From Chitinophagaceae bacterium (GTDB lineage: Bacteria > Bacteroidota > Bacteroidia > Chitinophagales > Chitinophagaceae), in the NCBI GenBank assembly GCA_023251255.1, contig JAHEZD010000021.1, forward strand, positions 1 to 64,000: 64,000 nucleotides of DNA. The letters are read 5' to 3'. The notes beneath the pieces are model-generated. The model ran no database searches, was not told the origin of the DNA, and was given only the letters and a program-made list of their open reading frames with translations. How positions within the stretch are numbered: position 1 is the first letter of the stretch; each line of letters starts with the position of its first letter. Shown here in pieces: positions 1 through 64,000 of this stretch. The position numbers and the translations under genes were made by a program.

Positions 1-329
1 TTCTTTTCCATTTCACCTCCCCTTCTGGATATCTTTTATTCTTGCACAACCCTTACCCACATTGCCTCACAAGGAATATTTTCTTTTATTAGCTTGACGC
101 TAATACGCAAAATGCGGGACCACAAAAAAGTAAGGCAAAAAAAGGCTAGGACAACCCAATGGCTCCGCCTGTTTGTCCACCAGCGCTGCCCTAAGTGTAG
201 CCCGCTGTGTTTTATTGCTGGATGGTTGGGCTTTTTAGATTGCTTACGTACATGTATGAGTGGAATATGTCTTCCAGCACTGCATCCGCTCCTTTGAAAA
301 AATATGCTTTGCATTTTTTCAATTCCGCA

Positions 330-522
330 CAGGTGCGGAACCGAAGCGGCTGGGGTGCTTAGGTTGACACTGCGCAGGTGGAGTTTGGGTAGCAGGTAAA
401 TTAATAAATGGGCCACTGATTTCCGGTTGCTATTAATTGGAGAATATGGATGGCATTCCATGCCTTGCAAAGATGTGTCCACACGATAGGCGCAGGTGCG
501 GAACCGAAGCGGTTGAGGTGCT
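330..522. repeat. 30-bp direct repeat pair (330-359 and 493-522)
   Basis: The string starting CAGGTGCGGAACCGAAGCGG occurs at 330-359 and again at 493-522 with two mismatches in 30 bp. The first copy overlaps a TTCCGCA/TGCGGAA hairpin. No coding function is apparent. Confidence 0.7.
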
Positions 523-660
523 ATGGAGCCTTTAGCAGTTAATGAATTGGTGGCAGCACTATTTACAGCGAGGGGGCCGATTCTCGATGTGGCTTGAATA
601 TTTTACTTTCTCGCAGAGATCTACTAGTCCGGGCATAGGGACGGCTGCGGGGAAGTGAAA

Positions 661-740
661 CCGCCGTCAGGGTAATGATTGATTAGCTATATCTTGTCCA
701 TCCTTAAACCCTGACGGGGTTACGAACCGCCGTCAGGGTA
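661..740. repeat. Inverted and direct CCGTCAGGGT repeats
   Basis: CCGCCGTCAGGGT at 661-673 is repeated at 727-739. Between them the inverted form ACCCTGACGG lies at 708-717. Either pair could form a stem in RNA. This resembles the dispersed palindromic repeats of Bacteroidota intergenic DNA. Confidence 0.6.
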
Positions 741-855
741 TCCATTTACCGTAGCCAGCTTCTAAGTAGTTAGCGCATTTAAAAACAGTATTTCTACGCT
801 ATGTGGCTTGTGAACCATAGTTTATTTTGCAGGTCATTAAAACTAACTACTTATT

Positions 856-2292
856 ATGAAAAAGAAAACCCTTGTATCAATCCTTATTGTATTTGCAGTA
901 GCCAGTACGGTACTGTTTATCCAATGTACATCCAACCCGAAATCGGAGACGAAGGCTGCTTATGATGCGGCCCTTCCGCCCGATTCGCTCTGTTTGGTGC
1001 AGCCTAGTTGGTTTCCCCATAGCCAAACACCTGCACCGGAAGAAGGCATCGGAAGCCCCTTTGATACTTCCAGTACCACCAACCAGATTTTCCACCAATG
1101 GTCATGGAACAAGTTCCTATGGTTGACCAAACCGGATGCTGGTGGTAACCCCTTGTTCCTGAACCAGCTACAGGTGAAGCAGATCAGCACGCAGATGCTG
1201 CCCGTAACCGTTCCGTCAGGCGTATTGGTGGTATTGCAGGACGTGGCCCAGGCAGGATCTGCCAGTGCCGTGCTGCGTAGCAACCCCAATTACAACAGCG
1301 GCAAGGGCGATACGGTGTTTTATTCCATCCACATGAACCCAACCATGTACAAGTTCGCAGATTCTGTTGTTAAAAGAGGGGTGCCCGACAGCAATGGGCT
1401 TACCTATCCGGTAGGCTCCTTTGAAATGAAGGTATCATGGGTGCCGGCTACTGCCATCCCTGCTTCCAAACTGTCACTGTACTATACGGCCATGGCATCA
1501 CTTTCAAGGGACGGCGGAAAAACCTTTGCCAATACCCAAATGGCATTGGTGGGCATGCATGTAGTGGGCGTGGTGCAGAACCATCCCGAGTTTATCTGGG
1601 CAACTTTTGAACACAATGATATTGCTCCCAATTACGATTGGAAGGCCAATTCGGCCAGCTCCGCTACCGACAAGCTGCTGTTCAAAAGCGGTAGCGTAAG
1701 TGGGATCAATGGAATTGTGTACGATACCACCACCAAATTGGGCAAGGCACCTTACCAGGTTTTTGACCTGTTCCAATACGGTGTGCCACGCGACAGCAGC
1801 GGCATATTGATGACTACTTCCCAATCGGAACCCATCAACTTCAATAATGTACAGGGCATTGACCAATGTGTGCAGTCCCAGTTGCAGGACGTATGGAAGA
1901 ACTATTTCTACAATGGGTCCATCTGGTTGAACATGGATGGCACCACGCCCCAGCGGCAGGCTTTCATTATTGACAGCCTCCGTTTTGCCATCAGTAACGG
2001 AACCACGGGAAGCTACGCACGTGGAAGCCTCAACTGTGCCAACGTTACCATGGAAACCTTTACGCAAACCTTCCAGACAAGTATTGATAAAGTGAACGTG
2101 ACCACACTGGCCAATTGTTTTAGCTGCCACCATTCACCCTCCTTTGCCAATTCAAAGAACGTATCCCCACTGTACCTGAGCCATGTGTTCCAGGATTACC
2201 TGCTTGCCCAGAAAGGCAATTCCGTGCAGAAAGTGGAGAGCATCAAGCTGAACGAAGAAAGGCTTATCCTGAAGCAGCAACGGAAACTGTAA
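856..2292 (+). CDS. Putative exported c-type heme protein
   Basis: This is a 478-residue protein of no family I recognise. It starts with a lysine-rich N-terminus and a hydrophobic stretch ending in FIQC at about residue 24. That could be a lipoprotein signal, although Gln before the Cys is unusual. Near the C-terminus it has one c-type heme attachment motif, C-F-S-C-H (C421, C424, H425), followed by HSP, so export to the periplasm is likely. The middle has no motif I can name; it contains segments such as FEMKVSW and NHPEFIWATFEHND, seen in uncharacterised Bacteroidota proteins annotated as cytochrome-like. The ATG at 856 follows an A-rich leader. It stands alone and converges with the leftward beta-barrel gene at a shared terminator. 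A role in electron transfer is inference only. Confidence 0.7.
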   Translation: MKKKTLVSILIVFAVASTVLFIQCTSNPKSETKAAYDAALPPDSLCLVQPSWFPHSQTPAPEEGIGSPFDTSSTTNQIFHQWSWNKFLWLTKPDAGGNPLFLNQLQVKQISTQMLPVTVPSGVLVVLQDVAQAGSASAVLRSNPNYNSGKGDTVFYSIHMNPTMYKFADSVVKRGVPDSNGLTYPVGSFEMKVSWVPATAIPASKLSLYYTAMASLSRDGGKTFANTQMALVGMHVVGVVQNHPEFIWATFEHNDIAPNYDWKANSASSATDKLLFKSGSVSGINGIVYDTTTKLGKAPYQVFDLFQYGVPRDSSGILMTTSQSEPINFNNVQGIDQCVQSQLQDVWKNYFYNGSIWLNMDGTTPQRQAFIIDSLRFAISNGTTGSYARGSLNCANVTMETFTQTFQTSIDKVNVTTLANCFSCHHSPSFANSKNVSPLYLSHVFQDYLLAQKGNSVQKVESIKLNEERLILKQQRKL

Positions 2293-2382
2293 ATATCGTG
2301 GCTCCATTGAAAGATGGACCAAGGTTAGGATAGGGTATGTTTCGACTATCCATTTTTTATCCTGACAGGAAAGACAAGGAAG

Positions 2383-2432
2383 TATATACAATAAAAGGCC
2401 CACCTGTACAGGTGGGCCTTTTATTGTATATA
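2383..2432. terminator. 50-bp perfect palindrome, bidirectional terminator
   Basis: The sequence is a perfect 50-bp inverted repeat centred between 2407 and 2408. Its core is AAAAGGCCCACCTG/CAGGTGGGCCTTTT, so each strand ends a GC-rich stem with a T run. It lies between the convergent genes ending at 2292 (plus) and 2458 (minus) and should terminate both. Confidence 0.9.
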
Positions 2433-2457
2433 GTGTTTCCGCTCCAAGCCATCCACT

Positions 2458-3216
2458 TTATGCCTTGTGGTGCCTGTTAAGGTACCAATGGAAACCTGCA
2501 CCGAGGCTGATGCCATTGGTGGCTGTTTTTTCGTCGTAATTGTTGTTGGTGACCGTTACGTTGCTGGTGTTCTTGTTCGTGTTCACCGTAGTGTTGGCCG
2601 TGCCGTTTTTGGAGGAGGTGTAAGCATAACCAAGTGCCACGTCCAGGGCCACTGAAGGGCCGAAGAAGTGTGCAAGCCCTATGCTGGCCCCTGCGTTCCA
2701 GTTGAAGATATTGGACACTTTGCCGTCACTGGTATAGGTGCTGTTCATGTTCTCCCCATAACCGGAAGAAGCCCCGTTGCCCGTGCCCACCGTTGTGTTT
2801 GCCTGCACGTACAGCAGGTTGTTCGACAGGGTATTGTAGAAATAGTACCGTATGAACGGGCCAATGTTAAGGGTGTAGTTGGTGGCATTGGTGTGTGCGG
2901 TAACGGGTGTGTTCACCGTTGAGGTAGTGGTGGCATCTGTTTTTCTGGACGTGATGTTATAGGTGAGGGTTCCGCCAAGCACAAAATGGTTGGTGAGGAA
3001 AACGCCTACCTGCGGCCCGATATTGAAGCCATAGGTCTTGGTGTCCGTGCTCTTGTTGATGTTTGTTCCGCTGGTGTAATCGAGGTTGTCGGACGCGGAG
3101 GAGTAGGAAGTGCTGCCCACTGTGGTACCCAGCAGTACCGTGCCTTTTGCTATTTGTGCATGTGCCGCAGCGGTACACACAATGGTGTACACGGCCGCAA
3201 TGAAGATCTTTTTCAT
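2458..3216 (-). CDS. Outer-membrane beta-barrel protein
   Basis: This 252-residue protein has an N-terminal signal peptide cleaved after AHA (about residue 20). An all-beta body follows, with alternating aromatic/polar strands (for example GPQVGVFLTNHFVLGGTLTY, LNIGPFIRYYF) and Thr/Asn-rich loops. The chain ends in a strand with an aromatic near the end (ISLGAGFHWYLN), as expected for insertion by the BAM machinery. The size and strand count fit the small eight-stranded OmpW/OmpA-like barrel families. Its cargo or partner is unknown. A 154-bp MITE-like repeat lies only 38 bp upstream of the start codon, so its promoter may lie within or beyond that element. Confidence 0.8.
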   Translation of the reverse strand: MKKIFIAAVYTIVCTAAAHAQIAKGTVLLGTTVGSTSYSSASDNLDYTSGTNINKSTDTKTYGFNIGPQVGVFLTNHFVLGGTLTYNITSRKTDATTTSTVNTPVTAHTNATNYTLNIGPFIRYYFYNTLSNNLLYVQANTTVGTGNGASSGYGENMNSTYTSDGKVSNIFNWNAGASIGLAHFFGPSVALDVALGYAYTSSKNGTANTTVNTNKNTSNVTVTNNNYDEKTATNGISLGAGFHWYLNRHHKA

Positions 3217-3254
3217 GGTCTAGATTTTACTGTTTGAAAAAATAAAATATCCGG

Positions 3255-3408
3255 CTATCGGATGAAGGAAAGTAATGAGCATTTGTGCTGTCATACAGAG
3301 CCCCGAATAGTCGGGATTTTCAACCTGTCGAAGTATGAAGAACGAAATCTTAATTCGATAAAAGGTTTCGACTAAGCTCAACCTGACATACTTTCCTTCA
3401 TCCGATAG
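3255..3408 (-). repeat. MITE-like element, copy 1 (154 bp)
   Basis: Perfect 20-bp terminal inverted repeats (CTATCGGATGAAGGAAAGTA at 3255-3274 and its reverse complement at 3389-3408) enclose about 114 bp without an ORF. A second copy at 51.8 kb distance (55051-55205) is nearly identical over its whole length. The interior has the CGACTAAGCTCAACCTGACA string common in Bacteroidota palindromic repeats. A non-autonomous mobile element is the simplest reading; no transposase is present in the window. Confidence 0.8.
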
Positions 3409-3985
3409 TCAAAAAACAAATTTTTAAAACAGCCGGCCGGCATGTCCTAACAGGTAGAACCTTAAACCGGGCAAGGGTTTAAGATGGACAGGTTAAATAG
3501 AAGAATTTAACATGGTTGGACCTATTGAAAATGAAAGGCTGCAGAAGCTGCTTGGGTTGCTTCCTTCGTCGCGGTCGATACCATATTGGATTGACGGCCT
3601 TTTTTTGTCCCTGTTCCGGGCCTTAAGCGTGGCCGGACGCATGCGGAATTGGGGATGGAGTATCTAACCTGTATAAAATTTTGCGTAACGTCAGTTAAGT
3701 GTTCACATCATTGCCCTTTGGCTTCAGCCAAGGGATAATGATATTGGTTGGGGGGTATTGGCTTTAGCCCAAGCCTTACGTTTTGGGCTAGGCCCAAGTA
3801 GTGATAGTTCTTTTCATAGCCCCGACCTGAAGCCCGCCTGAACGCCCGCCCGTGCCAGTTCGGACGGGGATGGGGAACGGGCAGGGATCGGGGCTATGAA
3901 ACCTTTATACCTATTAACGCATTATGCTATTTTGAACTTCAAAAGCGAAGGGAAATTAACCCCACCAACGGATGATGCTTCCTTT
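3409..3985. other. Non-coding spacer with long inverted repeat
   Basis: No gene is visible. A perfect 14-bp inverted repeat, TTTCATAGCCCCGA (3812-3825) and its complement (3888-3901), encloses a GC-rich, partly self-complementary centre. The preceding segment repeats GGCTTCAGCC/GGCTTTAGCC-type motifs (about 3720-3795). The structure may terminate transcripts running leftward from the downstream operon. Confidence 0.55.
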
Positions 3986-4621
3986 TCAATAAGAAAGCTC
4001 AATGGTGGATTTAAAAGTATCCTCATCGGCTAAATGGTTCACGATGTAATGGGCAAGGTCGGCACGCGAAATTTTTGAAGGCCTGTTTAAATGTCCGTTT
4101 ATACTTGTTCTGTATTTACCAGTGTACTTGGAATTCCTGAGCCAAGGTGGGCGGATAATTGTCCAGTTCAAATTTGATGCACTGATTATTTTTTCCATCA
4201 GGAGCATATCAGCATAACTGTATCTGAATAGCCGCTGCAGGATGTTTTTTGTAATAAACTTCATTGTGAAGGAACTATTGGGTGGAACAATTACCGCACC
4301 TGCTGAAAGGCAAATGATGCGATTGACATTTTCCTGTTGCATTGCTTTCATGATATTTCCAACGCCTTCGGAATAGACCGTTGTGGGTTCCCTTTTCTGA
4401 ATGCCCAAACAAGAAATGACCACATCTTTTCCTTTGATTGCCTTTTCAAAACTGTGCTGCTGGAATACATTGCCTTTAATAATTTCCAAATGCGGATGTT
4501 GGAGTGTGAACGCATCGGGATTCCTGAGAACAATCGTAACATGGTGCCCAGCTTCCAATGCTTGTTGAACAACCAGTTTGCCTGTGCCACCTGATGCCCC
4601 GAATACAAGTACTTTTTTCAT
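3986..4621 (-). CDS. NAD(P)-binding oxidoreductase (atypical SDR / NmrA-like)
   Basis: This 211-residue protein opens with a Rossmann nucleotide-binding motif, GASGGTG, at residues 8-14. A beta-strand/Arg pair follows (VTIVLRNPD, about 29-37) that usually favours NADP. Downstream it carries VISCLG and the ICLSAGAVIVPP strand. It has no Tyr-x-x-x-Lys pair, which fits the atypical NAD(P)H-binding group (NmrA, flavin reductase B-like) rather than classical SDRs. It is the last gene of the leftward operon that starts at 6480 and begins 6 bp after the ABM-like gene ends. The company of a cytochrome, an ABM protein, DoxX and MarR suggests a redox or electrophile response, which is inference. Confidence 0.8.
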   Translation of the reverse strand: MKKVLVFGASGGTGKLVVQQALEAGHHVTIVLRNPDAFTLQHPHLEIIKGNVFQQHSFEKAIKGKDVVISCLGIQKREPTTVYSEGVGNIMKAMQQENVNRIICLSAGAVIVPPNSSFTMKFITKNILQRLFRYSYADMLLMEKIISASNLNWTIIRPPWLRNSKYTGKYRTSINGHLNRPSKISRADLAHYIVNHLADEDTFKSTIELSY

Positions 4622-4627
4622 GTGATT

Positions 4628-5098
4628 CTATTGGTTTCCCATTTTTTTATACATGCCCCGGTCAATGATGATATTTAATCTTTTAAGCATGCCTTGCATG
4701 TCAAAACCTTCTCTTTTATATTCGGCCTGCACTGCTTCTTTTGCTTTTCTAATTGCATCTTCGTTTTTCCAAATTGCTACGGTTATGACAATTAGGTTCC
4801 CCTGCTCATCTGTTCGTTCATAAGCGTTATCCGCAATGAAGCCGGGTAGTTTTTTAATGAAATTCCTATTGATGCTCATCCTTTCGCTAAACTCCTGAAC
4901 GGCATTTTGGGGAACAAGAAATTTGTCAATAAAAATCTGTTCTGGGCTATCTTGTTTTTTGCTTGTTTGAATGGTGTCCATGACTGCTTGTTTGTTTGAA
5001 TTGCTTGTTTGGGAATGGATTTTAGTTGCGAAGGCAAACAGGATGATGAAGCTGATACATCCTGTTGCAATCCGATAAGTTGTTCTGTTCCTTTTCAT
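4628..5098 (-). CDS. Secreted ABM (antibiotic biosynthesis monooxygenase)-like protein
   Basis: This 156-residue protein has an N-terminal signal or anchor (hydrophobic residues about 10-28, then TKIHSQ). It is followed by one dimeric alpha/beta-barrel ABM domain: FLVPQNAVQEFSERM, LPGFIADNAYER, LIVITVAIWKNEDAIRKA. The ABM family includes quinol monooxygenases and heme-degrading enzymes, as well as members with no known activity. The export signal is less common in the family. It is the fourth gene of the DoxX-led operon. Substrate unknown. Confidence 0.75.
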   Translation of the reverse strand: MKRNRTTYRIATGCISFIILFAFATKIHSQTSNSNKQAVMDTIQTSKKQDSPEQIFIDKFLVPQNAVQEFSERMSINRNFIKKLPGFIADNAYERTDEQGNLIVITVAIWKNEDAIRKAKEAVQAEYKREGFDMQGMLKRLNIIIDRGMYKKMGNQ

Positions 5099-5247
5099 TT
5101 TAAATGATTGTTTATTTGTGATATTTTGCCTCTTTACTTGACAATTTGATTAGCAGGGTTATGATGCAGCGATGGACCACCATTGGTGTTGAAAAGAAAA
5201 TCCTGATCTCGCGGACCATGTTTTGTATTGAATTTTTCATCTACCTT

Positions 5248-5598
5248 TTATTTGCGTAAAGTGAAAACATAGTTTCTCAGCCTTTGTACCTCCACTCCTG
5301 AAAGTTGACTTTTAAAAGAGGGCATGGCATTTTTGCCGTTTGAGATTTGTTGGGTAACCGAAGCACTATCTGATTGGCTTGTTTGAAGATTGGCTGCATT
5401 GCCAATTCCTGCTGTGCCATCGTTGCCATGACAAGTGGCACATTTTTTTTCAAATAAATCCTTGCTTTTATCTTCTGCAACTCCGGTTTCATTTGTTGCT
5501 GGTTGGCTACTTGCAGTGTTTGATGTAGGATTATTGTTTGAACAAGCTGCCAATAGTAGCAACGAAGCGATAATTGGAATAAGGTTTTTGTATTTCAT
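5248..5598 (-). CDS. Cytochrome c lipoprotein
   Basis: This 116-residue protein has a lipoprotein signal with lipobox LAAC (Cys19) and a low-complexity Asn/Thr/Ser linker. A class I cytochrome c domain follows, with heme motif C53-A-T-C56-H57 and probable distal ligand Met92 in the NAMPSF segment. The closing helix LSGVEVQRLRNYVFTLRK is typical. It should be tethered in the periplasm or outer membrane and carry electrons. It is the third gene of the operon, 14 bp after the preceding membrane-protein gene. Confidence 0.88.
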   Translation of the reverse strand: MKYKNLIPIIASLLLLAACSNNNPTSNTASSQPATNETGVAEDKSKDLFEKKCATCHGNDGTAGIGNAANLQTSQSDSASVTQQISNGKNAMPSFKSQLSGVEVQRLRNYVFTLRK

Positions 5599-5612
5599 TT
5601 TGCAATCTGTGT

Positions 5613-6092
5613 TTAATTGAATTTGAAGGCACTTAAAATAAAAATGACAATGAACATGGTTATTTGTGAAATGTGGAACCAGTTGATGTTGGTTTTGACT
5701 CTTGAAAATGCCGCTTCCCTATTTTCTGCTGCCGTTTCTGCGAATAGGAGGGTTTTCAATTTTATGGCTTGTCTTCTTCCAACCGCTAATCCGTTTATGA
5801 TAATTGCTATTACCAAACCGAACTTTATGCGGAACCAGGTCTGTTCCCCAAATGCACCATTGGTTAAATACATCATTGTTATTCCTGAAAGAATCAGGAG
5901 CATAATTCCTATGCCAAAGAGCATGGGGAATTTTGAAACAGTTTGGTTAATGGCGATGGCTTTTAGTTTGTCATTGGCAAATTGTTTCCAAAAGTGTTTG
6001 GTGATTACAAAGTCCACGAATGTGGTTCCTGCCATCATGGTAAGCCCGATAATATGTGTTACCAGGGCGATATGGTATAGTGTTGCGCTCAT
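5613..6092 (-). CDS. Four-helix integral membrane protein (CopD/DUF2269-like)
   Basis: This 159-residue protein has four predicted transmembrane helices: residues about 5-25, 52-74, 84-102 and 138-156. Histidines in or near the first and last helices (H7, H13, H142) could bind heme b or a metal, as in the CopD / DUF2214-type membrane families. It starts 4 bp after the DoxX-like gene and is followed by a cytochrome c lipoprotein, so a membrane electron-transfer pair is plausible. The family assignment is tentative; the membrane topology is clear. Confidence 0.65.
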   Translation of the reverse strand: MSATLYHIALVTHIIGLTMMAGTTFVDFVITKHFWKQFANDKLKAIAINQTVSKFPMLFGIGIMLLILSGITMMYLTNGAFGEQTWFRIKFGLVIAIIINGLAVGRRQAIKLKTLLFAETAAENREAAFSRVKTNINWFHISQITMFIVIFILSAFKFN

Positions 6093-6096
6093 TGTA

Positions 6097-6480
6097 TTAT
6101 TTGGTTAAAGGGTTTTGTAATAAATCTCTTCTTGACACGTAGTGAATGCTTACTAGAATGAGTATTAGGTCAACTGACACGAATAGTATTTTGGAAATTG
6201 GATCGCCACTGCATATATGTGCTATTAAAGCCGATAGCATTGCAATTACGAACCCCGCATAAACCCATTCCTTTACCCTAACCGGAATGAAGGGAAGTAA
6301 AAGAACGAGTGCCCCAATAATTTTTGCACTGACCAGTTCTATCCTAAAATAATCCGGGAACCCAAGTTTTCTTAAATCTTGTGCATGGGTATAGGAGAAG
6401 AAAGCACTGAAGGCGATGAAGAGGCTAATGAAGCTTTTGACCACCCAATAGAGGACCTTGTGTTGTTTTACTTGTTCCAT
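6097..6480 (-). CDS. DoxX-like membrane protein
   Basis: This 127-residue, four-helix protein matches the DoxX family pattern: first helix VVKSFISLFIAFSAFF, then a short loop with DLRKLGFPDYFRIELVSAKIIGALVLLLPF and KEWVYAGFVIAMLSALIAHICSGD. The segment linking Pro-rich helix 2 with the EWxYAGF motif is the most characteristic part of small DoxX proteins. These proteins are linked to membrane redox chemistry and oxidative stress, but their exact role is unsettled. It is the promoter-proximal gene of a leftward operon divergent from marR, with a palindromic operator-like site in the promoter. Confidence 0.85.
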   Translation of the reverse strand: MEQVKQHKVLYWVVKSFISLFIAFSAFFSYTHAQDLRKLGFPDYFRIELVSAKIIGALVLLLPFIPVRVKEWVYAGFVIAMLSALIAHICSGDPISKILFVSVDLILILVSIHYVSRRDLLQNPLTK

Positions 6481-6519
6481 TGTTTGCTTTTATTTATTTC
6501 GGTAACGATTTAATTATTG

Positions 6520-6552
6520 TAAAAATAGTACGTTAACGTACTAATATCCAAA
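6520..6552 (-). promoter_or_regulatory. Operon promoter with embedded 18-bp palindrome (putative MarR operator)
   Basis: On the minus strand TTTG (6549-6552) is followed after 21 bp by TATTTTTA (6520-6527), matching the Bacteroidota -33/-7 pattern at 7 of 8 positions in the -7 box. A perfect 18-bp palindrome, TAGTACGTTAACGTACTA (6526-6543), fills the spacer and overlaps the -7 box. The adjacent divergent gene encodes a MarR regulator, so the palindrome is its likely operator. Binding would block the operon promoter. Confidence 0.75.
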
Positions 6553-6601
6553 TTTACGGAGCAAAATTTTTAGCTTTACTCCGAAAACGAAATATAATGT
6601 C

Positions 6602-7237
6602 ATGAATAAAACAGTAGAATTAGTGAACCATTGGGGTGCGTTTGAGCAAAAACATCCAAAGGGTAGCATAGAAGAGTTTTGCCGTCATTACCTTGCACAC
6701 CAACGGCAGCAAAAAACAAAAGGTACTTTAGTGGGTGGTGTTATTCCACCCATCAATGACGGATTGTTGCTGAAAATAATTGGTAGGATAAGTAAGCTGA
6801 ACATGGCCTACGCCAATATTGCACTGAAGGGAACAGGGGTAAACCAGATTGAGGAGTTCGGGATCTTGCTTACCATAAAACAGGAGAGGAACCCCAAAAA
6901 AACAGAAGTGATCTACGCTAACTTATTCGAACTTTCGAGTGGAACCGATATGTTGAACCGCATGAAAAAAAGGGGGCTCATTAAAGAGTATGAAGACAAG
7001 GAAGATAAACGGTCGAAAAGAATTGAACTAACTGCAAAAGGGGAGAAAATTACGGCTGCTTGCAAAACAAAGATTTTAAGGAACGCAACGATGTTAATGA
7101 ATGATTTGACCGAGGATGATAAGGAAATTTGTATTCAATTATTGAAAAGCATAGAGATAAAATTCTCGTCTTTATGGCAAAAGCACAAAGGGAAAGATTT
7201 TGAGGAAATATTTGATGAGGTTATCGGGGGGAATTAA
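6602..7237 (+). CDS. MarR-family transcriptional regulator
   Basis: This 211-residue winged-helix protein is longer than the usual 140-160 residues because of an N-terminal extension of about 50 residues. The DNA-binding core is visible as FGILLTIKQE, TDMLNRMKKRGLIKEYEDKEDKRSKRIELTAKGEK: recognition helix followed by the DxRSxRIxLTxxG wing that marks MarR proteins. C-terminal helices would complete the dimer interface. It is divergent from the DoxX operon and 58 bp from an 18-bp palindrome, so it probably represses that operon, with release by a phenolic, quinone or oxidant ligand. The ligand is unknown. Confidence 0.88.
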   Translation: MNKTVELVNHWGAFEQKHPKGSIEEFCRHYLAHQRQQKTKGTLVGGVIPPINDGLLLKIIGRISKLNMAYANIALKGTGVNQIEEFGILLTIKQERNPKKTEVIYANLFELSSGTDMLNRMKKRGLIKEYEDKEDKRSKRIELTAKGEKITAACKTKILRNATMLMNDLTEDDKEICIQLLKSIEIKFSSLWQKHKGKDFEEIFDEVIGGN

Positions 7238-7717
7238 ACTTCCTTTACATATAGGCCCATCCCTTTTTAGCTGCATCCTTGTATGCTGCCCAAGTGGGGC
7301 AGGACGTTGGAGTTTATGGATTGGGGCTAATTCGAGAATGCAGGACCTTGCCTCATAGAACGTAACGTCAAGGCGGATGCTCAACCGGAATCCGTACAAC
7401 AGGAACTGCCGTATAAAGGGCCATTGTTCTGCCAGTGGCGGCGGGTTCACCTTGGTGTCCACAGTTTTCCCTTGCCACAATTACATTTCGGCAATTTTTT
7501 TAGGCAGCATTTGCAAATGGGTGGGGAAAGGATCAGCAATATTTTTTTCAGCATGGGCAGTGTGGTTGACGGCGTTAACAAGGATACGGCCGGAAATTCC
7601 ACTGCTGCTTTTGCCGTTAAAAATTAGGTAAGATGAATGGTTCCCCTCTTTTAATCGCAGTGGCCTGACATTGTATTGCCAAATTTGAAAACCGCAGCGC
7701 ACTGCCATAGCACTGAG
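7238..7717. other. Spacer without a convincing gene
   Basis: About 480 bp separate marR from the end of the thiamine operon. Several short frames exist but none shows family motifs. One minus-strand frame (about 7450-7620) is Cys-rich near its end (CKCCLKKLPKCNCGKG) but has no good start and is not reported as a gene. No strong terminator hairpin was seen by eye after thiF. Confidence 0.5.
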
Positions 7718-8431
7718 CTATAATTTAATGTTTGTGACACCAAAGGTTTTAAAATCAAAAACCAACAAACAGTTATTGTTGTAATTGCCCAGTATAACCT
7801 GCACCGTGGCATTGACCATGTAGGTTCCAATAATGCCAGGAACAAAGCCCATCACGCCAATTTCGTCGCAATTGGGTACATCTTCCGGATTGGGCGGTTC
7901 GGGATAAATGTCCCTCAAGTTTTTGCCCGCATTGTAATTGAACACAGCTAATTGCCCTTCAAATTTCAAAACACTGCCGTACACCAAGGGTTTGTTCAGT
8001 AGCACGCAAACATCATTGACGAGGTAGCGTGTTAAAAAATTATCAGTGCCGTCTACCACCATATCAAATTGGGAAATAATGCTTGCTGCATTGGGTTCCT
8101 GCAGCAGTTCATCAAAAACCACACAGTTGACATTCGGGTTGATGGTATTTACTTTTTGAGCAGCAGTTGGTGCTTTTCGTTTGCCAATATCATTGGCCGT
8201 ATACAATATCTGGCGGTGCAGGTTATGGATCTCTACCTTATCAAAGTCAATGATGCCAATGGTGCCAACACCTGCTGCAGCTAGGTATTGCAATACTGGG
8301 CAACCTAGGCCACCTGCACCCACTACCAAAACTTTTGCCTGCTTCATTTTTAATTGCCCTTCCACACCCATTTCGTCAAGTATGAATTGACGGCTGTAAC
8401 GGTTGATTTCTTCTAGCGTAAAATCTGCCAT
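7718..8431 (-). CDS. thiF: ThiF-type adenylyltransferase for sulfur carrier ThiS
   Basis: This 237-residue HesA/MoeB/ThiF-family protein adenylates the C-terminal glycine of ThiS using ATP, the first step in forming the thiocarboxylate sulfur donor. Visible features are RYSRQFILDEMG near residue 11, the nucleotide-binding loop GAGGLGCP (38-45), the DFD strand (62-64), the HNLHRQ arginine motif (69-74), DGTDNF (128-132) and the conserved Cys188 in NCDEIGVMG. The usual Zn-binding CxxC pair just before that Cys is replaced by NLRDIYPEPP, so this is the zinc-free subtype. It is the last gene of the operon, 2 bp after thiH. Confidence 0.92.
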   Translation of the reverse strand: MADFTLEEINRYSRQFILDEMGVEGQLKMKQAKVLVVGAGGLGCPVLQYLAAAGVGTIGIIDFDKVEIHNLHRQILYTANDIGKRKAPTAAQKVNTINPNVNCVVFDELLQEPNAASIISQFDMVVDGTDNFLTRYLVNDVCVLLNKPLVYGSVLKFEGQLAVFNYNAGKNLRDIYPEPPNPEDVPNCDEIGVMGFVPGIIGTYMVNATVQVILGNYNNNCLLVFDFKTFGVTNIKL

Positions 8432-8433
8432 GC

Positions 8434-9543
8434 TTAAAGTATTTTATCCCAATCTTTCCAAACAGGTTGATAACCATTTCCGGTAATCATTGCTGCCACT
8501 TCCTTGGGTGTGCGCTCATCACTGATTTCAAATTGTTCCAATGATCCTTCGTCAACACTATAACCTCCTGGATTGGTTTTGGAACCGGCACTCATGGTAG
8601 TGGTTCCCAGCTTCATGATATTGTTCCTGAAGGTTTCGGACTCCCTTGTGGAAACCGAAATCTCCAGGTCCTCGTTCAGCAGGCGATAGGCACACATCAA
8701 TTGCACCAGCTCGTTATCATTGATATGGTAGTTGGATATATCAACTCCTTCGGCAGGCCGGATACGTGGAAAGGCAATGGAATATTTTGTTTGCCAATAG
8801 GTTTTCTGGAGGTAATCCAAGTGCAGGGCACAGAAAAAGGAGTCGGTACGCCAGTCTTCCAGCCCCAACAAAACGGCCAGCCCAATTTTGTGCATACCTG
8901 CCAGCCCAATTCTATCTGGGGTTTCGAGGCGGTAATAGAAATTGGACTTCTTGCCTTTTACATGGTAATCCTTGTATTTTTCCTTGTGATAGGTTTCTTG
9001 GTACACCAATACTGAATAAACACCGGCCCTTTGTAATTGCTCATATTCATCCTGTGACAAGGGTTGTACTTCAATGGAAATATTGGCAAAATGTGGTTTG
9101 ATAATGTCAATTGCTTTCAGGAAATAATCAACGTGCACTGTATGGTTCGATTCGCCAGTTACCAACAGGATATGATTAAAGCCATTCTGTTTGATGGCAT
9201 TGACCTCCTGCAAAATTTCGGCAGCCGTTAATGTTTTCCGTTTTATTTTATTGTCCAAACTGAAGCCACAGTAGGTGCAGATATTATTGCACTCATTGCT
9301 CAAATACATGGGTGCAAACAGTTGTATCGTTTTGCCGAACCGCTTCTGTGTTAACTGATGGCTTAGTTGTGCCATCTGTTCCAAATAGGGCATTGCGGCA
9401 GGCGAAACCAATGCCTTGAAATCTTCCAATGTTCTATGTTTGGCAGCCAATGCCGATTCCACATCCCTGGAAGTTTTTGAAGCAATGGATGCCTTTATGC
9501 CATCCCAGGTATATTGGTCGTAAACGTCTTTAAACTGTTTCAT
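8434..9543 (-). CDS. thiH: 2-iminoacetate synthase (radical SAM tyrosine lyase)
   Basis: ThiH splits tyrosine to dehydroglycine and p-cresol in anaerobic-type thiazole synthesis. The 369-residue sequence carries the radical SAM motif C85-NNI-C89-TY-C92 directly after the [11 protein letters not shown] strand. It also has the SAM-binding LLVTGES segment, the glycine-rich [21 protein letters not shown] block, and SFPRIRP-type [10 protein letters not shown]. The C-terminal [11 protein letters not shown] segment is typical for ThiH. The length is normal. Its start overlaps the end of thiG by 14 bp, suggesting coupled translation. ThiH rather than ThiO indicates tyrosine, not glycine oxidation, as nitrogen/carbon source. 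Confidence 0.95.
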
Positions 9544-10306
9544 GTAAAAACTGGGTTAATGGACTTGAAGCAATGGCATGGTTTACTTTGGTGGCCAATC
9601 GGCTTTCAAAAGCTATGCGACCGGCCTGCACAGCCAATTTAAAAGCATTGGCCATTTGTACAGGGTTGCCAGCAATGGCAATGGCTGTGTTGACCAGTAC
9701 GGCATCAGCACCCATTTCCATGGCCAGCGCTGCATCTGAAGGTGCGCCAATGCCTGCATCAATAATTACGGGTACCTTGCTTTGTTCAATAATGATCTGC
9801 AAAAAGTCTAAGGTCCTCAATCCCTTATTGCTACCAATGGGGGAACCCAAGGGCATTACAGCAGCAGTGCCTGCACCTTCCAAGCGTTTGCAGAGAACAG
9901 GGTCTGCATGTATATAGGGCAATACAATAAAGCCAAGCTTGGCCAGTTCTTCAGTGGCCTTTAGTGTTTCTATGGGGTCGGGCATCAGGTATTTTGGGTC
10001 GGGATGTATTTCCAGTTTCACCCAATTGGTTTCCAAAGCTTCCCTTGCCAACTGTGCTGCCAATACTGCTTCTTTAGCAGTACGCACACCGGATGTGTTG
10101 GGCAATAGATTGATGTGTGCGTGCTGTAGGTGCGATAGTAACGCATCTGTATCGGTTTCCAGATCAACCCGCTTTAGGGCCACTGTTACCATTTCCGATC
10201 CGGACGCCAAGACGGCTTCTTCCATTTGTGCCGAGGAACCGAATTTGCCTGTTCCAAGGAATAAACGTGACTGGAATATTTTACCTGCTATGGTTAACTG
10301 TTTCAT
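9530..10306 (-). CDS. thiG: Thiazole synthase
   Basis: This 258-residue TIM-barrel enzyme condenses deoxyxylulose 5-phosphate, dehydroglycine and ThiS-thiocarboxylate to thiazole phosphate. The sequence shows FLGTGKF (16-22), the substrate Schiff-base lysine Lys97 in [29 protein letters not shown] and [11 protein letters not shown] (phosphate-binding), and the [12 protein letters not shown] strand. The length is typical. Start: the ATG overlaps the thiE stop in an ATGA arrangement, and thiH overlaps its end, so translation is coupled through the operon. Confidence 0.96.
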
Positions 10307-10926
10307 ATCAATGCTTCTTTTAATTGTTGTTCCAATAATTGTTTATCAGGATGGTGGGTAACAATACCGGATACTGCCACACCATGGATGCCTGTTTGCT
10401 TGATGGCCTCAATATCCTCAAAGACGATACCGCCTATGGCAAACACGGGTACCTGTATGTTCTGTTCCTGCAAGGCACCCATTATTTTTCTGTAGCCTTC
10501 CAATCCTAGAATGGGGCTTAATTTCTCCTTTGTGGTGGTGAAGCGGAAAGGTCCGAGACCAACATAATTGCAGCCTTCTTCTGCGCGCTGCAAAACATGT
10601 TCTACAGTATTGGCAGTGCCACCGATGATTTTATTCCCGCCCACAATATCCCTTGCTTGGCTGATGGATAAATCGGTCAATCCCAAATGCACCCCATCAG
10701 CATCTACTGCTTTGGCAATATGTGGATGGTCGTTAATGATCAATATGGCACCATGCTTTGCACACAGTTCCTTTACCAGTTCAGCCAAGGGCATTGTTTC
10801 ATTCAAGGTTGCATTCTTAAACCGTAACTGTACCCAGTTGCAGCCCGCATTTATGGCAGATTGTATATTGTGCAATTGCTGGCTTACGGTACTGCCCTGC
10901 GATATGTATTGTAGTTTGCTAAACAT
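10303..10926 (-). CDS. thiE: Thiamine-phosphate synthase
   Basis: ThiE couples HMP pyrophosphate with thiazole phosphate to thiamine phosphate. The chosen ATG at 10926 (protein starting [11 protein letters not shown], 207 aa) overlaps the thiD stop by 8 nt; a longer frame begins at 10998 but lies inside thiD. Visible are WVQLRFKN (substrate loop), [19 protein letters not shown] (the ThiE IND-x-DGVHLGQ signature), [23 protein letters not shown] (hydroxyl-phosphate site) and PVFAIGGI. It is the first of two ThiE-like proteins; this copy has the full signature and is taken as the true synthase. Confidence 0.93.
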
Positions 10927-11674
10927 GGTGGTATCCCAATAAGTTTTTGTTGCTCGATAAAAATTGTTCAATGTGTTTTTTTGCATTGCTGCAGGCATCC
11001 ACTACTTCGAAACCCAATGCTAAGTTGGCTGTAATGGCCGCAGAGAGTACGCAGCCTGAACCATGCTTGGCATACATGCCCTCCGTATTGCCCTGCAATG
11101 TTTCCATGTTATTTGCCGTGTATACATAATCAACGCCAAGTGCCTCCTTATTGTGGCCACCCTTTAATAAAACATGGCAATAGGTTGATAGTTTTTTGGC
11201 TGATTCCTTTGCATTGGCTGATGGCATTAATTGCAGTACTTCGTTGTAATTGGGGGTCAGCAAAAAAACTTTTGACAAAGTGCCTAGCAATAGCTCTTCA
11301 TTCATTGCTCCGTCCCAAAAGTCAAAACCGCTACTTGATTTGATAACGGTATCCACTACAATTTTAATTGCCGCATTTTTCTGGTGGATGAAGTATACAA
11401 TGTTTTGTAGGGTGCCAATATTTTCAACAATGCCAATTTTCACCGCCTTTACATCGTAATGATCAAGCATTGTTTCCAAGGCCTTTAGGATGTCATTTTC
11501 GGCTTCCCATTTAATGGATATAAAATCATTTTCGGTTTGCAGTGTTTGGGCTGTATTGATGCCAAGCCCATATACTTTATGCTGCTCAAATGTTTTGATG
11601 TCAGCCAGTATGCCTGCACCTGCACAAGGGTCAAAGCCTGCTATACTCAATACTATTGGCCTGTTCAGTTCCAT
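10919..11674 (-). CDS. thiD: HMP / HMP-phosphate kinase
   Basis: ThiD phosphorylates hydroxymethylpyrimidine phosphate to the pyrophosphate used by ThiE. The 251-residue ribokinase-fold protein shows AGFDPCAGAGILADIKTF at residues 13-30 (family consensus AGSDPSGGAGIQADLKTF), KIGIVEN, VVDTVIKSSSG and LLTPNYNEV. The C-terminal anion hole/catalytic loop is HGSGCVLSAAITANLALG. Two changes in the first motif (Ser to Phe, Ser-Gly to Cys-Ala) are unusual but do not touch the catalytic Cys/Gly loop. It overlaps thiE by 8 nt and the ThiE-like gene before it by 10 nt. Confidence 0.93.
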   Translation of the reverse strand: MELNRPIVLSIAGFDPCAGAGILADIKTFEQHKVYGLGINTAQTLQTENDFISIKWEAENDILKALETMLDHYDVKAVKIGIVENIGTLQNIVYFIHQKNAAIKIVVDTVIKSSSGFDFWDGAMNEELLLGTLSKVFLLTPNYNEVLQLMPSANAKESAKKLSTYCHVLLKGGHNKEALGVDYVYTANNMETLQGNTEGMYAKHGSGCVLSAAITANLALGFEVVDACSNAKKHIEQFLSSNKNLLGYHHV

Positions 11675-12260
11675 GCTTTTTGTACTGCTTTGAATTGATG
11701 GACACTGTCATTCACATTTTTCCAGATGGTTCCCAATACTGCAGCGCCATTGAACTGCATGCCTTTCACTTTTTGGATGTTGGCAGCATCAATGCCACCA
11801 ATGGCAATGATAGCAGGTTTGCTTTCCTGTACCGGAAAGACAAAGTCAACTGGTAATATTGAGGTATATCCCTGCTTGGAGATGCTGTTGAATACTGGCC
11901 CGAAAAACGCATATCCGAAACAGGGAGATAAGGAACAATAGGTTTCCGCATCATGTATGGAAGTGGACAGTATCGTATTGTTTGTTTTCAATGTCATTAA
12001 GGCGTTGTCTCCTGTTGCTGTTCTTTTGGTTCCTGTAAAATGCAAACGGTTTATGCCAGCATCCATTGCCAGTTCATGGTATTGGTGCAGGGCAATTTGG
12101 TGCCGGTATTTAGGATGGATGCTATCTATCAATATCCTTACTTCATCCATTGCAAGCATGGGCTTCCGTAAATGCAGTAGTTCCAATCCTTCTTCAAACA
12201 GGGCGTTGATGATAGCAGGCTCATTTGCTACAGGTGCTGGATTGGAAATGACAATTAGCA

Positions 12261-12261
<1 letters not shown>
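11665..12261 (-). CDS. ThiE/TenI-like protein (second copy)
   Basis: This 198-residue protein has the ThiE/TenI barrel fold. It starts with LIVISNP, then ELLHLRKP (RxxK-type loop), LHQYHELAMDAGINRLHFTG (a degraded VNDRxxLAxxxxxdGVHLG motif), TSIHDAETY, YAFFGPVFNSISKQGY (GPVFxTxxK) and AIGGIDAANI. The loss of Asn-Asp in the VND motif and the HFTG variant fit TenI-type thiazole tautomerases better than thiamine-phosphate synthase. TenI speeds the aromatisation of the ThiG product. Its ATG overlaps the thiC stop (TAATG) and its end overlaps thiD, placing it firmly in the operon. Confidence 0.8.
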
Positions 12262-14162
<1,901 letters not shown>

Positions 14163-14366
14163 CTATCCGCCTTGTGTAGCTTTAATTACCAGTACCGTAT
14201 CGTTTGGTTGGAGCAGGTAATTGGTCCATGCTGCTTTGGGCACAATTGTTTCGTTTACGGCAACGGCAATGCCTTTTTGCTTATCCCCGATTAAATCATT
14301 GATGATAAGCTGAACAGAAGCCTGTTCCTGTATTTCCTGTATATGGTTGTTGAAAGTAATCCTCAT
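14163..14366 (-). CDS. thiS: Thiamine sulfur carrier protein
   Basis: This 67-residue ubiquitin-fold protein ends in the diagnostic Gly-Gly that ThiF adenylates and that carries the thiocarboxylate to ThiG. It starts MRITFNNH, contains KGIAVAVNETIVPKAAW (typical GIAVAVNxxVVPRxxW) and LQPNDTVLVIKATQGG. It is the first gene of the operon. Its ATG (14366-14364) lies in the 3' arm of a hairpin just after the TPP riboswitch. Confidence 0.95.
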   Translation of the reverse strand: MRITFNNHIQEIQEQASVQLIINDLIGDKQKGIAVAVNETIVPKAAWTNYLLQPNDTVLVIKATQGG

Positions 14367-14418
14367 TCCTGTATATGTTTATGGAAACTTCAGGAATGGG
14401 AAGCAAAGAAGATGCTTC
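14364..14418 (-). promoter_or_regulatory. Expression platform hairpins covering the thiS start
   Basis: In the RNA, two hairpins follow the aptamer. The first is at 14418-14400 (GAAGCA, 7-nt loop, TGCTTC). The second pairs CATTCCTG (14398-14391) with CAGGAATG (14371-14364), a perfect 8-bp stem whose 3' arm contains the thiS ATG. No T run follows either stem, so control at translation start rather than termination is favoured. Confidence 0.65.
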
Positions 14419-14419
14419 T

Positions 14420-14489
14420 ACTTTTTCCCTTCGGCAGCATTATCTGCATCAGGTTCGTAGGGTATGATCTCAGCCTGTAAGGCACCCCT
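14420..14489 (-). ncRNA. TPP riboswitch (THI element)
   Basis: Reading the minus strand, the conserved aptamer blocks are in order: GGGGTGCC, GGCTGAGATCATACCC, GAACCTGATGCAGATAATGC and GCCGAAGGGAA. These match the TPP-binding P2/P3 CTGAGA core and the P4/P5 ACCTGA...ATAATGC core. It lies about 55 nt upstream of thiS, heading the whole thiamine operon, and should lower expression when thiamine pyrophosphate is plentiful. A -7-like TAATTTG at 14517-14511 lies about 22 nt upstream and could be the promoter. Confidence 0.95.
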
Positions 14490-14517
14490 AAAGTTTGAAC
14501 GAATGTATGGCAAATTA

Positions 14518-14904
14518 GGAATCCACATATTAAATAGTTCTGCACAAAAAATATGGCCTTGTTGCGAAGGCCATAGGAGAAATGTGGGCCTATTGAATTG
14601 TATGACTATTGGAATGTGGGCAGTTCGGTCAATGGCATGGCGCCTTGTTTGTAAAAAACAACTACCCATCTTAATGCTTCTAAATGATATAGTAACTATC
14701 AATGTGCTGGTTCAAACGGTACCTGAATTGCTTCATTGGTACTGCATGGTTTTTATTTGCGCAGGCTCCATAATAACAAGTTATCCTGACAGGCGCAAAA
14801 TCTCCAAGCGGCTCACGCCCGTTCAATTTCTGACCTGCTGCTACATAAATAGTTGGTTAACAATAAATTGGAAAATTTGACTGTGTTGAAAAGTATCAAT
14901 TTTT
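14518..14904. other. Divergent spacer between thi operon and pectin locus
   Basis: No gene is supported. A 138-codon plus-strand frame starting at 14464 runs across the riboswitch and has no family features. The stretch separates the leftward thiamine operon from the rightward susC promoter. Confidence 0.6.
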
Positions 14905-14958
14905 GGTAAAAATCGGTCAAAAATTGGCCATGGTTCAAGTATGCCAATAATACTTTTG
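14905..14958 (+). promoter_or_regulatory. susC promoter with tandem repeats upstream
   Basis: TACTTTTG at 14951-14958 matches the Bacteroidota -7 consensus TAnnTTTG exactly, 45 bp before the susC ATG. Two tandem 10-bp units, GGTAAAAATC (14905-14914) and GGTCAAAAAT (14915-14924), lie about 26-46 bp upstream of the -7 box. That is where an AraC-type activator such as the HTCS of this locus would contact DNA and polymerase. The promoter element is seen; the activator site is inferred. Confidence 0.6.
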
Positions 14959-15002
14959 TTCAACGAATTGCATTACCTTCTTAACGAACAATCAACTGCT
15001 TT

Positions 15003-18000
15003 ATGAAAAAGAAACCCTGCCTGCTCCTCCTGTTAATGCTCCCATTCTGCTCCCTGCTTTTTGCACAGACCTTAACGGTCAAGGGGAAAATCACTGATGA
15101 TGTAGGCAATCCATTGTCCAATGCGTCGATACTTGCAAAGGGTACAAAATCCGGTGTCCAGTCAAACGAAACCGGTGCTTTTACGATTAAAATAAAAGCT
15201 GGCCAGAACGGGAAGGCTGATATAGTGGTCAGCTATGTGAACTACAAAACACAGATTATATCCGTTGATGGCAAGACAGAAATTACGGTGAAGCTCGAAA
15301 AGTCAGCTTCCGATTTGGACGAGGTTGTTGTAATCGGTTACCAAGCGGTTAAACGAAAGGACCTTTTGGCTGCTGCTTCCACTGTTACGGCAAAGGACCT
15401 TAAGGACAATCCCCTGAACAATACTGCTGAAGCCCTACAAGGAAAACTGGCAGGTGTGCAGATTACCATGTCGGAAGGGGCGCCGGGTGCGGATGCCACC
15501 ATCAATATACGGGGAAGGAATTCCATTACCGGCACGGGCGAACCCCTGTACATCGTGGACGGGATTCCTGTGGAAAGTGCATTGTCCGTGCTAGGCCCAC
15601 AGGATATAGAATCAATTGACGTATTGAAGGATGCAGCCTCTACAGCCATTTATGGTTCAAGGGGTGCCAATGGGGTGGTAGTTATTACGACCAAGGGAGG
15701 AAAGAATACCGGTGGGAAAACGACTGTTTCGTACAATGCTTACTGGGGGATTCAGCAACTGGCCAAGAAGCTTGATATGATGGACCCTTATGATTTTGTG
15801 CTTTATCAATATGAAAAAGGTCAATGGCTTGGCGATTCATCTGCTGCAAAAAAATATGTACGGGTGATGGCCAATTATGATACCATCAACACTTATTACA
15901 GGAACCTGTCCGGCATTGACTGGCAGGAAGAGACCATGGGCAAGAATGCCTTGCAGCAATCGCACAATGTAAGTTTGTCTGGAGGAACTGCAGCTACAAC
16001 CTATAACCTAAGCCTTACAGCCAACAAACAGGAGGGGATTTTGCTGAATTCCGATCTGGACAGGAAAATAGTCAATTTCAAGTTTGACCATAAAGCGAAT
16101 GCCAAACTTCGTTTTGGCTTCAATGTCCGTTATACAGACCAGTTGGTTAATGGAGCTGGGACCTCGGACGTAGGTGGTGCAGGTAGTAACAGGCTACGTC
16201 AATATACACGTTACAGGCCATTGCTTTTGCCGGGACAAACAGAAGATTCCTATGACCCGGACCTTGATTTGAACAATGCAGGCAACGGTTTCAATGTACT
16301 GAACCCCATTTTACTGGCCAATGCAGAAACAAGAAGAAGGTATACCACCATTTATAATTTGAATGGTTTTTTACAGTACGTTGTTGTAAAGAATATCACT
16401 TTCAGGTCAACAGTTGGTTTTGATTTCAACACGGTGAAAAACAAGTCCTACGATGATACTTTAACCAATAATGCCAAAACATACAACAGGCAGCCTGTTT
16501 TGGTATTCAACAACAATTCAAGGAAAACAATTACCAATTCCAACGTGTTGACTTATAACAACCCATCGCTGTTCAAAACAAAACATGCCTTGAATGTTTT
16601 GCTGGGGCAGGAAACAAAACAAAGCAAATACAGTACTGATTTTCTGGAGTTGCACTATTTTCCTATTGGAACAGATGCAGACAGGGCCTTCAACAATTTG
16701 CAGTTGGCACCCACATCATCTGTTGGTTTTATACAGCCTAAACCAAACTCAACACAAGTACCCGATAACCTTGCTTCTTTCTTCACCTCCATTGATTACA
16801 ACTACAACCAGAAGTATTTTGCGAAGTTCAATTTAAGGGCCGATGGCACCTCCATTTTTGCACCTGCCAATGCTTGGGGCTATTTCCCGTCGGCATCTGC
16901 TGCATGGAGGGTTAGTAAGGAAGATTTCTTCAAGAGTAAAATAGTGAGTGACTTAAGGGTAAGGCTCTCTTATGGTTCTTCTGGAAACAATAGGATTACA
17001 CCATTCTCCTATAGGACCCAATATGTTTCCCCTGGCAATGCAGGTTATGGCCTGAACAATGCATTGGCAGGCGTATTTACTCCAGCTAACCTAGGCAATG
17101 AAGAACTTATTTGGGAAAGCATTGTTTCACAGAATTTGGGATTTGATGTATCCATGTTGAAGAACAGGATCAACCTGACCGTTGACCTCTATTCCAACCT
17201 TTCAAAAAACCTATTGCTCAACCAGACCATCCCTTCTTCAAGTGGGTACACCACCCAGTTCCAGAATATTGGTTCAACCCGTAACCGTGGTCTGGAAATA
17301 CAGGTTTCTGCAATTATCATGCGCAAGAAAGAATTTACTTGGAACGCCAACTTCAATATTGCGTTCAATAAAAACAAGATTACTTCCCTTGGTCCCAATC
17401 AACAGATCCTGAGGAATTCCGGATGGTTCAGTTCAAGCAATTTCCCTGCCGACTATATATTGAAAGTTGGGGAGGAAGTGGGTACCATGTATGGCTATGT
17501 AAATGATGGCTATTATACTTTGGCCGATTTTACGAAGGCGCCATTCTCCAATTCCCTGTATCCTGGGTATACAACCCAGTACACTTTGAACCCGAAAGTG
17601 GTGAATGCTTCGGGTATACTTGCCAATCCATTGCAGATGGGCTCTCCCAAGTTCAAGGACATTAACGGTGATGGCATCATTACAGCAGATAGCGACCGTG
17701 TGGTGATAGGCCACGCACAACCCAAATTTTTCGGGGGCATTCAACAGTCATTTACGTACAAGAATTTCGATTTGTCCATCTTCCTGAACTACTCTGTGGG
17801 TGGCGATGTATTCAATTCAAACAAACTGGAATATTCCAGTGCATATGGCTCTGAACTGAACATGCTGAACATAAATAGGGGCCGCTGGAAGATGATTGAT
17901 GCCAATGGAAACCCCATACAGCGTGTGGTAGGGATTGGAGGTACCAACTACATTATTGGAATGGATTCTGCCACGATAGCTGGAGTAAACGGTAATGCTT

Positions 18001-18308
18001 CCATTTGGTTTCCATCAACAAGTGTCAACGGCTTCTACTCACAAAGTTTTGCTGTGGAGAATGCTTCCTATTTAAGGATCAACAACATTACACTTGGCTA
18101 TAATTTCCCCAAGAAGCTATTGCAAAAAATAAAAGTATCAAGCTTCCGATTGTATTTGACTGCAAACAATGTGGCCACCATTACAGGGTATACAGGTTAT
18201 GACCCAGATGCCAATGCAAGGAGGAATGACCCAACAACCATTGGTGTGGACTATGCAGCATACCCAAGGGCAAGAACCTATGTTTTTGGATTGAACCTTG
18301 GCCTGTAA
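15003..18308 (+). CDS. SusC/RagA-family TonB-dependent outer-membrane transporter
   Basis: This 1101-residue transporter imports oligosaccharides across the outer membrane with energy from TonB. Order: signal peptide (1-21, ending LFAQ); carboxypeptidase-regulatory-like domain (about 23-100, VKGKITDDVGNPLSNASI); TonB-box-like DEVVVIGY (about 105-112); plug domain with IRGRNSITGTGEPLYIVDG; the SusC/RagA signature SIDVLKDAASTAIYGSRGA; then a 22-strand barrel ending in an aromatic strand (RTYVFGLNLGL). It begins the pectin locus and is followed after 36 bp by its SusD partner. It probably transports galacturonate-containing oligosaccharides. Regulation is expected from the HTCS at the far end of the locus. 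Confidence 0.96.
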   Translation: MKKKPCLLLLLMLPFCSLLFAQTLTVKGKITDDVGNPLSNASILAKGTKSGVQSNETGAFTIKIKAGQNGKADIVVSYVNYKTQIISVDGKTEITVKLEKSASDLDEVVVIGYQAVKRKDLLAAASTVTAKDLKDNPLNNTAEALQGKLAGVQITMSEGAPGADATINIRGRNSITGTGEPLYIVDGIPVESALSVLGPQDIESIDVLKDAASTAIYGSRGANGVVVITTKGGKNTGGKTTVSYNAYWGIQQLAKKLDMMDPYDFVLYQYEKGQWLGDSSAAKKYVRVMANYDTINTYYRNLSGIDWQEETMGKNALQQSHNVSLSGGTAATTYNLSLTANKQEGILLNSDLDRKIVNFKFDHKANAKLRFGFNVRYTDQLVNGAGTSDVGGAGSNRLRQYTRYRPLLLPGQTEDSYDPDLDLNNAGNGFNVLNPILLANAETRRRYTTIYNLNGFLQYVVVKNITFRSTVGFDFNTVKNKSYDDTLTNNAKTYNRQPVLVFNNNSRKTITNSNVLTYNNPSLFKTKHALNVLLGQETKQSKYSTDFLELHYFPIGTDADRAFNNLQLAPTSSVGFIQPKPNSTQVPDNLASFFTSIDYNYNQKYFAKFNLRADGTSIFAPANAWGYFPSASAAWRVSKEDFFKSKIVSDLRVRLSYGSSGNNRITPFSYRTQYVSPGNAGYGLNNALAGVFTPANLGNEELIWESIVSQNLGFDVSMLKNRINLTVDLYSNLSKNLLLNQTIPSSSGYTTQFQNIGSTRNRGLEIQVSAIIMRKKEFTWNANFNIAFNKNKITSLGPNQQILRNSGWFSSSNFPADYILKVGEEVGTMYGYVNDGYYTLADFTKAPFSNSLYPGYTTQYTLNPKVVNASGILANPLQMGSPKFKDINGDGIITADSDRVVIGHAQPKFFGGIQQSFTYKNFDLSIFLNYSVGGDVFNSNKLEYSSAYGSELNMLNINRGRWKMIDANGNPIQRVVGIGGTNYIIGMDSATIAGVNGNASIWFPSTSVNGFYSQSFAVENASYLRINNITLGYNFPKKLLQKIKVSSFRLYLTANNVATITGYTGYDPDANARRNDPTTIGVDYAAYPRARTYVFGLNLGL

Positions 18309-18344
18309 AATAACTTATCATTCAAATTGTAAACGCTTGTAGAT

Positions 18345-20270
18345 ATGAAACAAATAAATAAAATAACCAAACTGATACTGGCCGTTGCATTGCTAACAGT
18401 GCTGACCGTTACTTCCTGCAAAAAATTCCTTGCACCAGAAGCTGTATCATCTTTTGATACGGAATATGTTTTTGACAATGTATTGAATGCAAGGTCTGCA
18501 TTGCTTGGGTCATATCTGGCACTGGCTGGGGACTATGGATATGGCATAAGGATCAGTGGCTACTTCCCGTATGATACGGACGAAGCAATAAAGGGTACGG
18601 GTGCAGCTACCTCCGATGAAGGCCAGTTGCTTGCCCACTACCTGGCCATTCCATCCAATTTGCAGATTACCAATCCGTTCAACCAGATGTACCAAGGTGT
18701 TGAAAGGGCCAACCTGTGCATTTACAACATCCCCAAAATGGATTTGTATGCCAATGGCACTGCCACACAAAAAGCACAATTGAAGAGGATGTATGGTGAG
18801 GCACTGGTGTTAAGGGCGCAGTTCATGTATGAGCTTTGCAGGAACTGGGGCGATGTGCCTGTGCAATGGCAGCCATCGCAATACGAAACAGATTTGTTTA
18901 AGCCAAGAACCAGCCGTGACACCATTTACAACCATTTGATTGATGATTTGGCCTTGGCAGAAACCTTGATGCCTTGGAGAACAGAAGTGCCCACCATTGG
19001 CGATGCTGTTGATCAACGGTTTACCAAGGGAACAGCAAAAGCATTAAGGGCAAAGATTGCATTGACCAGGGGCGGGTATTCCTTGCCGGTAACAGGTGGT
19101 GCATTAACCCGCCCTGCTGATTACCTCACTTATTATCAAATTGCCCGTGATGAATGTTGGGACCTGATGCAGAACAGGAGCCAGCATACGTTGATGCCTT
19201 CCTATAAACTATTGTTTAGGGACTATTTATTGGCACACAATTTAAATGACCCAGCAGGTGAAGTAATGATGTGGGCGAGCATGGCATCTTCCGGTTCGGG
19301 TGCAACTACTGATAGCAAACTTGGTATCCAAACAGGAACAAAAATCAACGGGCAGGGCGGAGGCGGTATAAATATGCTGCCCACTTATTTCTATATGTTC
19401 GATTCGACGGACCAAAGAAGGGACATGACATGTGTGCCTTACGAAATCACTTTCGATACCATTAAAACCGGCCATGCTGCAAATGCCATTTATGATGGCA
19501 AGTTCAGGAGGGAATGGGTTACCAATCCAAACTTTATTTTCAGCAGTGGAAGTGCTACGGTGTCCTTCCGCCCGGCATCGAATACCAGTCTCCAGAATAT
19601 GCAATTGAGCTGGCCATTGATACGTTTTGCAGATGTGCTGCTATGGTTTGCAGAAACGGAAAATGAACTGAAGAACGGTCCAACAACTGACTGCATTGCT
19701 GCAATAAAAGAAGTGAACCAAAGAGGACACGGTGGGGCCTACACAGAAACGCCACCTGTGTTCCCTACAAATAAAACAGGGTTCTTCAAGTTCTTGGTGA
19801 AGGAAAGGATGCTGGAATTTGGTGATGAAGGTGTACGCAAATATGATTTGATCAGATGGAACCTGATGGCCACTGCCATTGCGGAAACAAGGAAGCGCCT
19901 GACCGATTGGGGAAATGCCACAGCCGCTTCGCATCCTATATTCACACCCTATACCTACATGGAAGATGGCCCCCTATATGCAAGGGATGCAACCCAGCTA
20001 CCCAGTTATTTGTACTTCGTTACCAAGCCAACTAGAACCGATATTTATGATTTCAATCCTTTTTTGAATTCTTTCTATAAGCCCAGTGCCACTGTGGCGG
20101 CCCCCACAGGACAAACAAGGGTCAACTGGTGGTTAGGCGGTTCTTCGATTGTTTCTTTTGCTAATGTTTTTGCGAGCGGTTTTACTACCGGTAAAAGCGA
20201 ACTGTTTCCCATACCCCAAACACAAAGGGACGTGAACCCCAACCTTAAGCCCCAGAACGCTGGCTATTAG
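18345..20270 (+). CDS. SusD/RagB-family surface glycan-binding lipoprotein
   Basis: This 641-residue lipoprotein caps the SusC barrel and binds the glycan. It has a signal peptide with lipobox ending at Cys25 (LTVTSC). Next come the N-terminal SusD segment (FLAPEAVSSFDTEYVFDNVLNARSALLGSYL), the TPR-like helices (YQGVERANLCIYNIP, MYGEALVLRAQFMYELCRNWGDVPV) and the family C-terminus (WPLIRFADVLLWFAETENEL, KERMLEFGDEGVRKYDLIRWN, FPIPQTQRDVNPNLKPQNAGY). It should form a pair with the SusC just upstream. It is somewhat longer than the SusD archetype, as is common for pectin loci. Confidence 0.96.
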   Translation: MKQINKITKLILAVALLTVLTVTSCKKFLAPEAVSSFDTEYVFDNVLNARSALLGSYLALAGDYGYGIRISGYFPYDTDEAIKGTGAATSDEGQLLAHYLAIPSNLQITNPFNQMYQGVERANLCIYNIPKMDLYANGTATQKAQLKRMYGEALVLRAQFMYELCRNWGDVPVQWQPSQYETDLFKPRTSRDTIYNHLIDDLALAETLMPWRTEVPTIGDAVDQRFTKGTAKALRAKIALTRGGYSLPVTGGALTRPADYLTYYQIARDECWDLMQNRSQHTLMPSYKLLFRDYLLAHNLNDPAGEVMMWASMASSGSGATTDSKLGIQTGTKINGQGGGGINMLPTYFYMFDSTDQRRDMTCVPYEITFDTIKTGHAANAIYDGKFRREWVTNPNFIFSSGSATVSFRPASNTSLQNMQLSWPLIRFADVLLWFAETENELKNGPTTDCIAAIKEVNQRGHGGAYTETPPVFPTNKTGFFKFLVKERMLEFGDEGVRKYDLIRWNLMATAIAETRKRLTDWGNATAASHPIFTPYTYMEDGPLYARDATQLPSYLYFVTKPTRTDIYDFNPFLNSFYKPSATVAAPTGQTRVNWWLGGSSIVSFANVFASGFTTGKSELFPIPQTQRDVNPNLKPQNAGY

Positions 20271-20325
20271 ATTGGTATTGACAAAATTGCAAACAATTAT
20301 TTTTCATTATAGCAAGCAAGATGCT

Positions 20326-20361
20326 CAAGTAATCCCTGCTGGTCTCAGCAGGGTGTTCTTG
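20326..20361 (+). terminator. Intercistronic hairpin between susD and CE8 gene
   Basis: CCCTGCTG (20334-20341) pairs with CAGCAGGG (20346-20353) over a 4-nt loop, and CAAG/CTTG (20326-20329/20358-20361) extends it. No T run follows, so it may be an mRNA-stabilising or attenuating element that lowers expression of downstream enzymes relative to susCD. Confidence 0.55.
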
Positions 20362-20407
20362 GGACTTGCCAAATGGCGCTAGACTTCCAGAAAATAAAAC
20401 ATTCAAC

Positions 20408-23400
20408 ATGAAATTTCTTTCTTCAAAACAAGTTTTTCTTTTTTCTATCCTCCTTGCATTGTTCTCCACTGCGGCAAATGCACAATATGATGTTATTGTA
20501 GCGAAGGATGGTAGCGGAAGCTTTACAACATTACAAGCAGCCATAGATGCTGCTCCTGCTGCAAGGACAAACGCTTATAAAATCTTTGTCAAGAAAGGGA
20601 AATACAGGGAGAAGGTTACGATACCTTCAACCAAGCCCTTCTTGTACATTATTGGTGAAAGCATCAATGAAACCATTATCTCCTGGGATGATTATGCAGG
20701 TAAGGCTGGTGTCATAGAAATAGCTACCATAACAATGAATGCTGCGGACTGTGCCATGATTGGGCTAACAGTTGAAAATGCTTGGGGAAGGCAGAATGAC
20801 GGCCCACAGGCATTGGCTGTAAAGGCAAATGCAAGTAGGTTGATATTCAAGAACTGTAGGTTCATTAGTGGACAGGATACGGTGCAGGCAACAGGTACTG
20901 GCAACAAGCAATACTTCAGTAACTGCTATTTTGATGGCAACACAGATTATATTTATGGTTCTGCCATTGCTGCATTTGATTCCTGCGTAGTTTTTTCAAG
21001 GGACAGGACTGATGGTTCAGGTGGCGGCTACCTTACAGCAGCCAATACACCCATTGGCCAGACCTATGGTTATGTATTCAGGAACTGCCTTCTCCCCAAT
21101 AACAATGGGACAACAACCTATACTTTGGGAAGGCCATGGGGCAATGATGTACAGCCTTATACTTCAGAAACCAAAGTGGTATTCCTCAATTGCAGAATGG
21201 GCACTACAATAATACCTGCCCGTTGGTCTGTATGGTCGGCCACCACCAATACTGCTGCTATAACCTATGCTGAATATAATACCATGTATTTCAATGGAAT
21301 GCCCGTAGACCTTAGCCAAAGATTAAGCTGGACACAGCAATTGAACAGTACGCAGGCAGCACCTTATTTTGTAAACAGCAACCTGTTTGGTACTTGGGAC
21401 CCCTGTGCAGTACTTGCCTCCACCTGTGTTCCAATGAGTCCCATACTTTCCATGAGCAATGTAAGGGTAAACAGAAGCACATCTGCTTCAACAGTTAAGT
21501 TCAATCTTTGCTGGCCAGCCAATGGGGCAACCATTCAATTGCTTAGAAGTACAGACAGCCTGAATTTTGCTACAACCGCAGCAGTAGTGGGGACACTGAA
21601 TGTAACAACTGATACAACTGTTTCCTACCAGTTCACAGATGCACTGCCCCCTTCTGGCACTTCCTATTTTTACAAGGTAAAAGCTACGAAGACCGGGCTG
21701 GATGCATCTACAAGCGACACTATGTTGAAAGTGAACATTTCGATTCCGCTGAATGGTGATTACAGAAGTGCGGGTTCTGGTCCATGGTCAAATAATGTTT
21801 CATCATTGGCCACACTTACAAGTGGTGCAGTTACAGCGGTTGCCATCACTGCTAGTCCATCGGGTTATACAAGTGCCCCAACTATCACTTTTACGGCTGC
21901 ACCATCGGGCGGCACAACTGCTACAGGAACGGCCATTTTAACAGGAGGTGTTGTAACAGGTGTTACCATTACCAATCCAGGCGCAGGTTATACTGCTGTT
22001 CCAACACTTACCTTTTCAACCACTGGGGTTGGTGGCAATTCCATTTGGGAAAAATACACTTCATCAACCAGTACTTGGGGGGCGGTTACATTGGGTACTG
22101 CTCCTTCCAATGCAAACGTAACCATCGTGTCAGGGCACACTGTGACATTGAACAGCTTGTCAAGCGCAACAAATTTAACCATACAGAATAGTGCGGTACT
22201 TAACTCAACGGGAACGGCAGCAGGTTCGGGAGTTTTAGGTCCACAAACCCTACGTGCAGGATCGGGCACTGCACCAGTAACAACCGTAATCCAGAATGAT
22301 GGTTTATTCGGTTCCACAAATGGAGTGGGGGACGGTATTATTTTGGAAGCGTTTAATACATGCAACAGCTTAACAATAACAGGCTCAGGAACCACATCCA
22401 TTGCACGTTTCAGGCCAACTGCTGGAAATGCAAACAACCTGAACGTGGTGATTGACCAGAACATGTCTTTTGGTTATAACAATGTAAGCTTCACAGGTTA
22501 CTATAATACAAGTACCAATCTGGCAACGGAAAATGTAACCGTTACCATTAATGCAGGCAAAACAGTTAAGATTGCAAATGCCTCGGGAGGTGTCCATGCA
22601 GGTGCAGCCTTAAATAGCAATCCTCAAGGCAATGTTACCTATAATATCAATGGTATCCTTGATTTAAGTTCAGTTACTTCATTGCAGAATTTTGTACCGA
22701 GTTCCAATGCTGCATCAACAGCTTCTGTTACCACCATGAATATTTACGGAAGTGTGATTTTGGGAACAGGTGGTTTGAATACGGTTTCAAGTGTGTCAAC
22801 CAATTTGGCAACTGCAAAAATCAATATCAAAAATGGCAGTGTGCTGGATGCCAGTTTAGCAAATACACTTACTACAACAACGGGCTCCACTGGCTGCTTT
22901 TTTGTGGTGGAGGGAACAGGTGCATTGAAACGCAATGTTGGAGGTACGGCCAAGTTTTTCCCAATCGGTACTTCGGCAACCAGCTACTCTCCTGTAACGC
23001 TTACAAACACAGGTATAGCCGACAATTTTACTGTTGGCGTTAAAAATACATTCAGCAATGCTTTGCCCAACCCTTCAAAAGCTGTAACCAAGCAATGGAG
23101 CATTGTAGCAGACAATGCAAGTGGCTCAAATATAGCTGCATCATTTGGATGGGCAACTTCAGATCAGGCATCTGGGTTTTCCCCATCAGCAAATCTTGTA
23201 GTGGCGAACTATAATGGCAGTTCCTGGTTGGGTACTTCTGCAACAACTGCAACAGGTACAGGTACATTGGCAGATCCATATGTAACGTCTGCAATGGGAT
23301 TCACAAGCTATGGCAATTTTGCTGTGGCCAATATAGAAGCGTTGCCGGTAACCCTTCTTTCTTTCAATGCTGGTTATGAAAGCAACCAGATAAAAACATG

Positions 23401-23875
23401 GTGGACTACCACTAACGAGATCAATCTTTCTTCTTTCATGGTTGAAAGAAGTATTGATGGAACAAACTTTATTCCAGTAGGAACAGTAAAAGCAAAAAAT
23501 GGTACAGGCAATAACAGTTACAGTTTTGTGGATGCAAATATTGGAACTGATATTGTTTATTACAGATTGAAATCCATCAACACTGATGGTTCCTACAAGT
23601 ACAGTAAAACAGTTGTATTGAACAGTAAGCTAAAGGATAAGTTAACCGTTTATCCAAACCCATCCACTTCTTCCATTACCATTACCCATAACAAAGCAAA
23701 CATGAACGCTATGGTAGAAGTATACACAGCAGATGGAAGAAAATTAATCATTCAAAAATTGCAACAAGGAGCTACACAAACTTCTCTTGATGTTTCAAGA
23801 TTGGGTAATGGGAATTATTGGTTGATGTACGATGATAATGGTATTGTATCAACCACAAAATTCACCAAGCAATAA
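20408..23875 (+). CDS. Secreted multi-domain pectin methylesterase (CE8) with T9SS signal
   Basis: The protein removes methyl esters from homogalacturonan. The start chosen (1155 aa) gives a proper signal peptide MKFLSSKQVFLFSILLALFS...NAQ; a frame extending to 20366 has none. The CE8 right-handed beta-helix spans about residues 27-345. It shows Gln134 (GPQA), G-Q156-D157-T, the second Asp in D180-Y-I-Y-G and Arg242 in GRPW, the family's catalytic set. Then come an Fn3-like domain (about 360-450), Thr/Gly-rich beta repeats (about 455-980) and a second Fn3-like domain (LLSFNAGYESNQIKTWWTT). The T9SS type A sorting domain (about 1080-1155) starts LTVYPNP and ends TTKFTKQ. It should be displayed on the cell surface or released. 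Confidence 0.92.
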   Translation: MKFLSSKQVFLFSILLALFSTAANAQYDVIVAKDGSGSFTTLQAAIDAAPAARTNAYKIFVKKGKYREKVTIPSTKPFLYIIGESINETIISWDDYAGKAGVIEIATITMNAADCAMIGLTVENAWGRQNDGPQALAVKANASRLIFKNCRFISGQDTVQATGTGNKQYFSNCYFDGNTDYIYGSAIAAFDSCVVFSRDRTDGSGGGYLTAANTPIGQTYGYVFRNCLLPNNNGTTTYTLGRPWGNDVQPYTSETKVVFLNCRMGTTIIPARWSVWSATTNTAAITYAEYNTMYFNGMPVDLSQRLSWTQQLNSTQAAPYFVNSNLFGTWDPCAVLASTCVPMSPILSMSNVRVNRSTSASTVKFNLCWPANGATIQLLRSTDSLNFATTAAVVGTLNVTTDTTVSYQFTDALPPSGTSYFYKVKATKTGLDASTSDTMLKVNISIPLNGDYRSAGSGPWSNNVSSLATLTSGAVTAVAITASPSGYTSAPTITFTAAPSGGTTATGTAILTGGVVTGVTITNPGAGYTAVPTLTFSTTGVGGNSIWEKYTSSTSTWGAVTLGTAPSNANVTIVSGHTVTLNSLSSATNLTIQNSAVLNSTGTAAGSGVLGPQTLRAGSGTAPVTTVIQNDGLFGSTNGVGDGIILEAFNTCNSLTITGSGTTSIARFRPTAGNANNLNVVIDQNMSFGYNNVSFTGYYNTSTNLATENVTVTINAGKTVKIANASGGVHAGAALNSNPQGNVTYNINGILDLSSVTSLQNFVPSSNAASTASVTTMNIYGSVILGTGGLNTVSSVSTNLATAKINIKNGSVLDASLANTLTTTTGSTGCFFVVEGTGALKRNVGGTAKFFPIGTSATSYSPVTLTNTGIADNFTVGVKNTFSNALPNPSKAVTKQWSIVADNASGSNIAASFGWATSDQASGFSPSANLVVANYNGSSWLGTSATTATGTGTLADPYVTSAMGFTSYGNFAVANIEALPVTLLSFNAGYESNQIKTWWTTTNEINLSSFMVERSIDGTNFIPVGTVKAKNGTGNNSYSFVDANIGTDIVYYRLKSINTDGSYKYSKTVVLNSKLKDKLTVYPNPSTSSITITHNKANMNAMVEVYTADGRKLIIQKLQQGATQTSLDVSRLGNGNYWLMYDDNGIVSTTKFTKQ

Positions 23876-23889
23876 TACATACATACATA

Positions 23890-23952
23890 AAAACCGTTTT
23901 CGACAAGCTCAAGCTGGCAGTATTTTTTCATGTTGAGCTGATTGAAACATAG
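23890..23952. repeat. REP-like palindromic repeat between CE8 and PL1 genes
   Basis: The segment holds TTTTCGACAAGCTCAAGCTG and, after a T run, an imperfect complement CATGTTGAGCTGATTGAAAC. It belongs to the same sequence class as the repeats at 53968-54018 and inside the MITE-like elements. It may act as a partial terminator between the two enzyme genes. Confidence 0.5.
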
Positions 23953-24059
23953 ACAAAATGGAGCAATAATTTTTTCGAAGCATGATTGAAGGTAGGAGTG
24001 GTAGCATCCGTAACAGGATGCTGCCTTCTTCAAATCAAAACCGCTAAATAAATTAACAG

Positions 24060-26678
24060 ATGAAATTTTTTTGCGACCAAGCCAAATATATTTTATTGCT
24101 TTTGCTGATGTCAACAGCAATACGTATAACTGCCCAGCAAATTTCTTTTCCTGGTGCCGAGGGTGCAGGAAAGTTTGCCAGTGGTGGGCGTGGCACTGTT
24201 TCTACTATGACCACGGTTTTTGAAGTGACCAATTTAACAGATGTAAACACAGTGGGCAGTCTACGCTATGCCTGCAGCCAATCAACTGCAACTTATCCAT
24301 ACAGGACAATCGTATTCAGGGTTTCTGGAACGGTGCATCTCAATTCAAAATTGCCCATACCCAAAAATACGACCGTTGCTGGTCAAACAGCCCCTGGTGA
24401 TGGCATCTGTTTGGCTGATTACCCTGTAGTGATTAATGGTGACAATGTAATTGTTAGATATATCCGTTGCAGGATGGGCGACAAGAACCAATTGAAAACA
24501 ACACCGTCAAACTGTGGTGTTCCCGTTGCTCCATTCACTGCAAGCTGTATGCCTTTGGATGGCAGCGGAGGGGATGATGCCTTCGGAGACCTTGGACACA
24601 AAAACTTAATCATAGACCATTGCACTATTAGTTGGAGTACCGATGAAGCATTGACTTTTTATCGTGGCGATAGCCTTACGCTTCAATGGAACATGATTAG
24701 CGAACCATTGAACTATTCCTACCACTTTGAAACCGGTGATGCAGATTTCGAAAGTCATGGATTTGGTGGTATTTGGGGTTCATTACATGGTACATTTCAC
24801 CACAATTTATTTGCCCATTGCAAGAGCCGTAACCCAAGGTTTGGGGGCAATACTAGCTATGCAGTTGGTGCAATTGAAAGTGCGGATTTCAGGAACAATG
24901 TAATTTATGACTGGGGCCTTTATACTGTTTATGGTGGTGAAGGCGGCCAGTACAATTTGGTGAACAATTATTACAAATATGGACCTTCAACTGGCAGTGG
25001 TACCAAGTACAGGATTGTGAATGTAGACAGCAATGCAACTTTCTCTTTGGCCAAATATTACCTATCCGGAAACTATGTGGATGGCTCCACTACCAACACC
25101 AGCAATAACTGGTCTGGTGCATATATGTTGGGAGGCAATGCTGCCGATACTGTTAAGTCAAAAGTATACACTCCCTTTCTTGCGGGTTATTTACCAAGCT
25201 CCACAGATGCTGCATTAGTTGCTTATGACACTGTACTGAAAGGCGCAGGTTGCACTATCCCTAATAGGGATACTTTGGACAAGCGCATTGTGAATGATGT
25301 AAAGAACAGGACAGGAAGGCTGATAGATGTGCAAGGTGGCTATCCACATGCCACGCCTTATGCACAAACAGTTGATGCCTGGCCTTATTTGGCAACAGCT
25401 ACACCGCCAATAGATACAGACCATGATGGCATGCCCGATGCTTGGGAAACAAGCAATGGACTCAACCCAAACAATGCAAATGACAGGGGACTATTTGCAG
25501 CCAATGGCTACACCAATCTAGAAAATTATTTGAATGGCATAACAGCCACGATAGTTGTACCGACACCAACTACACCTGCTTCTGCCACATGGCCATTGTT
25601 AACAGACCAAACAGCATCTGTGGTTGGCAGTGTTACTGCCACCAACCAATCATTGGGCTCCTACTTAGTAGGCATACAATATGGTAGCACATTTGGAACC
25701 ATTGCTGGATGGCAACGTACAGGAAGCACTTCTTTCCTGCCTATTGGGTATGATGCCAATTCATACACTGAATATAGGCTTTTTCCTTCCAATGGAAAGC
25801 ATTTTACTGCTACATCCATAGAGCTTGGCGCTTTGGGCGGAGGCACGGGAACAGCAAGGATGGCTATGTATTACTCGCTGGATAATTTTGCTACTTCTGC
25901 ACCTATTGGCTCATGTACTTACAATGGTTCAAGTTATGATGCCACAACTACAGGAACCCCTGTTGCATTGCTGAATACAAGCACCACGCCTCTGGCAGGG
26001 CAGCAAATAGCAACACTTCCAACATTTATTCCGGTATCGCCATCGCAAACATTGACTGTAAGGATTTACGCATGGATTACAGGAACCGGCAACCGTTATT
26101 TCGCCAGCCAGAATGTAAAGATTGATGGGGTTACTTCAGATGTTTCATTGCCATTATCACTCATTCATTTTTCTGCTGCCATGCAAAATGGAAATGCAAA
26201 ACTTCTTTGGGAAACATCCAATGAAATAAACATGAAAGACTTTGAGGTGGAGAGCGCCAACGACGGAAAAACATTTACTTCAATAGGAAATGTTCCAGCA
26301 TCAAACAATGCAATCAACAGTTATTCATTTACAGATAATAGTAAACTAAATAACGTAGCCTATTACAAACTGAAAATGATTGGAAAGGATGGCCAGTTCC
26401 AGTACAGTTCTATAGTTACTGTAAACAGCAAATCAAAAAATGTCATTTCCATTTATCCCAATCCTGTTGTTAATACCATTACCATTAAGCATGGCACTGC
26501 ATCCAGCAATGCTGTTGCCACTATTCTAAACATAGAAGGAAAGAAACTGCAAACAGTGCCTATACTATCCAATTCCACACAAACCTCTTTTGACTTAGGC
26601 CATTTGAAGTTGGGGATTTATCTATTGCAGTTCGTTGATGATAACGGAATTCAAACGATTAAGTTCCTCAAACAATAA
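24060..26678 (+). CDS. Secreted pectate lyase (PL1) with T9SS signal
   Basis: This 872-residue enzyme would cleave de-esterified homogalacturonan by beta-elimination. It has a signal peptide (1-25). The PL1 beta-helix (about 26-440) begins FPGAEGAGKFASGGRG, with VRYIRCRMGD, IIDHCTISWSTDEALTF and the catalytic-arginine region HHNLFAHCKSRNPRFGG (about 246-262). A calcium-binding thrombospondin-3-like loop, DTDHDGMPDAWE, lies at about 453-464. A beta-sandwich region follows (about 500-690), then an Fn3-like domain (LIHFSAAMQNGNAKLLWET) and a T9SS type A domain (ISIYPNPVVN to the C-terminal TIKFLKQ). Its C-terminal third matches that of the upstream CE8 protein, pointing to a shared export module. 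Confidence 0.92.
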   Translation: MKFFCDQAKYILLLLLMSTAIRITAQQISFPGAEGAGKFASGGRGTVSTMTTVFEVTNLTDVNTVGSLRYACSQSTATYPYRTIVFRVSGTVHLNSKLPIPKNTTVAGQTAPGDGICLADYPVVINGDNVIVRYIRCRMGDKNQLKTTPSNCGVPVAPFTASCMPLDGSGGDDAFGDLGHKNLIIDHCTISWSTDEALTFYRGDSLTLQWNMISEPLNYSYHFETGDADFESHGFGGIWGSLHGTFHHNLFAHCKSRNPRFGGNTSYAVGAIESADFRNNVIYDWGLYTVYGGEGGQYNLVNNYYKYGPSTGSGTKYRIVNVDSNATFSLAKYYLSGNYVDGSTTNTSNNWSGAYMLGGNAADTVKSKVYTPFLAGYLPSSTDAALVAYDTVLKGAGCTIPNRDTLDKRIVNDVKNRTGRLIDVQGGYPHATPYAQTVDAWPYLATATPPIDTDHDGMPDAWETSNGLNPNNANDRGLFAANGYTNLENYLNGITATIVVPTPTTPASATWPLLTDQTASVVGSVTATNQSLGSYLVGIQYGSTFGTIAGWQRTGSTSFLPIGYDANSYTEYRLFPSNGKHFTATSIELGALGGGTGTARMAMYYSLDNFATSAPIGSCTYNGSSYDATTTGTPVALLNTSTTPLAGQQIATLPTFIPVSPSQTLTVRIYAWITGTGNRYFASQNVKIDGVTSDVSLPLSLIHFSAAMQNGNAKLLWETSNEINMKDFEVESANDGKTFTSIGNVPASNNAINSYSFTDNSKLNNVAYYKLKMIGKDGQFQYSSIVTVNSKSKNVISIYPNPVVNTITIKHGTASSNAVATILNIEGKKLQTVPILSNSTQTSFDLGHLKLGIYLLQFVDDNGIQTIKFLKQ

Positions 26679-26723
26679 TTTTTCTTTTAACCATCAATCA
26701 ATGCTTACCAAAACGATTGCCTT

Positions 26724-29700
26724 ATGAAACAATTCAACAAAATGCTTGCATTAGTAGTACTGTTGGTACTGCCGTTTGCATCAGCAAAACTTTCAGCACA
26801 AACAGCACCCACCATCCCTCCAGCAGACGGAGAATACAGGAGTACAGGCGCAGTAAATTTTACATTGGCCACCAACTGGGAAATGGCTTCAGGCGGTACT
26901 TGGTCCGCTGCTGCAAGCGCGCCCAATGGCACAAAAACCATTACCATACAAAGTGCAACCACATTAACTGTTGACCAACCAGTTACAGTTACAGGCTATA
27001 TCAAAAATGCGGGAACCATTGTTTTGGTGGCAACCACAACTGCATCCACAACAACCAGCGCCACTACTACAGGCAGTAACAATGTTGCCCTAACTGCATC
27101 CAACCCAAGTATTGCCGTAGGTCAAATTTTGAATGCACCAACTGGTACTGCTTTCCCGGCAGGGGTACAGGTTACTGGCATTTCAGGAACTTCATTGACA
27201 TTGTCGCAAACAGCTTTGGGGGCTATCACCAGTTCATTTGCTTATAGTTTTTATAGCAATTACCTGACCTTCTCAACAGGAACGTATGAGCATGCCCAAG
27301 ATGGAGGTGCAATACCTATTTCAATTTGGGGCGCCACATCAACCTGCTTGATAACAGGAGTGGTGGCTACAGCACCAGGGACCAACGCTACCAGTTGCCA
27401 AAATTTTGGGAACTTTATTTGGGACTGCACCAACCAGACTACAGCATCGTTAACCATGGCATGGGCAGGTATAACCTTTCAGGGAAATGTAACCATTAAG
27501 AATACTGGTACAACAGGCGTTGGTTCAGGTTTAAATGCAGGAAGCATAAGATTGTCTTCTGCCAATCCTTTAAACAATGCAAACATAACAGCCGTACCAA
27601 TTACCATTAATGGCGATTTGATTATTGGAACAACTACCACCAAGGCCAATGTATCAACAAGTGGTTCAGGAGGCTTGCAAGTGTATAATGTAACTGTTAA
27701 AGGAAACATTAATGTAGGCACTTCTGCATTTGGTGGCAGTACTTGGGGCATTGCTGGAGGCTCTGGTGGGCCAGCTATCTTAACTTTAACCGGCACCAAT
27801 GGCAATGGTGATTTTATTGTAGCAGGGACAAGTTCTACACTGACAGCCAATAATGCTACAAAAGTAATTTTTGCAAAAGCTGGAACACAACTATTCTCCT
27901 ATCCCGTATCTGCTTCTGTTGGCCTTGTAACATGGGAGGTTTCCAATGGCACAACGCTTAACCTTGGGTCACAGGTTATAAGTGGGGGCGGAGGTTTCAT
28001 CATGAATACAGGTGCCACTTTAATGGGGTCGATTAATACATTCTCAGGTGGCAATATTCAAACCACCAATAAATTAATCAATACAGGTGCAAACTTTGTA
28101 TTGAATGGCTCTACTGCACAAATATTGGCTTTCCCATCAACAAGCAGTGTGGTGGCTTATAGCTATGCAACAGCAGCATTCCCCATTGGGGCAACAAATA
28201 TTATTTTGTCTGTGGCAAACAGTAATATCCAAGTAGGGCAAACTATCACGGGTACTAGTATTCCTGCTGGTGCAACTGTTGCAGCCATTTCTGGTACATC
28301 ATTAACTTTAAGTACAGCTTTGACTGCTATACTTGCAGTGAATACCGCATTGACCTTTTCAAATGCAGCAGTAACGAAACAGTCCATTAACAACTTAACC
28401 ATTAGCAATACTGCTGCAAGCCCCGGTGTTACCATTAGCACCATTCCTGTAACGGTAAATGGTGTCCTTTCATTTGGTAGTGTAAACAACGCCACCCTAA
28501 CCACAGGTGGAAATTTAGTGATAGGTTCTTCTGCATCGGGTACAGGCAGGATCGCAGACATTACCAATGCTGGTGCCAATTCAGGCAATGTAATCAGTGG
28601 CAACGTTACTGTTCAGCGTTACATTCCATCAAGCAACAGGGCCTACAGGTTCCTATCGCCAAGTGTAACAACAACCGGTTTCATCAAGGCCAATTGGCAG
28701 GAAGGGACAAGCAATCCCAATACTTCAACCAACAACAATCCCAATCCAGGATACGGAACCCATATCACTGGTTCCACAGCAGGGTTGAACGGTTTTGATG
28801 CAACGGTTACAGGTAATGCATCTTTGTACCAGTTCAACAACACTACACAGTTATGGAGCAGCATTGCCAACACGGATGCCACAGTTTTAACAGCAGGCAA
28901 TGCCTACAGGATATTAATTAGAGGTGACAGGTCAACTGATTTGAATACACAGCCAGCTTCAAATACGGCAACCACTTTGCGTGCAACAGGCAGCTTATTA
29001 ACAGGTTCAGTAATTATGAACAGCACAGGCGCTGGTGCCACAGCGGGCATGCCGTTACTGTCTGCTGCCATTGGTGGCTACAGCTTTGTGGGCAATCCCT
29101 ATGCATCACCTGTTAACTGGGACAATGTTTACACATCAGCAGTCGGGTTGGAAGATTATTATTATACATGGGACCCAACAAGGGGTACCCATGGTGCATA
29201 CGTTTATTGGGACAAATCGGATGGTGCCAATGGTGGTTCGGTAGGTTCTGCTGTTAATCAGCACATACAGCCCGGTCAGGCAATATTTGTAAGGAGCAGT
29301 TCCGCAACGCCAGTACTTACGTTCAATGAAGCACATAAGAGCAGCAGCTTTACCAATACATTCAGAACACAAACAACACTTACTGGCAAACTTTCAATTG
29401 GCTTGACCAATACGGCCCTGATGGCTGCCAACAATGGGTTTGATGGTGCCAACATCCTGTTTGCAGATAATTTTTCTGGCGCTATTGATGGGGAGGACAT
29501 ACCCAAAATGAACAATCAGGACGAGAACCTTTCAGTCTATAGCAATACAACCAATTTGATGAAGGAGTCAAGGCCAACTGTTACTGCAAACGATACTGTG
29601 CAGTTAAGGATATGGCAATTGGCCTCCAATAGCTACATCCTCACTTTTGATGCACAGCAGTTTACTACCAACAAGGAAGCCTATTTACTGGATGGTTATT

Positions 29701-30359
29701 TGAATACATCTTCACCAATAAGCATTGCAGGCAACTCACAGTATGCATTCACTACAAATGCAACTGCAACTTCTTATGCAGATACAAGGTTCAAAGTGGT
29801 CTTCAGAACATCAGGGGCATTGCCAGTAAGTATTACCAATTTGAAAGCGTACCAAAAAAATACGGGCATTCTGGTTGAATGGAACACGGCAAATGAAACA
29901 AACATGAGCAGTTACGAGGTGGAAAAATCAATTGATGGCACTGGGTTCAACAAAGCAGGAACAGTTGGGGCAACTGGTTTATCAGCTTACAACTGGTATG
30001 ATGCAAATCCAATTAATGGCAATAACTACTACCGCATCAAAATGGTTGAAAAGAACGGAACGGCCAAGTATACGCAAGTCGTGAACGTGAAGATTGGTGG
30101 TACCAAGGATGTATTTACAGTTATTGGTAATCCTGTAAAGAACAAGACAGTCACTTTGCAAATGGAGAACGTACAGAAAGGAAACTACAGTGTAACTGTG
30201 TTCAATAATCTTGGTCAACAGGTTGCAAGGAAGGTAATCAGCCATGCAGGTGGCTCGGCCACTGAAACAGTAGCACTTGGCAATATAATACCGGGCAGCT
30301 ACCAGTTGAGCATCACAGGAAGCAACGTGAAGGAAACAGTAACAATCATTGTTGAATAG
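26724..30359 (+). CDS. Large T9SS-exported beta-repeat protein of unknown function
   Basis: The 1211-residue protein has a signal peptide (about 1-26, ending LSAQ). It then carries long Thr/Asn/Gly-rich stretches with regular hydrophobic spacing typical of a beta-helix or stacked beta-sandwiches. The opening GEYRSTGAVNFTLATNWE resembles the GDYRSAGSGPWSNN unit in the CE8 protein at 20408. Repeated units such as LNAPTGTAFPAGVQVTGISG (about 135) and GTSIPAGATVAAISGTSLTL (about 510) show internal duplication. A C-terminal domain about 640-1000 (QRYIPSSNRAYRFLSP, YSFVGNPYASPVNWD) is common in T9SS cargo. An Fn3-like domain and a T9SS sorting domain (VIGNPVKNK...TVTIIVE) end it. No catalytic motif is visible; a pectin-binding or adhesin role is inference from context. 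Confidence 0.8.
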   Translation: MKQFNKMLALVVLLVLPFASAKLSAQTAPTIPPADGEYRSTGAVNFTLATNWEMASGGTWSAAASAPNGTKTITIQSATTLTVDQPVTVTGYIKNAGTIVLVATTTASTTTSATTTGSNNVALTASNPSIAVGQILNAPTGTAFPAGVQVTGISGTSLTLSQTALGAITSSFAYSFYSNYLTFSTGTYEHAQDGGAIPISIWGATSTCLITGVVATAPGTNATSCQNFGNFIWDCTNQTTASLTMAWAGITFQGNVTIKNTGTTGVGSGLNAGSIRLSSANPLNNANITAVPITINGDLIIGTTTTKANVSTSGSGGLQVYNVTVKGNINVGTSAFGGSTWGIAGGSGGPAILTLTGTNGNGDFIVAGTSSTLTANNATKVIFAKAGTQLFSYPVSASVGLVTWEVSNGTTLNLGSQVISGGGGFIMNTGATLMGSINTFSGGNIQTTNKLINTGANFVLNGSTAQILAFPSTSSVVAYSYATAAFPIGATNIILSVANSNIQVGQTITGTSIPAGATVAAISGTSLTLSTALTAILAVNTALTFSNAAVTKQSINNLTISNTAASPGVTISTIPVTVNGVLSFGSVNNATLTTGGNLVIGSSASGTGRIADITNAGANSGNVISGNVTVQRYIPSSNRAYRFLSPSVTTTGFIKANWQEGTSNPNTSTNNNPNPGYGTHITGSTAGLNGFDATVTGNASLYQFNNTTQLWSSIANTDATVLTAGNAYRILIRGDRSTDLNTQPASNTATTLRATGSLLTGSVIMNSTGAGATAGMPLLSAAIGGYSFVGNPYASPVNWDNVYTSAVGLEDYYYTWDPTRGTHGAYVYWDKSDGANGGSVGSAVNQHIQPGQAIFVRSSSATPVLTFNEAHKSSSFTNTFRTQTTLTGKLSIGLTNTALMAANNGFDGANILFADNFSGAIDGEDIPKMNNQDENLSVYSNTTNLMKESRPTVTANDTVQLRIWQLASNSYILTFDAQQFTTNKEAYLLDGYLNTSSPISIAGNSQYAFTTNATATSYADTRFKVVFRTSGALPVSITNLKAYQKNTGILVEWNTANETNMSSYEVEKSIDGTGFNKAGTVGATGLSAYNWYDANPINGNNYYRIKMVEKNGTAKYTQVVNVKIGGTKDVFTVIGNPVKNKTVTLQMENVQKGNYSVTVFNNLGQQVARKVISHAGGSATETVALGNIIPGSYQLSITGSNVKETVTIIVE

Positions 30360-30370
30360 AAAAAGCTCCA

Positions 30371-30420
30371 AAGTTTGAATGTTCAAAAGTTCGTCAGCCA
30401 ACAATTGAACATTCAAACTT
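30371..30420. terminator. 16-bp stem hairpin before the PID-CTERM gene
   Basis: AAGTTTGAATGTTCAA (30371-30386) and its perfect reverse complement (30405-30420) are separated by 18 nt. It lies 11 bp after the stop of the 1211-aa protein and 24 bp before the next ATG. It is AT-rich with no T run, so it may serve mRNA processing or partial termination. Confidence 0.6.
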
Positions 30421-30444
30421 CTTAAACAATCAAATCTCTATAAT

Positions 30445-30642
30445 ATGAAACTCAAAATATCAACCATACAACTTTTAGTTCTTGTGGCCTGCATCCTTGT
30501 TCCTTGCCTTGTTCATGCCCAGCCGGGTTTTGGTGATGATGTGGATGATGTGCCAATTGATGGTGGACTGTCATTGCTGGTAGCTGCTGGTGTGGGTTAT
30601 GGGGTGAAGAAAATAAAGAGAAGGCAATTTAATAAACAGTAA
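30445..30642 (+). CDS. PID-CTERM-like small sorted protein
   Basis: This 65-residue protein is almost only sorting signals. It has an N-terminal signal peptide (about 1-29, ending CLVHAQ), a short acidic linker PGFGDDVDDV, the motif PIDGG, a hydrophobic helix LSLLVAAGVGYGV, and a basic tail KKIKRRQ. The P-I-D-G-G plus helix plus basic cluster is what I recall as the PID-CTERM sorting tail of Bacteroidota, analogous to PEP-CTERM/exosortase substrates. That is family memory, not a search. There is almost no mature region, so it may be a membrane peptide or processed signal. It sits inside the pectin locus between the large T9SS protein and GH43. Confidence 0.75.
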   Translation: MKLKISTIQLLVLVACILVPCLVHAQPGFGDDVDDVPIDGGLSLLVAAGVGYGVKKIKRRQFNKQ

Positions 30643-30709
30643 TTCTTTAACTTTTTTAATTGTTGGGGTAATTTATAAACCATCTTTTATAAGAATTAAA
30701 TTCTGTAAT

Positions 30710-31717
30710 GTGAAGAGAATCGTAACAACAATGTTAATGGGTATGTATTTAGTGCCTTTTGCCCAAATACCGGAAGTCTCAACTACTGTAAAGAAAACTG
30801 TAAAGGATTTCCCACACACTGGGGAACCAGCGATGCCTACTGTAAAACCAATACTAGACGAGCCATTAAGAGATGTAAGTATATGCGTTGGTGGCGATAG
30901 CTGCTACTACCTTACGGGTACTATTGGTCCTGATTTCATGAGGGCCAACGAGGGCATCAAAATATGGAAGTCCAAAAACCTAAAAGACTGGGTTCCCTTG
31001 GGTCTGGTATGGAGCATCGAGAAAGATGGTACATGGCAAAAGCAATGGGGTGAAAAGAACGGTCAAAAACGCCGTGCTGTATGGGCACCGGAAATACACT
31101 TCTTAAAAGATAATTATTACATCGCATATTGCATAACCAGTTTAGGTACGGGATTGTTAAGGAGTGCTACCGGCAAGCCAGAAGGACCATATATAAGTGT
31201 CAATGCCCCTGATGCCCCTTTAACTAAAGGTATTGATGCGTCCTTATTTCAAGATGATGATGGGCAGGTTTATTTTTTATATGGAAGCGGCCTTATTTCA
31301 AAGATGAAAAATGACATGAGTGGCCTAATGGATAAGCCCGTACAATTAGAATGTGCTATACCTGATAGCAATATTGACCATCACCATCCCTCAAGGCCCT
31401 GTACCGATATGGCACATGTAGGCTTCGAAGGTGTTTATATGTTTAAAGCCAATGGCCACTACTACCTGTCATGCGCAGAACGGTATTTTGAGCGTTACCA
31501 TTGCATGACCGCAGAAGCCACCCATATTATGGGGCCGTATTCGGCCCGTTACGTATCGGTTCCATATGCAGGCCATAATACCTTTTTTCAGGACGGCCAC
31601 GGAAATTGGTGGAGTACGATGTTTGGCAATGATGCTGACGCACCTGTACAAAAACAAGCGGCCATTGTACCAGTTGAATTCGACAAGGACGGCCACATTA
31701 GACCAAAAGTTAAATAA
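30710..31717 (+). CDS. Glycoside hydrolase family 43 enzyme
   Basis: This 335-residue single-domain five-bladed beta-propeller enzyme is likely an arabinan- or galactan-side-chain hydrolase acting on rhamnogalacturonan I. It starts with GTG at 30710 (an ATG two bases earlier is out of frame), giving the signal peptide MKRIVTTMLMGMYLVPFAQ. GH43 features: blade I LRDVSICVGGDSCYYLTGTIG with the probable base Asp, the WAPEIHFLKDNYYIAY strand, IDASLFQDDDGQVYFLYGS with the pKa-modulating Asp, and VGFEGVYMFKANGHYYL with the acid Glu. The length fits a catalytic domain without a CBM. The exact linkage specificity cannot be read from sequence. Confidence 0.88.
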   Translation: MKRIVTTMLMGMYLVPFAQIPEVSTTVKKTVKDFPHTGEPAMPTVKPILDEPLRDVSICVGGDSCYYLTGTIGPDFMRANEGIKIWKSKNLKDWVPLGLVWSIEKDGTWQKQWGEKNGQKRRAVWAPEIHFLKDNYYIAYCITSLGTGLLRSATGKPEGPYISVNAPDAPLTKGIDASLFQDDDGQVYFLYGSGLISKMKNDMSGLMDKPVQLECAIPDSNIDHHHPSRPCTDMAHVGFEGVYMFKANGHYYLSCAERYFERYHCMTAEATHIMGPYSARYVSVPYAGHNTFFQDGHGNWWSTMFGNDADAPVQKQAAIVPVEFDKDGHIRPKVK

Positions 31718-31765
31718 TACTTTGTTGTAAGTAATTTTTTGTTCATTAGATGGAATAACAACCAA

Positions 31766-32688
31766 ATGAAAAACATAGGCATACTTATCTTGTTCATTAT
31801 CTTTTCAAGCAGTGTGGGTGCACAGGAGTTCATCCCCCTCTGGCCAAAAGATAAAATGCCCAATACAAAAGGATTGGCTATAAAGGACAGTATTGTAAAT
31901 GAACGTGCCATTCAAATTGCCATACCTGGGCTCTATGCTTTTTTCCCTTCAAAAGATGATAATAACGGAGCTGCTGTATTGATATTTCCTGGCGGGGGCT
32001 ACCACCATTTGACCTATAACCTTGGTGCTTCCAATTGGCCAAATGGTTCAATGCAATGGGCATTAGCGCATTTGTTGTGAACTATCGACTGCCAACCTCC
32101 CCAGATTTGCAGCAACGTGAATTGGCCCCTTTGCAGGATGCACAAAGGGCCATGCGTATGGTAAGGGCGAATGCCAGTAGATGGAAAATCAATCCAAATA
32201 AAATTGGCGTACAGGGTTCGTCTGCTGGAGGGCACTTGGCTGCAATGATGGGCAATAGTGCGGAAGATGTTTCCATCCTAAAGGATAGCTTGGATATGGT
32301 GCCCTTCCGTGCTGATTTCATGATATTGGTTTCGCCAGTTATCAGTATGGGAAGCAATGCACACAAGGGCAGCAAGGCCAATTTGTTGGGTGACAACCCT
32401 TCTCAAGAGCTGATTAACAAGTATTCAATGGAACTGCACGTAACAACTGCAACACCCCCCTGTTTTATTGCAGACGCTTTTAATGATAAAACTGTTCCAC
32501 CCATCAACAGTTTGTTATTTTACCAAGCTTTGTTGGAAAAGAACATTTCCACCAGTTTCCATGTATTCCCACAAGGTGGCCATGCCATTGGTTTGAGCAA
32601 TAACCCTGGCTCCACGGAACAATGGAAAGCGCTCTGCGAAGCATGGCTGAAGGAAATGAAATTTATTGAACCAATTGTATCAAAATAA
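31766..32688 (+). pseudogene. Alpha/beta-hydrolase esterase interrupted by a frameshift
   Basis: Two overlapping frames make one esterase. The first (from ATG 31766, signal peptide MKNIGILILFIIFSSSVGAQ) carries the oxyanion-hole block IFPGGGYHHLTYNLGAS and stops at 32080. The second resumes as QLAKWFNAMGISAFVVNYRLP, with nucleophile motif GSSAGGHLA, the acid in AFNDKTVPP and His in QGGHAIGL. The frames join if one C is added in the TCC-AATTGG run near 32031. It resembles acetyl-esterase/BD-FAE-type enzymes that remove acetyl or feruloyl groups from plant polysaccharides. It could be a true pseudogene, a sequencing error or a slippage site. All catalytic residues are otherwise intact. Confidence 0.85.
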
Positions 32689-32692
32689 TATC

Positions 32693-34321
32693 ATGATAAA
32701 GAGAACATGCCTAGCCTTATTGATTTGTTGTTCGTTGATGAACAGCAATGCCCAGTATTCATGGAACAATTTACCACAAGCCATTGAACCAACGTTCAAG
32801 AAAGATACGTTTAACATTGTAGCTTATGGTGCAAAGCCAGATGGCATGACGTTGAACACAAAGAGTATTAACGAAGCCATGGTAGCCTGCAACAAAAAAG
32901 GTGGCGGTACAGTGCTGGTACCTGCTGGGCTTTGGTTAACTGGCCCCATTGTTATGCAAAGCAATGTGAACCTGTATATAAGCCGTGCAGCCATAGTTCA
33001 ATTCTCCGATGATTTTAACCAGTACCCATTAATAGAAGCCAATTGGGAAGGCAAGAAACAAATGAGGAACCAGTCACCAATATCTGCTGACAACTTGGTG
33101 AACATTGCCATTACTGGGAAGGGAATCATTGATGGCAATGGTGATGTTTGGCGTATGGTGGGCAAGGATAGGCTTACAGAAAACCAATGGAAAAAGAAAC
33201 TGGCATCTGGTGGTATAGTAAGTGCCGATGGCAAGCTTTGGTACCCTTCTGTCAAAACAAAAAAAGCACATGAAGAGAAATTGAACGGGATTATTGAAAA
33301 TGGAAAAACATTGAAGGATTTTGAAGCAATCAAAGATTATCTACGGCCCAATTTGCTGGCGTTCTACAATTGCAAAAAAGTGTTGTTGGACGGCGTTACT
33401 TTTCAGAATTCACCCGCTTGGAACCTGCATCCTTTGTTGTGTGAAGAGCTAACGGTGAGAAATGTATTTGTAAAGAACCCTGAGTATGCACAGAATGGTG
33501 ATGGCATTGATATAGAAAGCTGCAAGAATGTTTTAATTGAAGGCTGCACATTTGATGTAGGCGATGATGGTATCTGCATCAAAAGTGGACGTGATGAAGA
33601 AGGCAGGAAGCGCGGTAAGCCAACCGAAAATGTGGTGATAAGGAACAGTACTGTTTACCATGCACATGGTGGCTTTGTTATAGGCAGTGAAATGAGCGGC
33701 GGGGCAAAGAATATTTTTGTGTATGACTGTTCCTTTATGGGAACGGACAAGGGACTGCGTTTCAAAACTGCAAGAGGAAGGGGTGGGATGGTTGAAAAGA
33801 TTTATTGTAGGAACATCTTCATGAAAGATATAGTACAAGAAGCCATTTACTTTGACATGTACTATTTTACCAAGCCTCCCAAGCCAGGTGAAAAAACAGC
33901 GCTACCTGATGTAACAAAAGCAACACCCCAGTTTCAGGATTTTTATATAGAGAACATTGTTTGCAATGGTGCAGAAAAGGGGGTCTTCATTAGGGGGCTT
34001 CCCGAAATGAGCATCAAGAATATTAACCTTAACAATTTAGTACTAAAAACAACAAAGGGAATAGAAATCATTGAGGCGGAAAACATCAATTTAATGAATA
34101 TTCAAGTAAATGTTGTAAAAACAAATCCTGTTGTTTATGTGGAAAGCAGCAGCAAGGTTTCTTTTGACAAATTGAAGTTCAACAACAATGCAGACCTCTT
34201 GCTGAATGCAAATGGCGAAAGAACAAAGAACATAAAGTTTATAAATACAGATGCTACAAAGGCAACAACAAAAACAACATTCACCAATGGTGCCGCTGAA
34301 AGTTCAGTAGAAATAAAATAG
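32693..34321 (+). CDS. GH28 polygalacturonase-family hydrolase (first copy)
   Basis: This 542-residue right-handed beta-helix enzyme hydrolyses galacturonic acid linkages. The ATG at 32693 gives a signal peptide (MIKRTCLALLICCSLMNSNAQ), better than an upstream frame start at 32666. Catalytic GH28 blocks in order: NGDGIDIE (Asp about 270), GDDGICIKSG (Asp pair about 290), HGGFVIGSEMSGG (His about 325) and RFKTARGRGG (Arg-x-Lys about 356-358). The opening FNIVAYGAKPDGMTLNTKSI is the typical N-terminal beta-helix cap. The long form with an insertion near 160-210 resembles exo-acting or rhamnogalacturonan-active GH28 of Bacteroidota. It overlaps no neighbour and follows the esterase by 4 bp. Confidence 0.94.
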   Translation: MIKRTCLALLICCSLMNSNAQYSWNNLPQAIEPTFKKDTFNIVAYGAKPDGMTLNTKSINEAMVACNKKGGGTVLVPAGLWLTGPIVMQSNVNLYISRAAIVQFSDDFNQYPLIEANWEGKKQMRNQSPISADNLVNIAITGKGIIDGNGDVWRMVGKDRLTENQWKKKLASGGIVSADGKLWYPSVKTKKAHEEKLNGIIENGKTLKDFEAIKDYLRPNLLAFYNCKKVLLDGVTFQNSPAWNLHPLLCEELTVRNVFVKNPEYAQNGDGIDIESCKNVLIEGCTFDVGDDGICIKSGRDEEGRKRGKPTENVVIRNSTVYHAHGGFVIGSEMSGGAKNIFVYDCSFMGTDKGLRFKTARGRGGMVEKIYCRNIFMKDIVQEAIYFDMYYFTKPPKPGEKTALPDVTKATPQFQDFYIENIVCNGAEKGVFIRGLPEMSIKNINLNNLVLKTTKGIEIIEAENINLMNIQVNVVKTNPVVYVESSSKVSFDKLKFNNNADLLLNANGERTKNIKFINTDATKATTKTTFTNGAAESSVEIK

Positions 34322-34602
34322 CGAACTGAACATTTCATAAAGCAGGCTTGTCGAAACCGATTTTTACGAGAAGCCGCCTTTGACAAACCTGCCTACCGGC
34401 AGGGTAAGGAAGACGGTCATTTCAGCTTCCCGACTTATTACCTTCCCGGTAAAAAAGCAAATGGCGAAGCCTTCATTTGTCATCCTTGCCTTTGCTGGCA
34501 GGCAGGTTCAATGCGATAGCTATCGGTAGCTTGTTTGCGGAGCAAACATTGGTTACTCAGGCGGACACCTTATAAGTAAGATCTCAACTTAAATAATGAA
34601 CG
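34322..34602. repeat. Spacer with mosaic palindromic repeats
   Basis: No gene is present. The segment contains GGCTTGTCGAAACC, CCTGCCTACCGGCAGG and CGATAGCTATCG (a perfect 12-bp palindrome), plus GCTTGTTTGCGGAGCAAAC, all words shared with the repeats at 47156-48825 and 58316-58440. It splits the enzyme operon between GH28 and CE8. Confidence 0.55.
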
Positions 34603-35679
34603 ATGAAGAACAGCATTCCTTCTGAACAAATGAGTCCTTTTGGTACCGCTCAGGATAAACTTGCAACAGTAGCTCAACAAAGAGCTGCTGCCCGTTCCAT
34701 AAAAAAAATTGCTTCCTTTTTACTTTCTTTTTTAATGGTAACAGTTTTTGTTGGTGCACAAACAAGCACGGTTTACCCCCAACAAATAACAGTGTCAAAA
34801 GATGGGACAGGCAACTACAAAACCATTCAGGAAGCCATTGATGCCGTTAGGGCATATTCTCCTGAACATATTACCATCAATATCAAAAATGGTATTTACC
34901 ATGAGAAAGTTATTGTGCCTGCATGGGTAACCAATGTTTCCTTTATTGGTGAAAGCAAGGAAGGCACTATTATAACCTATGAGGACTATTCAGGCAAGTT
35001 CATGAATGCCGATACCGTGAACAATAAAAAGAAGTTCAGCACCTTCAATTCGTACACCATGTACGTACATGGCAATGATATTTCCATTGAAAACCTCACC
35101 ATTAAGAATGCAGCGGGCCGTGTGGGGCAAGCTGTTGCATTGCATGTGGATGGTGACAGGTTTGTTGTAAAGAATTGTAATCTGCTTGGTAACCAGGATA
35201 CCTTGCTAACTGCAAACGATAGCAGCAAACAATATTATTTCAACTGTTACATAGAAGGCACAACGGATTTCATTTTTGGGAACGCCACTGCTATTTTCCA
35301 GGACTGCACCATCAAAAGTTTGAGCAATTCCTACATCACTGCCGCATCCACAACGGAGCACCAACAATATGGTTATGTATTCTTCAACTGTAAACTGGTA
35401 GCAGCAGATGAGTGCAAGAAAGAGTTTTTAGGAAGGCCATGGAGAGCCTATGCAAAAGTGGTTTTCATTGGTTGTGAAATGGGCAGCCATATCCTTCCTG
35501 AAGGCTGGCACAATTGGAGCAAGAAAGAAAATGAAGCAACAGCTTACTATGCGGAATACAACAACACAGGCGAAGGTTCAGCAACAGGTAAACGTGTTGC
35601 TTGGAGCCATGTGCTCAACAAGAAAGAAGCAAGAAATTATACACTGGAAAATATTTTTAATGGCTGGAAACCACTTTAA
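34603..35679 (+). CDS. Pectin methylesterase (CE8)
   Basis: This 358-residue CE8 enzyme has one beta-helix domain and no T9SS tail. The catalytic set is complete: Gln176 (VGQAVAL), Q198-D199 (GNQDT), Asp222 (GTTDFIFG) and Arg278 in GRPWRAY. The body opens with ITVSKDGTGNYKTIQEAIDAV. The signal peptide (about 33-52, KKIASFLLSFLMVTVFVGAQ) is preceded by about 30 residues (SPFGTAQDKLATVAQQRAA) whose DNA (GGTACCGCTCAGGATAAACT) resembles dispersed Bacteroidota repeats. A repeat insertion may therefore have supplied a new start. No better ATG lies between it and the signal core. It is probably periplasmic, acting on imported oligomers, unlike the surface CE8 at 20408. Confidence 0.93.
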   Translation: MKNSIPSEQMSPFGTAQDKLATVAQQRAAARSIKKIASFLLSFLMVTVFVGAQTSTVYPQQITVSKDGTGNYKTIQEAIDAVRAYSPEHITINIKNGIYHEKVIVPAWVTNVSFIGESKEGTIITYEDYSGKFMNADTVNNKKKFSTFNSYTMYVHGNDISIENLTIKNAAGRVGQAVALHVDGDRFVVKNCNLLGNQDTLLTANDSSKQYYFNCYIEGTTDFIFGNATAIFQDCTIKSLSNSYITAASTTEHQQYGYVFFNCKLVAADECKKEFLGRPWRAYAKVVFIGCEMGSHILPEGWHNWSKKENEATAYYAEYNNTGEGSATGKRVAWSHVLNKKEARNYTLENIFNGWKPL

Positions 35680-35684
35680 GTAAT

Positions 35685-36944
35685 ATGAAAAAAAACAACC
35701 TTATAGTATCTATTATTCTTTTCCTGCTTTGCAGTACCATTGCAAACGCACAATACACGAAGCTGCCTACTATACCCAACAACACTTTCTTGGTGACTGA
35801 TTTTGACGCAATTGGTGATGGTAAAACATTGAACACAACTGCCATTCAGCAAGCATTGGATAAGGCGAAAGCAGAAGGTGGCAGAGTCATCATTCCCAAG
35901 GGAGTTTTCCTGTGTGGGCCAATAAAAATGTACAGCAGGACCAATCTTGAAATACAGAAAGGGGCAGTGCTCCGTTTAAGGAACGATATTGACTCCTTCC
36001 CTGCGGAGAAGGAACGTTACCTGAACTTCATTCATGTTTCCAATGTAACGGATATCAAAATAAGCGGCGAAGGAACAATAGATGGGCAGGGTGAAATTTG
36101 GTGGAAGAAGTTCACGGCAAAGGAAATCACCTACCGCCGCCCCCAAATGATGTTCATTGAAAAAGCAGAACGTGTGGAGATAGGAGGCATTACTTACTTG
36201 AATCCTCCAAATACGCACCTCTCTTTGAAAAACACCACTGATGTGTACATACACAACATCACCATTCAGGCACCTGCTGATTCACGCAATACGGATGGCA
36301 TCAATATCTCCACCAAAAACTGCACGATAGAAAACTGCAGTATCAATACTGGTGATGATAATATTGCCATCAACTTTGGCAATAAGAACAATGCTGTGAA
36401 TGATCCCGAATGCAAGAATATCATGATAAGTAATTGTGCATTTGGCTACGGTCATGGACTGTCCATTGGCAGTTATACTTCTGGTGGGTTAAAAAATTTA
36501 AACGTGAGCAATTGCACCTTTGAGGGCACCACTTCTGCCATAAGAATAAAAACGGCAAGGGGGCGTGGTGGGCTTGTGGAAGATGTTACCTATACCGATA
36601 TTAAAATCAGCAACTCCAAATGGCCCATCTTCATTTCTGAATATTATCCCAAGGAACCAGCAACACCAGAAGCAGATTCAACATTGCCCATAAATGATAA
36701 AACGCCTACCTATAAAAATTTCACACTAAAGAATATCACGATTGCCAATGCACAGGATGCAATAAAGATTTGGGGCATACCGGAATCGCCTATCCAGCAT
36801 ATACAGTTCATTAACGTAAACATTGCAGCAAAAAAAGCCGCACAGATCTATAATGCAAAGAATATTGAGTTTGTCAAATCAAGCATCATTGTTGACAAAG
36901 GTGACAAGTTGCTAACCTATAATGCCGATGTAAAAGGGCTATAA
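35685..36944 (+). CDS. GH28 polygalacturonase-family hydrolase (second copy)
   Basis: This 419-residue protein has a signal peptide (about 1-22, SIILFLLCSTIANAQ) and one beta-helix. The GH28 signature residues are present: NTDGINIS (Asp about 204), GDDNIAINFG (Asp pair about 224-225), GHGLSIGS (His about 257) and RIKTARGRGG (about 287). The N-T-D form is that of classical polygalacturonases, whereas the first GH28 at 32693 has N-G-D, so the two probably differ in substrate or mode. It starts 5 bp after the CE8 gene and is followed by the CE12 gene after 18 bp, fitting one transcript. Confidence 0.94.
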   Translation: MKKNNLIVSIILFLLCSTIANAQYTKLPTIPNNTFLVTDFDAIGDGKTLNTTAIQQALDKAKAEGGRVIIPKGVFLCGPIKMYSRTNLEIQKGAVLRLRNDIDSFPAEKERYLNFIHVSNVTDIKISGEGTIDGQGEIWWKKFTAKEITYRRPQMMFIEKAERVEIGGITYLNPPNTHLSLKNTTDVYIHNITIQAPADSRNTDGINISTKNCTIENCSINTGDDNIAINFGNKNNAVNDPECKNIMISNCAFGYGHGLSIGSYTSGGLKNLNVSNCTFEGTTSAIRIKTARGRGGLVEDVTYTDIKISNSKWPIFISEYYPKEPATPEADSTLPINDKTPTYKNFTLKNITIANAQDAIKIWGIPESPIQHIQFINVNIAAKKAAQIYNAKNIEFVKSSIIVDKGDKLLTYNADVKGL

Positions 36945-36962
36945 CCATTTAAAACAGAAACA

Positions 36963-37760
36963 ATGAGACTTAAGCAAATTTCAAGAATGAACAAGTATGC
37001 AATGCTGTTGCTTGCATTGGGCCTAGTATCGTTTGCTGCAATCAAATTGCAAGAGAGACCAACCCTATATATCATTGGTGACAGCACTGTGCAAAACAGT
37101 GATGGCAATGGCAGGAACGACTATTGGGGCTGGGGAAGTTTGCTCTATCCATATATCGATACCAGTAAGATAGCTGTACGCAACCACGCAAAAGCAGGAA
37201 CAAGTACCAGGACCTTTATACTGGATGGAAGGTGGGACAAGATCCTTGCTACGCTGAAGGCAGGCGATTATGTGATGATGCAGTTCGGGCACAATGACCA
37301 TAGCGGTGTTGATGATACCACCAAACAGAAGGGGTCCTTGTTGGGAATAAGCGATTCCACCAAGGAAATTATAAGCATCCGAACACATCAAACGGAAATA
37401 GTGCATACTTATGGCTGGTACATGAAGAAGTTCATCACGGAGGCCAAGGCCAAAGGAGCCATACCCATTGTTTGCTCCCTTGTACCAAGAAATAAATGGG
37501 ATAAGAATGGGGAAGTCGTAAAGGAACTGGATTATCCAGAATGGGCAGAAACTGTTGCAAGCTCAAATGGTGCCTATTACATCAACCTCAACAGGATTGT
37601 AGCCTCACACTGGAAAGAAATAGGCATGGCCAATGTAAAGGAATTCTTTCCGGGCGATGGTACGCATACCAACTTAAAAGGTGCGCAATTGAATGCAGCC
37701 TGTGTAATTGAAGGATTGAAACTGGTGAAGAAATGCCCATTGAACAGCTTCTTAAAATAA
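36963..37760 (+). CDS. Rhamnogalacturonan acetylesterase-like SGNH hydrolase (CE12)
   Basis: This 265-residue protein removes acetyl groups from the rhamnogalacturonan backbone, judging by family. SGNH blocks: I, IIGDSTVQ with nucleophile Ser41; II, the Gly region HAKAGTSTRTF; III, QFGHNDH (Asn110); V, DGTHTN with Asp232 and His235. An N-terminal hydrophobic segment (about 12-27) serves as signal peptide or anchor; a second ATG at codon 9 is also possible. The start of the next gene's longer reading frame overlaps its end, but the likely ATG of that gene lies 23 bp after its stop. Confidence 0.9.
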   Translation: MRLKQISRMNKYAMLLLALGLVSFAAIKLQERPTLYIIGDSTVQNSDGNGRNDYWGWGSLLYPYIDTSKIAVRNHAKAGTSTRTFILDGRWDKILATLKAGDYVMMQFGHNDHSGVDDTTKQKGSLLGISDSTKEIISIRTHQTEIVHTYGWYMKKFITEAKAKGAIPIVCSLVPRNKWDKNGEVVKELDYPEWAETVASSNGAYYINLNRIVASHWKEIGMANVKEFFPGDGTHTNLKGAQLNAACVIEGLKLVKKCPLNSFLK

Positions 37761-37783
37761 AGTGTATTCCAAAAAAGCAAGGA

Positions 37784-40270
37784 ATGAAAAAGCAACTTAT
37801 CTATACACTTGCAAGTGCTGTTCTGCTACTGTTATGTGCAAATGGATCCGCCCAAAACAAAAGCAATGAGCTGAAACTTTGGTACAACAAACCTGCTGCC
37901 ACTTGGAACGAGGCATTGCCCATTGGCAATGGAAGGCTGGCTGCCATGGTGTTTGGCAATCCTGCCATGGAACAATTGCAACTGAATGAAGAAACAATCT
38001 GGACAGGGCAGCCCCACAACAATGTGGTAGATAGCCATGCAATGGTGATACCCCAATTAAGGGAATTACTGTTCGATAAGAAATATGCGGAAGCCCAGCA
38101 TCTTTCCAAGGAAAAAATAAAAGCTGTGCAAAATGGCATGAGCTACCAACCAGCGGGCGATGTATATCTTCAATTTGCTGGGCATGAAACTGCCACTAAC
38201 TATTACCGTGATTTGAACATTAGCAATGCCACAGCTTCTGTAAGCTATGACGTGGATGACGTGCATTATACAAGAACATCCATTGCATCGTTTACGGACA
38301 ATATAATAGTTGTCCATTGCAAAGGAGATAAGGCCAATGCACTAACGTTTACTGTTTTGCTTAACACAGTTCACAAAAAGAAAAGCGTTCTTGTAAAAGA
38401 GGGCCTGTTGGTATTAACAGGGATGCCTGGTATTGCAGATAAACTCGCCCCCAAAATTGAATTTGAAACCGATGTTAAAGTTGTAGCGAAAGATGGGAAG
38501 GTTACTTACAGTGATTCATCCATCAATGTATCATCAGCTACAGAAGCCACTATTTATATTTCCATTGCTACCAACTTCAAAAATTACCATGATGTCAGTG
38601 ATAACCCTCACCTAAAAGCGATGGCTTGCCTGAATAAGGGCCTGCGGAGGAATTTTGCTCAATTGCTTGATGACAATATCAACTTCTACCAGAAATATTT
38701 TAATAGGGTGTGCCTTGATTTAGGAACAACTGATGCAACAAAGCTCCCTACGGATGAAAGGATAAAAAACTTCAACACTGCATACGATCCTCAGTTCATT
38801 GCACTGTATTTCCAGTTTGGCCGCTACCTCCTGATTTCGGGTTCACAGCCAGGTGGCCAGCCCACAAACCTTCAAGGTAAGTGGAACGATAAAACAAATC
38901 CTGCATGGGACAGCAAGTACACCATCAACATCAATACAGAAATGAACTATTGGCCAAGTGAAACAACCAATCTTTCTGAACTGAACGGACCACTTTTCAA
39001 CATGCTGAAAGAACTTGCTGAAACAGGAAAGGAAAGTGCTTCAAAAATCTACCACGCAAGAGGCTGGATGGCACACCACAATACGGACCTGTGGCGCATT
39101 ACTGGCCCTGTAGATGGAGGCTTCTATGGCATGTGGCCAATGGGCGGGGCCTGGCTTAGCAGGCACTTGTGGGAGCATTACCTGTTTACTGGGGATAAGG
39201 ATTTTTTAAAAGACATCTATCCCATACTAAAAGGCGCAGCTACTTATTATGTGGATGCTTTGCAGAAAGAACCCGACCATGGTTGGCTGGTTGTTGCCCC
39301 ATCCATGAGCCCTGAAAACAATTACATGAAAGACTCCGCAAACAATGGTATTGGTTTAACTTATGGTACTACCATGGACAACCAGATTGTATTTGAGCTT
39401 TTTTCCAATACCATTCATGCTGCCAATGTTTTAAGCACAGATGCATTGTTTGCCGATACATTGAAACAGAAAAAAGATTTATTGCCTCCCATGCAAATTG
39501 GGCAGTTTGGGCAGTTGCAGGAATGGATAAACGATTGGGACAGGAAGAACGATAAACATAGGCATATCTCCCATCTTTTTGGGCTTTATCCCTCCAATCA
39601 AATTTCACCTTACCGCACACCCGCAATCTTTGCTGCTGCAAACAATACTTTAATCAGCAGGGGCGATGTTTCAACAGGGTGGAGCATGGGCTGGAAAGTG
39701 AATTTTTGGGCAAGGATGAAGGACGGCAATCATGCTTACCAATTGATTTCAAGCCAACTCAACCTTGTTCCCCCGGAAGTTCAAAAAGGTCAAGGTGGCG
39801 GCACCTATCCCAATTTATTTGATGCACACCCACCATTCCAGATTGATGGAAATTTTGGTTGCACAGCAGGCATTGCAGAAATGCTGCTGCAAAGTCAGGA
39901 TGGAGTAATAGAAATCCTGCCTGCATTGCCAGATGCGTGGAAAGAGGGGACAGTAAAGGGTTTGAAGGCAAGAGGTGGTTTTACCATTGATATTTCTTGG
40001 AAGAAAGGAAAGCCAACAACAATGACTGTTTATTCCACACTTGGTGGAAATTGTAGGTTGCGTATTCCAGAGAGCGTCAAGGTTGTTCCAATTAAGGATG
40101 TTAAAGCAGCAACAGTAGGCTCCACACTGAACCCGCTTCTTTATACCGATTCAATAAAACCACCTATTGTAGCAAAAGGAGCTGTACAATTTCCAATAAA
40201 AATTCCTGCAACAAAGGAATATGAACTGTCAACTGTAATGGGCGGGCATTATGAAATCAACTTTAAATAA
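37784..40270 (+). CDS. GH95 alpha-L-fucosidase / alpha-L-galactosidase
   Basis: The 828-residue protein belongs to the inverting GH95 family that removes terminal alpha-L-fucose or alpha-L-galactose. The ATG at 37784 gives signal peptide MKKQLIYTLASAVLLLLCANGSAQ; the frame extends upstream without one. Blocks: LWYNKPAATWNEALPIGNGRL (N-terminal sandwich), QLNEETIWTG, GGQPTNLQGKWND, TININTEMNYWPSETTNL (catalytic Asn pair of the family), GAWLSRHLWEHY, VAPSMSPENNY (general acid Glu) and TGWSMGWKVNFWARMKDG (catalytic Asp region). Substrate in a pectin locus could be L-fucose or L-galactose side residues of rhamnogalacturonan; the sequence alone does not decide. The SDR gene follows 18 bp later. 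Confidence 0.93.
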   Translation: MKKQLIYTLASAVLLLLCANGSAQNKSNELKLWYNKPAATWNEALPIGNGRLAAMVFGNPAMEQLQLNEETIWTGQPHNNVVDSHAMVIPQLRELLFDKKYAEAQHLSKEKIKAVQNGMSYQPAGDVYLQFAGHETATNYYRDLNISNATASVSYDVDDVHYTRTSIASFTDNIIVVHCKGDKANALTFTVLLNTVHKKKSVLVKEGLLVLTGMPGIADKLAPKIEFETDVKVVAKDGKVTYSDSSINVSSATEATIYISIATNFKNYHDVSDNPHLKAMACLNKGLRRNFAQLLDDNINFYQKYFNRVCLDLGTTDATKLPTDERIKNFNTAYDPQFIALYFQFGRYLLISGSQPGGQPTNLQGKWNDKTNPAWDSKYTININTEMNYWPSETTNLSELNGPLFNMLKELAETGKESASKIYHARGWMAHHNTDLWRITGPVDGGFYGMWPMGGAWLSRHLWEHYLFTGDKDFLKDIYPILKGAATYYVDALQKEPDHGWLVVAPSMSPENNYMKDSANNGIGLTYGTTMDNQIVFELFSNTIHAANVLSTDALFADTLKQKKDLLPPMQIGQFGQLQEWINDWDRKNDKHRHISHLFGLYPSNQISPYRTPAIFAAANNTLISRGDVSTGWSMGWKVNFWARMKDGNHAYQLISSQLNLVPPEVQKGQGGGTYPNLFDAHPPFQIDGNFGCTAGIAEMLLQSQDGVIEILPALPDAWKEGTVKGLKARGGFTIDISWKKGKPTTMTVYSTLGGNCRLRIPESVKVVPIKDVKAATVGSTLNPLLYTDSIKPPIVAKGAVQFPIKIPATKEYELSTVMGGHYEINFK

Positions 40271-40288
40271 TACCTACATAAGCTAAAC

Positions 40289-41074
40289 ATGGATTTGCAA
40301 CTTTCAAAAAAAGTAATCATTGTAACTGGTGGTGCAAAGGGCATTGGTGCAGCCGTTGCAGAAGTTCTTGCCTCTGTAGGAGCCATCCCCGTAATCATAG
40401 GAAGGAACAAGGCAGACAATCAGGAACTGGTTGACCGGATAATTGGAACTGGTGGGGATGCCTGGCAGTTCACTGCGGAACTTTCTTCACCAATAGCCTG
40501 TAAGGATGCGGTGCAGGCAGTGATTGATCAATTCGATCATATTGATGGCCTGGTGAATAATGCAGGGTTGAACGATGGGGTAGGGCTAGAGAATGGGAGC
40601 TATGAGAAATTCATCCAAAGCATGCATGAGAACCTCATACATTACTACCTTATTGCACACCATGCGCTGCCCGCTTTGATTGAAAGCAAAGGCGCCATTG
40701 TGAACGTTACCTCCAAAGTTGCCGAAACCGGACAGGGCAATACATCGGCCTACGCAGCAGCAAATGGAGGAAGGAATGCCCTGACCAGGGAGTGGGCTGT
40801 GGAACTGCTTAAATACAGTATCAGGGTCAATGCAGTGGTTGTTGCAGAATGCCTCACACCTGCCTACCAAAACTGGGTCAATAAATTCCAGGACCCTGTA
40901 GCCAAGCTAAAGGAAATATCGTCCCTCATCCCTTTTGAAAACAGGATGACTGCACCTGGGGAAATTGCGAATACAATTGTTTTCCTCCTCTCACCAAGAT
41001 CGGGCCATACCACAGGCCAATTGATACATGTTGATGGGGGATATGTGCATCTTGACCGGGCACTGATACAGTAA
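40289..41074 (+). CDS. SDR oxidoreductase, possible L-fucose/L-galactose dehydrogenase, with altered catalytic Lys
   Basis: This 261-residue classical-type short-chain dehydrogenase is cytoplasmic (no signal). It shows TGGAKGIG (13-20), NNAG and the catalytic Ser142 (NVTSK) and Tyr155. The Tyr-x-x-x-Lys motif reads Y155-A-A-A-N159: the codon at the Lys position is AAT. Downstream, ALTREWAVELLKYSIRVNAVVVAE and the C-terminal GHTTGQLIHVDGGY are as in L-fucose dehydrogenase-like SDRs. Placement straight after GH95 suggests oxidation of the sugar it releases. Whether Asn abolishes activity or marks a subfamily is unknown. It is the last metabolic gene before the regulator. Confidence 0.85.
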   Translation: MDLQLSKKVIIVTGGAKGIGAAVAEVLASVGAIPVIIGRNKADNQELVDRIIGTGGDAWQFTAELSSPIACKDAVQAVIDQFDHIDGLVNNAGLNDGVGLENGSYEKFIQSMHENLIHYYLIAHHALPALIESKGAIVNVTSKVAETGQGNTSAYAAANGGRNALTREWAVELLKYSIRVNAVVVAECLTPAYQNWVNKFQDPVAKLKEISSLIPFENRMTAPGEIANTIVFLLSPRSGHTTGQLIHVDGGYVHLDRALIQ

Positions 41075-41186
41075 CTATCTTAGTAGCAGCAGTATGAGCC
41101 ATCCCTGTATTGAACAGAAGGTGGCACAGGCACCTGCCATGCACCAATCATTGTTTACTATCTTGAAATATATATACTTTTGGATC

Positions 41187-44100
41187 ATGCCTGCCAAGTA
41201 CAAATCTTTTTTTTGCCAAGTGGTTTTATGGGTGGCGCTGTCCTTTTCCCTCCATGCCCAGTTGAACAGCAAGGTTGAACATTATTCAACAGAAAACGGA
41301 CTTTCCAATAACCATGTGATGTGCATGACCAAATGCAGTGAAGGTTTCATGTGGTTTGGTACCTGGGATGGCGTCAGCAGGTTTGATGGGCATAATTTCA
41401 AAACCTATACATCAAGGCCAGGCGACAGTTCCAGGTTGAAGAGTACGAGAATTGACAATATTGTGGAGGACAAATCCGGCTACCTATGGCTAAAGGCGTA
41501 TGATTTACAGATTTACCGGTTCGACAAGAAAACAGGAAAAATTCTAGCGGTAGCAGATATGCTGGCCAAAATAAATATCAAGGACATTGTTTTTGATAAG
41601 ATCATTGCAACAGATACCGGTCAGGTATGGCTGATTGCCCGTAACCAAGGCATATTCCACGTAAGCAACACCAGTTCGGATGCCCCTCAGGTTGTAAGGT
41701 ATTCTATGGAGGGTTCCGGGGATTTCAGTTTGCCATCCAACAACATTAATTTTTTATTCGAGGACCAGGAACGGAGTATTTGGATTGGAACGGACAAAGG
41801 TCTCGGCCTCCTGTCATTGGATAAAACAGCATCCTATAAAATAAGCAATATCGAAAGTTACCATCTCTCCAATGAACTGTTCACTAGTGTAGGGGAAGAT
41901 GCTTATAGGGTATGGTTGGGCACAGGTTCAGGAACGGTATACTTTTATGAAAAGGCATTGAAGCATTTATACAGCCAAAAGATATCGGCCAACAAGATCA
42001 ATGCAATATGTGTTTCCAGGAACAATAACACTTTATATGCCACCACTTCCGCAAGTGAATTAATCACATTGAATACTTACAACGCCCAGGTCAATATTTC
42101 CATCATACCGGTGCCGGAGCCTTTTTACTCCATTTATGAGGACCGGTCCGGTCAGCTTTGGCTGCAACCAGAAAACCTTGGCACCGTCAAGTACAACCCT
42201 GTTGATAAAACATTCAAGCATTTCTTCCAAAAAAATAGCAACACGGTCATTGAGCCCAGTTATGATGTTTTTGAGGACAATGAAAACCGTGTTTGGGTCA
42301 GGATAAAGGGCGGGGGACTAGGTTATTACGATGCTGACAAGGATAGGATGGAGTATTTCCACAAAGACCCCGGTTCGCTTAAACAGTTGCTGTCAAACGT
42401 GGTCACCTGCAGGTACTTCGATGCTACAGGTGTACTGTGGGTCAGTACCACTGATAGGGGCTTGGAAAAAATTGTTTTTCAAAGGGACGATTTTGCACCA
42501 AAGTACCTGGTTGATGAGGCCGTGAATAAATTGGACAACGAGGTAAGGGGGGTATATAGCGACAATAAAAACAGGTTATGGATTGCATCCAAAGCGGGCA
42601 AATTGTACATCCAGGATAATGAGGGGAACCGCTTGGCCCACTTTTTTGTGAATGAACCAGCAGGAGGTATCGGACCTGTATATACCATTCTGCAGGACAA
42701 AAAAGGAACAGTATGGTTGGGTACAAAAGGCAATGGACTGTTCAAGGCAGAGCCAATGGATGCAGCAAATACAAAGTATATGCTCACCCATTATTTGGAA
42801 GACAAAAATGATCCGTACAGTCTAAGCAGCAACCTTATCTATTCCCTCGTGGAAGATAAAATGGGAAGGGTATGGGTTGGCACATTTGAAAATGGCATCA
42901 ACCTGATTGAGGAGAGAAACAATAGGACACAGTTTGTCAATTCAAGAAATGAACTTAAAAATTACCCAATAAAGGTTGCAGGAAAAGTGAGGCACCTTCA
43001 ACGGGATGAAACTGGGAACCTCTGGATAGGAACAACAAACGGGCTAATCATAGCTGATATTACCAAGGCCAGACCCAAGGAGGTACAGTTCCAATTATAC
43101 AGGAAAAAATCCGGTGATAAGGAAAGCCTGGGCAATAATGATGTACAGTTTGTTTTTCGTGATGCGAAGAACAGGATGTGGGTGGCCACTTCGGGCGGAG
43201 GGTTAAACAATGCAACAGGGAATGTGCATGATGGTTTTAAATTCAAGGCATTTACCAAGGAAGATGGCATGCCCAGTAATTATGTGCTGAGCATAACCGA
43301 AGACATTAAAGGCAATCTTTGGCTCAGCACGGAAAATGGCCTTGCCAGGTTCAGCCCAGATAACCTCCAGTTCAGGAACTATGATTCTTACGATGGACTG
43401 CCCCAGACCGTTTTTTCGGAAGCGTCTGCATTGAGGCTTTCCAATGGTAACCTGCTTTTTGGGTGCATCAGTGGCTATTTGATTTTCAGCCCGGAAAAGA
43501 TTACCTATCAAAAAATCAATGCCGCATTGGCTTTTACCAATTTCCAGGTAAACAATAAGGATATTTTATCCTACGTGAATGGGTCCCCCCTGCAGGTGGA
43601 CATCAACAATACAAGGGAGGTACGCTTACAGTACAATGAAAATGTAATCAGCATCGATTTCACCGTGCTGGATTACCGGTCAAATAACAAGCAGGCTTTT
43701 GCTTACCGCCTGGTTGGTTTGGATAAGGAATGGAACAATGTGCTGGACGAGCACAAGGCCACTTATACCAACCTGGCCCCAGGCCATTATGTTTTTGAAG
43801 TCAAGAGCCTGAGTACCGACCTCTATACCAACGTACCGTCCAAAAAATTGTTCATTACCATACTCCCCCCACCTTGGCGCACCGTGTGGGCATACCTGAT
43901 CTATGCTGTGTTATTGGTCATTGTTATAGAAATGGTGCGGAGGACCCTCACTACCATGATACGGCTCAGGAACAGGATCTCGGTGGAACAAAGGCTCACC
44001 GAACTGAAACTGAATTTTTTCACAAACATTTCCCATGAGCTCAGAACACCGCTCACATTGATTGTGAACCCGATCAATGAAGTGCTGGAAAAGGAAAAAC

Positions 44101-45620
44101 TTTCGGCAAAAGGGCACGAGTACCTTAGCTTGGCCCGCAAGAACACCAATAGGATGGTACGCTTCATCAACCAACTGCTCGACTTCAGGAAAGTGCAAAG
44201 TGGTAAAATGAACCTTAAAGTGGACCGGGTAGAAATGGTTTCCTTTATAAGGGAGATAGCCAGCCACTTTACCGAAGCTGCCCATGAAAAACATATTGAA
44301 CTGTTGGTTACCTCAAACGTCAATGAACTGTTTGCCTGGATTGATGCAGATAAAATAGACATTGTAATTTACAATCTCCTATCAAATGCCTTCAAGTTTT
44401 CTGGCAACGGCAAATTGGTAGAGGTGCATATCCACCACATCCATAACAAGGAACATTTCACCATTGAAGTAAGGGACCAGGGCATTGGCGTTCCGCAGAA
44501 CAAACTGGATGATATTTTTGAACTGTATTATGAAATAGACAAAGTGCAGAACAAGCACCACGCAGGCACAGGCATAGGCCTGGCACTTTCCAAGGAAATT
44601 GTACAGTTGCACCATGGAAAAATTACAGCCCGCAACAACCCTGGCGCTGGACTGATTGTTGAAATAGAACTGAAGGAAGGCAAGGAACATTTTATGCAGC
44701 AGGACTTTGTTGACCCATCTTTGGACAAAGCCGGAAACAAGGAACAGGAAACTGCACAGACCGAAATAGCTTCAGTAGCAAAATCTTTCCACCACGAAAG
44801 CCCGCTGGTACTGATTGTTGATGACAATATGGAACTGAGGAATTACCTGTCGGACCAATTGAGTGGCCATTACCGCATAGCGGAGGCCGAAGATGGGCAG
44901 GAAGGCTGGGAGAAAGCCATTGCACTGATGCCCGACCTGATACTCAGTGATGTAATGATGCCAAAACTGGATGGCATACAGCTACTGGACAAACTTAAAA
45001 ACAATGTGGACACCAGCCATATACCAGTTATCCTGTTAACCGCAAAGTCGTCCGTTGAGCACCAGATTGAAGGACTAAGCTATGGTGCAGATTACTACAT
45101 AACAAAGCCGTTCAATACCAACTTCATCCTTGCCTCCATAGATAACCTGTTAAAGCAGCGGAAAAAGATTTTTGAGTCACTGCTATCAAGGAAGCAATTG
45201 CCCAACACCAGCACGGAAGAAGCGCGGGAAGCTGTAAGTGAAAACTCCAAGGATGACGTAAAAGAAGAAGCGAAGATTGTTATTACCGCCAAGGACGAAG
45301 CTTTCCTGAATAAGGTAATTGAAATTGTGGAAAGGGAGATGGGTGATCCGGAGTTCAATATCAATAAGGTAGCCGAACTGCTCTTAATGGGGCGTACCAC
45401 ATTCTTCAAGAAATTCAAGAGCCTGACCAACCTTGCACCAGTGGAGTTCATCCGTGACACGAGGCTCAAACGTGGAAAGGAAATGCTGGATGGAGGGGAA
45501 GACAATATGGCCACCATTGCCTTGGAAGTAGGGTTTGGCAGCACCAAATATTTCAGTACCTGTTTCAAGGAAAAGTACAATATGTCACCAACGGAATATT
45601 TGAGGACCCGTAAGCCTTAA
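41187..45620 (+). CDS. Hybrid two-component system sensor/regulator (HTCS)
   Basis: This 1477-residue regulator fuses sensor, kinase and DNA-binding parts. The ATG at 41187 gives a signal peptide (MPAKYKSFFCQVVLWVALSFSLHAQ). Domains: two beta-propellers of two-component-propeller repeats (about 30-750, for example GLSNNHVMCMTKCSEGFMWF); Y_Y_Y domain (about 800-890, YRLVGLDKEWNNV); membrane helix (about 901-921); HisKA with His950 (SHELRTPL); HATPase (NLLSNAFKFS, GTGIGLALSKEIV); REC with Asp1255 (SDVMMPKLDG); and an AraC-type HTH (about 1375-1477, VAELLLMGRTTFFKKFK, EVGFGSTKYFSTCFKEKYNMSPTEYLR). The periplasmic propellers should bind a pectic oligosaccharide and the HTH should activate the locus, including susC. 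It lies at the distal end in the same orientation. Confidence 0.96.
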   Translation: MPAKYKSFFCQVVLWVALSFSLHAQLNSKVEHYSTENGLSNNHVMCMTKCSEGFMWFGTWDGVSRFDGHNFKTYTSRPGDSSRLKSTRIDNIVEDKSGYLWLKAYDLQIYRFDKKTGKILAVADMLAKINIKDIVFDKIIATDTGQVWLIARNQGIFHVSNTSSDAPQVVRYSMEGSGDFSLPSNNINFLFEDQERSIWIGTDKGLGLLSLDKTASYKISNIESYHLSNELFTSVGEDAYRVWLGTGSGTVYFYEKALKHLYSQKISANKINAICVSRNNNTLYATTSASELITLNTYNAQVNISIIPVPEPFYSIYEDRSGQLWLQPENLGTVKYNPVDKTFKHFFQKNSNTVIEPSYDVFEDNENRVWVRIKGGGLGYYDADKDRMEYFHKDPGSLKQLLSNVVTCRYFDATGVLWVSTTDRGLEKIVFQRDDFAPKYLVDEAVNKLDNEVRGVYSDNKNRLWIASKAGKLYIQDNEGNRLAHFFVNEPAGGIGPVYTILQDKKGTVWLGTKGNGLFKAEPMDAANTKYMLTHYLEDKNDPYSLSSNLIYSLVEDKMGRVWVGTFENGINLIEERNNRTQFVNSRNELKNYPIKVAGKVRHLQRDETGNLWIGTTNGLIIADITKARPKEVQFQLYRKKSGDKESLGNNDVQFVFRDAKNRMWVATSGGGLNNATGNVHDGFKFKAFTKEDGMPSNYVLSITEDIKGNLWLSTENGLARFSPDNLQFRNYDSYDGLPQTVFSEASALRLSNGNLLFGCISGYLIFSPEKITYQKINAALAFTNFQVNNKDILSYVNGSPLQVDINNTREVRLQYNENVISIDFTVLDYRSNNKQAFAYRLVGLDKEWNNVLDEHKATYTNLAPGHYVFEVKSLSTDLYTNVPSKKLFITILPPPWRTVWAYLIYAVLLVIVIEMVRRTLTTMIRLRNRISVEQRLTELKLNFFTNISHELRTPLTLIVNPINEVLEKEKLSAKGHEYLSLARKNTNRMVRFINQLLDFRKVQSGKMNLKVDRVEMVSFIREIASHFTEAAHEKHIELLVTSNVNELFAWIDADKIDIVIYNLLSNAFKFSGNGKLVEVHIHHIHNKEHFTIEVRDQGIGVPQNKLDDIFELYYEIDKVQNKHHAGTGIGLALSKEIVQLHHGKITARNNPGAGLIVEIELKEGKEHFMQQDFVDPSLDKAGNKEQETAQTEIASVAKSFHHESPLVLIVDDNMELRNYLSDQLSGHYRIAEAEDGQEGWEKAIALMPDLILSDVMMPKLDGIQLLDKLKNNVDTSHIPVILLTAKSSVEHQIEGLSYGADYYITKPFNTNFILASIDNLLKQRKKIFESLLSRKQLPNTSTEEAREAVSENSKDDVKEEAKIVITAKDEAFLNKVIEIVEREMGDPEFNINKVAELLLMGRTTFFKKFKSLTNLAPVEFIRDTRLKRGKEMLDGGEDNMATIALEVGFGSTKYFSTCFKEKYNMSPTEYLRTRKP

Positions 45621-45638
45621 GCAGTGGGTTGGGCTATC

Positions 45639-45735
45639 TAAGAGCCTGTTTAAATTCAATTCACTGAATTTTTGTATGATGCCTTCGGCATGTATTTTAG
45701 CCACTAACCTGCCTTTGCCGGCAGGCTCAATGTGA
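45639..45735. repeat. Repeat family B, partial copy
   Basis: From CTAAGAGCCTGTTTAAATTC this copy matches 58828-58898 over about 70 bp (TTTTTGTATGATGCCTTCGG and ending GCCACTAA). Here the right half and closing terminal repeat are missing. It lies between the convergent HTCS and YdeI-like genes. Confidence 0.7.
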
Positions 45736-45761
45736 TATTTTGCAGGGATTTAAGATATGGT

Positions 45762-46340
45762 CTAATCATTTAACCCCTTCCCATCGAGTATTTGTTGCAT
45801 GTATTTCTCCACCCTTGATTCCCTTGTCTTGGATTGTTTGGGTGCTGAAAAATACAGATTGTAAGCCCGTTGCCGTCCCGGGGTCAATGCCCCAAAAGCA
45901 GCTTTCAAGGCATGGTTCCCAGCTAATTCCTTTTTAAATTCTTCTGGAAATACAAGTGCTGAACTTTTTTTATAGTCCACTTTCAAACCAGCTTTTTCCA
46001 CTTCAATGGCCTCATGGATATAGGCTTTCAGGATCGGCTCCAGTTCCGCTATTTCCCGGACATTGGTGAACCGCACCTGGCGTGCCGCCTGCACCTGCTC
46101 CGTTTGTTGGATTAGTATGCCATTGGTATCACTTAACAGGGCACCCTTGAAAAAAAGCAGCGCACAGTATTCCTTGAACACATGCATCAAAACAATATTC
46201 TTTTTCTTGAGCGTGTAACAGGGTACACCCCATTTCAATTCCTCGGTAAGCCCGCAGTCAAGAACAATCCTTCTCAATTGCTCCAGTTCCTGCTGCCATT
46301 TTTTGGCTTTATCGAAGTAAAAATCAACTGTAGGATTCAT
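45762..46340 (-). CDS. YdeI/OmpD-associated-like (DUF1801) protein
   Basis: This 192-residue cytoplasmic protein has an N-terminal DUF1801-type fold: LEQLRRIVLDCGLTEELKWGVPCYTLKKKNIVLMHVFKEYCALLFFKGA. Its C-terminal YdeI motif is FPEEFKKELAGNHALKAAFGALTPGRQRAYNLYFSAPKQSKTRESRVEKYMQQI, typical of bacteriocin-protection/YdeI proteins. Function in this group is not established; it often travels with ArsR-SRPBCC-DoxX genes. It is the last gene of the leftward cluster, 183 bp after DUF4256, with a strong hairpin between them. Confidence 0.85.
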   Translation of the reverse strand: MNPTVDFYFDKAKKWQQELEQLRRIVLDCGLTEELKWGVPCYTLKKKNIVLMHVFKEYCALLFFKGALLSDTNGILIQQTEQVQAARQVRFTNVREIAELEPILKAYIHEAIEVEKAGLKVDYKKSSALVFPEEFKKELAGNHALKAAFGALTPGRQRAYNLYFSAPKQSKTRESRVEKYMQQILDGKGLND

Positions 46341-46378
46341 GCTGTTCTTTGTTATGCTGTGTTAATGACAAACCTATA

Positions 46379-46424
46379 AGAAACTATCTAAGATTATTTG
46401 ATGGAATAATCTTAGATAGTTTCT
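46379..46424. terminator. Strong hairpin, 20-bp perfect stem
   Basis: Positions 46379-46398 and 46405-46424 are perfectly complementary (core GAAACTATCTAAGATTATT) around the loop TGATGG. Flanking AAACCT/AGGTTT (about 46370-46375/46426-46431) extends it past a small bulge. A related AAACCTTATAGGTTT palindrome lies at about 46467-46481. It follows DUF4256 and may end its transcript on the minus strand. Confidence 0.75.
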
Positions 46425-46523
46425 AAGGTTTTATGGAGCAGTGCAGAAGTTGTAGGCTGCATGCCCAAACCTTATAGGTTTTTCTTCTTTGCCCTTTGTT
46501 ATGCTACGTTTTTGTCCAAAAAT

Positions 46524-47081
46524 TCAGACCCTTAGCGAGCCCCGGAAGCCCCTGGCGGCATAATAGGATTCTGCACCATTGTGGTACACAAAGACAGTGC
46601 CGTAGCGGCGGTCGCAAAAAAGGGCACCACCAAGTTCCCTGATTGCCGCAGGTGTTACTACCCAGCTCGACGTCTTCAAATCAAAGCTCCCCAGTTGCTG
46701 CAGCTCACGGTACTGCGCTTCCGTTAGCAGCTCAATGCCCATGGCTGCGGCCATATCAATGGCGCTATCTGCCGGTTTGTGTTCCTTCCTGGCATCCAGT
46801 GCTTCACGGTCGTAACAAATACTCCTGCGGTCCTTGGGGCTTTCCGCTGAGCAATCATAGAAAATATAGTCGCCCGTTTTTTTATCATGGCCAACAACAT
46901 CCGGTTCGCCACCGGTGCTTTCCATTTCATTCAGCGACCAGAGTTTTGCAGGGCTGGCCTCCAGTTTTGCCAGTACCTTGGCCCATTCAATACCTTTATG
47001 GCGGTTGCTGTTTTTCTTGAAGCGGGCTTCCAATGCGGCAAGCAGTGCAGCGCGTTGTTCTGTTGGCAGGTTCTTTTTCAT
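46524..47081 (-). CDS. DUF4256 family protein
   Basis: This 185-residue soluble protein matches DUF4256 as I remember it: LLAALEARFKKNSNRHKGIEW, LNEMESTGGEPDVVGHDKKTGDYIFYDCSAESPKDRRSICYD, AAAMGIELLTEAQYRELQ and SSWVVTPAAIRELGGALFCDRRYGTVFVYHNGAESYYAARGFRG. The function of the family is unknown. It belongs to the ArsR-controlled leftward cluster, about 350 bp after DoxX with a repeat in the spacer. Confidence 0.88.
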   Translation of the reverse strand: MKKNLPTEQRAALLAALEARFKKNSNRHKGIEWAKVLAKLEASPAKLWSLNEMESTGGEPDVVGHDKKTGDYIFYDCSAESPKDRRSICYDREALDARKEHKPADSAIDMAAAMGIELLTEAQYRELQQLGSFDLKTSSWVVTPAAIRELGGALFCDRRYGTVFVYHNGAESYYAARGFRGSLRV

Positions 47082-47155
47082 ATTGTATATTTATTGACTA
47101 ATGTTAGGCAAAGATTATAGGAATAATGTCAGCCTGAGTAATCCAATGGTTGCTT

Positions 47156-47370
47156 CACAAACAAATACATGGAACCTGCCTGCCGGTAGGCAAGCCTGCC
47201 TGAAAGTAAAGGCAGGGATGACACCCGATAGCCATCGGGTTTGACCACAAAGGCACTAAGAACACCAAGATTAAAAAACTGCGTTTTTTCCTTTGTGCCC
47301 TTTGAGTCCCCGCCTGAACAGGACGGGCAGGTTTGTGGTAGTATAAAAATCATTTGTTTACAAATGGTTT
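47156..47370. repeat. Repeat family E, copy 1
   Basis: The copy runs from CCTGCCTGCCGGTAGG through GACACCCGATAGCCATCGGG, CCACAAAGGCACTAAG, a T/A-rich centre, CCTTTGTGCC to CATTTGTTTACAAATGG. It repeats at 47889-48085, 48650-48825 and partly at 58316-58440. The halves are imperfectly complementary (ACCACAAAGxxAC and its reverse), so the RNA would form a long hairpin. Confidence 0.75.
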
Positions 47371-47433
47371 CCAAACAAGTTTCAACAAGCTTGATAGTAG
47401 TATTTGATATTCTGCGTAGCATCATGGATTGGT

Positions 47434-47826
47434 TCATTGTGCGGTATTTACCGGAATGATCCTTCTATTGGCTGGCCTGAAATACCACGACAAAATAATA
47501 AAAACTGTTTGCATCAATGGTCCAATAATTCCCTTTACACTGGTATCGCCACTAGCCAGGTGCGAAACAAGGGCCCCCGTCATCACAAAAAAGAAGCCTG
47601 CATAGGCCCATTCCTTAACAAGTTTCCACCGTGGAACCAGGATTGCTATTACACCAAGTATTTTCCAGGTGCCAATGATGTACAGGAAGTACAGTGGATA
47701 GCCCAAAGGAACAATCAGGTCAATCATTTCCTTTGCATGGAATATTTGCGACAGGCCACTTCCCAACATGCCAATGGCCAGTAAACCTGTGGCAACCCAA
47801 TAGATAACCAATTTCCCGTTTTTCAT
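47434..47826 (-). CDS. DoxX family membrane protein
   Basis: This 130-residue protein has four transmembrane helices: VIYWVATGLLAIGMLGSGLS, YPLYFLYIIGTWKILGVIAIL, KEWAYAGFFFVMTGALVSHLA and IIGPLMQTVFIILSWYF. The pattern LxxPLGYPxYFxxxxGxxKxLGxxxxLxP with KEWAYAGF is characteristic of the DoxX-like group that follows ArsR-AHSA1 pairs. It is about half conserved with the DoxX-like protein at 6097 in the EWxYAGF block but belongs to another subgroup. The role is unknown; redox homeostasis is often proposed. Confidence 0.88.
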   Translation of the reverse strand: MKNGKLVIYWVATGLLAIGMLGSGLSQIFHAKEMIDLIVPLGYPLYFLYIIGTWKILGVIAILVPRWKLVKEWAYAGFFFVMTGALVSHLASGDTSVKGIIGPLMQTVFIILSWYFRPANRRIIPVNTAQ

Positions 47827-47888
47827 GGTAATGTTATTTTGATAGTGTGTTATTTTGAATATACCTTCTTGAAATGAATATTAGCTTG

Positions 47889-48085
47889 AGCAATCAAACA
47901 CATTGACCTTGCCTGCTGGTAAAGGCAGGGATGATACCCGATAGCCATCGGATTGGCCACGAAGTCACCAAGGCCTTTAGATTAAAAAGCCCCGCTTTTT
48001 CCTTTGTGTCTTAGTGCCCCCGCCTGAACGGACGGGCAGGTTTGTGGTAAGCATAAAAAATCATTTGTTTACAAATGGGTTCCAT
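47889..48085. repeat. Repeat family E, copy 2
   Basis: Same order of words as copy 1: CCTGCTGGTAAAGGCAGGGATGA, ACCCGATAGCCATCGG, CACCAAGG, TTTCCTTTGTGTCTTAGTG and CATTTGTTTACAAATGGG. It fills the spacer between the AHSA1 and DoxX genes. Confidence 0.75.
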
Positions 48086-48119
48086 TGTTTTATGGCAGCT
48101 TCGACGAGCCCGCCTACGT

Positions 48120-48584
48120 TCAGGCAAGCTTGTTTAGAATGTTCTGCAAGCGGTCATGCGCCATATTGATGCCTTGGGCAAAGGGCAACTGCAGCAGTTG
48201 GTCCCTCAGTGCCACAGACCGGTACACCACATGCATGGTAAGCTTGCTCGTATCCTCAGTCAGTTGTTCAAATTCCAGGAACTCCAATTGAACATCAAAG
48301 GGCGAATGCTCCATTTCAAACGTCCTGGTGATCTTGCTGTTGGGGCTGAACTCATGGATGGTGCCATTGAACCCGTGCTTGTTCCCCTTGGGATCGGTTG
48401 TTTCAAATTGGTAGCTGCCGTGTTTCCTGTTTTCCAGTTTCAGCACTTTCGTTCCCATCCATTGCTCCACAATGTCGGGCTCCACATAGGCCCTGAACAA
48501 TAATTCCAGTGGCAGGTCAAATTCCCTGGTGATTACCAGTTCCTGCTTGCCCTCTTCTGCAGTGATTTTTGTTTTTCTTTCCAT
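48120..48584 (-). CDS. SRPBCC / AHSA1-type protein
   Basis: This 154-residue START-like fold protein shows LVITREFDLPLELLFRAYVEPDIVEQWMG near the N-terminus (the AHSA1 opening), YQFETTDPKGNKHGFNGTIHEFSPNSKITRTFEME in the middle and DTSKLTMHVVY with a C-terminal helix. These proteins bind small hydrophobic ligands, or Hsp90 in eukaryotes; the bacterial roles are mostly unknown. The gene follows the ArsR regulator, the usual arrangement in which ArsR autoregulates and controls the AHSA1 gene. Confidence 0.9.
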   Translation of the reverse strand: MERKTKITAEEGKQELVITREFDLPLELLFRAYVEPDIVEQWMGTKVLKLENRKHGSYQFETTDPKGNKHGFNGTIHEFSPNSKITRTFEMEHSPFDVQLEFLEFEQLTEDTSKLTMHVVYRSVALRDQLLQLPFAQGINMAHDRLQNILNKLA

Positions 48585-48649
48585 AATAGGCTGTTTTTTG
48601 GTGGTGACTCATTTTGAATATTCTTTCCTACAAAGGATGTCAGCCTGAG

Positions 48650-48825
48650 TGGCTCATGTTTGCTTCGCAAACAAGCACATTGACGATGACACCCGATAGC
48701 CATCGGGTTAACCACCAAGACTCAAAGGCACTAAGTTTAAAAAAACGAAGTTTTTTCCCTTTGTGTCTTCGTGTCTTTGTGGTAAAATAAAAAGTATTTG
48801 TTTACAAATGGGTTTCAATATCTTA
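48650..48825. repeat. Repeat family E, copy 3
   Basis: Contains GACACCCGATAGCCATCGGG, ACCACCAAGACTCAAAGGCACTAAG-like sequence (split here for length), AAAAAAACGAAGTTTTTT and CTTTGTGTCTTCGTGTCTTTG, ending TTTGTTTACAAATGGG. Left and right halves form a long imperfect stem. It lies between arsR and the AHSA1 gene. Confidence 0.75.
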
Positions 48826-48894
48826 TTCTAACCCGATGTCTATGGGGTGTCATTGGCAGCCTCTGACACAAAATTCAAAATGAGTCACCACCAT

Positions 48895-49218
48895 TTATTT
48901 TTTTGTCTTGTATTTTTTCATGATGCTTTCCAGTTTGTTGAATCTATCGTCCCACATTTGGCGGAACGGCTCAATAAAGTCCGCTACTTCCTTCATTTTT
49001 TTTGCATTGATATGGTAATTGATTTCCCTGCCGTTCTGCTCCTGTTGAAGCAGTTCGCACTCGGTAAGTATTTGCAGGTGTTTTGAAACAGTGGGCCTGG
49101 CCGTGTCAAAGTTGGCAGCTATGGCCCCCGCCGTCATGGACTGTGAGGCCACCAACAATAAAATGGCCCTCCTGGTGGGGTCGGCAATTGCTTGGAAAAC
49201 ATCCCTGCGTAAATTCAT
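48895..49218 (-). CDS. ArsR-family transcriptional regulator
   Basis: This 107-residue winged-helix repressor starts at ATG 49218 ([20 protein letters not shown]); a longer frame begins with TTG at 49239 within the operator. The HTH is [31 protein letters not shown] and the wing is [17 protein letters not shown]. The C-terminus [20 protein letters not shown] is typical of the ArsR type paired with AHSA1. It lacks the CxC metal site of ArsR/SmtB sensors, so its signal is not an obvious metal. Two operator-like palindromes lie in its promoter, so negative autoregulation is likely. Confidence 0.92.
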
Positions 49219-49221
49219 TGT

Positions 49222-49268
49222 GTAGTTATTTGACTGCAAATATATGCGTAGTTACTTAACTACACAAA
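49222..49268 (-). promoter_or_regulatory. arsR promoter with two tandem operators
   Basis: On the minus strand TTTG (49268-49265) and TATATTTG (49244-49237) are spaced by 20 bp and match the Bacteroidota -33/-7 consensus exactly. A 16-bp near-palindrome, GTAGTTACTTAACTAC (49248-49263), fills the spacer. A weaker copy, GTAGTTATTTGACTGC (49222-49237), overlaps the expected transcription start, 26 bp centre to centre. ArsR binding would block polymerase. Confidence 0.85.
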
Positions 49269-49532
49269 TTTTTTATTCGTGGCTCATTTTGAATAGTGGA
49301 GTTGTCAGCCAGGGTAATTCATTGCCGTTTGCAGCAGCTAAACTTTTTGAACCTACCTGCCGGCAATAGCAGGGATGACAAATAATGGCTTCACCATTAC
49401 TTGTTTACCGGAAAAATAATAAGTGGGGGCTGGCTTATGGGTGGTATAGCCATAAACCGTGTAGGTTCTTTATCGTTTGCAGCAGTTTGTGCACAATACA
49501 ATGCCTAGATGGTGCATTGGTGGGGAAGGCAA

Positions 49533-50363
49533 TTATCTATGTCCTGTTCCTTTGGTATGGGGGAATTCAATGGTAAACGTGGTGCCGTTATTTGGTACAC
49601 TTTCAATGGAAATGCTGCCACCCAATGCCTCTATTTGCGTTTTCACCATGTATAGCCCCATGCCCTTACCGTCGGAATGGGTATGCGTGTGGAAACGCTT
49701 GTACAAGCCAAACAGTTTTTCTCCAATTTTGTTGAGGTCCATTCCAAGACCGTTGTCCTTGAACAGGATATCGATGCCCCTGACTGTTTTCCTACTGATA
49801 ATTTCTATTATTGGGTAAATGCTGGCCTGCCTGTACTTGATGCTATTGGAAATAAGGTTGAAAAAGATACTGTGGAGGTAGCTTTTCAGGGTCCATATTT
49901 CATTTACGGCTGTAAAGTCGGTAATGAAATGCACCTGTTCTTCCCTGAGCAAATTGGCAATGCTCAATTGTATGTTTGAAAGCAGTTTATGGAAATTCAC
50001 TGCCTCCTTTTTCTCGCTTGCTCCACCTTTTACCTGCAGTATGCGGTTAAGGTCAATGATTACTTCGTCCATTTGTTCAACGGAGGTAATAAGGTGCCCC
50101 ATCATCCTTGTTTTATCTTCAGCGCCAAGTTCCATAGTACGCATAATGTCGGCTATACCAATAATGTTTGCCACGGGTGCCCTCAGGTTATGGGAAATAA
50201 TATACGCAAACTGCTCAAGGTCCCTATTGCGTTGTAGGAGGTCGTTAACAATTTTGACACACTCACTTTCAACCGGCTTGCGTGAAGTGGTACCGTGCAA
50301 ATGGCAGGCCGTTCCAATTACTTGGTCTTCCTTTGCTGCTTGTAGTTTTCTTGTGGTTTCCAT
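49533..50363 (-). CDS. Cytoplasmic sensor histidine kinase
   Basis: This 276-residue kinase has no membrane segment. A short N-terminal region is followed by a coiled-coil dimerisation helix with the phospho-acceptor His58 in SHNLRAPVANI (the HWE/bacteriophytochrome-like SHNLRxP type). The HATPase domain has N box FFNLISNSIKYR, DNGLGMDL, and GKGMGLYMVKTQIEALGGSISIES. Without a sensor domain it probably takes its input from a partner protein. It lies in a leftward group with a cupin, a single-domain response regulator and an AraC protein. Confidence 0.9.
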   Translation of the reverse strand: METTRKLQAAKEDQVIGTACHLHGTTSRKPVESECVKIVNDLLQRNRDLEQFAYIISHNLRAPVANIIGIADIMRTMELGAEDKTRMMGHLITSVEQMDEVIIDLNRILQVKGGASEKKEAVNFHKLLSNIQLSIANLLREEQVHFITDFTAVNEIWTLKSYLHSIFFNLISNSIKYRQASIYPIIEIISRKTVRGIDILFKDNGLGMDLNKIGEKLFGLYKRFHTHTHSDGKGMGLYMVKTQIEALGGSISIESVPNNGTTFTIEFPHTKGTGHR

Positions 50364-50434
50364 GTCGATATTTTTTCATTCTGCCAGCTTGGCCATAAAT
50401 AGAAACTGTGGATACAGGTGGTTGTGGGTGATGG

Positions 50435-50794
50435 CTATTCATAGCCACTTTTCAGTACTGTTAGGATGATTTTGAAACGGCCATCCGGTTTTACATAACT
50501 GGGTGCGTGTGCAGGAATGATAATGGAACCGCCCGTTTCTAGTATATGTGGATTCCCACTTATGTACAGTTCCACCTTGCCATCAATTACCTGTACAAAA
50601 GTGTCAAAGGCGATGGTTTTTTCGGTCAGTTCCTCACCACTGTCCACAGACATAGCACTAATATTGCCACTTGATTTTTTCAGGATTGTTTTTACCACAA
50701 CCGAATTGGGCACGTATTCAATTATTTCAACGGTGATATGTGCTTTTGACTGTTCCATCTCTTCTGGATGGCTGATGTTGGTTAGTGTGCTCAT
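50435..50794 (-). CDS. Cupin-domain protein
   Basis: This 119-residue small cupin has strands TVEIIEYVPNSVVVKTILKK, KTIAFDTFVQVIDGKVELYISGNPHILETGGSIIIPAHAPSYVKPDGRFKIILTVLK. The conserved G(X)5HXH metal motif is degenerate (FDTFVQVIDG, PAHAPSYV keeps one His), so enzyme activity is doubtful. The ligand is unknown. It lies 71 bp upstream of the kinase gene. Confidence 0.75.
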   Translation of the reverse strand: MSTLTNISHPEEMEQSKAHITVEIIEYVPNSVVVKTILKKSSGNISAMSVDSGEELTEKTIAFDTFVQVIDGKVELYISGNPHILETGGSIIIPAHAPSYVKPDGRFKIILTVLKSGYE

Positions 50795-51008
50795 GTTTAC
50801 AGGATTATTAAGCGAACAGATTAAAAAGGATACTTACAGGATCAACTGCTTCATCAAAAAAAACTAGTTGGCCCATTTGGAAAACCACCCATTGCAAAAT
50901 TGTACAATCTTTGTGCAATGCCCGTTGCATGATTTTGGGAAAAAGTTGCAAAATTCACAGGTTTGCATGTATGCCGTTTCCCAGTGCAGCCATCCATCGG
51001 TTGCTTGG

Positions 51009-51407
51009 CTATTTGCTAACTTCAAGATCCTGTAGCAATAGTTGTTTGAGGGCATTATGAAGCGATGCAGGGTCGGTTGGTTTTTCTATGAATGCCCTTG
51101 CCCCAAGCCCCAACAGCAGTGCCTTGTTGTTGCTACTTGTAGAAATTATGACAATGGGTATGTTCCGTGTGCGTAAATTATTGCCCATTTCAAGAAGGTA
51201 TTCCATCCCGTTCATCAGTGGCATGTTGATATCGGAAAAAACAAGGTCCGGAAGTTCAGTGGCATTTTGAAGCTGCTGCAAGGCTTCCCTTCCATTGTTT
51301 GCAATACCGTACAGGCTTATATTTTCAATTCCTTCAAGGGCTAGCATGAAAAATTCCTGATCATCCTGGTCATCTTCAACTAATAGGATTGTTTTTGATA
51401 CTTTCAT
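51009..51407 (-). CDS. Single-domain response regulator
   Basis: This 132-residue receiver domain without an output domain has the acidic pocket LLVEDDQDD (10-16), the phospho-acceptor Asp59 in FSDINMP, the switch residues IIISTSS-type IVIISTSS and the conserved Lys in FIEKPTD. It probably takes phosphate from a histidine kinase such as the one at 49533 and works through protein contacts. The family resembles Rcp1-like receivers that pair with SHNLRxP kinases, which supports the pairing. Confidence 0.92.
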   Translation of the reverse strand: MKVSKTILLVEDDQDDQEFFMLALEGIENISLYGIANNGREALQQLQNATELPDLVFSDINMPLMNGMEYLLEMGNNLRTRNIPIVIISTSSNNKALLLGLGARAFIEKPTDPASLHNALKQLLLQDLEVSK

Positions 51408-51513
51408 AATGTGAGTTTTAGAAAGTTGCCCGCACAGGAAAGAAAGGTTTTAACAAAGGTGGGATGGACCTGTGTTAAATTTGTTACACAACTATGGGTA
51501 TAAGTTGCATAAT

Positions 51514-52054
51514 TTACATATTTTCCAGTGTGTTCCGCCGGTTGTTTTTCAACGACTTGAAGAAGGAAGGGGTGAGGCCGGTAATTTTCTTGAACTGGTT
51601 TGATAGATGCGACACGCTGCTGTAATTGAGTTTCGAGGCAATTTCGGTTAGGTTGAGTTCATCATAAATAATCAGTTCTTTTACGCGTTCAATTTTATGC
51701 ATGATAATGAACTGTTCTATGGTGGAACCTGTTGCCTCGGAAAAAAGGTTGGAAAGGTAAGTATAGTCATAGTGGAGCTTGCCGCTGATGTACCCGGAAT
51801 TTTTTGTACGTGGCAATTCATCTTCATAATGTACCATTTCTACAATCAGTCCCTTGATCCTTTCAATCAGCATGGCCCTTTTGTTGTCAATCAGTTCAAG
51901 ACCGGACCCAAGCAGTGCTGCACTGAGCCTTTCATATTGTTCATCGGTAATGCCATCTACTTCAGCTTCACCAAGCTCCACTGCTTTATGGACAATCCCA
52001 AGTTTTTCCAGTTCGGACCTCACTCACCACCATCTTGCACCGGATGCATACCAT
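51514..52054 (-). pseudogene. AraC-type regulator with an apparent frameshift near its start
   Basis: The main frame (51514-52023, starting with GTG) encodes about 169 residues with a C-terminal AraC HTH: YDYTYLSNLFSEATGSTIEQFIIMHKIERVKELI and LTEIASKLNYSSVSHLSNQFKKITGLTPSFFK. In another frame just upstream, ATG at 52054 begins MVCIRCKMVV, which I recall as the conserved N-terminus of this Chitinophagaceae/Sphingobacteriaceae regulator family, normally running straight on into the SELEKLG segment. The frames join if one base is removed around 52018-52027. This is either a real frameshift, a sequencing error, or a GTG re-start giving a protein lacking the Cys motif. Confidence 0.7.
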
Positions 52055-52226
52055 GTATTTAATGTAAATTTTCAATTTGTAGAATATATGACCAAAGGCA
52101 AGGCCCATGCCGCAAAATGAATTGCTAAAGCTAATTATCGTTTCAATGAGTGGTCTGCGGGAGTTTTAGGTACCAGCTAGCCTGATCCGTTTGGGAAGCG
52201 GCTCAAAACCATTGGTTTTTCATTCC

Positions 52227-52330
52227 TTTGTAGTTCGTTTGTGTTCCTCAACGAAAACATTATAAATAAACACCGCCACCGTTGTGTCTTTTGACCAACG
52301 GATTTCACGAAAGGGATTTCATTAGTGTCA
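52227..52330. repeat. Repeat family D, copy 1
   Basis: About 100 bp from CTTTGTAGTTCG to GTGTCA match 61343-61440 (shared CCTCAACGAAAACATTA-like and GTTGTGTCTTTTGACCAACG blocks). A shorter match lies at 56868-56907. In one frame the repeats all read LCLL(T/P)NGF, so they may be remnants of one coding sequence (see 61383-61846). The rest of the 52055-52575 spacer holds no gene I can support. Confidence 0.65.
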
Positions 52331-52575
52331 GCTAACAGGTTTGGATATATGACGGCTTAATGAATATGTTCTCAGCCTTATATCGCTCTCAGCAAAATAT
52401 CCGGCTTACGAATAAAGTCCAGCCATGGAATATATATTAAGCTTTATTATCTTCACTCGGCAATGGTTCAGGCTAAGGGATTACGGAATATCCCCACATC
52501 GCCAAGACCTGAACATTGCCCATCATTTTAAAGTAACCTTTGATTAATTCAAAACCTTTGTTTAGTAATAAGCTT

Positions 52576-53421
52576 ATGAGAAAGAACCTATTCATTATAT
52601 TTTTTGTAATTCCAACCATTGTATTGGGGCAAAACACCATTCTTTGGAAAGTAACCGATAAAGAGAATCGTCATACTTCCTATCTCCTGGGAACATACCA
52701 TCTGTTGGACAGAACTTTTGTTGATTCCTTTCCAATTATTGCTGAAAAGTTGAAAGCATGTGACATGGTACTTACGGAAGTTGAAAAGGATTCAAGCAGG
52801 ATCCGTAGTTATTATAACAAAAGAGCGTCCTCTGACCAAGTCAATAAAATTTTAGCACCAGGTGATATTGATTTAATAAATAGGATATTAACCTACTCAA
52901 CTGTAAAGGACATCAATAAATTAACGCCCGGTGAACTGTTTGCAAAACTGTCTGGCTATTACGACGCTTTCTGCCTGGGATTAACAGATACCAAAATGCG
53001 GATGGACGAGTATATCCAGTTTTTGGCAAAGGAAAACAGGAAGCAACAAATTTATTTTGAAAGTGACACTTTGCAAATTGAACTATTGAGGAAAGGGACA
53101 GCACAAATTGATTGGAATTTTTTCAAAAAGAACATTAAACCACTGCTGGATAAATATAAGCAACCCAACCCCACAATTTCAAGTAACTCGCTCTATAGGA
53201 AGTATGTAACATTTGATCTGAACTATTCATTTGATGATGCATGTGGCGGGGAGGTACTTGTTGAAAAGCGGAACGATGAGTGGATGACAAAAATTCCAGC
53301 ATTGTTTAAAGACAATAACTGCTTTATGGCTGTGGGACTACTCCACTATTTTAAAAACTGCGGAATAATTACACAACTTAGGCAACTTGGTTTTAAAGTG
53401 GAACCTATTTTACTGCAATAG
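52576..53421 (+). CDS. TraB/GumN family protein
   Basis: This 281-residue exported protein has signal peptide MRKNLFIIFFVIPTIVLGQ; the ATG at 52576 is preferred to a TTG at 52540. TraB/GumN features are the opening TILWKVTDKENRHTSYLLGTYHLLD with the GTxH motif, DMVLTEVE, and the second glycine-His motif MAVGLLHYFKNCGIITQLRQLGFKVEPI at the C-terminus. These two GxxH segments are proposed to form a metal-dependent hydrolase site. In this phylum such proteins are common and uncharacterised. It stands alone. Confidence 0.88.
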   Translation: MRKNLFIIFFVIPTIVLGQNTILWKVTDKENRHTSYLLGTYHLLDRTFVDSFPIIAEKLKACDMVLTEVEKDSSRIRSYYNKRASSDQVNKILAPGDIDLINRILTYSTVKDINKLTPGELFAKLSGYYDAFCLGLTDTKMRMDEYIQFLAKENRKQQIYFESDTLQIELLRKGTAQIDWNFFKKNIKPLLDKYKQPNPTISSNSLYRKYVTFDLNYSFDDACGGEVLVEKRNDEWMTKIPALFKDNNCFMAVGLLHYFKNCGIITQLRQLGFKVEPILLQ

Positions 53422-53502
53422 AACACCGAACGTGCAAGCCACTGGGCCAAAAATGGTTCATCACTGTTCTTGTGGAAGATTCAATGCTGCCACAGTCATT
53501 TT

Positions 53503-53892
53503 TTATTTCATTGCGTTGTTTACGGGTTGGCTATCTACAAACTGTTCAAAGCTGATGATCTTGCTGTCCTTCAATTTCCAAACATGGGCAACCCTGGCTT
53601 CAAATGATTTGCCCGTCAGTTTGTATGTACCTGTGTAGGTACCATAAGCTACAACCTTATCGTCATTGGCAACATAATCTTCGGGTGTAAATTTGTAGCC
53701 AATCCATTCGCTGCCCAACCGGCTAAAAACATTCTTCGTCACGTTTTCTAAACCAATATAGGTACCTGCATAAGGAAAGCCCTTGGCTTCCGTCCATGAA
53801 ATAGTTGCGGCTACATAACTGGCTAAATTCCTACCATTTTCTTCCGAAGTTTTTCCTTCGTAAGTGCTTTTGATGATTTCGAGATTTGTCAT
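53503..53892 (-). CDS. SnoaL-like / NTF2-fold protein
   Basis: This 129-residue protein has the cone-shaped NTF2 fold: N-terminal helices (NLEIIKSTYEGKTSEENGRNLASYVAATISWTEA), YIGLENVTKNVFSRLGSEW and beta strands VVAYGTYTGTYKLTGKSFEARVAHVWKLKDSKIISFEQFVDSQPV. The FxQFxDS ending is typical of the SnoaL ketosteroid-isomerase-like group. No ligand or partner is evident; a nested repeat/MITE-like element lies just upstream of its start. Confidence 0.85.
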   Translation of the reverse strand: MTNLEIIKSTYEGKTSEENGRNLASYVAATISWTEAKGFPYAGTYIGLENVTKNVFSRLGSEWIGYKFTPEDYVANDDKVVAYGTYTGTYKLTGKSFEARVAHVWKLKDSKIISFEQFVDSQPVNNAMK

Positions 53893-53905
53893 TGCCTTTT
53901 TATTT

Positions 53906-54089
53906 AGAAGTTGTTTAGACTTTTAATTTTACGTGATCGATTTCAATATTTTTTCTAGCGAAACCGCTTTCGACAGGGCTCAAGCTGACAGCTTTTGTCA
54001 TATTGAGCCCTGTCGAAATATTGACAAAAGCGGATTTTGAAAAAAATGCCATTTAAAAGCTACTTTTCTAAAAAGTCTAAACAGCTTCT
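53906..54089. repeat. MITE-like element C with internal REP hairpin
   Basis: Imperfect 19-bp terminal inverted repeats (AGAAGTTGTTTAGACTTTT at 53906-53924; complement at 54071-54089 with one mismatch) enclose 146 bp without a gene. Inside, TTTCGACAGGGCTCAA (53968-53983) and its exact complement (54003-54018) form a 16-bp stem. The ends resemble those of family B (AGAAGCTGTTTAAATT). Confidence 0.7.
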
Positions 54090-54145
54090 CAAAGAACAGC
54101 TTGATAATGCAATGAGCATTGTCAAGCTGACGATGATGATTGATC

Positions 54146-55036
54146 TTACCATTCCATTTCTCCTGTGTTTACTTTTGCACCTATTTGCAAAGCTGTTTCA
54201 AAAGTCAATGTTGGATATTTTGTTTTTAAAGCGGTCATTAAAGCTGCTGAAGTTTGGTTGGTTTTCAACGCCTCTTCGTAAAATTGGATATAGTTTTTTG
54301 TATGTATTACTGCAGTCAAATCAAATGCTGATGCTGACTTTGCATGGGCAGGAACCACAATTGTTGGGTGCAATGATTCAATTTTGTCCAACACAGTTAA
54401 CCATTGTTTACGTGCCTCTGCAGTTTGTGCATCTGCCATCCAAAGATGGAATGTGGTGCCAAAAATATTGATGCCCCCTACAACTGCTTTGATCGAAGGT
54501 ATCCAGACAAAGGTTTTGGACGGGAATTCTTCCAGGCCAATGACCTCCAATTTTTGGCCTTCCAATTCAATGCTGCTGCCTTTTAAAACTTGTGGTAACA
54601 CAACATTGGAGGTTATGGCTTTGCCCAATCTTCCGCCCCAAATATCCAATTTCTTTTGAGCCGTTGCTTTAATGGATGCTACTGTTGCTGGCGATGCATA
54701 CGCTGTAACTTCCGGAAAGTATTTTTTGAATACTTCTAACCCGAAATAGAAATCAGGGTCTGTGTGGGATACATAGATAGCCGTTAATTTTTTGCCGGAA
54801 TTCCTGATTTCCTGTGCTACTTTTTCGGCATCTGCCAGGGTAAATTGAGCGTCAATTAAAACGGCATCTGTTTTTCCCGATACGATTACAGATGCCACGC
54901 CAAAACTGTTTTCTGATGCGTTGTAAACTTGCAGTTTTAAATTGTTTGCTTCAATAACCTTGAAGTCCTGTGCTTGTGCTTCCATTTTCAATAAGATTAA
55001 GGTGGTTAAGAATACTGTTGAAATAACTTGTTTCAT
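54146..55036 (-). CDS. Exported metallo-beta-lactamase-fold protein with altered metal motif
   Basis: This 296-residue protein has signal peptide MKQVISTVFLTTLILLKMEAQAQ (ATG 55036 chosen over an upstream frame start). The MBL fold is seen in AVLIDAQFTLADAEKVAQEI, LTAIYVSHTDPDFYFGLEVFKKYFP, VIGLEEFPSKTFVWIPSIKAVVGG and TIVVPAHAKS. The metal motif HxHxDH is changed to H91-T-D93-P-D95-F96, losing two of the usual histidines. It may bind one metal, use other ligands or act as a non-classical hydrolase. A MITE-like element ends 14 bp upstream of the start codon. Confidence 0.85.
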   Translation of the reverse strand: MKQVISTVFLTTLILLKMEAQAQDFKVIEANNLKLQVYNASENSFGVASVIVSGKTDAVLIDAQFTLADAEKVAQEIRNSGKKLTAIYVSHTDPDFYFGLEVFKKYFPEVTAYASPATVASIKATAQKKLDIWGGRLGKAITSNVVLPQVLKGSSIELEGQKLEVIGLEEFPSKTFVWIPSIKAVVGGINIFGTTFHLWMADAQTAEARKQWLTVLDKIESLHPTIVVPAHAKSASAFDLTAVIHTKNYIQFYEEALKTNQTSAALMTALKTKYPTLTFETALQIGAKVNTGEMEW

Positions 55037-55050
55037 TTTATTGTTTTTGA

Positions 55051-55205
55051 CTATCGGATGAAGGAAAGTAATGAGCATTTGTCGCTGTCATACAGAGCCC
55101 CGAATAGTCGGGATTTTCAACCTGTCGAAGTATGATGAACGAGATCTTAATTCGATAAAAGGTTTCGACTAAGCTCAACCTGACATACTTTCCTTCATCC
55201 GATAG
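55051..55205 (-). repeat. MITE-like element, copy 2 (155 bp)
   Basis: Nearly identical to 3255-3408, with the same 20-bp terminal inverted repeats (here extended by one A/T pair to 55050-55206). It sits directly upstream of the MBL-fold gene in the same orientation relative to that gene as copy 1 has to the beta-barrel gene. No ORF. Confidence 0.8.
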
Positions 55206-55292
55206 TTAGTTTATTGTTTTTAAATGATGGCGCAAAAGTGCTATCATGCCATGCTTAAAAACATTGAACAAGTTCAATAAATGAGACCAACC

Positions 55293-55874
55293 CTATCTTT
55301 TACTGGAAATTTTGTTTCTTATTTTACTTAAGAATTCGTGACTGATGCCCAAGTAAGCGGCTACCTGAAGATTGGAAAGCCGTTGATGGAGCTGAGGATA
55401 TTTTTCGATAAAATCAAGGTAGCGCTGGTCGGCAGTTTTGCCCAGGTTGTCGATCATTCTTCTTTGCAGGGCAACATGCGTTTTTTGCGTCATTATCCTG
55501 AACAACTTTTCTATCTGGGGCAAATTTGTATAAGCAAATTCTTTGTCCTTTTTTGAAATTAAAAGCACTTCACTGTCTTCCAATGCCTCAATAAAAAGTT
55601 GTGATGGGGTTCCATTGGTAAAGCTGTCAATATCTGTGATCCACCAATTTTCGATGGCAAAATAGAGTACCTGCTCCCCTCCATTTTTGTCAATATGGTA
55701 CACCCGGAAAATCCCTTTGGTAACAAAACCTTCAAACTTGCACACTTCGCCCTCCCTTAATAAAAAGCCCTTTTTTTTAATTGACTTTTGTTGAAATAAA
55801 CCGCAAAAGTCTTCCATTTCTTTGTCCGAAAGGGAGAGGTGTTTGCTTATGTTATGCTTTAAAAGTGCTGTCAT
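55293..55874 (-). CDS. Crp/Fnr-family transcriptional regulator
   Basis: The 193-residue protein has an N-terminal cyclic-nucleotide-like jelly roll (LLREGEVCKFEGFVTKGIFRVYHIDKNGGEQVLYFAIENWWITD) and a C-terminal HTH-crp (TADQRYLDFIEKYPQLHQRLSNLQVAAYLGISHEFLSKIRNKI). The EGExC pattern without the classical cAMP-binding Arg is usual in the Bacteroidota group that responds to unknown signals. It is the gene just upstream of the MBL-fold gene on the same strand, so it may control it. Confidence 0.92.
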   Translation of the reverse strand: MTALLKHNISKHLSLSDKEMEDFCGLFQQKSIKKKGFLLREGEVCKFEGFVTKGIFRVYHIDKNGGEQVLYFAIENWWITDIDSFTNGTPSQLFIEALEDSEVLLISKKDKEFAYTNLPQIEKLFRIMTQKTHVALQRRMIDNLGKTADQRYLDFIEKYPQLHQRLSNLQVAAYLGISHEFLSKIRNKISSKR

Positions 55875-56244
55875 GTTAAGTGGTTGTGCAACATTACGCC
55901 CAAACAGCTTCTTAGTACATAAGCGTTGATCAACTGGCCAATCCGATAATTTTCCGAACCTGTTTTTTCGGGACTGCTTGTCATGGTGGTTCTTTTTGGG
56001 GCTACAATATTGAAATGGATAATCAATGGCTACACGGAAATGCCGCTGGGCCCTTCAATAAAAATTAAGTTGATCAGCCATCGGCATGGTCAATGTACAA
56101 TATTATTGCTTGCAGTTTAAATATATCTTATAAGCTGTTTACGGAAGCATCAAATCCGTATTTAAATGGCCCAAATATTTTATTCGAAAAAGCTTGCTTT
56201 AATAAAAAAAAAGAAGTACACTTGCCCTAACCAAAACACCAGTT
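55875..56244. other. Spacer with a solitary element end
   Basis: No gene is supported. CAAACAGCTTCTTAG at 55901-55915 is the reverse complement of the family B/C terminal repeat and looks like a leftover element end. The remainder is AT-rich and probably holds the promoter of the gene at 56245. Confidence 0.5.
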
Positions 56245-56769
56245 ATGTCAACCCTTATTTATCCTTCCATTACAGAGTACCGTTTGCCCAAGAAAAATAT
56301 TATTGTGATCAGTTGCATTGACCTGCGGCTGACGGATGATGTTCTTAATTTCCTGCATTTTGATAACCTGACCAACCGGTACGATCATGTGGCGCTGGCT
56401 GGTACATCGGTAAGCACTGGGGCTACCAGGGAAGAGCACAAAAAACTTTTTAAGAAGGAAGCACTTGAGCAGTATGATAGCTTTGCACATTGGAAGCAAT
56501 GCCTGTATGATCATATCGCAATAGCCATTGCCCTCCACGCAATAGAAGATGTGTATATAATAGAGCATGAGGACTGCGGTGCTTACAGGGCATTTTTGAT
56601 CGACAGTACTTTTGCTTCATGGGAAGAGGAGGTAAAGTGCCATAAGAAATTTGCAGTTGCGCTATCTAAGGATATCCAGGCTTTGTACAAGCTCAATGTT
56701 CATTGTTTCATGATTGACATTAGGGGGAATGTCAAATTGCTTGATACTGCCCCGGTGATTAAACCTTGA
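56245..56769 (+). CDS. Beta-carbonic-anhydrase-like protein
   Basis: The 174-residue protein has the zinc-site pattern of beta-carbonic anhydrases: C24-I-D26-L-R28 in IVISCIDLRL and H108-E-D-C111-G in IIEHEDCGAY. In the classical family the spacing and flanking SDSR/HxxCG segments differ (SCxDSR and HTxCG), so this is a divergent branch. It might still hydrate CO2 or act on another small substrate. The middle helices (FAHWKQCLYDHIAIAIALHAIEDVYI) fit the fold. No signal peptide. Isolated gene, no evident operon. Confidence 0.75.
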   Translation: MSTLIYPSITEYRLPKKNIIVISCIDLRLTDDVLNFLHFDNLTNRYDHVALAGTSVSTGATREEHKKLFKKEALEQYDSFAHWKQCLYDHIAIAIALHAIEDVYIIEHEDCGAYRAFLIDSTFASWEEEVKCHKKFAVALSKDIQALYKLNVHCFMIDIRGNVKLLDTAPVIKP

Positions 56770-57027
56770 CTTTTCTGTTAGGTTTGTACCATAGGGATCC
56801 ATCCTTGTGGCGTAATGACGATGATTTGCATTTGCCATTTGTTGGCTTCCTCACGAAAGCAGTACAAATGAACGACGTCAACGTTGTGTCTTTTGCCCAA
56901 CGGCTTCATGGTGATCCCATTTATAGCATCCTGCAAATGAAAACCAGCGTTTGCCAGTAGGCATGCGCCCTACAGGAGCGGCATCAAGTATTCAATTTAC
57001 GGCAGGGGGACGAATAAAAGTGGGGAA
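56770..57027. other. Spacer with a short repeat D match
   Basis: A 64-codon frame from a TTG at 56766 exists but has no family features. The segment 56868-56907 matches repeat D (GTTGTGTCTTTTGCCCAACG). It separates the rightward CA-like gene from the leftward MFS gene. Confidence 0.5.
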
Positions 57028-58236
57028 CTAAATAGGCTCCTTTGGGTTTTGGGCCTGGGGTATAAACTTCGCATACATAATAACTGCCAACAGTACAATA
57101 CATGTAGCTGTGGCATACAATATACTTGGGCTATAAAAATAGATGGTAGCTGCACCCAGTGGAACGAGCATATTATTGGCCGATTGCAAGCTTTGGTTCA
57201 CGCCCTGCAATTTCCCCTGTTTGCTTTCCTGAACTGATTGGGATAATTTTCCATTGTAGGTTGGGTCAAATAAACCCTCGCCAACAATGATGCATATTAC
57301 TGCAGCTACAATTACCACCACGGAATGTATATAGATGCTGGCCAGGATGAATGCCAAACCGGTTCCAAGGCCCAGTAAACCAGCTATTCCAATATTCCTT
57401 TCATTAAAACGCTTCAATAACCAGGGCAATAATACTGCCCGTGAAACAACTTCGCAGATACCCACCAGCGTAAGCAAACTACCAATAATGGCCGGTCCCC
57501 ATTGATAAATATCTTTCAGGAAAATGATGAAATTAAACTGGAAAATACCCAGGCCTGCATAAAAAAGCACGCCGAGCAGGAGCAGTAATTTAACGCCTTT
57601 CACACTGAACATATCCTTGAAATGTGAAAAGGTATTGAAGCTGCCCAAGGTTAAATGTTTGGTCCTCTTTTCGGGAGGCAAGGATTCGGGCAACAGGAAA
57701 TATACAGCCAACCCGGAAAGGGATATCAATGCGGCAGTTACAAAGAAAGGCAGTCCAAGTGCCATGCTTCCCAACAATCCGCCCAGTGCAGGGCCTCCCA
57801 ATTTTCCTATGCCCATAGCAGAACCGATATAGCCAAACCATTTGGTCCGTTGCCCAGGTTCGGTGGTATCGGATATATAGGCAAATAAGGTACTGATGTT
57901 TCCGGCTGTAAGACCATCAATCATACGTCCCAGGAAAAGTATCCATAATGCTCCTCCAATGCCAAATAGAACATAGCCTATTGCAGAACCCAGTAAACTA
58001 ATGAGCAGGATATTTTTTCGCCCGTACCGATCGCTCAATGCACCAAAAACAGGTGCAGCAAAAAAAGTACAAGCTGCAAATACGGACATGAGCGCACCCA
58101 TACCAAAAACAACCTGCTGAGCGGGGAGGTATTTGCCTACTAAAAAGGGGAGAAGGGGAAGTACCACTGCCATCCCAATGGAATTCATCAGCACGATGCC
58201 TATGATGATCCACAGTTTGTTTTTTTTCGGTTTCAT
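57028..58236 (-). CDS. MFS efflux transporter (tetracycline/DHA1-like)
   Basis: The 402-residue permease has 12 predicted helices. The start at ATG 58236 (MKPKKNKLWIIIG) is preferred to a TTG at 58248. The loop 2-3 motif is GALSDRYGRKNILLISLLGSA (motif A), helix 4 has GRMIDGLTAGNISTLFAYISD, and helix 5 carries GxxxGPALGGLLG-type GIGKLGGPALGGLLG, the antiporter motif of drug/H+ antiporters. The sequence resembles TetA(class A/B/C)-like permeases. A remnant of a FAD-dependent monooxygenase lies just upstream, hinting at an older efflux plus modification locus. Substrate unknown. Confidence 0.88.
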   Translation of the reverse strand: MKPKKNKLWIIIGIVLMNSIGMAVVLPLLPFLVGKYLPAQQVVFGMGALMSVFAACTFFAAPVFGALSDRYGRKNILLISLLGSAIGYVLFGIGGALWILFLGRMIDGLTAGNISTLFAYISDTTEPGQRTKWFGYIGSAMGIGKLGGPALGGLLGSMALGLPFFVTAALISLSGLAVYFLLPESLPPEKRTKHLTLGSFNTFSHFKDMFSVKGVKLLLLLGVLFYAGLGIFQFNFIIFLKDIYQWGPAIIGSLLTLVGICEVVSRAVLLPWLLKRFNERNIGIAGLLGLGTGLAFILASIYIHSVVVIVAAVICIIVGEGLFDPTYNGKLSQSVQESKQGKLQGVNQSLQSANNMLVPLGAATIYFYSPSILYATATCIVLLAVIMYAKFIPQAQNPKEPI

Positions 58237-58315
58237 TTTTACATTCAATGATTGTTTGACTAACTATTGTATGAAGGGAAGTATTGAAGTTCTTGATATC
58301 ATACCGGGCAACAAA

Positions 58316-58440
58316 TGTTTGCTTCGCAAACAAGCTGCCGATAGCTATCGGCATTGACCCTACCTGCCGGTAAAGGCGGGATGACACCCGATAGCCATCG
58401 GGTTAACCACCAAGACCCAAAGGCACTAAGTTTGGCCATG
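58316..58440. repeat. Repeat family E, partial copy 4
   Basis: Carries TTTGCTTCGCAAACAAGC, CTACCTGCCGGTAAAGGCGG, GACACCCGATAGCCATCGGG and CACCAAGACCCAAAGGCACT, then stops abruptly inside the monooxygenase remnant. The insertion appears to have cut that gene after about 38 codons. Confidence 0.7.
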
Positions 58441-58547
58441 GCCGGTTCTCGGTCGGGGAACAGGCCCACATGCCCGGCACCGGAAATAATTGGATCGTAA
58501 ATAGAATGGTTTGGCGCAGGTTGCTTGCCTTCAAGTGTTGCGTTCAT
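58434..58547 (-). pseudogene. N-terminal remnant of a FAD-dependent monooxygenase
   Basis: ATG at 58547 opens a frame whose residues 14-31 read SIYDPIISGAGHVGLFPD. This resembles the YDVIIVGAGPVGLF dinucleotide-binding start of class A flavin monooxygenases, with two substitutions. After PDREPAMA the frame runs into repeat family E and the rest of the gene is gone. The remainder between here and the MFS start has no homologous sequence. A remnant is the best reading; only about 38 codons remain. Confidence 0.55.
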
Positions 58548-58591
58548 ATAACATCATTGAAACGCAAAACTCCGGAATGCTCCTGCCTTAG

Positions 58592-58640
58592 GCTTGTACA
58601 AATGCGACAAAATGGTTGCTTACGGATTCTAGGGCTTAGC
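58592..58640 (-). pseudogene. C-terminal remnant of an AraC-type gene
   Basis: The minus frame reads SVSNHFVAFVQA and stop. The intact AraC gene at 60418 ends ASNDFVAFVRS and stop, and the DNA (TACAAATGCGACAAAAT) is shared. This looks like the last codons of a paralogue whose body is lost. Confidence 0.5.
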
Positions 58641-58672
58641 TTTTAACAAGATAGGGGTAAACCAGATCCTCA

Positions 58673-58810
58673 CTGGGCCTTCTGCATTTGTTCAATGGCA
58701 ATCCATCCTTCCAGCGTGATACCCATGATCTCGGTGGTAACGCCCAGTATTTGGTAGGTATCAAAGAAAGCCATTTGTGCAATTGGACGGTTTTTTGTTG
58801 GCTGTTCTGT
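58673..58810 (-). pseudogene. Truncated C-terminal gene fragment, unknown family
   Basis: About 43 codons in the minus frame read PTKNRPIAQMAFFDTYQILG and on through TTEIMGITLEGWIAIEQMQ to a stop at 58673. The composition looks coding. The 5' part ends where repeat element B begins (58828), so an insertion probably removed the rest. I do not recognise the family. It could also be a short peptide of its own from the internal ATG. Confidence 0.4.
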
Positions 58811-58827
58811 TCTTCTTACTTAATTTT

Positions 58828-59074
58828 CTAAGAAGCTGTTTAAATTCAATTCATTGATTTTTTGTATGATGCCTTCGGCATCTGTTCTTGCCACTAATAG
58901 CACCAACCGATAATTATCGGTTTTGCACGAATAATCCGGTATCTATTCATCATTGCCGCTAAGCGGCAACAATTAGTGAAAAAAATCCGTGTAGGTTAGT
59001 GCCATCCGTGGCTAAAAAGAGGCAATTGAATTTGCATAGCAAATTCCTGAAATCAAATTTAAACAGGCTCTAAG
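58828..59074. repeat. MITE-like element B, full copy (247 bp)
   Basis: Ends are CTAAGAAGCTGTTTAAATT (58828-58846) and the inverted AATTTAAACAGGCTCTAAG (59056-59074), matching at 16 of 19 positions. The left 70 bp match the copy at 45639. Inside is a perfect 18-bp palindrome AACCGATAATTATCGGTT (58905-58922) and a TTGCCGCT/AGCGGCAA hairpin (about 58953-58969). No ORF. Confidence 0.7.
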
Positions 59075-59079
59075 ATGGT

Positions 59080-59196
59080 GTGTTAACGATTATTATTCAG
59101 TTTTCTCTTGAAATTCTTGTAGCAATAGCCGGGATTTTGAAGATTGATGTCCGCGAGTTGCTGGTATCAGTGCAATCCAGTAATGACCAATACTTT
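59080..59196 (+). pseudogene. C-terminal remnant of an XRE-type HTH regulator
   Basis: The plus frame after the element's end reads FSLEILVAIAGILKIDVREL and then LVSVQSSNDQ. This matches the last helix of Cro/CI-type HTH proteins (consensus SLExLxKIAxxLxIDxxELL). The first two thirds are missing; the frame opens at a stop inside element B. It overlaps the 3' end of the leftward HTH gene by about 30 bp. Confidence 0.5.
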
Positions 59197-59676
59197 TTCA
59201 TAATCGTATTTTTTGTATTTGTCAATCTGCTTCTTTTCTTTTTTTAGGCTGAGTAGTTCATTTTTGGTGTACACCCCCACCCATATGTCAGGTGAAGTAT
59301 GAAAGAAACTGGAAAATTTGAAAGCAAGATCGGTGCTGAATTTTCTATCTCCTGAAAGGTACTTTTTCAAGTTTGCATCTGTGCTATCAAGCGATTGAGC
59401 AAACTTTTTGAAAGTAATGTTAAGCGCCTCCAAATACAGATCAACAAACGCTTCCAGCGAAATCATATTCCGTTCGCTTATTTTTTCATCATTGATATAA
59501 TCTTCTATTTGGTATTTGATAGCCAGCATTTGGGTCCTTAGCTTTTGCTCGGAAGTTCTTGTAGCCTGATGGGCCTTAATGAAATCTTTCACATTGGTTG
59601 ATTCCTGCTTGTTCCATTCTTTGGGGCGTATCTTCATTTCCAGATCTGCTGCGCCTTGTTTTTTCTTCCTTTCCAT
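59167..59676 (-). CDS. HigA-like HTH protein (putative antitoxin/regulator)
   Basis: This 169-residue soluble protein has a Lys-rich helical N-terminus (about 1-85), then a HigA/XRE-like HTH: MISLEAFVDLYLEALNITFKKFAQSLDSTDANLKKYLSG, DRKFSTDLAFKFSSFFHTSPDIWVGVYTKNEL. The layout follows HigA antitoxins (KEFAEKLGISEPNLSKILNG, then LALKLEKAFGTSAEFWLNLQ). It lies 32 bp downstream of the GNAT-like gene on the same strand, with operator-like repeats before the pair. I recall similar gene pairs in other Bacteroidota but no described function. A toxin-antitoxin or small regulatory module is inference. Confidence 0.7.
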   Translation of the reverse strand: MERKKKQGAADLEMKIRPKEWNKQESTNVKDFIKAHQATRTSEQKLRTQMLAIKYQIEDYINDEKISERNMISLEAFVDLYLEALNITFKKFAQSLDSTDANLKKYLSGDRKFSTDLAFKFSSFFHTSPDIWVGVYTKNELLSLKKEKKQIDKYKKYDYEKVLVITGLH

Positions 59677-59708
59677 TTCAATTCAGTTTTTTTAATCAGT
59701 TATAAATT

Positions 59709-60221
59709 CTAAGGCAAATATTTTGCCATCAGTTTTTCTCCGTCTTCGGGTGCGATAACCATTTCTGTTGTGTCTCCAATGCGCATCGCTCCATATTTTT
59801 TTGAGTAGGTTCCCATTAATTTCTTTTCGTTGGCCGGGTCTTCTTCCAGCACATCGAAAGTAAGGTAACCCTTATAGATTTCGTCCTTTGAAGTGAGGCT
59901 CAGCTTACAGGCAAAGGCAATCAGGCATCCAGCCACATCATCGTGCTTTTTAACTGTACCTCGATTATGGGGGGCTGTTTCGATATATGCCATATAAGGG
60001 ATAGCTTTTTCCTTCATCTGGAAGATTATGCAGCCTTCAATTACATTCGGAGTGTCCGTTGTTACCAGCACATAGGCTTTTGCACTGGATAATTTCTTAA
60101 GCTGTGTGGCAAAGTTAAATCTCCAATTGTCGTGCATAGATGGAAGTTCTTTTCCTTTTCCCTCTCTAATCAATGCATCTTTTAATTCATCTTCTGTTAC
60201 CTCTCGTATTTTTACCTTCAT
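59709..60221 (-). CDS. Divergent GNAT-fold protein (putative toxin partner)
   Basis: This 170-residue protein looks like a GNAT acetyltransferase. It has strand VLVTTDTPNVIEGCIIFQMK, beta-4 YMAYIETAPHNRG, helix 3 VAGCLIAFACKLSL, beta-5 GYLTFDVLEE, and the Tyr-containing KLMGTYSKKYGAMRIGDTTEMVI at the end. The acetyl-CoA pyrophosphate loop (Q/R-x-x-G-x-G/A) is degenerate: KHDDVAG lacks the first glycine. It may therefore bind CoA differently or be inactive. It leads a two-gene leftward unit with the HigA-like HTH gene. GNAT toxins usually pair with ribbon-helix-helix antitoxins, so an HTH partner would be unusual. Confidence 0.65.
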   Translation of the reverse strand: MKVKIREVTEDELKDALIREGKGKELPSMHDNWRFNFATQLKKLSSAKAYVLVTTDTPNVIEGCIIFQMKEKAIPYMAYIETAPHNRGTVKKHDDVAGCLIAFACKLSLTSKDEIYKGYLTFDVLEEDPANEKKLMGTYSKKYGAMRIGDTTEMVIAPEDGEKLMAKYLP

Positions 60222-60246
60222 CTACCACAGGTTTACTGTAAAGATA

Positions 60247-60291
60247 CAAAATTATACAGATTGTACAATTGTGTTAGTAGTACAGATCGTA
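60247..60291 (-). promoter_or_regulatory. Promoter and tandem operator-like repeats of the GNAT/HTH pair
   Basis: On the minus strand TAATTTTG (60254-60247) fits the -7 consensus TAnnTTTG, 25 bp before the GNAT start codon. Directly upstream, TACAGATTGTA (60255-60265) and TACAGATCGTA (60281-60291) are near-identical 11-bp units spaced 26 bp; each has TAC-N5-GTA symmetry. A 10-bp palindrome ATTGTACAAT overlaps the first. No good -33 TTTG is seen, which may indicate an activator need or a weak promoter. Confidence 0.6.
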
Positions 60292-60417
60292 TCATTTAGC
60301 AAAAAAGTATTTTGAAAAGGCAACTGGGATAAAAAGATAGCTGTCGGGCTGTATGCTTTTTTCTAGAAGATAAAAGACAAGCAAAGCCATTTAGTGACCC
60401 GCTTCTTGTACAATGTG

Positions 60418-61251
60418 CTAGGAGCGTACAAATGCGACAAAATCGTTGCTTGCCGCCTGTTTCCCTTTCTTGGCTTTTCGTGCGAATGCCGCTGGCGTGG
60501 TGCTGCCGTAGCGTTTGAATTCCCTGCTCAAGTGGGATTGGTCCGTGTAGCCCAGCTCAAGGGCCAAGCCGGCAAGGTTGGCGTCCGGATTAAGCCATAA
60601 TTGGTTCCGTACCTGCTCAAAGCGCATCAGGCCGCTTACGTCTTTAACCGTATGGCCAGAAGATTGCCTGAACTTCCTCTCCAATGTACGGACGGTGGCG
60701 TGGGCTGCTGCCGCTACCTGGCTTACCGGCATGGTACCATTGGCGGCCCTCATTGCCACGCCTGCTTTGAATAGCATACTGTCGGTCGCAATTCCAGACC
60801 GTGCATCCAGAAAATACTGTTTTACTTGGGCCAGTGCTCCATCTATCCTGCCAGCATGGATACACTCTTCCAAAGTAGGTTGGAGCCGGGCGATAGGATG
60901 CTCAACGATGCGCAGGCCGTCCTTACTGGACGGCAGTCCAAGCAGATCGAACACGGTCCAGGGAAAGCACCGGATACCAATAATTTCCAAACAGTTTTCC
61001 GTGTAAAAATGGACAGGCTGATTCAGCAGCCCCATCATAAATGGTGATGGCAATGGCTGCAAGCTTCTATTGTGCAATAGGCTGCAGCCACTCCCGAAAT
61101 GGAAAATAATTTCAGCGTAGCCATCGGGCACCACTTCAAAACTTGTTTGTTGTTCCCCCAGGTCCCTTCTGTTGTACCAAAAGCACTTGATGGTATCCTG
61201 TAGCGCTGGAGGAGGTTCAAATTCTTGGTGCTGCATATTGAAAGATAGCAT
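60418..61251 (-). CDS. AraC-family regulator with DUF6597-type N-terminus
   Basis: The 277-residue protein starts at ATG 61251 (MLSFNMQHQEFEPPPALQDT); an ATG five codons later is equally possible, and the longest frame starts with TTG at 61362. The N-terminal half, FEPPPALQDTIKCFWYNRR, FEVVPDGYAEIIFHFGS, MMGLLNQPVHFYTENCLEIIGIRCFPW, is what I recall as the DUF6597 sensing domain. The C-terminal AraC HTH reads VSQVAAAAHATVRTLERKFRQSSGHTVKDV and LAGLALELGYTDQSHLSREFKRYGSTTPAAF. The gene stands alone; a remnant of a paralogue's end lies at 58592. Its target is unknown. Confidence 0.9.
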   Translation of the reverse strand: MLSFNMQHQEFEPPPALQDTIKCFWYNRRDLGEQQTSFEVVPDGYAEIIFHFGSGCSLLHNRSLQPLPSPFMMGLLNQPVHFYTENCLEIIGIRCFPWTVFDLLGLPSSKDGLRIVEHPIARLQPTLEECIHAGRIDGALAQVKQYFLDARSGIATDSMLFKAGVAMRAANGTMPVSQVAAAAHATVRTLERKFRQSSGHTVKDVSGLMRFEQVRNQLWLNPDANLAGLALELGYTDQSHLSREFKRYGSTTPAAFARKAKKGKQAASNDFVAFVRS

Positions 61252-61342
61252 ATTGGAGTGTATTGGGTGCGGGTATGAAGGAAAATAACAATGGCGTATT
61301 CCAGTGCGTATTGCGAAACCCATTATTTTATTCATGAACATA

Positions 61343-61440
61343 CTTTGTAGTTTGCTCCTCAACGAAACATTAAAAATGAACGCTGCCGCCGTTGTGTCTT
61401 TTGACCAACGGGTTTTATGAAAGGGATTTTGTTCGTGTCA
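61343..61440. repeat. Repeat family D, copy 2
   Basis: Matches 52227-52330 over about 95 bp, including CCTCAACGAAA and GTTGTGTCTTTTGACCAACG. Here the match continues into a decayed reading frame (61383-61846), so the repeat may be the 5' end of a duplicated gene rather than a mobile element. Confidence 0.65.
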
Positions 61441-61846
61441 TCTTGGAAGTTGAAAACACTATTCAGGTTGCTAAAGATGGCTACAATGTATAGGTTTATT
61501 GCCCTTTTAAATTGGGAGATGAAAAAGTAGGGCCTGTGAACCCACTGCAAATAATGTTGGGGCTGGAATCAAATTCCTTTGACTTGTTTGATAAGCCAAT
61601 ACAGGCACAAGTAAAGCTTGTGTTCAACAAATCAGAGGGGTAGCATTTGATGATTACCAAGCACTGTGCATGTATGTATTTACATTAACCGCTAAAGATA
61701 TTGCAGAATGGCAGATTTAATAACAACACTTTGCAAACGAAGGCAAGCGACCTGCAGTAAATGTAGAAGTTACTGTAGATGATAAAAGTATTTTAAAGTT
61801 CGCATTGCCATACTTATGCCATACTTACAGTAAGCCTTATTTCTAA
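61383..61846 (+). pseudogene. Decayed gene of unknown family, about 150 codons
   Basis: One frame reads LCLLTNGFYERDFVRVILEV, continuing ENTIQVAKDGYNV, then an in-frame TAG (61491-61493), then VYCPFKLGDEKVGPVNPLQI and LGLESNSFDLFDKPIQAQVK to a stop at 61641-61643. In the frame +2 relative, it continues AFDDYQALCMYVFTLTAKDI, two TAA codons, then NEGKRPAVNVEVTVDDKSIL and KFALPYLCHTYSKPYF with a stop at 61846. Adding one G to the GGGG run near 61640 joins the halves. Composition and continuity suggest a former gene with one frameshift and three stops. I do not recognise the family. Confidence 0.6.
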
Positions 61847-61851
61847 TACTT

Positions 61852-62285
61852 TTGCACTGTGTTATTGATAGGCACAGCAATTAATTAACCTGCACTGGCT
61901 CACAAATATGTAATTGGCAAAACGGTGCAAGTTGTGCAAGCAATGGTATTGTGCCTACACCACACTTGCACAAGCATAGCTATACAATAGAAGGGGCAAG
62001 TGCCCCATCGAAAAACTGGATGCGTTTTTGCTGTGTTTGCAAATTGGAAGGGCGTATATTTTAAGTTGGCAACCATTCAAAGAAAGCGATTGTTTATTGG
62101 TGGATTGCCTAGCTGCATAGCTAATTTCTTTGTTCCATCACCAATACTTTTGCGTCAGTTTATTGGTATGAATGGGTGCAAGGGGGGAGAAAAACGACCA
62201 AGAATATTCTTCTTAAATGATATGATAAGCATTTACAAACGTGCCAGCACTTATCTAGGATTGAATATTATAACTGCATCAACCA
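61852..62285. other. Spacer before the small peptide gene
   Basis: No gene is supported. A 125-codon frame from a GTG at 62000 has no family features. The segment contains repeated TTGTGCAAG/CTTGCACAAG words (about 61931-61975), which could form a hairpin. Confidence 0.45.
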
Positions 62286-62399
62286 ATGCAGCAAAAAATA
62301 GCTTCTTCCAACCTGTTAGTGATTACAGTAATCATCACATTAGGAGTTCTTTTAGCTTCTTTCTATTTAGTAAATAAGGATTTTAAAAGAGCTCTTTAA
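62286..62399 (+). CDS. Small single-helix membrane peptide (37 aa)
   Basis: ATG at 62286 opens 37 codons: a polar start MQQKIASS, a hydrophobic helix NLLVITVIITLGVLLASFYL, and a basic end VNKDFKRAL. The stop is 11 bp before the next ATG, so it may be co-transcribed or translationally coupled. Positive tail and helix length fit an inner-membrane peptide with a cytoplasmic C-terminus. No family known to me; chance is possible. Confidence 0.4.
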   Translation: MQQKIASSNLLVITVIITLGVLLASFYLVNKDFKRAL

Positions 62400-62409
62400 T
62401 ACATAAAAT

Positions 62410-63849
62410 ATGAAAAAATTAGTATCAATTATTATAATTTCATTTGCACATTTTGCACAGGCTCAAACAGTAGTACCAGTGCTAACCAAAAGCAAAAATC
62501 CAGAAGTAACCACACAAATGAGTCTGTCAGGTAAAATTGTAAAAAAAGTAAGTACCGATAGCCTGCTTGCTGAAAATTCTGCTACCTCACTGGCAAGCGA
62601 AAGGGCTGTGAAAGGCTATGTTGTTATTGCATCAAATTCCATATCCGTTAAGAAGTATGGAGCAAAGGGCAATGGCACTACCAACGATGCTGCGGCCATA
62701 CAAGCAGCCATCAATGCAGGCGGACGTATCTTCTTTCCCAATGGTGTTTATAAGGTGGATACAACCATCACCATCAATACTAAGGTTTACATTTTTGGTG
62801 ACACAAAAGCGACTATAAAAAGGGATGGGACTATTTTCAATGTTCAACATGACAGTGTTACAATAACGTCACTTAACTTCATCAACAGCAATGTTCCTTA
62901 CCTTATAAAAAGGGATTCATCCAACTGGGGAAAATACCCAACTTTCCCACATAACAATGGGCCTGGTTACATGCCAACGGTTAATGATGCCATGTACGAT
63001 TCGCTTCCATCAACCTATAAAAGCCAAACCATTGGCTGTAATATTTATTCAGGCAACATAAATGCTTTGGAACTATCCTACCTAACAGGAAATTTTTTAC
63101 AGATTTTTTTACAAGGGGCTGCCTATTCAAAAATACATGACTGCAATTTTAGGGCTGGTGGCTATGGCATTGCAATGTGGAACAACTGTGCACAAGCTGG
63201 GCTATCGAATGAGGTGTACAATAACACCATTCGCTATGCTAGTCTCTGTGGTATTGTGTTGATAAGTAACAACAGGTCTAGCATTCACGACAACTGCATT
63301 TATAACTGTGGTGAAAGTGGCATTAAGACATGGCAAAACTCAATTGCTGGTGTGGATGCACGTTGCTCAAAAACTGTAATCACCAATAACAGTATAGCCC
63401 ACTGCGCTTATGATGGCATTGATGCAACCGTAAACTATAGCTATGATACATTAAATGATAATGCGGTAAGGGTGCTTAACAATTCTGTATTGAACTGTGC
63501 AGGCAATGGAATAAATGTTGATGGAATTGGCCCCACAGTTCAAAATAACAGAGTGGAGCAATGCAGGCAGTCCGGTATTTTTTCACGTTCAAGAAATAGC
63601 TTCATTACTGGAAATAGCCTGTTTGATAACAATACTGGAAATTTCGCAAGTGGTGTTCATGAAATAACAGAAGATGGGGGCTTGAACAATGTTATTACTG
63701 GAAACCTCATAAGACGAAGAACCGTACACAATGGCTATGGTATTTACATTGGCATTGCCACAAAAAGGGCTGTAGTTGCCAACAACGTCACGCTTAATGC
63801 AACAGTTCAAGATGTTGGCACATATACCGTGAAGGTCAACAATAATTAA
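62410..63849 (+). CDS. Secreted beta-helix protein, pectate-lyase-3 / tailspike-like
   Basis: The 479-residue protein has a signal peptide (MKKLVSIIIISFAHFAQAQ). Next comes a short segment with the motif SATSLASERAVKGYV (about residues 58-72), close to the xTxxAVKxYV collar found in tail-fibre-like proteins. A right-handed parallel beta-helix follows, opening ISVKKYGAKGNGTTNDAAAI, the typical start of pectate lyase superfamily 3 / tailspike folds, with repeated N-x-I/V-x-N rungs (NNTIRYASLCGIVLISNN, ITNNSIAHCAYDGIDATVNY, RVLNNSVLNCAGNGINVDG). No catalytic residue set can be assigned. It has no T9SS tail. It might bind or cut a polysaccharide. Confidence 0.82.
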   Translation: MKKLVSIIIISFAHFAQAQTVVPVLTKSKNPEVTTQMSLSGKIVKKVSTDSLLAENSATSLASERAVKGYVVIASNSISVKKYGAKGNGTTNDAAAIQAAINAGGRIFFPNGVYKVDTTITINTKVYIFGDTKATIKRDGTIFNVQHDSVTITSLNFINSNVPYLIKRDSSNWGKYPTFPHNNGPGYMPTVNDAMYDSLPSTYKSQTIGCNIYSGNINALELSYLTGNFLQIFLQGAAYSKIHDCNFRAGGYGIAMWNNCAQAGLSNEVYNNTIRYASLCGIVLISNNRSSIHDNCIYNCGESGIKTWQNSIAGVDARCSKTVITNNSIAHCAYDGIDATVNYSYDTLNDNAVRVLNNSVLNCAGNGINVDGIGPTVQNNRVEQCRQSGIFSRSRNSFITGNSLFDNNTGNFASGVHEITEDGGLNNVITGNLIRRRTVHNGYGIYIGIATKRAVVANNVTLNATVQDVGTYTVKVNNN

Positions 63850-64000
63850 AAATTCTCTCATAGACAATTAGTTTTAGTTACGTCCCTTGCTTCTACAGGA
63901 GATAATTTTTAAACTCTTTTCGATGCTCGCTTATTTTACAACTAGCAACTTGCGTTAGGCACCTAAAATAGCAATGTTTTGTCGGGATTCACCCCCCAAA
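63850..64000. other. Spacer at window end
   Basis: The last 151 bp hold no gene or clear terminator that I can support. Confidence 0.5.

Follow-up and report, generated by a model that had tools for sequence, protein, structure and literature searches.

Two copies of a palindromic element in the window

This locus raises the question of what a short palindromic element is doing just upstream of a start codon: whether it is mobile, what might move it and the hairpins inside it, and whether its position matters to the adjoining gene. The original prediction, made from the window (the whole 64,000-nt stretch of DNA analyzed), described a MITE-like element in two copies. Both are present where it placed them, at 3255-3408 and 55051-55205, and are nearly identical (98%, with few positions differing); both have the perfect 20-bp terminal inverted repeats (TIRs) ascribed to them. 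The distances to the start codons were also as claimed, 38 bp for the gene at 2458-3216 and 14 bp for that at 54146-55036. The family is called M1 here, and these two copies, both of its subfamily A, are A1 and A3. The M1 copies and adjoining features of the window are:

2458-3216, minus strand: OMP beta-barrel gene downstream of A1
3255-3408, plus strand: M1 copy A1, subfamily A, TIRs at 3255-3274 and 3389-3408
3289-3336, plus strand: left REP-like hairpin of A1, split by a 23-nt palindromic insert (CCCGAATAGTCGGG...)
3363-3388, minus strand: right REP-like hairpin of A1, TGTCAGGTTGAGCTTAGTCGAAACCT
54146-55036, minus strand: metallo-beta-lactamase-fold gene downstream of A3
55038-55045, plus strand: left 8-bp target duplication of A3, TTATTGTT
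55051-55205, plus strand: M1 copy A3, subfamily A, TIRs at 55051-55070 and 55186-55205
55086-55133, plus strand: left REP-like hairpin of A3, with the palindromic insert
55160-55185, minus strand: right REP-like hairpin of A3
55211-55218, plus strand: right 8-bp target duplication of A3, TTATTGTT, a perfect duplication
55293-55874, minus strand: gene for a cNMP-binding domain protein, on the other side of A3
58261-58309, plus strand: third M1 copy, decayed, left end only

The TIR 20-mer, CTATCGGATGAAGGAAAGTA, occurs exactly at 3255, 3389 (minus strand), 55051 and 55186 (minus strand), while shuffled sequences gave a mean of 0 matches (n = 100); there is a further match, with 3 mismatches, at 58264. 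An MFS transporter gene, again leftward (57028-58236), starts about 25 bp from the decayed third copy, which lies upstream of it. With a length of 154-155 bp, corresponding to at most 51 codons, M1 cannot encode a transposase. The whole element folds strongly (z -6.9 and -7.9 for the two window copies). An ATG within A3 would give the lactamase-fold gene a 14-codon in-frame extension (55037-55078; ORF 54146-55078).

Copy number and distribution of M1

A search of the whole window genome (G000; 6.11 Mb in 188 contigs) for the terminal repeat found 31 two-ended M1 copies, dispersed and with conserved ends, as well as one-ended remnants. They fall into subfamilies A (mostly with the 23-nt palindromic insert), B, and C, with one copy, in contig C57, too short to place. 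The ends read ACTGACTATC[C]GNATGAAGGAAAG..., a pattern also written TGACTATC..ATGAAGG. The subfamily B end has 38 matches (3 for the reversed pattern), and, with as many as 3 mismatches allowed, the A/C end has 84 (34 for the reversed pattern). Five subfamily A copies are 95.7-98% identical to A1 and have different flanks. Of 136 first-look candidates, 40 were scored.

Two of the 10 genomes searched in the genus have M1, the window genome and that of a sister species (G002), in which copies are fewer and more decayed. Among 394 genomes of the family, ends at up to 2 mismatches were found in 24: there are 34 in the window genome and 8 in G002, and the remaining 22 genomes have 1 or 2 matches each, not above the reversed control pattern. 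Of 59 relatives, 4 had matches to a longer M1 query; in G004 and G008 these were weak and confined to the hairpin part. An exact scan of a contig collection returned UBA1930 and three single matches in unrelated organisms, and viral contigs gave no matches. Neither the hairpin 13-mers nor the TIR 13- and 14-mers were found printed in the literature searched.

Target duplications and the search for a transposase

The flanks of the two-ended copies carry a footprint of insertion. In a fixed register, five bases outside CTATC at both ends and exactly 8 bp long, the two flanking sequences agree at no fewer than 7 of the 8 positions in 19 of the 31 copies, and perfectly in 14 (permutation mean 1.7, maximum 8; 5000 permutations; one-ended remnants are left out of this count). 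The same flank test at lengths of 5-7 or 9-11 gave 0 to 7 of 31. The duplicated target is AT-rich, about TAANNNTA. The other 12 copies fall below 7 of 8 in this register, and 8 of the 31 stay below the threshold even with a 1-nt shift. A1 is among the 12: its flanking 8-mers (3242-3249 and 3414-3421) agree at only 4 of 8 positions, a figure that a 1-nt shift raises to 6, and A1 thus lacks a clean target duplication.

With AT-rich 8-bp duplications on either side of 19 of the 31 copies, M1 is a genuine MITE, and the reading first given to the two window copies is borne out by the dispersal, the ends and the duplications alike. DDE transposases leave target duplications of this kind, and we infer that the enzyme that moved M1 was probably of this type.

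No transposase with the same ends was found in the window genome or in G002 with the four Pfam models searched (DDE_Tnp_1, ISL3, IS1595, and Y1; PF01609, PF01610, PF12762, and PF01797). Pairs of M1 ends 1-3 kb apart, at up to 3 mismatches, included no autonomous partner among the matches listed. Two DDE_Tnp_1 matches in the window genome were considered as partners and set aside: one, in contig C98, is a fragmentary gene flanked by other inverted repeats, and the other, in C43, is weak, riddled with stops, and adjoins a Y1 gene. Likewise, two distant pairs of ends of a second family, M2 (described below), at C103:13638-14599 and C8:26928-27631, enclose no transposase-like ORF by eye. A search for an empty site at the lactamase-fold gene found no match to this gene in the nine further genomes from the genus, of which one is 80% complete.

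The hairpin pair inside M1

The interior of M1 consists of two head-to-head hairpins with their tags outside, each of the form TGTCA-stem-GAG-loop-CGA-stem. The pattern used to extract such hairpins fixed the tag (C/T-GTC), the GAG, the CGA, and a 5-nt loop, and left the stem free; since it fixed all but the stem, only stem pairing is independent evidence. Pairing is well above that of shuffled stems, both in the 38 distinct hairpins of the window genome (80%; shuffles mean 55%, maximum 64%) and in 27 distinct hairpins from other Bacteroidota (88%; shuffles mean 67%, maximum 74%). The stems also covary: for 28 hairpins hand-picked for variety from these 65, the covariation score was 0.560 vs. 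0.127, with none of 500 shuffles as high, and it fell to 0.06-0.10 when the partner was slid by one column. Two of the five measures applied did not separate the hairpins from shuffles in this way, the number of pairs in which both sides change (equalled or exceeded in 412 of 500 shuffles) and the number of further pair types (119 of 500).

Within this set of 28 the tag is TGTC in 26 and CGTC in 2, the pattern having required C/T-GTC. The first stem position is paired in 13; the second is G-C in 11, C-G in 7, U-A in 7, and U-G in 2.

The hairpins extend well beyond M1. Of 198 Bacteroidota genomes, 53 contain the loop sequence TGAGCTTGTCGAAG, and the window genome has it 55 times; its reversed control gave single matches in 12 genomes. 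In one of the other genomes (G484), hairpins with this loop form dimers with the tags outside, mostly with the tag CGTC; no end repeats were seen by eye around the dimers of this or other genomes. Across 424 kb (the window and 18 further stretches) there are 13 strict hairpins, and none in the reversed sequence. Eight lie between M1 or M2 ends, two in an M4 copy (see below), and three in no recognized frame, so that bare hairpins and dimers exist as well.

Hairpins of this kind are themselves interrupted in places. GC-rich palindromes such as CCTGCCTGCCGGCAAAGGCAGG occur at the same hairpin point across subfamilies (M1 copies in C70, C63, C8, and C49, a variant in C29, and M2 elements), as though other palindromes had repeatedly targeted the hairpins. 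REP-like hairpins are also broken up, at about TGAG^CTTGTCGAA, by longer repeats (TGTTTGCTTCGCAAACA ... GTCATTGGCAGC) at the following places:

C29:48437-48799
C155:14807-15215
C155:15981
C23:57007
window, 58300-58440
window, near 48657

These longer repeats have 15 start contexts and 7 loosely matched end contexts; the start list was filtered for an upstream hairpin half, and therefore gives no unbiased rate.

Other element families with the same kind of hairpin

Similar hairpins are found inside elements with quite different ends. Two of these families are represented in the window:

3680-3695, minus strand: one M2 end, ACTGACGTTACGCAAA, 1 mismatch
53908-54087, plus strand: M4 element with ends AAGTTGTTTAGACTTTT and AAAAGTCTAAACAGCTT and two REP-like hairpins, adjoining the 3′ end of the lactamase-fold gene

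M2 has the ends CTGATGTTACGCAAA, of which there are 196 genome-wide at up to 2 mismatches (12 in the control), outnumbering those of M1. The 25 M2 elements used for sizes and duplications, of about 100 implied by the 196 ends, are 122-299 bp long. Their target duplication is 7 bp, perfect in 10 of the 25 (permutation mean 1.1, maximum 5; 5000 permutations) and matching at 6 or more of 7 positions in 20, vs. 21% in mismatched pairs, a background that arises because the target itself is biased.

M3, with ends GGTGGTGACYCAGTTTGAA, is represented by one clear and one decayed copy. M4 has three two-ended copies, that in the window (53908-54087) and those at C155:14807-15215 and C43:84064-84242; its ends had 11 matches, vs. 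1 in reversed sequence, within the 555.9 kb fetched. No clear target duplication was seen at the window copy. With M4 at its 3′ side and A3 at its start, the lactamase-fold gene has an element on each side. A single further element, M5, has an end score that only equals the maximum of its cross-paired control, and is not claimed as a family.

Alignments among the M1-M5 ends score no more than 11. The hairpins of the families share a core, and the right hairpin is nearly identical in M1 to M3 and in one M4 copy (GGTTTCGACAAGCTCAACCTGACA), with a spacer between paired hairpins that varies from family to family. The tags are outside in M1, M2, and M3. In the window copy of M4 the hairpins (53965-53990, minus strand, and 53996-54021, plus strand) have their tags inward, and are thus tail-to-tail.

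Spread of the hairpin pairs

The explanation that we consider best, and quite probable, is that M1 is a MITE whose REP-like hairpins are passengers on several transposition systems. A transposase, probably of the DDE type, would recognize the M1 ends and duplicate 8 bp of an AT-rich target; this enzyme would be absent from the assembly, or unrecognized in it. Each new insertion of M1 would copy its hairpin pair along, and the presence of hairpins of the same kind within unrelated ends would mean that several transposition systems have spread them in this manner. M1 copies that are 95.7-98% identical have different duplications, which shows that hairpins and ends were copied as one, and we infer such co-mobilization to be the route of spread. 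The pair may first have entered each frame through movement of its own or through recombination. As the same kind of hairpin is framed by ends that duplicate 8 bp and by ends that duplicate 7 bp, the best reading is that it rides on at least two transposition systems. Most of the evidence for hairpins as passengers comes from one genome. That REP dimers with TGTC or CGTC tags are passengers in general, carried within the ends of unrelated DDE elements and copied by whichever transposase acts on these, is a broader proposal that we put forward tentatively.

As a second possibility, the hairpin pairs may have moved themselves, by some REP-mobilizing activity, into the centers of palindromic elements that were already there, the MITEs being targets first and carriers only later. 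There is some precedent for such nesting, in that the part of Di Nocera et al. (2013, PMC3733652) drawn on here describes, in A. variabilis and in H. neapolitanus, longer palindromes that contain REP dimers. The further palindromes nested at fixed hairpin points in the window genome would fit this order of events, as would the dimers without visible end repeats in other Bacteroidota. One argument against it is that no M1 or M2 element free of hairpin traces was among those read; the short M1 copies at C57:26253, C66:23889, and C150:62713 look by eye like internal deletions. A second is the near-identity of hairpins among copies with different 8-bp duplications, which points to spread as one unit, at least recently.

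A third argument concerns the Y1 (IS200/RAYT-like) transposase genes. The window genome has three of these (C49:53930, C182:1573, and C43:134074), each with its own, different short repeats. A REPtron arrangement, with the gene flanked on both sides by an M1-type hairpin, was found for none of the three; a lone hairpin match lies about 210 bp 3′ of one gene, and the other two have none within about 1.5 kb. On these grounds we regard self-movement of the hairpin pairs as possible and rather doubtful.

Insertion sites and possible effects on genes

The original prediction held that the element may insert preferentially at starts or change expression of the adjoining gene, and that it has one orientation with respect to it. 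Orientation is indeed the same for the two window copies, but genome-wide it is mixed, with 9 elements in the same orientation as the gene and 8 in the opposite one.

Distances to genes were counted for 32 copies (the 31 two-ended ones and the window remnant, with copy A7 scored as not near a start), using genes called by a home-made codon-usage script that misses some genes. Seventeen of the 32 are within 60 bp of a called start. This is more than the 25.2% of other intergenic sites (p = 0.0007); compared with motif-matching intergenic sites (1060 in 424 kb, with a motif score at or above the median), of which 36.8% are equally near a start, the excess is not significant (p = 0.066), and preferential insertion at starts is not upheld as a strong effect. 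The excess thus mostly reflects the AT-rich target, beyond which there may be a small bias toward starts. Gene ends are as marked, with 15 of 32 copies nearby vs. 23.8% of motif-matching controls (p = 0.005), so that the elements favor gene boundaries in general. Nine copies are near both a start and a gene end, and nine near neither. None of the 32 lies wholly within a called gene; A7 is overlapped by 46 bp. In short, M1 is found near gene boundaries, starts included, mainly since these are AT-rich and non-coding.

Signals through which the element could act on its neighbors were sought in the window copies. No promoter of sigma-70 or Bacteroidota type was found inside either, and the TANNTTTG box is absent from both and from 24 aligned copies; there is a promoter-like site at 55219-55247 (0.8 expected), outside A3. 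Overlapping the left end of A1, a stem that resembles a terminator, with T-rich sequence after it (3263-3249, minus strand), faces the beta-barrel gene; it is weak, with 0.3 expected from shuffles. At gathering scores, Rfam gave no match in the M1 copies of the window. Its sole match in the window is a TPP riboswitch at 14408-14499 (minus strand; 73.6 bits).

These results bear on the idea that the elements are portable regulators that prefer start codons and act on the downstream gene as a hairpin leader, a terminator, or an alternative start. All three window copies are 14-38 bp upstream of leftward starts, the 17 of 32 found genome-wide exceed random intergenic sites, and both the in-frame upstream ATG in A3 and the terminator-like site in A1 could be read in this light. 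Against this, 36.8% of AT-rich intergenic controls themselves lie near starts, gene ends are close to 15 of the 32 copies, the orientation is mixed, and no promoter was found inside, making this idea improbable. That M1 is a static, non-mobile palindromic repeat or RNA hairpin, kept at gene starts for a regulatory role, would suit its strong folding and the closeness of 17 of the 32 copies to a start codon (60 bp at most), but is contradicted by the 8-bp duplications and sits badly with the 9:8 orientation, the non-significant start excess over AT-rich intergenic sites, the equal closeness to gene ends, the presence in only two of the genus's 10 genomes searched and the lack of a promoter box in the copies, and is very improbable indeed.

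Relation to known systems

M1 resembles bacterial MITEs in being short and non-coding, with TIRs in the 15-30 bp range and many intergenic copies; short target duplications are another feature of bacterial MITEs that M1 has in common with them. MITEAba12 is reportedly another bacterial MITE. RUP, NEMIS, Nezha, and others are among those listed in the portion of PMC3733652 consulted. Unlike these, M1 has as its core a covarying pair of REP-like hairpins that is also found within unrelated ends, and a partner IS was not found.

The hairpins, for their part, resemble CGTC-type REPs, for which no dedicated transposase was known in 2013 and which have Bacteroidetes among their phyla, according to the sections of Di Nocera et al. 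(2013, PMC3733652) used here. The description given in those sections has an unpaired CGTC tag, often TGTC, a palindromic stem, a loop of 4-5 nt, and a 3-bp CCA tail. The likeness includes the palindromic stem and, by our own reading, a stem length of about 8 once the G-A positions are included; the TGTC or CGTC tag and the 5-nt loop agree as well, both having been fixed by the extraction pattern. The head-to-head dimers with tags outside seen in M1, M2, M3, and G484 are also as described for CGTC-type REPs; the window copy of M4 differs. Not every defining feature agrees with that description: complementary AT residues do not regularly occupy the first and second stem positions here (the first is paired in 13 of 28), and transposon ends that duplicate 7 or 8 bp surround the hairpins.

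The closest parallels to this nesting are the REP dimers in long palindromes of A. variabilis (GTAG-15) and H. neapolitanus (CGTC-1), again from the part of PMC3733652 drawn on here; as in those two species, REP dimers here are nested in long inverted repeats. In each of those species, however, that part of the source describes one frame and mentions no target duplications (PMC3733652), whereas in the window genome there are four or more distinct frames, and for two of them the duplication length was measured.

REPINs and RAYT systems offer another comparison, as mobile REP doublets similar to the hairpin pairs found here. No fixed 8-bp duplication is known from RAYT-type mobilization, and unlike the genes of RAYT systems, the three Y1 genes here are not flanked by pairs of M1-type hairpins.

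The possibility that a broad spectrum of transposases moves CGTC elements is raised in the same portion of PMC3733652, and the window genome supports this idea. Where repeats lie just upstream of start codons, their position may simply mark AT-rich targets. Hairpin pairs inside at least four sets of ends make the question of what moves CGTC REPs directly testable, and their presence within unrelated mobile elements may explain how hairpins with no known mover have spread.
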